Below are positions 1 to 35,803 of a stretch of DNA of 35,803 bases, in pieces (position 1 is the first letter of the stretch; each line of letters starts with the position of its first letter). The stretch lies in IMG/VR virus record IMGVR_UViG_3300032224_000826, positions 1 through 35,803 of that record. One strand, 5' to 3'. This stretch comes from a virus. The notes below the pieces were generated by a model. That model made no database searches. It had not been told where the DNA came from and worked only from the letters and a program-made list of their open reading frames with translations. A program made the position numbers and the translations under genes.

Positions 1-123
1 AGCTGATTTCGCTTGCAGGTGGCGCAGTGCCACAGCGGGCAGCAGCATCGTCTGCGCCAGCCGGTCGCACCGATGCAGTCGGCGCGAGCATCGAGCGCCA
101 GACGTCTGCGAAGGCTGCGACTG
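1..123. repeat. Terminal direct repeat, left copy (circular contig overlap)
   Basis: These 123 bases are identical to 35681-35803. Joining the copies restores one uninterrupted reading frame (35470 through the end to 293), so the repeat is best explained as assembly overlap of a circular or circularly permuted molecule, not as a functional terminal repeat inside a gene. The unit genome is then about 35,680 bp. Confidence 0.95.
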
Positions 124-293
124 CCTACGTAGCGCTGGCTGTAGCGGCAGGCAAGATCACCACCGACGAAGCATTCGACCTGATCGGTCAGACCACCGAA
201 GTCGTCTACGACGCGATTCAAGGCAAGGCGAAAAAGGCTGAAGCGCAGAAGCCCGAAGCGGCTGCTGACGAAGGCGACGATATCCCTTTCTGA
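1..293 (+). CDS. SSB-like protein, C-terminal part (gene starts at 35470 across the contig junction)
   Basis: The frame is open from base 3 and continues the gene that starts at 35470; the whole protein is 167 residues. The visible part has an Ala/Pro-rich linker, an alpha-helical segment (about residues 105-150 of the full protein), then a low-complexity stretch ending in the acidic tail DEGDDIPF. Bacterial single-stranded DNA-binding proteins end in such an acidic-Ile-Pro-Phe tip, which recruits repair and replication partners. An internal GTG at 27 is only an apparent start created by the contig cut. The next genes include a PD-(D/E)XK exonuclease, so a role in phage recombination or replication is likely. 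The N-terminal half does not show an obvious classical SSB OB-fold, so the function is inferred from the tail and neighbours. Confidence 0.75.
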   Translation, partial: LISLAGGAVPQRAAASSAPAGRTDAVGASIERQTSAKAATAYVALAVAAGKITTDEAFDLIGQTTEVVYDAIQGKAKKAEAQKPEAAADEGDDIPF

Positions 294-295
294 GA

Positions 296-415
296 ATGCA
301 GCCTGCCCCCGCCCCCGACACCGACGCGATGACTGCACGTGAACGCGACCTAGTGCGCGCGCTTCACGATGCTTTCGTCGTGCCGGGGCTTGCCGAATGG
401 GTCGAAAGTGTCTGA
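296..415 (+). CDS. Small hypothetical protein (39 aa)
   Basis: An ATG two bases after the SSB-like stop opens a 39-residue frame. The N-terminus is rich in Pro and Asp and is followed by an amphipathic helix (ARERDLVRALHDAFVVPGLA). It overlaps the next small gene by 8 bases, as is usual in this tightly packed early operon. No family is recognised. It is kept because it tiles exactly between its neighbours. Confidence 0.5.
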   Translation: MQPAPAPDTDAMTARERDLVRALHDAFVVPGLAEWVESV

Positions 416-497
416 TCTGGGCGAGCATATTCGCACCATTGAAATACCGGCACCGTCTGAAGTCGATCTGCCGAAGCCGGTGAAGGCGCCTGTATGA
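408..497 (+). CDS. Small hypothetical protein (29 aa)
   Basis: A GTG start overlaps the preceding gene, and the stop overlaps the ATG of the next gene (ATGA junction at 494-497), which suggests translational coupling. The 29 residues read as a short helix followed by a Pro-rich tail (PAPSEVDLPKPVKAP). Function is unknown. Tiling and overlap are the main support. Confidence 0.5.
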   Translation: MSDLGEHIRTIEIPAPSEVDLPKPVKAPV

Positions 498-1012
498 GGC
501 GTCGAGCCGCCAGTCAGCTATTCGGCTTCAGGCTGTGGACAGTCGACGAAGAAGGTCGGCTCTGTGCGTGGTCGCACCCTTACGTGTGGCCCGAAGATCG
601 ACCTGCATACGCAGACGTGGTCGAACACGACTGGGGCAGGCCGGGTCTGCACGCGTACTGGGATTTCCACCACTGCGACGATGAAATGCCGCGCTTCGAC
701 CGTTCCTACTCGCACTGGAATTCTTCGGGCTGTCAGTGGGTCGCTGGCGCTGTCATTGGCTGGGGCAAGTGCGCCATCCACACACTGGGCTTCAGGTCTG
801 AATACGCGAAGTGCATTGGCCTGTATTACTCAGGCTACGACGCACCTGACTGGCATCTTGCGCTTTACGGCGATGAAGGTGACTTCGACCGAAGCACGCC
901 GCCTGATCTTCAGGCGGTCGCGACTCGATACGGCGTGCCGGTTTTCGACAATGAAGACAATCTGCATACCTACGCAGAAGAATTCGGCGTGCAGGAGCGG
1001 GTGCCGCGATGA
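494..1012 (+). CDS. Hypothetical protein, Trp/His/Cys-rich (172 aa)
   Basis: The start shares an ATGA overlap with the upstream gene. The product is 172 residues, unusually rich in aromatic residues, His and Cys: HAYWDFHHCDDE near residue 53, then SGCQWVAGAVIGWGKCAIHTLG around 78-99. It ends in an acidic C-terminal region. The His/Cys/Asp clusters would suit metal binding, but no standard motif can be named. It sits between the SSB-like gene and the exonuclease, so it may belong to the same replication and recombination unit. Competing frames on both strands overlap this region, but this one joins its neighbours by 4-base overlaps at both ends. Confidence 0.75.
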   Translation: MRRRAASQLFGFRLWTVDEEGRLCAWSHPYVWPEDRPAYADVVEHDWGRPGLHAYWDFHHCDDEMPRFDRSYSHWNSSGCQWVAGAVIGWGKCAIHTLGFRSEYAKCIGLYYSGYDAPDWHLALYGDEGDFDRSTPPDLQAVATRYGVPVFDNEDNLHTYAEEFGVQERVPR

Positions 1013-1896
1013 CTGCTGTCTACGAAAGTTTTGTCGAGCAGGTAGGGCGTTTTCAGAAGCACCAGACGCCGAATGGTCTGACCGCTTTCTACGGCGACGC
1101 AGCGCACGACTACTACGCTGACGCGCAAGAAAAAGCAGGGAAATGGGTCGGCAAGGGCAGGCTAGGGTCGCCGTCGACCATCGCGAAGTATGCCGACGCA
1201 AACCCTGACCACCTGATTTCGTGGGGCGCGAAGATCGAACGCACGAACGTCGCTAGCTGCGTTCACGACGCGGTGCTATCGACGCCGCTTGCGCAGCTGC
1301 CTGACGCGCTTGCGTGGTGTTCAAGCGCTGACGAAGTCGGCGTGATGCTGCGTGACCTAAAGATGACGTGGCGAGACTCGCGCGGCGCTTCTGGTGACGT
1401 CGGCTCGATCACGCACTACGCACTTGAAGCCGGTCTGCGCGGTCAGCGCCAGTCTGTCGACGGCGTGCCGCTAGCTGCGCAGCCTTACGTCGCGGCTGTG
1501 AATGCTTTTCTTGACGAGCGCACGCCAGTAGCTGAGCAGATTGAATCGGTCATCGTCAGCACCGAACACGGCTTCGCTGGTCGCTTCGATGCTCGCGTCA
1601 AGGTCGACGGCAGCGATGACGTGTGGCTGATCGACTGCAAGACGTCGAAGTCAGTCGACAGGCGTACCTACCACGTGCAGATGGCTGGCTACGAAATTGG
1701 CTGCCGCGAATCTGGATACGGCGCATCTGACCAGCAGGCTTTCTTACACGTGCGCGATGACGGCAGCTACGAGCTGGTGCCCGCGCTCGCAACGCCGCAG
1801 CACTTTCTAGATGCCCTGTCGCTTTATCAGCAGGGCAAGACACTCGATAAGGCACTAAGGGCGCAAGCCCGCGAAAGAAAGGCAACTAATGAATGA
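1009..1896 (+). CDS. PD-(D/E)XK exonuclease (RecB/Cas4-like)
   Basis: The protein is 295 residues. The core nuclease motifs are visible: a helix GSITHYALE (132-140), GRFDA (191-195) supplying the metal-binding Asp, IDCKTSK (208-214) supplying the D/E-X-K pair, and QMAGYE (224-229), the Gln-x-x-x-Tyr helix typical of RecB/AddB and Cas4-type nucleases. This family degrades DNA ends to produce single strands for recombination. Its placement just after an SSB-tailed protein suggests a phage recombination module in which the SSB-like partner may tether or stimulate it. ATGA overlap with the upstream gene supports the start. The specific recombinase partner is not recognised. Confidence 0.88.
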   Translation: MTAVYESFVEQVGRFQKHQTPNGLTAFYGDAAHDYYADAQEKAGKWVGKGRLGSPSTIAKYADANPDHLISWGAKIERTNVASCVHDAVLSTPLAQLPDALAWCSSADEVGVMLRDLKMTWRDSRGASGDVGSITHYALEAGLRGQRQSVDGVPLAAQPYVAAVNAFLDERTPVAEQIESVIVSTEHGFAGRFDARVKVDGSDDVWLIDCKTSKSVDRRTYHVQMAGYEIGCRESGYGASDQQAFLHVRDDGSYELVPALATPQHFLDALSLYQQGKTLDKALRAQARERKATNE

Positions 1897-2311
1897 CGAC
1901 CTGCGCGAGCGCGCTGTCTATATAAACACGAAGCCATTCGTCGACTGGCTTCTAAGCATTTACGGCGAAGAAGGTATGAATGAACGCATACGCGCCGCTG
2001 ACGATCTGCGAAAGGGTCGATGGGCGCGCCGCTGGTATGCGTGGCGAAATGAAAGTCGCTGGGTATCTGTCTACACGGCAGACGAATTTCTGGTCAGGAC
2101 GCTGCACCTAAACCTGCAAGACGTGCCAGACGATTGCTACGTCGAACGCACTTGGAAGCAGGGCAAGGTATGCCCAGAAGATCGCCTGCGCGCCGCGCAG
2201 CGCGTAGAAGCTGGAGAGACTACGAGCGCGATAGCGACTGAGCTAGGCATTTCGAAGTCTTCCGTGCAGAAATGGTGTCAGCGGTACCGGCGTGGGGCGA
2301 TGGCAGCGTAA
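1889..2311 (+). CDS. HTH-containing hypothetical protein (140 aa)
   Basis: The C-terminal part (about residues 97-135) contains a helix-turn-helix: an Ala-rich helix, then TTSAIATELGISKSSVQKWC, which matches the Hin/transposase-type HTH pattern. The N-terminal 90 residues are Trp/Arg-rich and unrecognised. The gene overlaps the exonuclease by 8 bases and the next gene by 1 base (TAATG). A DNA-binding or regulatory role is inferred from the HTH only. Confidence 0.7.
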   Translation: MNDDLRERAVYINTKPFVDWLLSIYGEEGMNERIRAADDLRKGRWARRWYAWRNESRWVSVYTADEFLVRTLHLNLQDVPDDCYVERTWKQGKVCPEDRLRAAQRVEAGETTSAIATELGISKSSVQKWCQRYRRGAMAA

Positions 2312-2505
2312 TGGCTATCGACTCGAAGATTCAGGTCAGCGTTCGGCTGGCGCGGCAGTCGATTGACGTGCTGCTTCGCGATATCGCCTACGACGCGAAG
2401 ATCGAAGGTAATGACGGCGACGTGAATGACTGGCGCATCGAAGTCGCGAAGAAAGCTGACAGCGAGCTATCACGGCTTGAAGAAAGTCTGAGCGATGACG
2501 CCTGA
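2311..2505 (+). CDS. Small hypothetical protein (64 aa)
   Basis: The ATG at 2311 sits in a TAATG junction with the preceding gene and is preferred over an upstream in-frame ATG at 2272 that would overlap the HTH gene. The protein is mostly alpha-helical and strongly charged (for example VAKKADSELSRLEESLSDDA). No family is recognised. Confidence 0.65.
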   Translation: MAIDSKIQVSVRLARQSIDVLLRDIAYDAKIEGNDGDVNDWRIEVAKKADSELSRLEESLSDDA

Positions 2506-2665
2506 AGGCCCGACAATTGACGACGTATCTGCGCGACTGAAAGAAATTGACGTCACGCCGACCATCGACGCGTGTAGGGCATACGAAGCTGGCTTTGCAG
2601 ACGCGATGGAACAGATCGTCGAGCCGCTACGCGAGCTAGCACCGAAAGACTTCAATGACGAATAG
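2495..2665 (+). CDS. Small hypothetical acidic protein (56 aa)
   Basis: The ATG at 2495 lies within the end of the preceding gene, and the stop at 2663-2665 lies inside the start of the next gene (ATG 2655). The product is acidic with amphipathic helices (PTIDACRAYEAGFADAMEQI). No family is recognised. Support comes from tiling and from consistent overlap style. Confidence 0.6.
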   Translation: MTPEGPTIDDVSARLKEIDVTPTIDACRAYEAGFADAMEQIVEPLRELAPKDFNDE

Positions 2666-3164
2666 CGTCGAAATGCCATTTCGTCACCCGACGCGCTGGT
2701 ACAGCCGCGCGTTCGACGTGGCTGCGCATCGCACGCTGATCGCGTTCGAAAAGGGTCGCGTGCAGAAGGCGCAGATCGACCCTACGCTGAACCGCTTCGA
2801 AACTGACTGCGTCGGCTGTCTAGGCGAATCTGCTGTAGCTGCGTGGCTGGGTGTCGACTGGGGCGCTCAGGACACCTGCGATTACGCAGGCGACGTCGGT
2901 GATCTGCACGTGCGCTCGACTACGTGGCCGAACGGCCACCTAATCGTCTATCCGAATGATCCTGCCGACGGGCGCTTCGTGCTGGTGACGCTTGACTACT
3001 CGCGCTGCTGCGCGAATCTGGTCGGCTGGTGCACTGCTGGCGACGCGATGCAAGCGGCGCCGCTAAAGACGCACCCGAAGCTGGGCATCGCTGGTCACTG
3101 GGTGTCGCAGTCATCTGGTCTGCTGCGTCCGATGCACGACCTGAAGGCTGGCGTGCCCGTATGA
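2655..3164 (+). CDS. Putative restriction-endonuclease-fold protein (169 aa)
   Basis: The 169-residue protein has the layout of a small nuclease-fold domain: a helix with GCLGESAVAAWLGVDW (about 54-69), then DYAGDVGDLHVRSTTWPNGHLIVYP (76-100), then VLVTLDY and a C-terminal GWCTAGDA. The Glu in the helix, the Asp of GDVGDLHV and the following basic residue resemble the E...D...(R/K) spacing of PD-(D/E)XK-like folds found in many actinophage early operons. The assignment is by pattern and is not proven; the usual catalytic Lys is replaced by Arg-Ser-Thr. It overlaps both neighbours. Confidence 0.6.
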   Translation: MTNSVEMPFRHPTRWYSRAFDVAAHRTLIAFEKGRVQKAQIDPTLNRFETDCVGCLGESAVAAWLGVDWGAQDTCDYAGDVGDLHVRSTTWPNGHLIVYPNDPADGRFVLVTLDYSRCCANLVGWCTAGDAMQAAPLKTHPKLGIAGHWVSQSSGLLRPMHDLKAGVPV

Positions 3165-3337
3165 CCGCGCTGCCTGTCTATTCGAAGCGCAAGTCGCCAC
3201 CGCTGTCTATCTACGTCTGGGTGTGCCCCTGCTGCAGATCGTGGCAGCGCTGGCAGGGTACGTGTGACGGTCTGTGCGGCTGCAAGGTGCAGCGACGAAA
3301 TTATGTGCTCGCGCCACACGAAGTAGGTAGCGACTGA
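3161..3337 (+). CDS. Small zinc-ribbon-like protein (58 aa)
   Basis: ATGA overlap with the previous stop fixes the start at 3161. Cys residues occur as VCPCC near residue 21 and TCDGLCGC near residue 34, enough for one zinc-binding knuckle pair. Small zinc-ribbon proteins are common in phage early operons. The target is unknown. Confidence 0.6.
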   Translation: MTALPVYSKRKSPPLSIYVWVCPCCRSWQRWQGTCDGLCGCKVQRRNYVLAPHEVGSD

Positions 3338-3420
3338 TGCTGACCGCTACCTTCACGCTAATCGCTGTCGCTGTCTACGTGGCGCTACTGTTCGCAATTT
3401 CAGGCGGTGGTAAGCGATGA
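3337..3420 (+). CDS. Very small single-pass membrane peptide (27 aa)
   Basis: The ATG at 3337 overlaps the previous TGA by one base, and the stop overlaps the next ATG at 3417. The 27 residues consist of one hydrophobic helix (FTLIAVAVYVALLFAI) followed by a short basic tail (GGGKR), so it would insert with the C-terminus cytoplasmic or act as a small membrane modulator. No family is recognised. Confidence 0.5.
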   Translation: MLTATFTLIAVAVYVALLFAISGGGKR

Positions 3421-3827
3421 CCGAAGTGATCGTGCACCTAGATTCGACTGCGAGCACGCGCGCTGAGCTTGAACGCTGCGCGTCCGGTATCGCCGCGCTG
3501 ACACCTGAATTTACGAAGCTGCAAGAAGAAATCGGCGTCGTGGAAGAAAGCCTAGAAATTGCCGAAGCGCTGGCTACCGTCAAGATCGCAGACGACCACC
3601 CGAAGGCGACTGCCACTGAGCTGAAAGCGCGCGTGGTCAAGACGGTCTGTGATGACGAAACAGGTACCGGCAAGCTGTACACGCGTCGTAGCGAGCTTCG
3701 AGCGCGACTAATCGTGATCGACAGGCGCTTTCGCTCGCTTGAAAAGCGTCTTTCGGCTGCGCAAACGGCGATGAATTCGCACCTTGAAGAAGCTCGGTCA
3801 GCTGGCTTTCTGGACGGTCGCAAGTGA
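3417..3827 (+). CDS. Coiled-coil hypothetical protein (136 aa)
   Basis: The sequence is dominated by charged heptad-like helices (LQEEIGVVEESLEIAEALAT; RRFRSLEKRLSAAQTAMNSH), suggesting a two-helix coiled coil with a central basic strand region. Overlaps of 4 bases with both neighbours indicate translational coupling. It lies upstream of the replication initiator, but no replication function can be assigned. Confidence 0.65.
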   Translation: MTEVIVHLDSTASTRAELERCASGIAALTPEFTKLQEEIGVVEESLEIAEALATVKIADDHPKATATELKARVVKTVCDDETGTGKLYTRRSELRARLIVIDRRFRSLEKRLSAAQTAMNSHLEEARSAGFLDGRK

Positions 3828-4033
3828 CGCCGCTTGACCCGACACGACTCGAAAGCGTGGTCGACGCGCTGACCGATATGGCGACCGCGAAGGCAGCTGA
3901 CGCCGCAGGTGTCTCGACGGCAGACGTGGTCGAGACAGTCGGCTACGACGTTATTCGTGACTTAGCTATCGAATCGCTGGCGAAGATAATGATTGAAGAC
4001 TTCGAAACTGTCTGCGCAAAGGCAGCTGGCTAG
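3824..4033 (+). CDS. Small hypothetical protein (69 aa)
   Basis: The GTG start is in a GTGA overlap with the preceding stop. The product is helical and acidic, with a repeated pattern of Val/Ala/Asp (VVDALTDMATAKAADAAGVSTADVVETV). The stop shares a base with the GTG of the initiator gene at 4033. No family is recognised. Confidence 0.6.
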   Translation: MTPLDPTRLESVVDALTDMATAKAADAAGVSTADVVETVGYDVIRDLAIESLAKIMIEDFETVCAKAAG

Positions 4034-4779
4034 TGCGCTGGTACGCGATGCACAATCAGTTTCTGAGCGACGAAAAGATCGAAGTCGTGGGCGAAGAATT
4101 CGGCCCGGTAGGGCCGCTGATCGCTGTAGCGCTTATGGCTCGCGCCAGCACGCTGGGCGAAGGTGGCGCTGTTCACGGCACCTATCGCGATATGGCGCAC
4201 GACTGCTACGTGAAAGACCGTGACGTGGTCGAGTCGGTCATAAAGCGCCTGATCGACGTCGGTTTTCTCGCAGGTGAAGCGAACGGTCGCGGCTACGCCT
4301 GCACGATTGAAAACTGGTCGAAATGGCAGGCGGCTTTCAGGCAGGCGAAGGCGCGTGAGCAGAAAAAGTCACGCTGTGTCACAGGCGAGTCACGGTCTGT
4401 CACAGACCTGTCACGGAAAGTCACTAACAAGACAAGACAAGACAAGACAAGACAAACAGAGACTAAGCGTCTAGAAGTCGAGCGCGTGTATAACGCGTGG
4501 GTACGTGCGACAGGTAAGTCACGCACGAAGCTGACGAAGTCTCGATCTGACCTGATACGGCGTCGGCTAGATGAATGGTCGACAGATGACTTGATCGCAG
4601 CGGTTGAAGGCATCGCCGCTTCGCCATTCCACAGGGGCGAGAATCCTGCGCACCGCGAATACCTGTCAATCGAGCTGGCGCTGCGCGACGCTGAGCATAT
4701 CGAACGCTTCATCGACGAATCTAAGGGCGCGGCTGCAGCGAAGAAGCCGAATCCGTTTCTAAGTGATGCCGGTGAATAA
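4033..4779 (+). CDS. Replication initiator / DnaD-like replisome organiser
   Basis: The 248-residue protein has an N-terminal winged-helix-like domain (MHNQFLSDEKIEVVGEEFGP... through VGFLAGEANGRG and WSKWQAAFRQAKAREQKK). A low-complexity linker follows with three 7-residue units, SRCVTGE, SRSVTDL and SRKVTNK, then a TRQDK repeat. The C-terminal domain (about residues 150-248) resembles DnaD/replisome-organiser modules (RRRLDEWSTDDLIAAVEGIA...NPAHREYLSIELAL). The linker is the protein reading of a DNA iteron array, so the origin probably lies within the gene, as with lambda O. Next comes a DnaB-like ATPase. GTG start with 1-base overlap of the preceding stop. Confidence 0.8.
   Translation: MRWYAMHNQFLSDEKIEVVGEEFGPVGPLIAVALMARASTLGEGGAVHGTYRDMAHDCYVKDRDVVESVIKRLIDVGFLAGEANGRGYACTIENWSKWQAAFRQAKAREQKKSRCVTGESRSVTDLSRKVTNKTRQDKTRQTETKRLEVERVYNAWVRATGKSRTKLTKSRSDLIRRRLDEWSTDDLIAAVEGIAASPFHRGENPAHREYLSIELALRDAEHIERFIDESKGAAAAKKPNPFLSDAGE
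4368..4455 (+). other. Candidate replication origin: phased iterons plus GACAA repeats
   Basis: GTCAC occurs at 4368, 4378, 4389, 4399, 4410 and 4420, spaced 10, 11, 10, 11 and 10 bases, so all copies face one side of the helix. They form three 21-bp units. Two centres are palindromic (CTGTG-T-CACAG and GTCTGT-C-ACAGAC). Immediately after come five tandem GACAA units (4431-4455), preceded by a related AACAA at 4426; this segment is GC-poor with strand asymmetry and is a good candidate unwinding element. Location inside an initiator gene follows the lambdoid arrangement. Confidence 0.72.
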
Positions 4780-5731
4780 ACGCGATTCGCTGTGGGCGAT
4801 GCGTCGGCGCGCAATTCTGCTGGCTGCTGACGCCGTCGAGAGTCGATCAGCAGACGACTGGGCAGCCGCTGACGCGCTGCTGTTCGAAGCGCGCTCGACT
4901 CGACCGCTAGGTGATAACACCTACCAGCGCGAAGACGCGCCGCAGCGAATTCAGAAGCTAGTCACCAGCGAGCCGCAGAAGACGTGGCAGCTGCCGTTCG
5001 ATGAATTGAACACCTGCCTTATGGGTGGACTGCGACCCGGCGCGACCTGCGTGATTGCAGGTGAACGCGGTCACGGTAAGTCGATTCTGATTGACCAGAC
5101 CCTTGAAGACTTCGCGCATCAGGGCGCGTCGTGTCACCTACTGCTTTCTGAAATGTCGGTCGCAGATCGTGACTCGCGCTGGATTCAGCGCCGAACGGCC
5201 ATAGCCGAAGAAAGAGTGCTGGCTGGTGATCTGAACGCAGACGAAGTCGAACGCGTCGTAAGTGAAGCTGAGACTTTCCCGTGGACGGCAAGCGAAGTCG
5301 CAGGTGCCAGCTTCGGTGATATCGCTGACCTAATGCTTGAATACCCAGCAGACGTGTTCGCGCTCGACCTGCTTTCGCGCGTGCCAGCACGCGACCATCG
5401 CGAGCTAGAAGCGGGCTTCAGTCGCCTAGTCGACGCTGCCCGTATGACCGGCGCGCTGCTTCTGGTCGGCCACCATTTCAATGAAAAAGGCGTTGACGAT
5501 AGCGGCGTGCGTCTTCGCCGTCCGACACTTGCAAACCTGCGCGGCTCAGGCTCGATAGCCAATTTCAGCGACGCCGTGATGATCGTCGCTCGCGACCACG
5601 ACCCAGACGACGGTGCGCGGCTTCTGTCAAGTGCCGAAATATGGCTGGCGAAGGTCAGGGCAGGTCGACCCGGCGGCTGTAAGGTCAGGCTGAATAGCAC
5701 GCAGATTCGCTTCGACGCGGTGGCGGCGTGA
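4763..5731 (+). CDS. DnaB-like replicative helicase / RecA-fold ATPase
   Basis: The protein is 322 residues. After an N-terminal helical region, a RecA-fold core begins near residue 75 (WQLPFDELNTCLMGGLRPG), a typical DnaB/RadA entry. It contains a Walker A motif GERGHGKS (100-107), LLLSEMS (127-133), and a Walker B-like strand DVFALDLLSRV (about 195-205). VGHHFNEKG and an RGSGSIANFSDAVMIV segment follow, the latter matching the DnaB sensor and Gly-Ser-x-x-I motif. It lacks a full primase-binding N-terminal domain, so it is shorter than bacterial DnaB. It follows the initiator and probably works with the TOPRIM primase encoded beyond the integrase. Confidence 0.85.
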   Translation: MMPVNKRDSLWAMRRRAILLAADAVESRSADDWAAADALLFEARSTRPLGDNTYQREDAPQRIQKLVTSEPQKTWQLPFDELNTCLMGGLRPGATCVIAGERGHGKSILIDQTLEDFAHQGASCHLLLSEMSVADRDSRWIQRRTAIAEERVLAGDLNADEVERVVSEAETFPWTASEVAGASFGDIADLMLEYPADVFALDLLSRVPARDHRELEAGFSRLVDAARMTGALLLVGHHFNEKGVDDSGVRLRRPTLANLRGSGSIANFSDAVMIVARDHDPDDGARLLSSAEIWLAKVRAGRPGGCKVRLNSTQIRFDAVAA

Positions 5732-5865
5732 GCGTTGAAGGCGCAGCGAAGGCGCTTCGACTAGTGCTGGCTGCTCGATCACCTGACCAGCTGGTGAAGG
5801 TAAAGGTTCTAAAGGGCACGAAAAAGACGCCCCGCAGGGCGCCTGATTCGAAGCTTGCTGCTTAG
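5728..5865 (+). CDS. Small basic hypothetical protein (45 aa), overlaps a terminator
   Basis: GTG at 5728 overlaps the helicase stop. The 45 residues contain a helix (VEGAAKALRLVLAARSPDQL) followed by a Lys/Arg-rich tail that is encoded by the hairpin of the convergent minus-strand terminator (5826-5843). The 5' part looks real; the 3' part may just be read-through of terminator DNA. Similar residues (EGTKKAPRRAPKS) appear if the terminator at 20490 is translated, showing that this tail reflects the repeat and is not a protein constraint. Confidence 0.4.
   Translation: MSVEGAAKALRLVLAARSPDQLVKVKVLKGTKKTPRRAPDSKLAA
5826..5843 (-). terminator. Minus-strand intrinsic terminator (GGCGCC family)
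   Basis: Read on the minus strand this is a 7-bp stem GGCGCCC/GGGCGUC (one G-U pair) with a 4-base loop, followed at once by five U residues. It lies just downstream of the minus gene 5877-6200. The same hairpin core follows the other minus-strand cassettes. Confidence 0.8.
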
Positions 5866-5876
5866 CGTCTAAGAAG

Positions 5877-6200
5877 CTAAGACTGTATGCCCATACCGGG
5901 CGTGCCCTGATTATGGACAATGCTAAGGCCGTTTTGCTCGACGTAATCGAAGACGGCATTTACGCCAGCTTCGGTGAGCCACAGAATGCCTTCACCAGTA
6001 TCGACGTCATCGACGAACGCCAGACCCTTGTCTGTCAGGCTAGTAGCCAGACCGCCTACCTGCTGAGCTGACCAGCCTAGCGTCTGCATTAGGGTTTCAA
6101 TGCTTGCGTTCGAATAGTTATCCGACAGCTGATCGTCTCGATTCGTGTAATTCAGTGAAACGATCATCGCTGCTGCTTCATTCTTTGTGATATTCGTCAT
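5877..6200 (-). CDS. Cassette gene: winged-helix-like hypothetical protein (107 aa)
   Basis: The ATG at 6200 is chosen because it follows the conserved AGAAAGGA ribosome site at the usual distance; an in-frame start at 6239 lies inside the promoter leader. The 107-residue product has helices resembling a winged-helix domain: TKNEAAAMIVSL, then SIETLMQTLGWSAQQVGGLATSLTDKGL, then a wing-like GILWLTEAGVNAVFDYV. It could bind DNA, but no family is certain. It is the first of the dispersed minus-strand genes with the shared promoter, and it ends just before a matching terminator. Confidence 0.75.
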   Translation of the reverse strand: MTNITKNEAAAMIVSLNYTNRDDQLSDNYSNASIETLMQTLGWSAQQVGGLATSLTDKGLAFVDDVDTGEGILWLTEAGVNAVFDYVEQNGLSIVHNQGTPGMGIQS

Positions 6201-6201
6201 T

Positions 6202-6269
6202 TCTGTAATTCCTTTCTCTAGCTGACTGATTGACACCATCAGTGTAGCACACTGCTACACAAAATGCAC
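6202..6269 (-). promoter_or_regulatory. Shared cassette promoter-operator, copy 1
   Basis: On the minus strand there is a weak -35 (GTGCAT, 6264-6269), a 17-base spacer and an extended -10, TGCTACACT (-10 hexamer 6241-6246). A perfect 19-bp inverted repeat, GTGTAGC-N5-GCTACAC (6242-6260), overlaps the -10. A leader with the TCAGCTAG core and an AGAAAGGA ribosome site follows. The same arrangement recurs at five other places. Confidence 0.85.
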
Positions 6270-6311
6270 ACAGAATGACGAAATTTCTGCAATTTTTTCT
6301 TCACGCCTACG

Positions 6312-7760
6312 TCACGCCTGCAGATCGACGTCGCTTCTGATCGTCACCCAGTCAATAGGCGCCGCTGGCGCTGCTTTATGGCCCTGACCGGGCACGTCTT
6401 CGTCAGGCGTTGACAGCTTCACGCGTGTTTCAAGCGGCACGCCGCGTCCGCGCTTGACCCACACAGACCCGATAGTGCCGACGATGACCTGACGACGCTC
6501 GATCACGGTCAGCGAGGGCCAGACGTCGTCAATGCCGCCAGAAAATACAGGTAATTCAGGCCCACGCGCTGCCTGTAGGTCACGTCGAGCAGTCTCGACG
6601 GCATCTGATCGCTGACGCAGACCACTGGCGAAGACTTCAGCGGCTACACCAGATGCCTGCGTGCCTTCGATGAATGCTGCCAGCTCAGTTTCTGCTTCGG
6701 TCAGTCTGGCTTCAAGCGCTGCCAATTCGTCGCGCTGCTGCGTAGTCTCGATGTGCAGTCGATCACGCAGGTATGCCAGCACCGAATCTTCGACCAGTGC
6801 TTCTATCTGCGGCTGCGATACCCACGCAGCATCGGTGCAGTGCTGGTGTGCGTGGTAGCGCTTGCACTTGTAAGCACGCTGACCGCGATAGACGCTCATA
6901 AGGCGTTGACAGCCTGCGCATCTGACCAGACCTGCCAGCAGCACCGGCTGCGAGTCTGGATTACGAGCAGGGCGCGTGCCTTTCGCCTGCTGCGCGGCGT
7001 TCCACAGATCGACTTCGATAATGGCTTCATGCGCTTCTAGATTCGGCGTGAACGGCTTTAGGTGTAGCTCGCCCAGATAGACGCGATTTCGCACGACTGA
7101 TCTTGCACCGTTCGGTGACTTGCCTATCACTGTGCCGACGTCAACCCACGACCCGCCAGCTGCGCGAAGCTCGAAGGCTTTCCTGACCAGTTTCGCCGCT
7201 GCCTTATCAGGCTTCAGCTTGCCGTCGCCACCATCGCGAACGCGCTTGACCTGATAACCGAACGGCACCTGCGAGCCGACTAGCAGGCCACGTTCTAGCG
7301 CCTGCTTTTTTGCGTCGCTGAATTGCGCGCTGTAGCGGTCGCGCTGCATCGCACCGATTGACAGCATTAGCGTTCGACTCAGGTTGCCTTCTGGTGTACC
7401 GGCGTCGAAGTTTTCGGCCACCGAAATTACCTGACCACCGTAGCCTTCAATGCGTTCGATGATCTTCAGCGCGTCGACTACGGCCATACGCGACAGCCGG
7501 TCAAGCTGAGCCACGATCAGACCTGCGTAGCGACCTTCGGCAATATCGTCGATGGCTCGATCAAGAATCGGCCTGCTGGTGCGTGCGCCTGAAACGTCTA
7601 GCTCTGGGTCAAGCATTTCGACGCTCAGACCACGCGCTGCTGCGTAGCCTTGAATGCGTTCAGCCTGTAATTCAGGTGAAATTAGCGTTTCTTCCCTGTC
7701 GCCTACTCGCGACACGCGCCGGTATCCTGCCCACGTTTTTACGTCCGAAGTGCCTGACAC
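6312..7760 (-). CDS. int: Large serine recombinase (phage integrase)
   Basis: The 482-residue protein shows the full large-serine-recombinase layout. The N-terminal resolvase domain carries the catalytic Ser in WAGYRRVSR (Ser17) and GLIVAQLDRLSR. A recombinase domain with PFGYQVKRV and VYLGELHL follows, then a zinc ribbon CAGC...CKRYHAHQHC (about residues 285-310). A coiled-coil segment (QRDELAALEARLTEAETEL) and a C-terminal tail come last. GTG at 7760 is chosen because GAAAGGA precedes it at good spacing and the resolvase domain begins there; an upstream ATG at 7853 would add about 31 unrelated residues. It catalyses attP x attB integration. It sits in reverse orientation between the helicase and primase genes. 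Confidence 0.95.
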   Translation of the reverse strand: MSGTSDVKTWAGYRRVSRVGDREETLISPELQAERIQGYAAARGLSVEMLDPELDVSGARTSRPILDRAIDDIAEGRYAGLIVAQLDRLSRMAVVDALKIIERIEGYGGQVISVAENFDAGTPEGNLSRTLMLSIGAMQRDRYSAQFSDAKKQALERGLLVGSQVPFGYQVKRVRDGGDGKLKPDKAAAKLVRKAFELRAAGGSWVDVGTVIGKSPNGARSVVRNRVYLGELHLKPFTPNLEAHEAIIEVDLWNAAQQAKGTRPARNPDSQPVLLAGLVRCAGCQRLMSVYRGQRAYKCKRYHAHQHCTDAAWVSQPQIEALVEDSVLAYLRDRLHIETTQQRDELAALEARLTEAETELAAFIEGTQASGVAAEVFASGLRQRSDAVETARRDLQAARGPELPVFSGGIDDVWPSLTVIERRQVIVGTIGSVWVKRGRGVPLETRVKLSTPDEDVPGQGHKAAPAAPIDWVTIRSDVDLQA

Positions 7761-7773
7761 GATTTCCTTTCTG

Positions 7774-8484
7774 ATGATCGCCCCCGTCGGTACACAGACT
7801 GTACCTAGTCGCAGCGACAGTTCTAGCGCTGCTGCTAGACCCAGTGTAGACACACCTGCGCGTGAATACCTTCGCGGCCACGCTGTCGACCTGAATCTGG
7901 CAGCCGAAGTAGGCGTGACGGCTGACGACTACTCGATCAGTTTCCCGTATGCACGCGCTGACGGCAGCCACTATTACAGGCGTCGCACGTTTAGCGATGG
8001 CATCTGCCGACAGCCGAAGGGCGAATTACTTTCAATGTTCTGGCCGCTGGGCGTCGGTGCTCGCGTGCCAGTCATTCTGTGCGAAGGCGAAGCCGACACG
8101 CTAGCCGCTGCAAGCGTGGTCGATTCGTCAGATCACCCGCTGCTTTCTGATCTGTGCCCTGTCGGTGTACCCGGCGCCAGCTTCCCGGCCACGCGTGTAG
8201 CGCGTGACTTGCGTGCAGCTGGTGTAGGCAGGGCATACGTCGTATTCGATGCTGACGAAGCCGGTCGCAAGGCGACGGCGCGTGTATCTGCTGAGCTTGA
8301 ACGTAAGGCGATAGGTGTCGTGCCAGTCGAGCTACCCGACGGCACAGATCTTTCTGACTTTCTGGTCGCCGCAGATAACCGCGAAGAAGCACTGGGCAAC
8401 CTGCTCGCTGACTTTCTGATTGTGCGCGACGAAGCAGCAGGTGCGCTGGCTGCTCAGTCAGTACGCGAAAGGTTGCAGCGATGA
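7774..8484 (+). CDS. TOPRIM-domain primase-like protein
   Basis: The 236-residue product has AREYLRGHAVDLNLAAEVGV (residues 29-48), as in DnaG-type primase relatives, then VILCEGEADTLAAASV (the TOPRIM Glu) and AYVVFDADEAGRKA (the TOPRIM DxD). It ends with a D-L-S-D-F-L motif (PDGTDLSDFL) typical of primase/helicase TOPRIM regions. It lacks an N-terminal zinc domain and the helicase half, which is supplied by the separate gene at 4763. ATG 7774 is 13 bases from the divergent integrase start; no strong ribosome site is visible, and a longer in-frame start at 7654 would lie within integrase coding sequence. Confidence 0.85.
   Translation: MIAPVGTQTVPSRSDSSSAAARPSVDTPAREYLRGHAVDLNLAAEVGVTADDYSISFPYARADGSHYYRRRTFSDGICRQPKGELLSMFWPLGVGARVPVILCEGEADTLAAASVVDSSDHPLLSDLCPVGVPGASFPATRVARDLRAAGVGRAYVVFDADEAGRKATARVSAELERKAIGVVPVELPDGTDLSDFLVAADNREEALGNLLADFLIVRDEAAGALAAQSVRERLQR
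7789..7805. repeat. Inverted repeat beside the integrase start (candidate attP core or operator)
   Basis: GGTACA-CAGAC-TGTACC is a perfect 6-bp inverted repeat with a 5-base centre, 29 bases upstream of the integrase start codon. Serine integrase attP sites are short, partly symmetric and usually abut int, so this is a candidate attP centre. An operator controlling int is an equally good reading. It lies inside the 5' end of the primase gene. Confidence 0.45.
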
Positions 8485-8972
8485 CCGAAGCAGTCTGTTT
8501 TTTCGCTGACGTCGATGACAAGCCCTGCGACCGCACAATCTTCGACCGCGCGCACCTGATCGAAAAGCAGGTTATGCGCATAAAGAATCTGCCTCGCGAC
8601 GTGATCTGGGACGAACGCTGCTCGGTAGTCGCGTGTCGAGCGCACCACCACCGCTTCGACCATCGCTTCATCGAGCTTCAGCGTGACGAAATACCGCTGG
8701 ACACCGAACGCTTCGCACACGAATACGGGCTGACTAGCTACCTAGATAGGCGCTATGGCCCGCTGACCATTCGCTGCCGCGCGCAGCGCGTGTCTGGCTG
8801 TCACCAGATCGAAGGCTACAGCTGCGACGAAATTTACGGGCTAGACGGTATGCCCGAAGATCGCACCTACGACCCGAAGACGATGACGGTCGTGTGCAAC
8901 GCCTGCTACGTCGATCTGGGCTGCCCGAAGTTTTCTGACTTGCGCGAGCTAGAAAGCATCTTGCGCGGGTGA
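8481..8972 (+). CDS. HNH-like endonuclease (163 aa)
   Basis: The protein has a zinc-knuckle HNH arrangement: FDRAHLIEKQ (about residues 22-31), then WDERCSVVACRAHHHRFDHRFI (45-66), giving the His-x(n)-His-His-His-x-x-(D/H) core. A second Cys-rich unit (RCRAQRVSGCHQIEGY and VCNACYVDLGCP) could bind another zinc. HNH proteins nick or cut DNA; in phages they act in packaging, homing or recombination. ATGA overlap with the primase indicates the same operon. Confidence 0.72.
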   Translation: MTEAVCFFADVDDKPCDRTIFDRAHLIEKQVMRIKNLPRDVIWDERCSVVACRAHHHRFDHRFIELQRDEIPLDTERFAHEYGLTSYLDRRYGPLTIRCRAQRVSGCHQIEGYSCDEIYGLDGMPEDRTYDPKTMTVVCNACYVDLGCPKFSDLRELESILRG

Positions 8973-9073
8973 ACGCGTGCAGCGAATGCGGCGGTCTGCT
9001 GGTGCAGGCTGGTGACGGTCACGTCTGCGCGTCCTGCGGTCTGCGCTTTAGGGGCGACACGTGCACGCGCTAG
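8969..9073 (+). CDS. Small zinc-ribbon protein (34 aa)
   Basis: GTG overlaps the HNH stop. The 34 residues contain two CxxCG knuckles (ACSECGGLL and VCASCGLRF) separated by a short turn, the signature of a minimal zinc ribbon. It overlaps the start of the next gene by 13 bases. The partner is unknown. Confidence 0.6.
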   Translation: MNACSECGGLLVQAGDGHVCASCGLRFRGDTCTR

Positions 9074-9714
9074 TCGCTGCCTTTCTGGTGCCGCTGACGG
9101 CAGTGCTGCTGATCTTCGGTGGCGCTGATACAGACGGTGACGGCGTGCTCGATGACGCTGATCGCTGCACCGTTCGAAGCGGCGAAGCTCAGCATCTGGG
9201 CTGCCCGTTCCCTGTCGCGCTTGACCGCAAGATCACCAGACCCGCTAAGCGTCAGACGATTCGCATACAGCACTGGCGCCCGTGGTCTTCGCCTACTTAC
9301 CAGCAGATCGTCTGGCTAGACAGGTCAGAGTCTCGACGCTGGCAGTCACCATCGCTGCTGAATCGAATTGGCTGCGAATCGGGATTCAATCCCGGCGCGA
9401 CGAATGGTCAGTATGGCGGTTTGCTGCAATTCGGCACGATCTGGTCTTCGATGTGGGCAGGCACGCCACGTAAGATGAAGCTGCGAGTCAAGACGACAAA
9501 GCGCCTACCTGTCGTCAGGCATACGCACTGGTCGTCTGGGCGCTGGACGCATCGCACTATCGGCCACAGAAAGCAGCGGCGTCTGGTAATACGCATCGGC
9601 AAGCTGCCCCGCGACGCGTCGCCGTATCACGGCGCTGCAGCCATACGCGTCGGCAGCCGCGCTGTATCGAGCACTGGCAGGTATCCGACTACCAGCTGGG
9701 CGTGCGGCCTATGA
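9061..9714 (+). CDS. Secreted lysozyme-like (SLT/Rpf-type) protein with calcium-binding motif
   Basis: The N-terminus is a hydrophobic signal or anchor (HALVAAFLVPLTAVLLIFGG). A thrombospondin type-3-like Asp-rich calcium loop follows at once (DTDGDGVLDDADRC). Around residues 103-130 comes a lysozyme-fold core, IGCESGFNPGATNGQYGGLL then QFGTIWSSMW, with the catalytic Glu in the CES motif, as in transglycosylase and resuscitation-factor domains. From about residue 137 the frame turns Arg/His-rich and no longer resembles that family, while the -1 frame reads like a continuation (see findings). It sits in the early operon and not with the endolysins, which suggests a role in entry or exclusion, or envelope modification. 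Confidence 0.7.
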   Translation: MHALVAAFLVPLTAVLLIFGGADTDGDGVLDDADRCTVRSGEAQHLGCPFPVALDRKITRPAKRQTIRIQHWRPWSSPTYQQIVWLDRSESRRWQSPSLLNRIGCESGFNPGATNGQYGGLLQFGTIWSSMWAGTPRKMKLRVKTTKRLPVVRHTHWSSGRWTHRTIGHRKQRRLVIRIGKLPRDASPYHGAAAIRVGSRAVSSTGRYPTTSWACGL

Positions 9715-9803
9715 ATCCTGACGAAGCCGCAGGGCTGATCTTCGCCGCAGTTATGACCATCGTGCTGCTGATCGCTGTCGCATTCGGGCTGGGTACGATA
9801 TGA
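9711..9803 (+). CDS. Very small membrane peptide (30 aa)
   Basis: An ATGA overlap joins it to the lysozyme-like gene. It has one hydrophobic helix (AGLIFAAVMTIVLLIAVAFG) after a short acidic N-terminus. This frame is continuous with the -1 frame of the upstream gene from 9474, so it could alternatively be the membrane tail of a frameshifted product. No family is recognised. Confidence 0.5.
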   Translation: MNPDEAAGLIFAAVMTIVLLIAVAFGLGTI

Positions 9804-10057
9804 GCAAGCGAAAGACGGCATCGCGCAAGGCAATAAAGAAGCAGCCACTGACGCGACGCTACGTAATTGTGAACGTTGAAAGCGGTCGCGAAGTGTATGG
9901 CGCTGACCCACGTAGATACGACTCGATGTTCGAATGGGGAATGCCGCTTGAACAGGCTGAACGCTGGGTGAAAAACCTGAAGCACCCGTCGAAGATCGTA
10001 CCTGCAGACGAGCACTACGGCATACCTAACCCAGAAGACCTAATGGCCGATGATTGA
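9800..10057 (+). CDS. Small basic hypothetical protein (85 aa)
   Basis: ATGA overlap with the preceding peptide. The N-terminal 20 residues are very basic (SKRKTASRKAIKKQPLTRR), followed by a compact mixed domain (YVIVNVESGREVYGADPRRY; PLEQAERWVKNLKHPSKIV) and an acidic C-terminus. The basic head suggests nucleic-acid binding. It is directly upstream of the Mom-like gene but has no similarity to the Mu Com regulator. Confidence 0.65.
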   Translation: MSKRKTASRKAIKKQPLTRRYVIVNVESGREVYGADPRRYDSMFEWGMPLEQAERWVKNLKHPSKIVPADEHYGIPNPEDLMADD

Positions 10058-10078
10058 CCGCGACCTACAGGCCCGCAT

Positions 10079-10864
10079 ATGATGGCGCACGAAAATAAGC
10101 TGCGGCTTGACGGTTCGGCAGCGCCAATTTATAGCTCGCAGGAATCCCTATTAGGTGAACCCGAAGTTGTCGGCTGGCGAAAGGGCGATCTTGCTGTTGA
10201 AGAAATCGACCGCGATATTGCTAACGAAATTATTCGTCAAAATCACTATTCGGGCAAGATTTATAAGGGCACGTATCTTCACTATGGCGCGTTTTGGCGC
10301 GGCGAATTGGTCGGAATTGCGCAGTACGGCTATGCGATGAATCCGGCGTCGCAGGAAAGCGTTGTTTCGGGTACCAAATTGAATGAATACTTGGAGCTGA
10401 ATCGTTTGTGGGTCGACGATTCGATGCCGAAAAATAGTGAATCGGCGTTGCTAGCGCTAACACTACGTGTCATCAAGGCGACAACGCGGGTCAAGTGGAT
10501 TCAGTCGTTTGCCGATGAGCGATGTCGTTTGTTTGGAGCCGTGTATCAGGCCTGCTCATTTCTTTATTGCGGCGAACACACTGCGACGTTTTGGGAAGTT
10601 GAAGGCACTTGGTTTCACAATTCGCTGATGAGCCGCGACCCAAGCCTGACACCGAAGGCACGCTTCTTGCAGGAAAACAAACACAGGGCGACGCCTTACA
10701 ACCTTCGTCAGTTTCGGTATTTAAAGTTTCTTGACCCAAGCTACCGAAGCAAGTTGCAGCTCAAAACCTACCCGTACCCCAAACCCGATGCGGAAGGCGT
10801 AGAAGAAACGAACCCTGCAAACCAGCAGGGCAGTGTCGGTGCGATGCCGACCCTCCGCTCCTAG
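10079..10864 (+). CDS. mom-like: Mom-like adenine modification protein (GNAT fold)
   Basis: The 261-residue protein has the Mom family pattern: IANEIIRQNHYSGK near residue 48 (the conserved NHYSG), YLHYGAFWRGELVGIAQYGY, then YLELNRLWVDDSMPKNSESA (about 106-125). IQSFADERCRLFGAVYQACSF and YCGEHTATFW follow. In phage Mu, Mom converts adenine to N6-carbamoylmethyladenine and protects DNA from restriction. Base composition is clearly less GC-rich than in the flanking genes (many AAT, ATT, TTT codons), indicating recent acquisition. No strong ribosome site precedes ATG 10079 or 10082. The C-terminus extends past the domain with a Pro/Tyr-rich tail. Confidence 0.85.
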   Translation: MMAHENKLRLDGSAAPIYSSQESLLGEPEVVGWRKGDLAVEEIDRDIANEIIRQNHYSGKIYKGTYLHYGAFWRGELVGIAQYGYAMNPASQESVVSGTKLNEYLELNRLWVDDSMPKNSESALLALTLRVIKATTRVKWIQSFADERCRLFGAVYQACSFLYCGEHTATFWEVEGTWFHNSLMSRDPSLTPKARFLQENKHRATPYNLRQFRYLKFLDPSYRSKLQLKTYPYPKPDAEGVEETNPANQQGSVGAMPTLRS

Positions 10865-11482
10865 ATGACCGATAAAGAATTACAAGCGCGCATACGATCA
10901 GTCCTGACGCAGCTGCAGATGCTGTCAGATGTCGATTCAGCGTCAATCGTGGCGAATGACGGTGGCGGTCAGTCGAAGCCTGATAGCTCGCCACCACCGG
11001 GCAGCAGACCAGATCGAGACAGCACGCAGCCACCACCTAAAGACCGAAGCCTTTACGAATGGTATGCCTATCACTTCGCACGCGCCAGCGATGACGAAAG
11101 GCGCAGGCTGCTGTGTTATCTGGCTGAGCGCGACCACGCGAAGGCTAAGGGTCGAAGCCCGCAGCCACGCGGCAAGACCGGCCCAGAAGACGAGCGCGCA
11201 TCTATGGCACGCATCGTCGAATGGTATGAAGGCGTGCAAGACCTAGAAGTCGCAGTGCTTGAAGCGTGCAGCGTTCAATTCGTCGCGAAGGCTCGACGCG
11301 TGCATAAGCGCAGACCGAAAGACGGCACGCTGCCTTCGGTCTTCATATCGCTAGACGAACCGTCACGGCACGCGACTGTGGCTACTCTCGCGCTCGCAGG
11401 TGAATCGAAGGCTGGCGCGGCTCGACGGCTTGACGTGTCGCGTAAGACCATCGACCGATACTGGCCCGTCGAAGCTGCCTGA
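10865..11482 (+). CDS. Putative small terminase subunit / HTH protein (205 aa)
   Basis: ATG follows the Mom-like stop with no gap. Residues 1-25 are helical, 35-60 are Pro/Asp/Ser-rich linker, then a helical domain (YEWYAYHFARASDDERRRLL). The C-terminal 50 residues hold an HTH (VATLALAGESKAGAARRLDV, then SRKTIDRYW). A DNA-binding HTH protein a short way upstream of TerL is the expected place for a small terminase subunit, though in that family the HTH is usually N-terminal. A transcription-regulator role is the alternative. Base composition returns to the genome norm here. Confidence 0.55.
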   Translation: MTDKELQARIRSVLTQLQMLSDVDSASIVANDGGGQSKPDSSPPPGSRPDRDSTQPPPKDRSLYEWYAYHFARASDDERRRLLCYLAERDHAKAKGRSPQPRGKTGPEDERASMARIVEWYEGVQDLEVAVLEACSVQFVAKARRVHKRRPKDGTLPSVFISLDEPSRHATVATLALAGESKAGAARRLDVSRKTIDRYWPVEAA

Positions 11483-11555
11483 AGGTGGAAAGACTGTATC
11501 CGCGCGCCTAAGTAAAGTCGCACACCTATTCGTCACGCTGCCTTACGTGGCGCGA

Positions 11556-11569
11556 TAGCTGACTGACAC
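11556..11569. other. Isolated copy of the cassette leader core (relic)
   Basis: TAGCTGACTGACAC here matches 14 bases exactly with the leader before the minus-strand gene 33665-34003 (34022-34035). The 138-base gap 11483-11620 holds no other recognised element: no operator, no -10 box, and no minus-strand gene to serve. A remnant of a lost cassette is the simplest reading. Confidence 0.4.
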
Positions 11570-11620
11570 ACACGCCGCGCGCGCCCCCTTTCTCGCAGAC
11601 GCGGCAGGCGTCGTAGTGGA

Positions 11621-12043
11621 ATGGCACCACGTCGGCCACACCAGCCGAAGAAGCCCGTTCGATTCGGGTCGACGCCACTACCGATCACCACGACTATGCC
11701 ACGCGCAACTATCTGTCTTGAATGCGGCAGGCTAATCAGTCGCGGCCCACGCTGCCCTACCTGCGTGAAGGCTCGACAGGATAAGCACAACGCCGACACC
11801 AGCTTCTACCGTTCACCTGAATGGCGAAGGCTGCGCAGCATAGTCACACGTGATGGCTGCATCGTCTGTGGCACCCACGACCACGTGATCGCACACCACG
11901 TCGTACCACGTGCAGAAGGCGGGACTGACACCATAGAGAACCTGCGACCACTGTGCGTGCGACACCATAATCAGATCGAAGCAGACCTACGTGCAGGCAG
12001 ACAGTCACCACTACGCACACTGGTCGAAGGCACCGACTACTAA
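11621..12043 (+). CDS. HNH endonuclease next to terminase
   Basis: Two zinc knuckles (CLECGRL and CPTCVK) precede a canonical HNH core: YRSPEWRRLRSIVTRDGCIV, CGTHDHVIAHHVVPRAEGGT, and ENLRPLCVRHHNQIEADL. This gives His-His...Asn...His with CxxC zinc support. HNH proteins encoded just upstream of TerL are required with terminase for cos cleavage in several phages. ATG 11621 gives 140 residues; ATG 11696 gives 115 and starts directly at the conserved part. Neither has a strong ribosome site. Confidence 0.88.
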   Translation: MAPRRPHQPKKPVRFGSTPLPITTTMPRATICLECGRLISRGPRCPTCVKARQDKHNADTSFYRSPEWRRLRSIVTRDGCIVCGTHDHVIAHHVVPRAEGGTDTIENLRPLCVRHHNQIEADLRAGRQSPLRTLVEGTDY

Positions 12044-12045
12044 GC

Positions 12046-12086
12046 GGCTGCGTCTACTGTCCGGGTACACAGTGGCGCAGCCTTTT
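12046..12086 (+). terminator. Intrinsic terminator after the early/middle operon
   Basis: Three bases after the HNH stop there is a long hairpin: outer arms GGCTGCG (12046-12052) and CGCAGCC (12076-12082), inner arms ACTGT and ACAGT, then TTTT (12083-12086). Stem length and U-tract both fit an intrinsic terminator separating this operon from the head genes. Confidence 0.8.
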
Positions 12087-12262
12087 CTACCCGGAGAGAA
12101 GGCACCGAACCTATGCACGCCCAGAATCGTGATCGAGCACCGCGCAGCGCATCTTCTAAGGGGGGGTGTTCTTAGGCGTGAAAAATTTTACAGTATCGCG
12201 CCACCACTGTTTCGAAAAAAATCGTTTCACGTGCCTGTCGAGCTGAGCGGGCGCCGAATCCG
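12087..12262. other. Non-coding stretch before TerL; candidate cos region
   Basis: No convincing gene occupies these 176 bases; the one long frame crossing them (starting 11991) is out of phase with the HNH gene and ends just after the TerL start. The stretch has a run of seven G near 12164-12170 and A-rich tracts. A position between HNH and TerL is typical of cos in phages with HNH-assisted packaging. A TACAGT (12191-12196) could be a -10 for the head operon, but its -35 is weak. Confidence 0.4.
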
Positions 12263-13729
12263 ATGACGCCGAATACGAAATCGCCTGCTGGCGATATTCC
12301 TAGAGTCGACGAATTGCAACTGACGTCGACGAAGCTCGATGAAGCGACACGAAGTCTAGCGGTTTTCGAAGCCTTCTGCGCTGATCTGCAGACGACCGAA
12401 AGCGAATCGCTGGTGCTTGAACCGTTTCAGCGACTAATAATGCTGGCGCACTTCGCTGGCTATACCGAAGTGCTGGCGCTGATACCGAAGGGCAACGGCA
12501 AGACCGTTCTACTCGCAGCGCTCGCCGTGTATCACCTGAGGACTACGAACGCAGCTGAAGCCTATATCGGTGCTTCAAGCGCGGCGCAGGCTCAGAAGAT
12601 GTATCGCGAAGCATCGCGCTTCGCTAGGCAGGTCGACCTGCTGCCATTTCCCGGCTATATGGAAATTCGCGTCGAGAAAGATGCGGCGCAGGGCTACCTT
12701 CGCGTGCTCGCTTCAGATAAGGCAGATCGCGGCTCGCTAGAAGGTATCGGGCCGACGCTGGGTCTGGTAGACGAGCTTCACGCGCACGTGAATGACGCGC
12801 TGTACGCCGCGATGCAGGGCGCACTGCATAAGCGCGATGGTCGAATGCTGACCATTTCGACCGCTGGCGCTGACGAAGAAAGCGTGCTGGGCAGGATTCG
12901 TAAAAAGGCACTTGAATTGCCGAACGTAAATCGCGAAGACTCGCTGACGCTTGCGGCTGACGGTAATTTTGCGATGTTCGAATGGGCGGCTGCCGAAGGC
13001 GCCGATCTGGAAGACCTAGACGTCGTCGCAGAAGCAAACCCGGCGACTTTCGTGACGCGCGAAAAGCTTGAACGCATAAAGGCGTCGCCGTCGATGACCG
13101 AAACACGATGGGCGCGCTATCACGCAAACGTCTGGACGCCGTCGGCTGATGCGTGGCTACCAGCTGGCGCGTGGGACGCTTGCTACGACCCTGACGCTGT
13201 CATACCTGAAGGCTCGCCTGTGTATGTGGGCGTCGACGTCGGACTTCGTAAAGATACTTCGGCCATAGTCGCCTGCTGGAAGCGTGAAGACGAAAGAATC
13301 GTCGTGCAAGCGAAGATATTCGCGCCGACTAGCTCAGACACGCTAGACCTATCGCTGATCGAAGGCGAAGTCAGGCAGCTGGCAGATCGCTATTCAGTTA
13401 TGAGCGTCGCCTACGACCGCTGGTCTTTCGAACGGTCAGCGCAGATGCTGTCAGATGAAGGTCTTCTAATGGTCGACTTTCCGATGACGAATGAACGCAC
13501 CGTACCGGCATCGACGCGGCTTTTCGAAGCAATTCAGACCTGTCGACTGGCGCACAATGGCGACCCGGTGCTGGCTGCGCACGTAAAAGCTGGCGCGACT
13601 CGCGACACCGAACGCGGCTGGCGACTTGCTAAGGGCAAGGCTAAGCGGCCTATCGACGCACTAATGGCGCTGCTGATCGCTTTTCCGCAGGTAGACACTT
13701 CAACTACAGGAGGGGGCTTCGAATGGTAA
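12263..13729 (+). CDS. terL: Terminase large subunit
   Basis: The protein is 488 residues, normal for the HK97/lambda-type family. The N-terminal ATPase has an adenine-binding region (PFQRLIMLAHFAG), a Walker A-like PKGNGKT (75-81) and a Walker B LGLVDE (166-171), followed by the coupling motif TISTAG. The nuclease domain starts near residue 320 with YVGVDVGLRKDTSAIVACW (the first catalytic Asp), then AYDRWSFERSAQ and a C-terminal PIDALMALLIA with the last Asp. It powers DNA packaging into the prohead and cuts concatemers. It is the first gene of the head operon. Confidence 0.96.
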   Translation: MTPNTKSPAGDIPRVDELQLTSTKLDEATRSLAVFEAFCADLQTTESESLVLEPFQRLIMLAHFAGYTEVLALIPKGNGKTVLLAALAVYHLRTTNAAEAYIGASSAAQAQKMYREASRFARQVDLLPFPGYMEIRVEKDAAQGYLRVLASDKADRGSLEGIGPTLGLVDELHAHVNDALYAAMQGALHKRDGRMLTISTAGADEESVLGRIRKKALELPNVNREDSLTLAADGNFAMFEWAAAEGADLEDLDVVAEANPATFVTREKLERIKASPSMTETRWARYHANVWTPSADAWLPAGAWDACYDPDAVIPEGSPVYVGVDVGLRKDTSAIVACWKREDERIVVQAKIFAPTSSDTLDLSLIEGEVRQLADRYSVMSVAYDRWSFERSAQMLSDEGLLMVDFPMTNERTVPASTRLFEAIQTCRLAHNGDPVLAAHVKAGATRDTERGWRLAKGKAKRPIDALMALLIAFPQVDTSTTGGGFEW

Positions 13730-13929
13730 GGCGCAACGCGAAGACAATTCGCTTTCACTTTCACGACCGCCAGACTTCTATCGAAGGCGTTCTGGTGCGC
13801 ACGCGGCGTAATGACTACGTAGTCGAGTCGCCAAAAATGATTGAAGGGCCAGAATCGACAGTCACGCTGTCAGGCCCGGTCGAAATTCCTAAATCTAACG
13901 TTCTTTTCAAGCAGGTAATCACACCTTGA
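13723..13929 (+). CDS. Small hypothetical protein between TerL and portal (68 aa)
   Basis: The ATG overlaps the TerL stop by 7 bases, with AGGAGGGG just upstream as ribosome site. The product is beta-rich (TIRFHFHDRQTSIEGVLVRT; YVVESPKMIEGPESTVTL), suggesting a small SH3- or OB-like barrel. Its end overlaps the TTG start of the portal gene. No family is recognised; its position suggests a packaging or head accessory role. Confidence 0.7.
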   Translation: MVRRNAKTIRFHFHDRQTSIEGVLVRTRRNDYVVESPKMIEGPESTVTLSGPVEIPKSNVLFKQVITP

Positions 13930-15134
13930 TACTCGCTACACCGAAGGGCAACCGCGAATCTTTCGGGGCTGCCTTCGATTCATCTACCCCTATACCTCGC
14001 GCCAGCGTCTATAACTCGCACGCTAGTCGCATCGACCTTTCTGACGCTATCGGCGTACCGGCTTTCGCTAGGGGCGTCAGGCTGATCTGCGACACGGCGT
14101 CAAGCTTTCCGCTTCGCGTCTATCAGGGTAGTAGCAGTGATCGTGTCGAGCAGTCCGACGCACCGCAGGCACAGCTGCTGAAGCACCCAGCAGGTCGCGA
14201 AATTCCGTCTTCGCAGGTCTGGTCTTATACGTTCGCTTCGATGCTTCGTGGCGGCGCGTATCTGTTCAAGGTAAAAGACTCGCGCGGCAACGTCATTCAG
14301 CTGGTGCCGGTCGACCCGCGACTGGTCACGCCGAAATACAAGAACGGCAAGATGAAATTCGATCTGCGCGATAAGCCTTCAGGTCGGATTACGTCGAAGG
14401 TCGGTGCTGAAACTATTCTTTACGTCGCTGGCGTTCTGGTCGAGCACCCAGCTATCGGCGTATCAGTGGTCGACGCTTTTCGGCGCTCGATATCAACTGA
14501 AATTCAGCGGCACGAATTCGAAAACCGCTACCTGCAAAATGACGGCTTTCCCGGTGTGATCTTGAAGCACGCGTCGAACGTGACGCGCGACCAGCGCGAA
14601 GAATTGCGCGAGAGTTTCGAGTCACGGCACGCAGGCCCGTCGAACGCTGGTCGACCGGCGATTCTGTGGGGCGGCTGGGAAATTGACCGTGTCGCTACCA
14701 CGCTGACCGATGCGCAATTCATCGAAAGCCAGAAATTCGGCGTGCAAGAAGTCGGCAGAATGCTAGGCATACCAGCTGGGCTGCTGAATGACCCTGACGC
14801 ACTTGCCAGCCCTTCGGTCGAGTCTGAGAATATGCGCTTTCTGCAGTACGGGCTTGACCCTTGGATTACAAGACTTGAACAGGCGCTTGCGAATGACGTC
14901 GATATTTTCTCGGCGCCTGACTGGTCGGTCGAATTCGACCCTGCACGCTTGCTTCGCGCGGATATAAAGACTCGCTTCGACGCTTACCGCCTAGCACGTC
15001 AGGGCGGCTGGATTACAGCGAATGAAATTCGTGCGATTGAAGGCTACGCGCCAGCTGACGGCGGCGACCAGATTCAAGAAACGCCGGTCGGCGGCGCACC
15101 TAACACTGCAAACAGCGGCAGCCCCGCTAACTAA
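13926..15134 (+). CDS. Portal protein (HK97 type)
   Basis: The 402-residue protein matches the phage portal (SPP1/HK97 gp3) pattern: ARGVRLICDTASSFPLRVYQ near residue 47, the TYASML-like YTFASMLRGGAYLF (about 102-115), LVPVDPRLVTPKY, and the conserved EVGRMLGIPAGLLND near residue 276. It forms the 12-subunit ring at the capsid vertex for packaging and tail joining. The start is TTG (13926), which overlaps the preceding stop and is supported by it. The C-terminus is Gly/Asn-rich. Confidence 0.94.
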   Translation: MILATPKGNRESFGAAFDSSTPIPRASVYNSHASRIDLSDAIGVPAFARGVRLICDTASSFPLRVYQGSSSDRVEQSDAPQAQLLKHPAGREIPSSQVWSYTFASMLRGGAYLFKVKDSRGNVIQLVPVDPRLVTPKYKNGKMKFDLRDKPSGRITSKVGAETILYVAGVLVEHPAIGVSVVDAFRRSISTEIQRHEFENRYLQNDGFPGVILKHASNVTRDQREELRESFESRHAGPSNAGRPAILWGGWEIDRVATTLTDAQFIESQKFGVQEVGRMLGIPAGLLNDPDALASPSVESENMRFLQYGLDPWITRLEQALANDVDIFSAPDWSVEFDPARLLRADIKTRFDAYRLARQGGWITANEIRAIEGYAPADGGDQIQETPVGGAPNTANSGSPAN

Positions 15135-15151
15135 CAGGAGAGACTTACGGT

Positions 15152-15895
15152 ATGACACCCGTTCACTTCACTTTTCCACTATCTATCGAGAAATTCGAAA
15201 ACAGCGGTCGCGAAGGCGCAGGTCGATTCTTGCGTGGTCACGCTGCTGTCTTCGGCCAGAAGTCACACGATCTGGGCGGCTATCGCGTTGAAATAGCGCC
15301 AGATGCTTTCGGCAAGATTCTGGATAGCAACCCCGACGTGCATCTGGTCTGGGATCACGATACCCGCTACGTACTGGCTCGCACCGCTAGCAAGACACTG
15401 GAGCTGCGGCAAGACCCGCGCGGTCTGCACGTCTGGGCATCGCTTGCACCCACCAGCTACGCCGACGATCTGGCAATTCTGATGGAGCGCGGCGACGTCG
15501 ATCAGATGAGCTTCGCCTGCGATATCGGTGCTGATACGTGGACGCAAACGGGCGAAGGCGATACAGCCGAAGTTACCCGCACCATCACAGAAGTTTCAGG
15601 CTTGTACGACGTGACGGTCTGCGCGCAGGGCGCGTTTCCACAGACCGATTCGTCGCTTGCCGCTGATCTTGCTTCAGCGAAAGAAGCCGGTCGTGTGCAG
15701 ATTGCACAGGCCGAAGACGCCGCTGCGGATTCTTCGCAGGACGTTGACAGCGTCGCGGATACGGGCGCTGTGGAAGTCGAGACTGATGACCAGTCTGGCG
15801 ACCTTTTCGCCGTCAATTCGACCGAAAGCGTGAAGCACTACGTGGCACGTCGTATGGCGCAGTTCGATCACCCGACACAGAAAGAGGTTTCCTAA
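15152..15895 (+). CDS. Prohead maturation protease (U35/HK97 gp4 type)
   Basis: An AGGAG site precedes ATG 15152. The first 125 residues form the protease: GRFLRGHAAVFGQKSHDLGG, EIAPDAFGKIL, HLVWDHDTRYVLART (the catalytic His in WDHD) and ERGDVDQMSFACDI (the catalytic Ser in MSF), followed by FPQTDSSLA. It cleaves the capsid protein's N-terminal domain during maturation. The 247-residue length includes an acidic, probably disordered C-terminal tail. It is immediately followed by the major capsid gene. Confidence 0.93.
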   Translation: MTPVHFTFPLSIEKFENSGREGAGRFLRGHAAVFGQKSHDLGGYRVEIAPDAFGKILDSNPDVHLVWDHDTRYVLARTASKTLELRQDPRGLHVWASLAPTSYADDLAILMERGDVDQMSFACDIGADTWTQTGEGDTAEVTRTITEVSGLYDVTVCAQGAFPQTDSSLAADLASAKEAGRVQIAQAEDAAADSSQDVDSVADTGAVEVETDDQSGDLFAVNSTESVKHYVARRMAQFDHPTQKEVS

Positions 15896-17260
15896 ATGGA
15901 AGACCTGAACACTGTGCGTGAGCAGTACAGCAAGGCAGTAGAAGACCTGCACGCTGCAGCCGACGCCGTCGAGAAGTTCGACGCCGAAGCTGCTGCCGAC
16001 GTAGACGCCGATGGCGCCGACGTCGAGGCTTCTGTTTCGCTGGACGATCTGAAGGCGAAGTTCGACGCGGCTGAGAGTCGCGCCAATGAGCTTCGCGAGA
16101 AGGTCGACCTGTTCGAGCGCACGCAGTCTGCTCGCGAGGTATCTATCCCTGAAGTAGATTCAGAGGCTGATATTTCCGCCAGCGTGAAGTCTGAGCCGCT
16201 TACCTATGAGAAGGGCAACGGCCAGTCTATTTTTCGTGACCTGTATCGCAGCGCGACTGCGAATGACGTCACCGCTCAGGAGCGCTTGACCCGCCACAGC
16301 CGCGAAATGGCTGACCGGGCCGAATTCGACCTGAGCAGCACCGATGCAGCTGGTGGCTATCTTGTGCCGCCACTGTGGTTGCAGCAGGAATTCGCTGACT
16401 ACGCGCGCCCCGGTAGGGTCGTAGCTGACGTCATCGGTTCACGCCCGCTGCCACCGAACACCGATTCAGTCAACGTACCGATGCAAGACGGCGGCGTCAC
16501 CACTGCTTCGCAGGCTGACAATGCTTCTGTATCTGAAACCGATGCGACTTTCACAACGGCAAGTGCCGATGTAAAGACGATCGCTGGAATGCAAGACGTG
16601 AGCCAGCAATTGCTCGATCGCTCGATTCCGGGCGTCGATCAGATCATCGGTCAGGACTTGGCGCGCAGCTATGCCCAGACGCTCGACACCGCTGTCATTT
16701 CAAGCAGCACGTCGAATAACAAGGGGCTGTTGAACGTCACTGGCATAAACAGCGTCACGTACACCGACGCTTCGCCGACTGTGGCTGAGCTTTACCCGAA
16801 GATCGCTGACGCAATTCAGCAGATTGCCACCGGCATTTATGCCCCGGCGACTGCTGTATTTATGCACCCGCGCCGCTGGGCATTCTGTCTGGCAGCGGTT
16901 GACGGTTCTAACAGGCCGCTTATTTCGCCTGTCGCACCGTCTAACAGCGTCGGCACTTTCGGTGGCGTCACCGCGCAGGGCGCAGTAGGCTCGATTCAGG
17001 GTCTGCCCGTCTACACCGATGCGAATATCCCGACGAATCTGGGCAGTGGCACAAACGAAGACCGCATCATCGTCGCGTCTGTTCCTGACCTGTATCTCTG
17101 GGAAGATGGCGGCCCGTACTTGGAGACTTTCCGCGATGTCGGTTCCGGCACGCTGACTGTTCGAGTACGTGCGCACAATTACTACGCGCAGCTGCACGCG
17201 CGTCGCCCGAAGGCCATTTCAGTAATTTCTGGAACCGGCTTGGTAGCACCGACGTTTTAG
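15896..17260 (+). CDS. Major capsid protein (HK97 fold) with N-terminal delta/scaffold domain
   Basis: The 454-residue product begins with about 110 residues of acidic coiled coil (EQYSKAVEDLHAAADAVEKF; ESRANELREKVDLFERTQ), the delta domain that acts as internal scaffold and is removed by the protease. The HK97-fold core starts near residue 135 with SSTDAAGGYLVPPLWLQQEF, followed by ASADVKTIAGMQDVSQQLLD and AVFMHPRRWAFCLA. The start directly abuts the protease stop, with AGAGG as ribosome site. It builds the icosahedral shell. Confidence 0.95.
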   Translation: MEDLNTVREQYSKAVEDLHAAADAVEKFDAEAAADVDADGADVEASVSLDDLKAKFDAAESRANELREKVDLFERTQSAREVSIPEVDSEADISASVKSEPLTYEKGNGQSIFRDLYRSATANDVTAQERLTRHSREMADRAEFDLSSTDAAGGYLVPPLWLQQEFADYARPGRVVADVIGSRPLPPNTDSVNVPMQDGGVTTASQADNASVSETDATFTTASADVKTIAGMQDVSQQLLDRSIPGVDQIIGQDLARSYAQTLDTAVISSSTSNNKGLLNVTGINSVTYTDASPTVAELYPKIADAIQQIATGIYAPATAVFMHPRRWAFCLAAVDGSNRPLISPVAPSNSVGTFGGVTAQGAVGSIQGLPVYTDANIPTNLGSGTNEDRIIVASVPDLYLWEDGGPYLETFRDVGSGTLTVRVRAHNYYAQLHARRPKAISVISGTGLVAPTF

Positions 17261-17293
17261 TCGGTAGGTAGCACCAGCATCACCTAGTCGACT

Positions 17294-17330
17294 GGCGCCC
17301 GTCAGGTCATTTTTGATCTGGCGGGCTGCC
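17294..17330 (+). terminator. Strong hairpin after the capsid gene (attenuator or processing site)
   Basis: GCCCGTCAGGTC (17297-17308) pairs with GATCTGGCGGGC (17315-17326) through 12 pairs including two wobbles, with a 6-base ATTTTT loop and three more GGC/GCC pairs across one bulge. No U-tract follows, so it is more likely a partial terminator or RNA-stabilising hairpin that lowers expression downstream of the highly expressed capsid gene. Confidence 0.65.
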
Positions 17331-17370
17331 TTCGACTTCATCTGAGACTTCGAATATAGGAGAAATTTCC

Positions 17371-17556
17371 GTGACTGACGAACAGAAGGCTGAGCTGATC
17401 GCGGCACTGACCGCTGAGCTTGAAGGCTATGAGCGCTACGGCAAGAAAGATCGCGCCGCAGCTGTGAAGAAGCAGCTGACTGAGCTAGGCGGCAAGCCTG
17501 AAACGCCGCAGAAGCGCGCAGCGAAGAAGACGAAGAAAAAGACAACTGAGCTTTAG
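17371..17556 (+). CDS. Small Lys-rich head protein of unknown function (61 aa)
   Basis: An AGGAG site eight to ten bases before GTG 17371 supports the start. The first 45 residues form one charged helix (EQKAELIAALTAELEGYERY) and the last 20 are nearly all Lys/Ala/Thr. Between capsid and connector genes, phages often encode small capsid-associated or DNA-binding peptides; no stronger claim is possible. Confidence 0.7.
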   Translation: MTDEQKAELIAALTAELEGYERYGKKDRAAAVKKQLTELGGKPETPQKRAAKKTKKKTTEL

Positions 17557-17561
17557 GTCAC

Positions 17562-18158
17562 GTGGCAGCGCAAGACCTGACTACGCTCGCCACCGTTCGC
17601 AGCTTTCTTCAGAAGTCTGCGAGCGACACCACGCAGGACGCTGAAATTAGCGCGATGATTACGCGTGCGTCAGATGCGATAGCGCGTTATTGCGAACGCG
17701 AATTCAAGACGACCGGCACTAATCCGTTTGCGCGCACCTTCGAATACAAGGGCGGTGGCTTGCTTGATCTGTCGCCATTCGATCTGCAGTCGGTCAGTCA
17801 GGTTAGATTCGACACCGACACTGCTTCACCGACTACGCTTCTGGCTGCTGACTATCGGCTGGTGCCAGTGCATAAGCCGCTGGGTGTCTACACAGCGCTG
17901 AGAATCGACCCGGCAATTTCGCCTACTATCGCGCGCTGGTCGTATCGAGTCATCGAAGTAACGGGCACGTGGGGCTTCGCTTCAGTGCCGAAAGACGTCG
18001 AACACGCTTGCGTGCTGACAGTAAATAACTGGCTGAAGCTTGACGTGACTGCGTATGAATCGGTGCTGTCGGTCGATGACCCGAATCTTGAACGGCCACA
18101 GGGCATACCGTCGCGCGCTCAGATGCTTCTAAAGCCCTTCGTGCGCACCACGCTATGA
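17562..18158 (+). CDS. Head-tail connector (HK97 gp6-like)
   Basis: The 198-residue protein starts with the classic connector pattern: LTTLATVRSFLQKSASDTTQ, then ISAMITRASDAIARYCEREF (about residues 27-46). A beta-rich insert and a C-terminal DVEHACVLTVNNWLKL helix follow. This family forms a ring below the portal. The start is GTG 17562, five bases after the previous stop. The next genes fit completion of the neck. Confidence 0.85.
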   Translation: MAAQDLTTLATVRSFLQKSASDTTQDAEISAMITRASDAIARYCEREFKTTGTNPFARTFEYKGGGLLDLSPFDLQSVSQVRFDTDTASPTTLLAADYRLVPVHKPLGVYTALRIDPAISPTIARWSYRVIEVTGTWGFASVPKDVEHACVLTVNNWLKLDVTAYESVLSVDDPNLERPQGIPSRAQMLLKPFVRTTL

Positions 18159-18640
18159 CGGTACAAGCGCACGACGGCGTCACCTGCGACGTACAAACCG
18201 AACGTCAGGTGCATAACCTTCAGACCTTTCGACGCACTTACTATCGAGCCGTCAAGGGCGGTATGAAAGACGCAGCGATGCACTGGATAGTGCCGCGCGT
18301 CAAGAAAGGCGCTGCCCCTACGAAACTTCGTGGGCTGATTACAGCAGTCGCGCCGCGCACTAATCAGGTCGTCATTACGACGAAGGGTAGCGTCAAGAAT
18401 TCACGCATCATCGGTCTACAGAATTATGGCGGCACGCTGCCCCGACCGATCTACCCGAAGCGAAGGCTTGCAATTCGTGTCGGTGATACCGGCGAAGTCA
18501 GGTCGGTCGTGCGCGGCACTGCTCGCATAACTGGTAAGTACTTTGTCCAACGCGGCATTGACGCAGGGCTACCGCGATTCAGGCAAGAAGTAGGCACCGC
18601 GATTATGCGCAGACTGCAAGCTGCGTTCGGTGGAAGATGA
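18155..18640 (+). CDS. Neck / tail-completion protein (HK97 gp10-like)
   Basis: The 161-residue basic protein overlaps the connector stop by 4 bases. It contains the long helical region with basic residues (TFRRTYYRAVKGGMKDAAMH) and then RVKKGAAPTKLRGLITAV and IIGLQNYGG seen in HK97 gp10-type or minor capsid neck proteins. A C-terminal helix is YFVQRGIDAGLPRFRQEVGT. The assignment relies on order and pattern. Confidence 0.72.
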   Translation: MTVQAHDGVTCDVQTERQVHNLQTFRRTYYRAVKGGMKDAAMHWIVPRVKKGAAPTKLRGLITAVAPRTNQVVITTKGSVKNSRIIGLQNYGGTLPRPIYPKRRLAIRVGDTGEVRSVVRGTARITGKYFVQRGIDAGLPRFRQEVGTAIMRRLQAAFGGR

Positions 18641-19062
18641 GCAGCACAATTCTTGACCCGATTGCCGATGGTCTGGTGACTGTAATTGGCACGATCAGCC
18701 CTACGGTCAAGGCTAAGAAATGGTTGATACGGGATACAGACGCTCGACCAGCTGCAGTGATCGAGCTACCTACAGTCTCGCGCACTGAGCCTGACGCAGC
18801 TGAAGATCACCTGTCGCAGTACGACTGGCGGTCTGACTGGCCGGTGACGTTCTACTTCGACTTCACAGACGCGACCTTCGGTCAGGCGCAAGCGCTGGAA
18901 GTCGTCGAAAAATTTATTGCAGCGGTCGATGCTGACCCTGATCTTGGCGGCACAGTGCAAGAAGCGAAAGCTGTCAGCGCTGGCCCGCCCGAAATTGAAG
19001 AAGGCGCGGCACGTCCGATGCTGGTGTACCCAGTACGCGTGTCAGTGCTCGACTTCGTCTAA
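18637..19062 (+). CDS. Tail terminator-like protein (141 aa)
   Basis: It overlaps the neck gene by 4 bases. The 141 residues show the alpha/beta pattern of lambda gpU-like tail terminators: an N-terminal helix (ILDPIADGLVTVIGTISPTV), a strand block (DWRSDWPVTFYFDFTDATFG), helix QALEVVEKFIAAVD, and closing strands VYPVRVSVLDF. The position between neck and tail-tube genes supports it. Confidence 0.75.
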   Translation: MSSTILDPIADGLVTVIGTISPTVKAKKWLIRDTDARPAAVIELPTVSRTEPDAAEDHLSQYDWRSDWPVTFYFDFTDATFGQAQALEVVEKFIAAVDADPDLGGTVQEAKAVSAGPPEIEEGAARPMLVYPVRVSVLDFV

Positions 19063-19088
19063 CACCTAACCGAATAGGAGAAATGCCC

Positions 19089-19445
19089 GTGGCATCTACT
19101 AAGCGTCACGGCGTCCGGCTGATTATCGGCGGCGCCCCTGAGACACCTCATACAATTTCTGGTCTTCGCGGATACTTTCGCCCGGACGTGCCTACACCAG
19201 TAGGCAAGCCCGGCGACGTAATCGAAGACCTTGACGAAGCGAAGAAGGCAGTCGAAGCGCGTAAAGACGCGCTTGAATTGGTCGAAATTCCTGCAGGCGA
19301 AGTCGCTGATGCCGAAGCTCAGGTCGAAGCTGATCTGGACGCTGGGCATAAGGGGCTGATCGCAGCTCGCAGCGATGGTCGAGCAGCAGACGATACTTCG
19401 CGCTTCACCGACGAACGCAACGCTGTCAAGAAGGAGAATGACTAA
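19089..19445 (+). CDS. Hypothetical protein before the tail tube (118 aa)
   Basis: GTG 19089 is chosen over ATG 19083 because the AGGAG at 19076-19080 is then eight bases away; with ATG 19083 it would be only two. The N-terminal 40 residues are compact (KRHGVRLIIGGAPETPHTIS), then a long charged helix (IEDLDEAKKAVEARKDALEL) and an Ala/Asp-rich end. The stop overlaps the tail-tube ATG region. Function is unknown; a tail accessory role is suggested by position. Confidence 0.7.
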   Translation: MASTKRHGVRLIIGGAPETPHTISGLRGYFRPDVPTPVGKPGDVIEDLDEAKKAVEARKDALELVEIPAGEVADAEAQVEADLDAGHKGLIAARSDGRAADDTSRFTDERNAVKKEND

Positions 19446-20473
19446 TGCCTAACGGCTACGCAAGACTTGCATACGAAAGCACGCCGGGTAATGAGACAAA
19501 CGCCCCTACGCTTTCCACGAAGAAGCTGTTTCCGCCTCTGACTTCGCTCGCACCGAAGCCGGGCACCGCGCATCTTTCGCGCGACGATGAAGTGCGTAAT
19601 CAAGATGAGCCGCTTGCGGTCATTCCTGAAGCCTACGCACCGACTTTCGATCTGGGCGTGCGCGCCTATCCTGACACAGTGGCATTCCTGCTGGGTCTGG
19701 TCTGTGGGGCACCTACGACCACTGCTGGCAACGGCGTTATTACCGACCTAGCTGGCACGACCATACCGTCAGGTGCCTACCGGCATCGCTGGACTGCGCC
19801 ATTCGGCCCGTCTGGTGCATCGCCACGCACTGCGCAGATCGACGCTGCCTACAGCGACCAGTCTGTCTACTACAAGCTGAAGGGCGCTGGTATTAGCGAC
19901 TTTGGTATCGAGTCGCCCGAAGAAGGCGGCGCGATGGTCAGCGCATCTGGCCCGTGTCTGTATCTTGACCGGCAGTCTGACCCTTCGCTGACACCTGCGT
20001 TCGAAGCGCTTGCAGTGCGCCCGTTCACTCGCGGCGACCTGACGCTGCCTTCGAATCTGTCTGGCACCGGCACGACGCAAGACTTCAGCGTGTCGATTTC
20101 TAACCCAATGGAAGCTGTGCGCTCGCTGGGCATCGCTTCGCGCTGGCCCGACGTGCTCGAAAAAGATAATGAAGGCCCGATAGTCGTCAGTGGCGAAATA
20201 AATAAGCGCCAGCTTGACGCCGACGATATCGACGCACTGAAAAGCGCAACCGGCTTCGCGCTGACCGCGACTTGGAAGTCTTCAAGCGTGATCGCCAGCG
20301 GCTACGGCTATTCGATGGCTGTCAAGGTCGACAATGCGCAGTACGTCGATGGCGAGCCAGACGCGCTGCAGAATCGGCGTCGTCACGGTCAGTCGCTCAG
20401 CTGGAAGTCGACCACTGCGTCTACCGGCTCGACCACGTTCGAAGTCGTCAACGCGACTACAAGCTACGCCTGA
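19445..20473 (+). CDS. Major tail (tube) protein
   Basis: AAGGAGAATGACTAATG supplies a good ribosome site. The 342-residue protein is beta-rich and Gly/Thr/Ser-rich (TFDLGVRAYPDTVAFLLGLV; YRHRWTAPFG; GNGVITDLAGTTIPSG) and ends in a SLSWKSTTASTGSTTFEV segment. Its place after the tail terminator and before the chaperones is standard for the tube protein of siphoviruses. It is the last plus-strand gene before a pair of minus-strand cassettes. Confidence 0.87.
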   Translation: MPNGYARLAYESTPGNETNAPTLSTKKLFPPLTSLAPKPGTAHLSRDDEVRNQDEPLAVIPEAYAPTFDLGVRAYPDTVAFLLGLVCGAPTTTAGNGVITDLAGTTIPSGAYRHRWTAPFGPSGASPRTAQIDAAYSDQSVYYKLKGAGISDFGIESPEEGGAMVSASGPCLYLDRQSDPSLTPAFEALAVRPFTRGDLTLPSNLSGTGTTQDFSVSISNPMEAVRSLGIASRWPDVLEKDNEGPIVVSGEINKRQLDADDIDALKSATGFALTATWKSSSVIASGYGYSMAVKVDNAQYVDGEPDALQNRRRHGQSLSWKSTTASTGSTTFEVVNATTSYA

Positions 20474-20489
20474 TCGAAGGCACGAAAAA

Positions 20490-20507
20490 GGCGCCCCGTA
20501 GGGCGCC
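20490..20507 (-). terminator. Minus-strand terminator (GGCGCC family)
   Basis: On the minus strand the stem GGCGCCC/GGGCGCC (7 bp, loop TACG) is followed by TTTTTCG. It lies 26 bases beyond the stop of the minus gene 20534-20737 and 16 bases after the tail-tube stop, so it may also affect plus-strand read-through. Confidence 0.82.
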
Positions 20508-20533
20508 TAAGTCGCTGCAGCTGGTATTTCTCG

Positions 20534-20737
20534 CTAAGCGTTTGCCCGAAGCTGACTGTTCAGAGTAGCGACGTAGCGGTCAGCGTCATTCAGGCGAAGC
20601 CAGCGACCGACTGCGCGCGGTTCAGGATTCCACTGCTCGACGTCATCAAGATACGTGACAAAGTCGAAGTCGTGCTTGTGGATATACTCGCCCACAAGCC
20701 TGTCGCGACTGTCAATGCTCAGGTCATTCGTCATCAT
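20534..20737 (-). CDS. Cassette gene: small acidic protein (67 aa)
   Basis: The ATG at 20737 (next to a second ATG at 20734) follows the cassette leader; an in-frame GTG at 20743 is closer to the AGAAAGG site and is an alternative start. The protein is acidic and rich in Asp, Arg and aromatic residues (EYIHKHDFDFVTYLDDVEQW, GRWLRLNDADRYVATL). No family is recognised. It is one of the dispersed minus-strand genes and shares promoter and terminator design with them. Confidence 0.75.
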   Translation of the reverse strand: MMTNDLSIDSRDRLVGEYIHKHDFDFVTYLDDVEQWNPEPRAVGRWLRLNDADRYVATLNSQLRANA

Positions 20738-20743
20738 TTCCAC

Positions 20744-20805
20744 TGTGTACCTTTCTGTTAGCTGACTGATGCTAAAAGCGTAGCACACTGCTACACCATC
20801 TGCAG
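20744..20805 (-). promoter_or_regulatory. Shared cassette promoter-operator, copy 2
   Basis: Minus strand: a -35-like CTGCAG (20800-20805), a 17-base spacer and the extended -10 TGCTACGCT (hexamer at 20777-20782). The operator GTGTAGC-N5-GCTACGC occupies 20778-20796 and differs from perfect symmetry at one base. The leader has the TCAGTCAGCTAAC core and AGAAAGG. Confidence 0.82.
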
Positions 20806-20820
20806 TGCGCCCACGAAAAA

Positions 20821-20836
20821 GGCGCCCGAAGGCGCC
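20821..20836 (-). terminator. Terminator with UUCG tetraloop (GGCGCC family)
   Basis: On the minus strand it reads GGCGCC-TTCG-GGCGCC-TTTTTCG: a 6-bp stem capped by a C(UUCG)G loop and followed by U residues. Flanking ACGAAA and TTTCGT can extend the stem, so it could work in both directions. It follows the minus gene 20860-21057. Confidence 0.85.
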
Positions 20837-20859
20837 TGTTTCGTAAGGCTTGACGAAGA

Positions 20860-21057
20860 CTAAAGCAGCCCGTCTTCTTTTAGGTACTCAATGACGCGCT
20901 CATACTGATCGTAGTCACAGTTGCGTACCAGCTTGCCGACGCTTTCAGCCGTCGTGCTGTCGCCGTCAGCGCGCCACCGGGCGACCTGATCTGGGTCATT
21001 CATCTTGGTGTATTTGCCGACTGCCTTATCAAGTTGCGCCTGCGTGTATTTGGTCAT
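20860..21057 (-). CDS. Cassette gene: 65-aa protein, paralogue of 34039-34236
   Basis: The ATG at 21057 lies ten bases after AGAAAGG. The 65 residues include DPDQVARWRADGDSTTAE and GKLVRNCDYDQYERVIEYL. The product aligns end to end and without gaps with the protein at 34039-34236, with roughly four fifths of positions identical. The helical, Asp/Arg-rich sequence resembles no family I can name. Duplication within the phage, along with its promoter, is the likely origin. Confidence 0.82.
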   Translation of the reverse strand: MTKYTQAQLDKAVGKYTKMNDPDQVARWRADGDSTTAESVGKLVRNCDYDQYERVIEYLKEDGLL

Positions 21058-21062
21058 TTTGC

Positions 21063-21127
21063 AATTACCTTTCTGTAGCTGACTGACTTACAAGAAGAAG
21101 CGTAGCAGATGGCTACACAGTGTGCAA
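21063..21127 (-). promoter_or_regulatory. Shared cassette promoter-operator, copy 3
   Basis: Minus strand: TTGCAC (-35, 21122-21127), a 17-base spacer and the extended -10 TGCTACGCT (hexamer at 21099-21104). The operator GTGTAGC-N5-GCTACGC occupies 21100-21118 with one asymmetry. The leader has TAAGTCAGTCAGCTACAGAAAGG. It has one of the two best -35 boxes of the family. Confidence 0.85.
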
Positions 21128-21173
21128 CGTAATTGCGCAATTTTCTGTACCTACGATCACAGGAGAAAAACAC

Positions 21174-21536
21174 GTGGCAATTAGCCTGCGAGCATATAAC
21201 CCAGTCGAAGTCGATCTGGGCGGCACGAAATACGAAACCGTCGATATGCCATACGAAGCGTCGAAGCGCTTCAGTCAGCTAATGGCTGAGATGCAAGAAA
21301 TAGGCGATACCGACGCCGAAGAAGCGCGGGCGCTCGAATTGCTAGCCGAAGGCTTCGACCTGATAGTCAAGCCAGTCGGCCACGAAAAGCCAGCGTCTGA
21401 AGTCTTGACCGAAGGCGTCGAATCTGGCGCGATCACGCCGCGACAGTTTCTGGGTCTATGGTCTGACGTGCTTGAAGCCATAGAAGCCGCCAACGGCACC
21501 GAAGATAGGCAGGGCAGCGTCGACCGCCCTACCTGA
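21174..21536 (+). CDS. Tail assembly chaperone, short form (gpG-like)
   Basis: GTG 21174 follows AGGAG (21161-21165) at eight bases; an ATG at 21120 in the same frame would overlap the minus promoter and is rejected. The 120-residue acidic, helical protein (VDMPYEASKRFSQLMAEMQE; RQFLGLWSDVLEAIEAANG) lies between the tail tube and tape-measure genes, as do gpG-type chaperones. A second frame begins inside its 3' end, expected to be joined by ribosomal frameshifting. Confidence 0.85.
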   Translation: MAISLRAYNPVEVDLGGTKYETVDMPYEASKRFSQLMAEMQEIGDTDAEEARALELLAEGFDLIVKPVGHEKPASEVLTEGVESGAITPRQFLGLWSDVLEAIEAANGTEDRQGSVDRPT

Positions 21537-21739
21537 GCGAGCAGGACGAAGTCGAGCTGTACCTGCTCAGAAGATATTTTCAGTTTGACTGGTACGAAGC
21601 TTCTTACGTAATACCGGCGTGGTATCGCGAGCTTCTAGTCAGTCGATTCGTAGAACACGAAACAGGCGAAGGCGACGGCGCACGACCAGCCGGTAATGCC
21701 TTCGATCAGGTGCCAGATGACCTACAGGGGCTGCGCTGA
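21509..21739 (+). CDS. Tail assembly chaperone extension (T domain), -1 frame
   Basis: This frame is open from 21509 (after a TAG at 21506) to TGA 21737-21739 and lies at -1 relative to the short chaperone. It encodes 76 residues, LSEQDEVELYLLRRYFQFDW then YEASYVIPAWYRELLVSRFV, then a Gly/Asp-rich tail, typical of the T domain that contacts the tape measure. It has no ATG, GTG or TTG near its beginning, so it should be made as a fusion by a -1 slip between 21509 and 21536. Confidence 0.75.
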   Translation, partial: AGQRRPPYLSEQDEVELYLLRRYFQFDWYEASYVIPAWYRELLVSRFVEHETGEGDGARPAGNAFDQVPDDLQGLR

Positions 21740-21786
21740 TATGAATATGCGACCACTGACGGCTGCCGAAAGGCAGTCGATTTAGC

Positions 21787-23829
21787 GTGCCTGCGTCTGG
21801 CGGTAAATTTCGTGTGGCGATTGACCTAGATGCCAGCGGTCTGAATCGCGGCGTCAGTCAGGCTACGCGCTCGCTTCGTAAATTCGATCGCGACGGCACG
21901 CGCTCGCTGCGTGGTGTAGATCGGGCAACGCACACGCTGGGCAATTCATTCAGAAGCGCTGCGCGATACGCAGCTGGTGCTGCTGCTGCGTACCTGAGCA
22001 TTTCGCAGGCCCGAACAGCGGTTGAACAGACCATCGAGCTTTACAAGGCGACGTCTAACCTGACGCTGAATCTGGGTATGGCGACCGAAGAAGCATCTGC
22101 CTTCGCTGCAGTCGCTAAGTCGCGTGGCATTCAAGTCACGCAGCTGGGTATGGCATTCAAGACGCTTTCTACGCAGGTCGAGCAGGCTAAAGACGGTTCT
22201 GAAGCGTCGACCGGCGTATTTCAGTCGCTGGGCATTTCGATGCAAGACCTGAAGACGAAGGGCGTCGGCGGTCTGCTGGTCGATATATCGAAAGGCTTGG
22301 AGGGTATGGGCGCTGGCACCGAACGCGTCAATGCTGCGAGCAAGCTGCTAGGTAGGGGCTGGCAGGCACTTCTGCCGATGCTTCGCGAAGGCCCGAAGGC
22401 GCTGAAAGACAATCTGCAATACGCGAAAGACGTCGGCGCGACCTTCGACGATCTGGGCTACAAGAAAGCAGGCGATCTGCGTAATGCACTACTGCGCGTG
22501 AAGCTCGCGCAGATAGGTCTGCAGAAGAATTTCACGCTGGCGCTAGCACCTGCGATCACCTTCGCCGCTACGAAAATGGCTGACTTCGCGAAGATCGTGA
22601 ATAACCCGAATCTGTCAGCGACTGAAAAGATCAGCGCCATCGGGAAAGAAATCACGAAGACGTTTAGGGACATCGACTGGACGCAGGTTAGTAATTGGAT
22701 AGCAAAGGGCATCGAGACTGTTATCCCTGTCATTTCAGAAATTTCGGCGCGTATCACGCCGCCACTGGTTGAAGGTTTTATGGTGGCGACGCCGAAGATC
22801 ATCGCCGGTATAGCTGTCGGCCTGTGGAATTCGAAAGGCCCGCTGCTGAAGATTCTCGCGAATATGGGTAGCACTGGCGCTACGTCACTGGTCGATGCGG
22901 TGAAAGAAAAACTGCGTGGAAAGATCAGGGGCGCATTCGCGCCAATGGGCTGGGGCTTCAAGACGGTAGGCGACGGTGCGAAGGCTGCAGCGAAGCTGAC
23001 GTCGAGCGCTTTCAGGGCTGCGCTGAACGCGGTCAAGTCGGTCGCTTCTAGCATCTGGAACGCGATGTCCAATGCCTTTAGCAAGGTCAAGGCTGGTGCA
23101 AACGCTGTCAAGTCAGTATTCGTCAGCGCTTTCAATACGGTCAAAAACGTCATTCAAGACGCAGCAGACGCTATCGGCAACTTGAAAGGCAGTATCGCTT
23201 CGCTGCCCGGCAAGGTACTAAACGTTCTGGGCTTTCAGCGTGGCGGCTTTATTCCCGGTAGCGGCTCAGGCGATCATATCCCTGCGCTATTGGAGCCGGG
23301 CGAATTCGTAATGAACCGGCGCGCAGTCGGTGCCATCGGGCTTGACCGTCTAATACAAATGAATAGTGCAGTGCCGCGATTCGCGAAGGGCGGGCCTGTG
23401 AAGCTAGAAGCGAAGCTGGCTGGCGCTGAATTGACAGCGAAGACGTCTGACGATCTGCTTGCGCTTCAGGAGCTAGAAAAATGGTGGGCAAACAGGGCGC
23501 AGAAGCTGACAAGGCCGTCGAAGTGGGTAGGCAAGGGCAAGAATAAGCACAAAGTTATGGACTGGGAAGCGCTGACGCAGGCACGTCAGACGCTGAAGGG
23601 CTATCGCGACGATATCGCGAATCTGAATGGCGATTCGATGCAGCTTGAAGAAACTAATCGTCTGCTGTCTGAGCAGCTTCAGCTTTCGCGAAACGCTAAT
23701 AACGTCGCCACGTCGCAGTACGGCATTCTGGTGCAGGCGCTTAGCGCTGCTATATCTGGGCAGATCGGTGGACGCGTAGGGCTGGGCGTTCAGACGCCGT
23801 CGACCGCTGGAAGGCTGGCCAGCTACTAA
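21787..23829 (+). CDS. Tape measure protein
   Basis: The 680-residue protein starts at GTG 21787. It has the standard opening (FRVAIDLDASGLNRGVSQAT), a long Ala/Lys-rich helical body, and hydrophobic stretches near the middle. A repeat-like region follows (AFRAALNAVKSVASSIWNAM...AFSKVKAGANAVKSVF). Its C-terminal motif is GGFIPGSGSGDHIPALLEPG then EFVMNRRAVG, seen in many tape measures. It sets tail length and helps DNA entry. A 14-codon frame (21741-21785) precedes it and is not annotated separately. Confidence 0.95.
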   Translation: MPASGGKFRVAIDLDASGLNRGVSQATRSLRKFDRDGTRSLRGVDRATHTLGNSFRSAARYAAGAAAAYLSISQARTAVEQTIELYKATSNLTLNLGMATEEASAFAAVAKSRGIQVTQLGMAFKTLSTQVEQAKDGSEASTGVFQSLGISMQDLKTKGVGGLLVDISKGLEGMGAGTERVNAASKLLGRGWQALLPMLREGPKALKDNLQYAKDVGATFDDLGYKKAGDLRNALLRVKLAQIGLQKNFTLALAPAITFAATKMADFAKIVNNPNLSATEKISAIGKEITKTFRDIDWTQVSNWIAKGIETVIPVISEISARITPPLVEGFMVATPKIIAGIAVGLWNSKGPLLKILANMGSTGATSLVDAVKEKLRGKIRGAFAPMGWGFKTVGDGAKAAAKLTSSAFRAALNAVKSVASSIWNAMSNAFSKVKAGANAVKSVFVSAFNTVKNVIQDAADAIGNLKGSIASLPGKVLNVLGFQRGGFIPGSGSGDHIPALLEPGEFVMNRRAVGAIGLDRLIQMNSAVPRFAKGGPVKLEAKLAGAELTAKTSDDLLALQELEKWWANRAQKLTRPSKWVGKGKNKHKVMDWEALTQARQTLKGYRDDIANLNGDSMQLEETNRLLSEQLQLSRNANNVATSQYGILVQALSAAISGQIGGRVGLGVQTPSTAGRLASY

Positions 23830-26462
23830 TGCCCGGTGAACGCCTGATACTGAATCCTGTAAGCGAGTCGACTTCGAATGCGCCGCTTGAATTGGTCGGC
23901 CCGAACGGTACGACGTCGTGGGGCACGCTGCTGCTCGATCACGCTTATCCTGCACCCGCTCGCTCGCCAGTGGTCGCGTCATCTTCTGACACCGAAGGCG
24001 ATTTCTTGGCGCATACCAGCTACCAGAATCGCGAAATTTCAATGACGCTGCGCGTCGCTGAGCCGACCGAAGGCGCGGGCACGAATCTGGCTACGAATCC
24101 ACGCGCCGCAGTCGATACTACGGGCTGGACTAATAGCGGTCTTGCCGGTATGACGCGCGTAGTGCTCGATCAGACCGGCACGCCGACTGGTCTGCAGGGC
24201 GCAGAAACTGCGCTGCGCGCTCAGGGAAACAGCGATGCAGATGTCGGCTACCTGTCAGCTGCTGTCACCAGCGGTCTGACCTATCGCTTCAGCGCCTACG
24301 TGTATCTGGATACGAACACCGCGACCGGCGTGAAGCTGACTGCGCGCAACGCATCTGGCACGCTGAAAGCTTCTAGCTCGACGCTATCTACGCTTGACAC
24401 GTGGACGCGGCTAGACGTATCAGTGGCTGCCGATTCGACTGCTACTTGGCGCTTCGGTATTGAACAGATCGGCGCAGGCGCTGCCGACGCATACGCGACT
24501 ATGGTGCTGATCGAGCAGTCGTCATCGCTGGGCGAATACTTCGACGGCGACACGCCCGGCTGCAGCTGGTCTTCTACGCGGCACCAGTCATCTTCGACGC
24601 GACCGGCTACTGGCGGCGCTCGATTCTATTCGATTCTTGACGATCTTCAGTCGACTGTCGACCGTATCGTGCGCGAAGGTGGCACGCTGAAGCGCGTCGC
24701 GCCCGGCGCGAAGCCAATAGTTTTCGACCTAATTGACGCGTCGGTCGAAATTCCGCAGGGCAACGCTTTTCTACACGGCAAGCGCACCACCGCGACACTG
24801 ACTTTCACTGCGAAGCCTTTCTATCGACGTGGCGAATGGCTACAGCTGAGCGATCACCCTGAGACTTCAGCAGCGCACCTGACGTGGACTGAAACAGGCA
24901 TCGACGGCGAAGTGCCCGCGCTTGCGAAGCTGGTAGTCGACGAAGATCAAGGCGTCGATCAGCGCTGGCTTGCGTGGGGCATCGAATCGCGAAACTATTC
25001 GTCTGCCAGCACTGCAAGCACTTTCTACGAAGCAGAAGCGCTGACGCTGAAGACTTCGGCTGCTATCGCTACTCGCACCAGCGCATCTGGCGGCGCATCG
25101 AATAACGTCGTGCGGCACAGCGATTTGGTTGATGACTGGCAGCAGGTGCTGAGCACGCAGGCTACTGGCGGCGGCTCGCACCTGTCGCACGTGGGCACTT
25201 TTCGAGTCTTCGCGCGCGTCTTCGACGCGACTACAAACGGCGGCACCATTTCGCTGCGGCTCGAATGGGGGCAGGGCGACTTCAGAAAGACTACGCAGAA
25301 CGCAAGTGCTTCGCCAGTATCGCGCGGCGACTTTTCGCTGGTCGATCTGGGCGTCGTGAAGCTTGACGCTACCACGCAGGGTACGCAGCGCTGGGAGGGT
25401 CGAATTCTTGCAAAGTCGACCACTATTGGCGACGATATTGACGTCGATTATTTGTGGATTGTGCCGGTTGAAGACGGCGGCGGCGAAATTATTGCTACGC
25501 CTGAAGCGTCTTCGTCTATCGCGACGCTGAACGCTTACGACACGTTCACACAGGCTGCTGGTGCGCTCGCTGGTAAGACGCCTGCCATACCTTCGTCTGG
25601 TGGAAACTGGGCTGGTGCTGGTGACGCCGATGACTTTCAGGTGTCTGGCGCTTCGGCGTATAACGTCACGCGCACCGCTGTATCTGACGCTGCCAATACT
25701 GGACGCTGGGCAGTAGCTGGTACTGCTGTGACATCGTCTGGCGCTGCTATTGACCTAAAATTTTCAGCTACACCGACTGGCAGCTTCAATGATCGTCTAG
25801 GTGTAATCCTGCGATACACCGATACGAATAACTGGTGTGGCGCGTTTCTTGAATCGTATTTCGGGACGTATATGCTGCTGCGAGTCTATAAACGTGTGGC
25901 CGGTACGATCACGCGTCTAAATGCTGCATACGACCTAGTGCTGACGTCAACGAATACTGTCTACAACCTTTCGCTGACCGCAGACGCATCGGGCAATTAC
26001 GTCGCTTCGGTCAAGCTAGGTAGCGCGACGCTGAAGACGGCATCAGGTACAGATTCAGTGCTCGCGACTGCTGGCACGCTTGCGTCTGGTAAGGGCGGCA
26101 TTTACGACGAATGGCAAGAAGCGACAGCCTGCACGCGCACCTATGACAATTTCAGTGTCGAATCTTACGGCACGTCTGACGCTAAGCAAGACGCGGCGAT
26201 GTTTGCTTCGCAGTCGTGCGAGCTTCGAAGCGACGCAGTCGTGCGCGAAGATTCGACCGGCACCGTGTGGAATGACGTCAGCCGCTACGAAGGCGACTAC
26301 TTGAAGCTGCCTGCGAGCGGTCGAGACAATCGCACGATTCGCTTCACGCTGAAGGCGTCGCGCTATTCACCTGACAGCGGCGCAGATTCAGGCATCGACG
26401 ATATTTCGGCGCGGCTTAGCTATCAGCCGCGCGGTATCACCGTTTCAGACGCGAGCGCGTAA
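23829..26462 (+). CDS. Minor tail protein / distal tail protein with carbohydrate-binding-like domains
   Basis: The 877-residue protein overlaps the tape-measure stop by one base. Residues 1-75 and about 255-340 resemble a split distal-tail (Dit) domain. Between them is an inserted jelly-roll-like domain (TNLATNPRAAVDTTGWTNSG through SSSLGEYFDGDTPGCSWSST), a pattern of carbohydrate-binding modules in minor tail proteins. A second beta-sandwich lies around residues 560-760 (DTFTQAAGALAGKTPAIPSS to GKGGIYDEWQEATACTRTYD), like concanavalin/LamG folds. It likely anchors the baseplate and binds host surface sugars. Confidence 0.85.
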   Translation: MPGERLILNPVSESTSNAPLELVGPNGTTSWGTLLLDHAYPAPARSPVVASSSDTEGDFLAHTSYQNREISMTLRVAEPTEGAGTNLATNPRAAVDTTGWTNSGLAGMTRVVLDQTGTPTGLQGAETALRAQGNSDADVGYLSAAVTSGLTYRFSAYVYLDTNTATGVKLTARNASGTLKASSSTLSTLDTWTRLDVSVAADSTATWRFGIEQIGAGAADAYATMVLIEQSSSLGEYFDGDTPGCSWSSTRHQSSSTRPATGGARFYSILDDLQSTVDRIVREGGTLKRVAPGAKPIVFDLIDASVEIPQGNAFLHGKRTTATLTFTAKPFYRRGEWLQLSDHPETSAAHLTWTETGIDGEVPALAKLVVDEDQGVDQRWLAWGIESRNYSSASTASTFYEAEALTLKTSAAIATRTSASGGASNNVVRHSDLVDDWQQVLSTQATGGGSHLSHVGTFRVFARVFDATTNGGTISLRLEWGQGDFRKTTQNASASPVSRGDFSLVDLGVVKLDATTQGTQRWEGRILAKSTTIGDDIDVDYLWIVPVEDGGGEIIATPEASSSIATLNAYDTFTQAAGALAGKTPAIPSSGGNWAGAGDADDFQVSGASAYNVTRTAVSDAANTGRWAVAGTAVTSSGAAIDLKFSATPTGSFNDRLGVILRYTDTNNWCGAFLESYFGTYMLLRVYKRVAGTITRLNAAYDLVLTSTNTVYNLSLTADASGNYVASVKLGSATLKTASGTDSVLATAGTLASGKGGIYDEWQEATACTRTYDNFSVESYGTSDAKQDAAMFASQSCELRSDAVVREDSTGTVWNDVSRYEGDYLKLPASGRDNRTIRFTLKASRYSPDSGADSGIDDISARLSYQPRGITVSDASA

Positions 26463-28154
26463 ATGCTTGACTCTGGCCTGCTTCATCGAACGCGACTTAG
26501 CGTTTCAGTAGCGCGATCTTCTGCGAGCGCTACACGGCTAGGGCCAGACGAAGCCAGCGCAGAAGACGTGCCGCAGGGTCTGCAGTTTTCTACTTCGATA
26601 CCCGGCGGCTTCAAGGACTGCACGACTTCGCTTTCACGCAAGATCGACGCCGATTACGACGATATCGGCCTGCTAGATGACGTCAGCGTCATCGCACCCG
26701 GCGGCGAAACTGCGTGGCAGGGGCGTGTCGCACAGCTGCCGCGATCAGCTGGCGATCAATCAATCGTGCAAATAGGCGCCGTCGGCTGGGCATCACACCT
26801 TCGCGATGACAGCAGCTTCACCGAAGTTTATGTCGACCGTGACTTCGATAGCTGGCAGGCACCTAGCGTCGAGCGCAAGCTGTCGATCATCGCTTTCGGC
26901 TATGCGCTGACTGAAGCCGTCACGCAGCCCGACACTTCTACTGGTTTGCCTAGTCTGGTGACGCAGATTGACGGGGCGTGGGGCAGTAGCACGCTACCGC
27001 TGTCTGAAGCGCTGTATGACGCAGGCGCAGGGAACGCTATTGGCTCGATTTACTACGCGTGGAAACAGGCGCTTGCGTCGCCCACCTACACCGATACAAA
27101 CTGGGCGTGGCTTATTGGCGCTGGCACGACCGACACTTTCGTCACCGAAACAGCTACTTCGAACCTGCGCGCAGCTGGGCCTAGCACTGGCACGCTTACG
27201 ACTAGCGCTTCGAATCGACGTTTTGCGCGTGCGGCGCTGGGCTACGCTGCTGGTACGGCAGGTGTGCCCGGCAAGGTCAATCCCGTAGCGTGGACGTGTC
27301 TCGCGATTTATGGCGATCACGGTCTGACGAAGCGTGGCACCGCTTCAGCCACTGACGCACAGGGCTTCTACGGCTCAGACGTCATCGCAGACGTAGTCGG
27401 ACGCGCGGCGCCGCTTCTGAATTTCAGCACTGGCGATGGTGGCAGCATCGAAACTAGCTACTTCAGCATTCCGCAGCTGGCATTTCGCGAGCCGACTACA
27501 GCCGAAGAAGTAATACTGGCCGTGAACGCATATCACCTGTGGGACTGGGCGGTCTGGAATGACCGCACGTTCTACTGGCAGCCGTCGAATGCCGACCGCT
27601 TGACGTGGACTGCTCGACTCAGCGACGGTGCGCGGCTCGATCTTGAAGGCGTGCAGGCTGACAGCGTCTATAACGGCGTGGTAGCGACTTACGCCGACGC
27701 AAGCGGTAGCCAGCTGACAGTAGGGCCGACTGGGTCTGGCGCCGACGCGACTAGCGATCTGCTCGCTGATACGACCGAAGAAAACCCTGTCAACGCCGCA
27801 GGCATTCCGCGCCGCTGGGCGAAGCTCGATATCAGCCAGACCACTACGTCAGCAGGTGCTATTCAGATAGCCGCGACGTGGCTTGCCGAACAGAATATGC
27901 CGACTCGACGCGGTCAGCTCGCAGTCACGGGCGAAATTGAACACCCGACGAAAGGGCGCGTACCTGTCTGGCAGGTTCGCGCTGGTGATTACGTCACGGT
28001 CGCAGACCTGACTGGCGGCGAATCGGCGCGAAAGATCATCGAAACTAGCTACGACCACGACACGCGCACGATCACGCTGACACTGGATAACAGCGCTTAT
28101 AAGGTCGAAGCAATACTTGAAAGGCTGGGCGTTGCCTTGACCGGCGTTCTGTAA
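26463..28154 (+). CDS. Minor tail protein (baseplate hub-like, 563 aa)
   Basis: ATG directly follows the preceding stop. The protein begins with strands (HRTRLSVSVARSSASATRLG), then GFKDCTTSLSRKIDADYDDI and VISPGG-like VIAPGGETAWQGRVAQLP, the opening of gp27-like hub proteins. The middle (AYHLWDWAVWNDRTFYWQPS) and the C-terminal TRRGQLAVTGEIEHPTKGRV with a WQVRAGDYVTVAD segment also fit siphovirus hub proteins. It should sit at the tail tip beneath the Dit-like protein. Confidence 0.8.
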   Translation: MLDSGLLHRTRLSVSVARSSASATRLGPDEASAEDVPQGLQFSTSIPGGFKDCTTSLSRKIDADYDDIGLLDDVSVIAPGGETAWQGRVAQLPRSAGDQSIVQIGAVGWASHLRDDSSFTEVYVDRDFDSWQAPSVERKLSIIAFGYALTEAVTQPDTSTGLPSLVTQIDGAWGSSTLPLSEALYDAGAGNAIGSIYYAWKQALASPTYTDTNWAWLIGAGTTDTFVTETATSNLRAAGPSTGTLTTSASNRRFARAALGYAAGTAGVPGKVNPVAWTCLAIYGDHGLTKRGTASATDAQGFYGSDVIADVVGRAAPLLNFSTGDGGSIETSYFSIPQLAFREPTTAEEVILAVNAYHLWDWAVWNDRTFYWQPSNADRLTWTARLSDGARLDLEGVQADSVYNGVVATYADASGSQLTVGPTGSGADATSDLLADTTEENPVNAAGIPRRWAKLDISQTTTSAGAIQIAATWLAEQNMPTRRGQLAVTGEIEHPTKGRVPVWQVRAGDYVTVADLTGGESARKIIETSYDHDTRTITLTLDNSAYKVEAILERLGVALTGVL

Positions 28155-28462
28155 TGGCGAAGATACTGACAGATGGTGGCTTTACTGCGTGGGCAGGGTC
28201 ATTTTCAGAAGTTGCTTTCGGCATAGCGACCAGCGTGCCGGTGACGGCATCTGCAGCTGGCACCGCAACGGTCGATATCGACTGGGGCAGTGTGGCACCT
28301 ACTGCAGTAGTCGTCAGCCCTTCAGACGGTTCTAACTATGCAGCGCAAACACAGACTTACACGACTTCTGGCGGCAAAGGTCGATTCACGATTCGCGTTC
28401 GCCATATAGATAACACGTCGCAGACTACGACCGTAGCTGTCGCGTGGATAGCTTTCCGATAA
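28154..28462 (+). CDS. Small beta-rich tail protein (102 aa)
   Basis: TAATG overlap with the hub gene. The protein is a small beta-sandwich-like domain (GIATSVPVTASAAGTATVDI; APTAVVVSPSDG; GGKGRFTIRVRHI), ending in VAVAWIAFR. It is probably a tail-tip or receptor-binding accessory; no family is certain. Confidence 0.75.
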   Translation: MAKILTDGGFTAWAGSFSEVAFGIATSVPVTASAAGTATVDIDWGSVAPTAVVVSPSDGSNYAAQTQTYTTSGGKGRFTIRVRHIDNTSQTTTVAVAWIAFR

Positions 28463-28490
28463 CCCATACACCACTACCACCACGATATGA

Positions 28491-28688
28491 ATGACAAAAA
28501 ACCCCGAAACAGACTCGAATTTCAGCAAAGCCAGACAATCGCTCGCAATCTTCATCGTAGTAGCGCTAACGGCAACGGCAGTGTACGACCAGATTACGAC
28601 TGGTCAGGTCGACCGATATCTGGCAAGCATTCTGATAACCGCCGCAGGCGCGTTTATCGGCGTGCGGCTCGACTTATGGCACCGCTAG
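28491..28688 (+). CDS. Membrane protein, putative holin (65 aa)
   Basis: ATG 28491 is chosen over ATG 28487 in another frame because this reading gives two clear hydrophobic helices (SLAIFIVVALTATAVYDQIT and LASILITAAGAFIGVRLDL) after a charged N-terminus. The competing frame is Arg/Asn-rich until its end. Two transmembrane spans, small size and a place just before endolysin genes fit a holin. Confidence 0.7.
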   Translation: MTKNPETDSNFSKARQSLAIFIVVALTATAVYDQITTGQVDRYLASILITAAGAFIGVRLDLWHR

Positions 28689-28759
28689 CGGCTTGGAAAT
28701 TCTCAGTGATCGGCGGCCTAATAGGTCTGGCTGCTTCGGTCGCTGTCTACTGGCTTTAG
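28676..28759 (+). CDS. Very small membrane peptide next to the holin (27 aa)
   Basis: ATG 28676 lies inside the end of the putative holin. The product is one transmembrane helix (FSVIGGLIGLAASVAVYWL). A gene overlap with a holin-like gene suggests a holin partner or antiholin, although the size is at the limit of prediction. Confidence 0.5.
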   Translation: MAPLAAWKFSVIGGLIGLAASVAVYWL

Positions 28760-28769
28760 GAGGCTAGAA

Positions 28770-29270
28770 ATGCAAAACGTGAAGGCGCGTCTACAGCGCT
28801 GGATTCAGAAGCTGACTTCGTATATTCGATCACGTCGCAAGCGCGGCGTGCGTTCGCCTGTAGCGAAGAAGAATCGCACTGGCGCACGCGCGAAGGTCGT
28901 CAAGATCAGGCGCGCGCTTCGCGAACGTCGCGTCGACTGGAACGGGCACCCTGCCCTTTCGAATCGCAAGCTGAAGCAGGCTGCACGCATCGGTGCTCGA
29001 TACGGTCTGGTCGTCACGTCAACCACAGACGGCACGCACGCCGTCGGCAGCTATCACTACAGCGGGCGCGGTCTGGATATCGCAAGCGGTTCTAGTCGCC
29101 AGATGGTCAGCGCGCAGCGTGCGATCTTGCGCGAGCTGGGCGCAGGGTCGCTGCTGGAAGTATTCGGCCCGGATAACGCAAGCTGCGTCAAGAATGGTGC
29201 CGTCATAACACTGGCTGAAGGTTCAGCCCTAGAAAATCAGCACGATAATCACGTGCACGTGGCAGCGTGA
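28770..29270 (+). CDS. Endolysin, M15-like zinc peptidase
   Basis: An AGGAGG site precedes ATG 28770. The first 50 residues are highly basic (ARLQRWIQKLTSYIRSRRKR), perhaps for envelope binding. The catalytic part has YHYSGRGLDIA (about residues 94-104: His, and Asp in GRGLD) and the C-terminal HDNHVHVA, giving the HxxxGRGxD...HxH metal site of M15/D-Ala-D-Ala peptidases. It should cut peptide bonds in peptidoglycan. It is followed, with a 4-base overlap, by an amidase gene. Confidence 0.82.
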   Translation: MQNVKARLQRWIQKLTSYIRSRRKRGVRSPVAKKNRTGARAKVVKIRRALRERRVDWNGHPALSNRKLKQAARIGARYGLVVTSTTDGTHAVGSYHYSGRGLDIASGSSRQMVSAQRAILRELGAGSLLEVFGPDNASCVKNGAVITLAEGSALENQHDNHVHVAA

Positions 29271-29839
29271 AGACGCCTAAGCGCCTAAAGCCAAAGGTCG
29301 TAGTGCGCGAAGACTCGCCGCATCAGTCGACGCGTTCAGCTGGTGTGCCGCTGAATCTGATCGTCATTCATTCGACCGAATCGCACAATCGACCCGGCGC
29401 AGGTGATCTGGAAGCTATCGGCAACTGGTTTTCTAATCCTGCAGCGCAAGCGAGCGCGCACGTATGCGTCGACGCCGACGGGCTGTCTGCTCGCTTCGTG
29501 CCAGATCGTCGCAAGGCGTGGCACTGCGCTTCGTATAACAGCGCGTCGCTAGGTGTCGAGCAGATCGGATTCGCTGCGCAGGGCTGGCGCGCGTGGCGTG
29601 GTAATGAAGCTGAGCTGCTAGAGACTGCGCGCTGGCTAGCCGACTGGTCGCTGAAGCAGGATATACCGCTGCGTCGAGCAGTCGTCTGGTCTGGCTCAGT
29701 AGTGCGATCAGGTGTGACGACGCATAAGAAGCTGGGCACACTGGGCGGCGACCACAGCGACCCCGGCAGCTATCCGATGCGCTGGGTGCTGCGTCACGCT
29801 CGCAAGATTCGTCGAGCGCGCAAGCGTCAGGCAGCCTAG
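29267..29839 (+). CDS. Endolysin, N-acetylmuramoyl-L-alanine amidase (Amidase_2)
   Basis: GTG 29267 overlaps the peptidase stop. The 190-residue enzyme shows the Amidase_2/PGRP fold: LNLIVIHSTESHNRPGAGDL (first zinc His), QASAHVCVDADGLSARFVPD, KAWHCASYNSASLGVEQIGF, and GGDHSDPGSYPM near the C-terminus (zinc His and Asp). It cleaves the glycan-peptide amide link. Peptidase and amidase on separate genes give two peptidoglycan cuts. No separate wall-binding domain is evident; the C-terminus is basic. Confidence 0.93.
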   Translation: MKTPKRLKPKVVVREDSPHQSTRSAGVPLNLIVIHSTESHNRPGAGDLEAIGNWFSNPAAQASAHVCVDADGLSARFVPDRRKAWHCASYNSASLGVEQIGFAAQGWRAWRGNEAELLETARWLADWSLKQDIPLRRAVVWSGSVVRSGVTTHKKLGTLGGDHSDPGSYPMRWVLRHARKIRRARKRQAA

Positions 29840-29849
29840 AAACACGAAA

Positions 29850-29865
29850 GGCGCCCGAAGGCGCC
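29850..29865 (-). terminator. GGCGCC hairpin terminator between lysis genes and cassette
   Basis: GGCGCC-CGAA-GGCGCC; on the minus strand the loop is UUCG and the stem is followed by TTTCGTG. It lies after the minus gene 29905-30225 and 11 bases after the amidase stop. The U-tract is shorter than in the sister copies. Confidence 0.72.
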
Positions 29866-29904
29866 TAACGCGTTGCCAGTCAGCTACGAACGGCAGATGT
29901 AAGT

Positions 29905-30225
29905 CTACAGACGCCCCTTCTCGATTAGCAAGTCGATGACTGCGCTTTTTCGTGTGGTCGAATAATACCGACCGTGAAGCTTGAATCTATCGAAACGCTT
30001 AGCAACGCTGTCACTATATGCCCACAGCTTGCGCGGCTTGTAGTGAATTGCAACATTGCCGAACAGTGGGCGCGTAGGGCTGCTTTCCTGCGAGCCGACG
30101 CGTCCGATGATATTTCCGCGCAGCGTCATAACCTTGTAGACGCTGGCGCTTTCTTTTTCGAGCTTGACGGTAGCAGTGCGCTCGCGCTGGTCGCGCCAGT
30201 GGCTGACTGTGATTTCTGTTGCCAT
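29905..30225 (-). CDS. Cassette gene: basic hypothetical protein (106 aa)
   Basis: ATG 30225 lies ten bases after AGAAAGG. The product is basic and beta-rich (EITVSHWRDQRERTATVKLE; YKVMTLRGNIIGRVG; AIHYKPRKLWAYSDSVAKRF; HGRYYSTTRKSAVIDLLIEK). No family is recognised. It shares the promoter with the other minus-strand cassettes and lies between the amidase and the holin-like peptide. Confidence 0.75.
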   Translation of the reverse strand: MATEITVSHWRDQRERTATVKLEKESASVYKVMTLRGNIIGRVGSQESSPTRPLFGNVAIHYKPRKLWAYSDSVAKRFDRFKLHGRYYSTTRKSAVIDLLIEKGRL

Positions 30226-30231
30226 TGTGTT

Positions 30232-30296
30232 TATACCTTTCTGTTAGCTGACTGACTTACAAGAAGAAGTGTAGCAGATGACTACACCGTGTGCAA
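30232..30296 (-). promoter_or_regulatory. Shared cassette promoter-operator, copy 4
   Basis: Minus strand: TTGCAC (30291-30296), a 17-base spacer and the extended -10 TGCTACACT (hexamer at 30268-30273). The operator GTGTAGT-N5-GCTACAC (30269-30287) has one asymmetric base. The leader is nearly identical to that of copy 3. Confidence 0.85.
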
Positions 30297-30369
30297 CGTC
30301 AATTTACGAAGTGTGAAGAAATACTTGCAAACGCCTAGAAATAGGCACGAATACAGGAGAAAAACGCGA

Positions 30370-30513
30370 TGAAAAAAGTCGCTTCTATCCGTAAATTCAT
30401 CGTCGCAGCTGTCGGTCTTGCCGTCGCTGTCGGCGTGCTCGATCAGGGCGTCGCTTCTGACGTCATCGCTGTGGCGACCGCCCTGCTGGTCTACCTAGTC
30501 CCTAACGGCTAGG
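30370..30513 (+). CDS. Holin-like membrane peptide (47 aa)
   Basis: A strong ribosome site (AGGAGAAAAACGCG) precedes ATG 30370. The protein has a basic N-terminus (KKVASIRK), a hydrophobic segment (FIVAAVGLAVAVGVL), a short loop, and a second (VIAVATALLVYLVPNG). The closing A-Y/L-VPN is common in small actinophage holins. It might supply or modulate lysis together with the peptides at 28491 and 28676. Confidence 0.75.
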
Positions 30514-30540
30514 TACACCCGAAGCTAGGAGCTTCGAACA

Positions 30541-35803: not shown

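Follow-up and report, generated by a model that had tools for sequence, protein, structure and literature searches.

Replication origins that lie inside initiator genes are already known. In phages of the lambda type the origin occupies the middle of the O gene and consists of iterons plus an AT-rich tract (PMC7466680), whereas in phage SPP1 oriL lies within gene 38 and is bound by gp38 (PMC6316719). As described for SPP1, direct repeats and an AT-rich unwinding element sit inside the gene for the origin-binding protein, and both the helicase loader and a DnaB-type helicase are encoded by the phage (PMC6316719). In initiators of the RepA_N group, such as those of plasmid pSK41 and of the PLE satellite, a DnaD-like N-terminal domain binds iterons (PMC7145576); these iterons are semi-palindromic and converge on a poly-A tract, and those of PLE are non-coding.

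Here we describe an initiator gene in a stretch of 35,803 nucleotides that constitutes an IMG/VR virus record (the window). As in the lambda origin (also that of Stx lambdoid phages) and in SPP1 oriL, tandem direct repeats lie within the initiator coding sequence and adjoin a region of low stability, here the 40 bp from position 4425; in lambda, as in the window, this tract is rich in purines or A, and a gene for helicase loading comes next. The lambda iterons, however, are four in number, 18 bp long and set at steps of 20, 24 and 23 bp, whereas the window has six boxes of 5 bp, one per helical turn. Moreover, lambda has no run of identical pentamers at 10/11-bp spacing, and it is P that follows O, rather than a DnaB-like helicase gene. 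Because 18-bp dyad iterons of the lambda type, at steps of ~20–24 bp, are absent from the array of the window, and because the window initiator has no O-family match in Pfam, we conclude that it is not a member of the lambda O family; it would nonetheless work like the lambda O and SPP1 gp38 systems. The boxes differ from RepA_N iterons in being short, non-palindromic and in-gene. A Pfam search of the window initiator gave no RepA_N hit, and a fold search (Foldseek, VIA), the list from which was dominated by generic winged helices, gave neither a RepA_N nor a DnaD match, which speaks neither for nor against such kinship. The rep gene of TP901-1 has no exact 10/11 run.

Closer in their DNA are initiators of prophages of E. 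coli and other bacteria ('DNA replication protein O' or 'phage replisome organizer'), which carry the boxes of the window, at the same 10/11-bp spacing, in the linker that follows the N-terminal domain, and in which a short tandem purine-rich tract again follows the boxes. (Note that these genes were not retrieved as relatives when the window protein was the query.) Unlike the window, those of E. coli have two arrays ~229 bp apart and a tract built of GATAAA/GATACA units. On the strength of such sequence comparisons, we consider it about 85% probable that the segment described here is the core of a phage replication origin of the initiator-binding kind, lying inside the initiator gene. This reading had been put forward in a preliminary description of the window, and comparison supports it, in that the boxes are conserved as DNA, are found in other initiators and lie in a gene that adjoins a helicase gene.

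The array and its setting

The features of the locus are collected in Table 1. The preliminary description had reported six GTCAC boxes at spacings of 10/11/10/11/10 bp, a 21-bp unit, and five GACAA repeats after the boxes. All six boxes are exact, the GACAA units start at 4431, 4436, 4441, 4446 and 4451 (4431–4455), and Tandem Repeats Finder independently returned a period of 21 bp at 4367–4416, as well as one of 5 bp at 4427–4455. The 7-residue SRxVTxx repeat that had been noticed in the protein is indeed encoded, as SRCVTGE-SRSVTDL-SRKVT, and is followed by NKTRQDKTRQ. No identical 5-mer in the window forms a longer run at 10/11-bp spacing than these six GTCAC, others reaching at most three copies per run, and when the window as a whole was shuffled 200 times by dinucleotides, no run exceeded three either. 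Given the peptide and the codon usage, the chance of all six boxes is ~2e-5, and 3 of 20,000 synonymous shuffles retained all six. These shuffles, of the window and of synonymous codons, rule out chance or low complexity as the source of the boxes. An inverted repeat was looked for inside the GTCAC array and none was found, and RNA structure was rejected as an explanation, the array segment folding no better than shuffles (z -0.26).

Table 1. Features of the initiator locus (positions in the window)
Feature	Position	Strand	Basis or detail
Replication initiator gene, 248 aa, GTG start	4033..4779	+	PHROG 16167; AlphaFold2 model
Winged-helix DNA-binding domain (predicted), residues 8-92	4054..4308	+	AlphaFold2 fold; CAP-type PDB matches
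Linker codons, residues 112-138, predicted disordered	4366..4446	+	pLDDT <50
Phased array, six GTCAC boxes	4368..4424	+	starts 4368, 4378, 4389, 4399, 4410, 4420
Low-stability purine-rich tract with (GACAA)5, proposed DNA-unwinding element	4425..4464	+	stability scan
C-terminal helical part (predicted), residues 134-230, DnaD-like / initiator C-terminal type	4432..4722	+	PHROG, AlphaFold2
DnaB-like replicative helicase gene	4763..5731	+	PHROG 19 E 7e-22; Pfam DnaB_C E 4.5e-16

That the array lies in an initiator gene, as had been proposed, is borne out by the family match to PHROG 16167, by a predicted winged-helix fold and by a DnaB-like helicase gene that overlaps the 3' end of the initiator gene. 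In particular, the PHROG 16167 profile ('replication initiation protein') was matched over residues 128–241 with E 1.1e-15, PHROG 10469 ('DnaD-like helicase loader') with E 1e-6, and PHROG 18020 ('O-like') weakly, with E 0.006. The AlphaFold2 model comprises an N-terminal winged helix, a disordered linker and a helical C-terminal part. Elements of the N-terminal domain follow the order H-H-H-E-H-H-E-E, with block pLDDT mostly 81–92; the top PDB matches of the model are winged helices of the CAP type (Z 8.2 over 65–69 residues), and its fold neighbours in BFVD include phage replication proteins. We propose, from the model, that the winged-helix domain would be the reader of the GTCAC boxes, and the family names suggest the C-terminal part as a putative recruiter of helicase. 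The low-pLDDT linker between them is encoded by DNA that coincides with the array and extends into the tract.

The initiator scores below the curated cut-off of Pfam Lin1244_N (PF14297; 16.5 bits versus 25), as does the relative L178 (14.0 bits, cut-off 25), and a search for the DUF1376 family in its own and in control genomes gave no match. Distant named relatives are the initiators of Marinomonas phage P12026 and Vibrio phage VvAW1. Relatives of the N-terminal domain were found in one contig only among viral contigs, and, within the phylum of an Acidobacteria metagenome-assembled genome (MAG), in that MAG itself only.

In its wider gene content the window is typical of temperate tailed phages, with an exonuclease, a serine integrase, a primase-like Toprim protein, and terminase, portal, capsid and tape measure proteins. 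The large serine integrase gene (6312–7853, minus strand) lies between the helicase gene and the Toprim primase-like gene, and the listed open reading frames 6312–7853 (-) and 7654–8484 (+) overlap by ~200 bp at their 5' ends. A Mom-like DNA modification protein (10079–10864; PHROG 1384, E 1.7e-52) suggests that the phage DNA may be modified, and a single tRNA gene, tRNA-Val (CAC), lies at 11607–11678, shortly before the terminase region.

Regulators, too, typically have phased sites and winged-helix domains, and plasmid iterons serve both as replication origins and in regulation or copy control, which raises the possibility that the initiator, seated on the array, controls the transcription of its own operon or sequesters itself as a form of copy control, without opening an origin. 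The array, however, is placed mid-gene, more than 300 bp into the coding sequence, and has a low-stability tract after it; moreover, the closest characterised analogues (lambda O and SPP1 gene 38) are origins. An operator of this kind is, in our judgement, unlikely.

The low-stability tract 3' of the boxes

The tract had been described as GC-poor, which is true locally: its 40 bp are the least stable in the gene and, across the window, rank among the least stable 0.25%. The cumulative GC skew, suggested earlier as a check, did not bear out the origin reading, as there is no turn at 4.4 kb and no origin signal; the nearby peak at 5.5–6 kb coincides with a change of gene strand and is uninformative. 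Among 32 initiators with GTCAC arrays that we curated, the 50 bp 3' of the array are GC-poorer than the gene itself in 28 and purine-richer in 25. The unit of the tract differs from initiator to initiator, being GACAA in the window, GATAAA/GATACA in E. coli, GACAG in L178, GGAACAG in P12026 and GGAAAG in VvAW1.

A converse search, for AAGAC tracts only, returned 24 loci, most of them in a family of genes that do not resemble initiators (FEQSGTFKNEF...), and only ~6 that are initiator-like; one of the latter (L015) carries six GAAGT boxes at 10/11 spacing. Because AAGAC tracts occur in a gene family of non-initiator appearance, the tract alone is not diagnostic, and since the same microsatellite is found in phage genes unlike initiators, a role for the GACAA tract is held with less confidence. 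An AAGAC microsatellite (encoding TRQDKTRQDK) is present in a recurrent phage gene (FEQSGTFKNEFIKLGIPAEDYD...; L006, L008, L011, L022, L026 and similar loci), in which we saw no resemblance to initiators.

YdaU of the Rac prophage of E. coli K-12, considered as a GTCAC example, was rejected, GTCAC being absent from it. The protein has a different N-terminal domain, and its gene carries GTTCA-like repeats and then a GATAAAGATACAGATAAAG tract that resembles the one in GTCAC-type genes of E. coli. The linker repeats and tract of ydaU (L356:9120-9977) are a candidate place for the Rac origin oriJ.

The likeness between these genes bears on whether repeat and tract might instead be a recombination joint, a short homology through which N- and C-terminal parts of initiators are swapped, and which persists through recombination or slippage. 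Consistent with such a joint, YdaU differs in both its N-terminal domain and its repeat, yet the linker goes on with a GATAAAGATACAGATAAAGAT-type tract similar to that in GTCAC-type genes of E. coli, and AAGAC microsatellites occur in another gene family. Slippage, however, gives identical copies, whereas here the spacers diverge while the boxes are exact and the 10/11 phasing is kept; the helical phasing would be left unexplained, and exchange at the joint could be a secondary consequence. We hold a recombination joint to be a very improbable origin of the array.

Conservation and recurrence of the boxes

The only close relative of the window that we found (L002, 94% protein identity) retains all six boxes with their spacing. 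Over the 57 positions of the array, the two sequences differ at 8 of the 27 spacer bases and at none of the 30 box bases (Fisher p 0.0013), and several of the spacer differences change the protein (C to D, GE to DL, S to P and L to Q). The preliminary description had named, as evidence against itself, a repeat that varies as DNA in relatives while the peptide is kept; what we found is the reverse, the boxes of L002 being fixed and the peptide varying, and other initiators carry GTCAC boxes in every reading frame and in either orientation. In the 32 curated initiators, GTCAC is in frame 0, 1 or 2 in 6, 5 and 10 genes, respectively, and reversed, as GTGAC, in 11. Because all three frames and both orientations are represented among the arrays, it is, as judged from these comparisons, the DNA that is conserved across phage initiators and not the peptide. 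The peptide-level repeat is in frame, has a regular 7-residue period in the window and in many initiators occupies a linker position next to a basic stretch, as if selection acted on SRxVTxx heptads, as a linker that is basic and flexible or as a surface for contacts, and the repeat in the DNA were secondary, yet relatives retain GTCAC and lose the peptide, the array is found in all three frames and reversed, synonymous shuffles destroy it and the linker is predicted to be disordered, so that this explanation, largely refuted by the frame, shuffle and L002 comparisons, is rejected as exceedingly improbable.

The distribution of the array was assessed with a 4-box pattern, GTCAC-N5-GTCAC-N6-GTCAC-N5-GTCAC, which has 20 fixed bases. 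It is present in at least 119 viral contigs and at 46 bacterial or archaeal loci in one-genome-per-species assemblies (257 Gb), where base-count arithmetic with equal base frequencies would predict ~0.5. The 46 loci come from Proteobacteria, Desulfovibrio, Firmicutes, Actinobacteria, Acidobacteria, Chloroflexi and others. Many 4-box loci, not all, lie in phage initiator genes, directly behind the codons for the N-terminal domain and for a basic stretch (SAERxRRxRxRK); some others are in prim-pol-like genes, unrelated open reading frames and non-coding DNA. Since the pattern also occurs outside initiators, the array by itself is no proof of an origin. At three loci (L169, L172, L179) GTCAC/GTGAC arrays of 10/11 spacing lie within prim-pol-like replication proteins, and one chromosome of a Dehalococcoidia MAG has several TGTCACA-rich 10/11 arrays (L147, L156, L176) in short open reading frames or non-coding DNA, not obviously in phage initiators.

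Boxes in the 32 curated initiators are spaced by 10 bp (79 cases) or 11 bp (47), these loci having largely been picked through the 10/11/10 pattern; genes selected by protein agree, with spacings of 10 bp (19), 11 bp (1) or other (2). Within the E. coli-prophage gene family, the boxes of one array pass through all three frames and the order of 10s and 11s differs between members. One E. coli-type array region is matched by 2013 of 5426 complete E. coli genomes (~37%). Five initiator genes from phages of E. coli, Aeromonas and Pseudomonas (L029, L039, L044, L378, L379) contain two GTCAC arrays, one in the codons of the N-terminal domain and one in the linker, 228–252 bp apart and mostly 229.

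Selection by motif was avoided in a sample of 45 non-redundant initiators gathered through similarity of the N-terminal domain at the protein level. Runs of an identical 5-mer at 10/11-bp spacing reach at least three copies in 23 of these genes, at least four in 13 and at least five in 5, as against at least three in 2 and at least four in 0 of 125 neighbouring open reading frames, and synonymous shuffles of the 45 genes gave means of 1.6 genes with a run of at least three and 0.1 with at least four. The preferred spacing of such runs is 10/11 bp, with a second peak at 5–7 bp that reflects the tandem tract; in about half of the 45 an exact 10/11 array is absent. GTCAC or GTGAC is the word of Desulfovibrio-type genes and of some genes of the Phage_rep_org_N type. 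Other clades of initiators keep the same rhythm with other words: AACGCC, GTAAC or GACAA, and, in the RTVKPEFW clade, TCGAC or ACTCA.

A model for initiation and its implications

What the sequence shows is an array that is conserved as DNA and recurs in initiator genes, together with a tract of low stability and a neighbouring helicase gene. We infer origin activity, and, by analogy with lambda O and SPP1 gp38, protein binding, melting and helicase loading. In the model that we propose, copies of the initiator would use their winged-helix domains to bind the six GTCAC boxes. Because the boxes recur every 10–11 bp, they would share one face of the helix, and the bound subunits would line up in a row. 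The resulting complex would strain and open the GACAA tract next to it, which is rich in purines and of low stability, and the DnaD-like C-terminal part would then deliver the phage DnaB-like helicase, the product of the next gene, to the opened strand. The 7-residue repeat of the linker would be a by-product of the 21-bp period in the DNA, which the linker could tolerate because it is predicted to be disordered.

More broadly, we lean towards the view that GTCAC/GTGAC, once per helical turn, is a recognition word common to a large and varied set of phage winged-helix initiators with otherwise little likeness in sequence, marking in-gene origins of phages and prophages across many bacterial phyla, and that sister clades use other five-letter words at the same 10/11 rhythm. 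We found no description in the open-access literature of GTCAC-phased in-gene arrays, nor of pentamer boxes that are phased per helical turn and common to many dissimilar phage initiators, and we claim no priority on that basis. If the arrays are origins, the start of replication could be read from sequence for very many temperate phages, including many E. coli prophages and phages of many other phyla. The low-complexity linkers of phage initiators (SRxVTxx, VTxSHxxVT, DTDKDTDK, KTRQDKTRQ, GTGNREQ), a well-known quirk of their annotation, would then be the shadow of sites in the DNA, and the clade-specific words would constitute a natural panel for how a winged helix reads an origin.

Follow-up and report, generated by a model that had tools for sequence, protein, structure and literature searches.

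Phage Mu protects its DNA from cutting by bacterial restriction enzymes through Mom, an enzyme that masks adenines chemically. The group that the Mu enzyme adds to adenine N6 is of the glycinamide (carbamoylmethyl) type. Passages of PMC4461284 state the anti-restriction phenotype of Mom and describe early or high mom expression as harmful in Mu, and one of the references that it lists calls the Mu nucleoside an N-purinyl glycinamide. Beyond Mu, Mom has been annotated in many phages, and a gene of this kind is therefore ordinary when taken alone.

Our study analysed a window of 35,803 bp, the virus record IMGVR_UViG_3300032224_000826 of IMG/VR, in which mom occupies positions 10079-10864 on the plus strand. 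Homology, fold and conserved residues are common to its product and to Mu Mom (NC_000929 Mup55; PDB 8bv8; PF25680). Unlike in Mu, the gene has neither Com nor the overlapping com-mom arrangement and is placed, in an unrelated phage, between genes for replication and genes for packaging, while its product differs from Mu Mom by an extra C-terminal tail and by a long, separate branch. We consider it probable that the phage recently captured a Mom modification enzyme as a single gene, through a 10-bp repeat, with coupled translation and with shielding of its DNA at adenine N6.

Mom-family proteins of other phages were also compared. Those of 80 metagenomic phages from IMG/VR (L002-L081) are 49-56% identical to the window protein and present the same conserved core; across these 80 loci we identified no shared cassette or neighbour genes beyond weak similarities, namely those of terminase, portal and HNH genes to the window neighbourhood in L021, L041 and L045. 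Actinobacterial phages also have Mom-family members: Liebe and MaGuCo, which infect Arthrobacter, and BarnCat, which infects Microbacterium. The Liebe protein is already annotated as Mom-like, and those of MaGuCo and BarnCat are annotated as acetyltransferases. Their identity to the window protein is 27-37% and they belong to other, well separated branches, so none of them is an evident donor. In Actinomycetota genomes, 3 of 396 gave a Mom match over the cut-off and 6 of 396 at E<=0.001, and the two genomes with strong matches reach no more than 25-26% identity to the window protein.

The phage and its genome

The window record carries an exact terminal direct repeat of 123 bp, and for this reason it is probably a complete genome. 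It encodes a serine integrase and a terminase with kin among actinophages and others, its capsid has relatives of 44-46% identity in two actinobacterial contigs (Planobispora and Mycolicibacterium), and its gene order, in what the initial annotation had taken for a standard early operon, runs from primase to mom, HNH and terminase. The phage is likely temperate and tailed, with an actinobacterial host. Relatives of the integrase, sought in genome contigs as a clue to the host, yielded none, and defence profiles run on ten window proteins gave no match.

Other elements of the window are reported here as separate observations. A palindrome close to GTAGCANNNNGCTACAC is present in six copies (6244-6260, 20780-20796, 21102-21118, 30271-30287, 33142-33158 and 34279-34295), and 13 strand matches were counted at up to 2 mismatches, against 0.92 expected. 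Each palindrome is embedded in a longer conserved repeat (about 40-80 bp); all lie between the open reading frames used and none is near mom, and they resemble promoter elements or the operators of a repressor. A G+C-rich hairpin-like repeat beside a run of A (GGCACGAAAAAGGCGCCC...) occurs four times, at 5815-5850, 20479-20514, 20808-20843 and 32783-32818, and these are probably terminators. The window also contains a 208-bp direct repeat whose copies, 78% identical, are located 13 kb apart (20851-21058 and 34030-34237), and a tRNA-Val gene with a CAC anticodon (11607-11678) between the DNA-binding gene and the HNH gene.

The mom product belongs to the Mom family

By its sequence, the 261-aa product of 10079-10864, an open reading frame with exact bounds, is a true Mom-family DNA modification enzyme of the GNAT fold. 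The PF25680 profile matches it over all of its 202 positions (1-202) with E=8.3e-63 and 212.1 bits, where the curated cut-off is 27.1; phrog_1384 ('Mom-like DNA modification protein') matches it with E=1.7e-52, the sequence of PDB 8bv8 (Mu Mom) with E=7.8e-51, and tblastn gives full-length homology to Mu Mom at 41.8% identity. The motifs on which the initial annotation had based its family assignment are NHYSG (residues 55-59), ELNRLWV (around R109), FADERC (144-149) and VYQA (155-158), and that assignment is borne out by these matches and by motif residues that do not vary: none of the 43 aligned Mom proteins departs from H56, Y57, S58, R109, D146, E147, R148, C149 or Y156, and S122 is present in 42 of the 43. 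The Mu residues H58, Y59, R111, S124 and D149 correspond to H56, Y57, R109, S122 and D146 of the window protein, and all of them are kept. We take the H, Y, R and D positions of Mu Mom to matter for activity, and the title of PDB 8bv8 describes an 'inactive mutant S124A', where S124 of Mu is S122 of the window protein.

An AlphaFold2 model built from the 43 aligned sequences (pLDDT 82) predicts a fold that superposes on 8bv8 with a Z of 26.7 and an rmsd of 2.4 over 217 residues, against a Z of 12.9 for the next-best GNAT. Many ordinary GNATs recovered by Foldseek and VIA (Z about 11-13) were set aside as fold relatives only. From about residue 238 the C-terminal tail is disordered, with low pLDDT and poor conservation. 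In a tree of 57 rows the window protein forms a long branch (1.21) that has no supported relatives and stands separate from the Mu clade as well as from the Mom proteins of Arthrobacter and Microbacterium phages.

Anatomy of the insertion

The downstream protein, used as a query, led to a single close relative, the 36,211-bp contig L082, which aligns to the window at 91-93% identity on both flanks and lacks the mom segment. Neither a protein search nor the PF25680 model, which found the Mu positive control, detected mom anywhere in the L082 record. The net insertion in the window relative to L082 is 815 bp; its core, absent from L082, spans 10084-10888, and its ends can slide within a 10-bp direct repeat, CGCATANGAT, present at both ends of the insert (10074-10083 and 10889-10898). 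The target of the insertion is the downstream gene (g10865; 10865-11482, plus strand), which encodes a 205-aa DNA-binding protein of phrog_664 with a C-terminal helix-turn-helix. The upstream gene (9800-10057, plus strand) encodes 85 aa without a family match, and its last 8 bp are shared with the original start of the downstream gene, an arrangement also found in L082 and L088. Both neighbours of mom remain full length after the insertion.

The start of the downstream gene is thus present twice. On the left, 10050-10082 (plus strand) holds its first ten codons, close in sequence to L082 and now followed by a stop (MIDRDLQARI-stop); this remnant still has its native overlap of 8 bp with the upstream gene, which ends at 10057, and its TGA stop (10080-10082) overlaps the ATG of mom (10079-10081). 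On the right, directly after the mom stop, 10865-10891 (plus strand) is a heavily recoded version of the first nine codons (MTDKELQAR), so that the restarted gene begins MTDKELQARIR. This right-hand copy contains a TTA codon, used for 3 of the 723 leucines in 31 other window genes, and the flank at 10883-11200 is 97.8% identical to L082.

We infer that the recoded right-hand copy is derived from the donor. The incoming piece would have consisted of mom and, behind it, nine codons from the start of a donor gene that is akin to the downstream gene of the phage itself, and it would have been joined through the 10-bp repeat CGCATANGAT; the recipient's own start would have become a ten-codon leader, and the downstream gene would have been rebuilt behind mom. 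The simplest reading of the source is a phage in which mom precedes a related downstream gene. As a DNA pattern, the MTDKELQARI start had 0 matches in viral contigs, a wider start pattern recovered only the L082 contig, and no Mom protein over 56% identity was found.

A possible slot for modification genes, and the control of mom

The interval between the Toprim primase-like gene (7654-8484, plus strand) and the downstream gene also contains DNA modification genes in relatives of the phage. In L088, an N6/N4 DNA methyltransferase (E=4.9e-33) is located between the primase and the homologue of the downstream gene, and the L090 record likewise has an N6/N4 DNA methyltransferase in this interval; the coordinates of the interval methyltransferases are 134-1408 in L088 and 33395-34120, on the minus strand, in the G043 contig. 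We detected no methyltransferase in the window or in L082. A third related record, G047, has a methyltransferase also. Like the window mom, those of L088 and L090 are genes for DNA modification on the stretch from the primase to the homologue of the downstream gene, but they belong to an unrelated enzyme family (PF01555). Among four phages with this gene order, a small sample, two carry a methyltransferase, a third has mom and the fourth lacks both, and the base position of the methyltransferases is not identical to that of mom. It is possible that the interval serves as a slot for such genes, in which Mom would hold the place of the DNA methyltransferases of related phages.

In the Mu-type operon, com lies immediately ahead of mom and overlaps it, an RNA structure at the mom start inhibits translation, and mom has a late promoter of its own, activated by C and under Dam/OxyR control. 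As to control in the window, the initial annotation had reported no Com-like regulator, and our searches agree: the Com profile (PF10122) had no match in the window at E<=10, and the Mu control was found at 1.2e-10. That annotation had deduced a control different from that of Mu; the notion that the absence of Com is a distinctive trait is weakened. Com is likewise missing from all 40 of the closest Mom-bearing records searched, which makes its absence in the window the usual condition, and it was not found in phages pAEv1818 and Liebe, with Mu again positive. Com looks like a speciality of the Mu type and not a general partner of Mom. On both strands, short reading frames bearing a pair of CxxC knuckles were also sought, and the sole candidate for a Com equivalent was a 34-aa zinc-ribbon mini-ORF with two CxxC pairs and a GTG start (8969-9073, plus strand), which is conserved in L082; it was rejected because L082 has no mom. 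A candidate promoter, TTGACC-18-TATGAT at 10054-10083, was discarded as well: the consensus scan gave 2 sites against 2.9 expected by chance, and its start site would land after the ATG of mom. The RNA fold at the mom start (z 0.49) is no more stable than simple shuffles.

The overlap between the leader stop and the mom ATG suggests that mom is probably coupled in translation to the ten-codon leader, and the gene would in this way be translated from the existing operon. A broader proposal joins both observations: the interval would be an exchangeable slot in which Mom replaced the methyltransferases, and the stop-start overlap of the leader would set the dose of a potentially toxic Mom instead of Com. 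We offer this proposal tentatively, as possible and rather doubtful.

Predicted activity and its chemistry

Under the recent-capture reading that we favour, the window Mom would add a glycinamide-type (carbamoylmethyl) group to adenine N6 in the phage DNA, and packaged genomes so modified would be shielded from host restriction. Family membership together with the kept catalytic residues is the reason for proposing this modification; the enzyme is probably active, the glycinamide-type group at N6 is its most likely product, and restriction shielding may be expected to follow from it. A Mu target motif was counted at 4292 of the 15014 A/T positions of the window, a figure that is uninformative.

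The long branch of the window protein indicates that its specificity could have shifted. It could also be proposed that this homologue no longer modifies DNA, or that it makes another product, differing in the acyl or aminoacyl group, in the base or in the site. The long terminal branch, an identity to Mu Mom of about 40% and a C-terminal tail that is poorly conserved and of low pLDDT would be compatible with such a change; however, every conserved residue tested is kept, the reading frame is unbroken and the fold model closely resembles 8bv8, and we regard a loss or change of activity as unlikely.

Composition and direction of the change

The initial annotation had described mom as clearly less rich in G+C than its neighbours, and this is correct. 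Among the window genes of at least 100 aa, mom has 51.4% GC and the 32 others 58.6 +/- 2.0% (z -3.6), the lowest value of the 33, although at third codon positions it is no outlier (57.6 vs 62.0%, z -0.84). Written in the phage's own codon use, the Mom protein would give 54.1% GC, so its amino-acid make-up explains over half of the deficit. Other mom genes are also below their flanks in GC, in 60 of 80 loci and by a mean of 2.2 points, and since this mild shortage of G+C is a general trait of mom, low GC by itself is weak evidence of gain; the window mom, 7 points below its surroundings, is at the strong end among these loci. Its synonymous codon choice is the most deviant of the 33 genes (z -4.6; the next is -2.9).

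The recent gain that had been deduced from base composition is supported independently of GC by the empty site in L082 and by an empty outgroup, and it agrees with the deviant codon use. The outgroup, L088, is a more distant relative (terminase 79%) that presents the same gene pair with the same 8-bp overlap and no mom between the two genes; its upstream partner was matched by position, with a similar start and size and no significant BLAST match. The PF25680 model found mom in none of the 11 terminase-related records, L082 and L088 included and some of them fragments, and it found the Mu control. The empty-site argument thus comprises one close relative and one outgroup, and it supports recent capture by the phage as a single-gene cassette.

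The opposite direction was also considered: mom would be ancestral at this site, and in L082 a recombination event involving the flanking repeats would have removed it. The insert does lie between imperfect direct repeats, which could also yield a clean deletion. Against such a loss, which we find very improbable, are the empty L088 with its 8-bp overlap, the absence of mom from 11 of 11 terminase relatives, the foreign codon use of mom, and the TTA codon of the right copy, nearly absent from the phage's genes. A last proposal, that Mom and the HNH nuclease encoded at 11621-12043, 0.8 kb downstream of mom, form a pair sparing phage DNA and attacking other DNA, as passages of PMC7824862 propose for jumbo-phage Mom-nuclease fusions, is hardly credible, given that the HNH gene adjoins the terminase in L082 and L088, which have no mom, and so has no tie to it.

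Implications

For a recent capture of mom the evidence is unusually clear: there are two nearly identical phages, one with the gene and one without it, and this pair gives a clean view of an anti-restriction gene entering an operon with its neighbours unbroken. In the same pair the effects of Mom can be compared under natural conditions, and a Mom carried without Com is relevant to the way in which phages other than Mu restrain a toxic modification gene.
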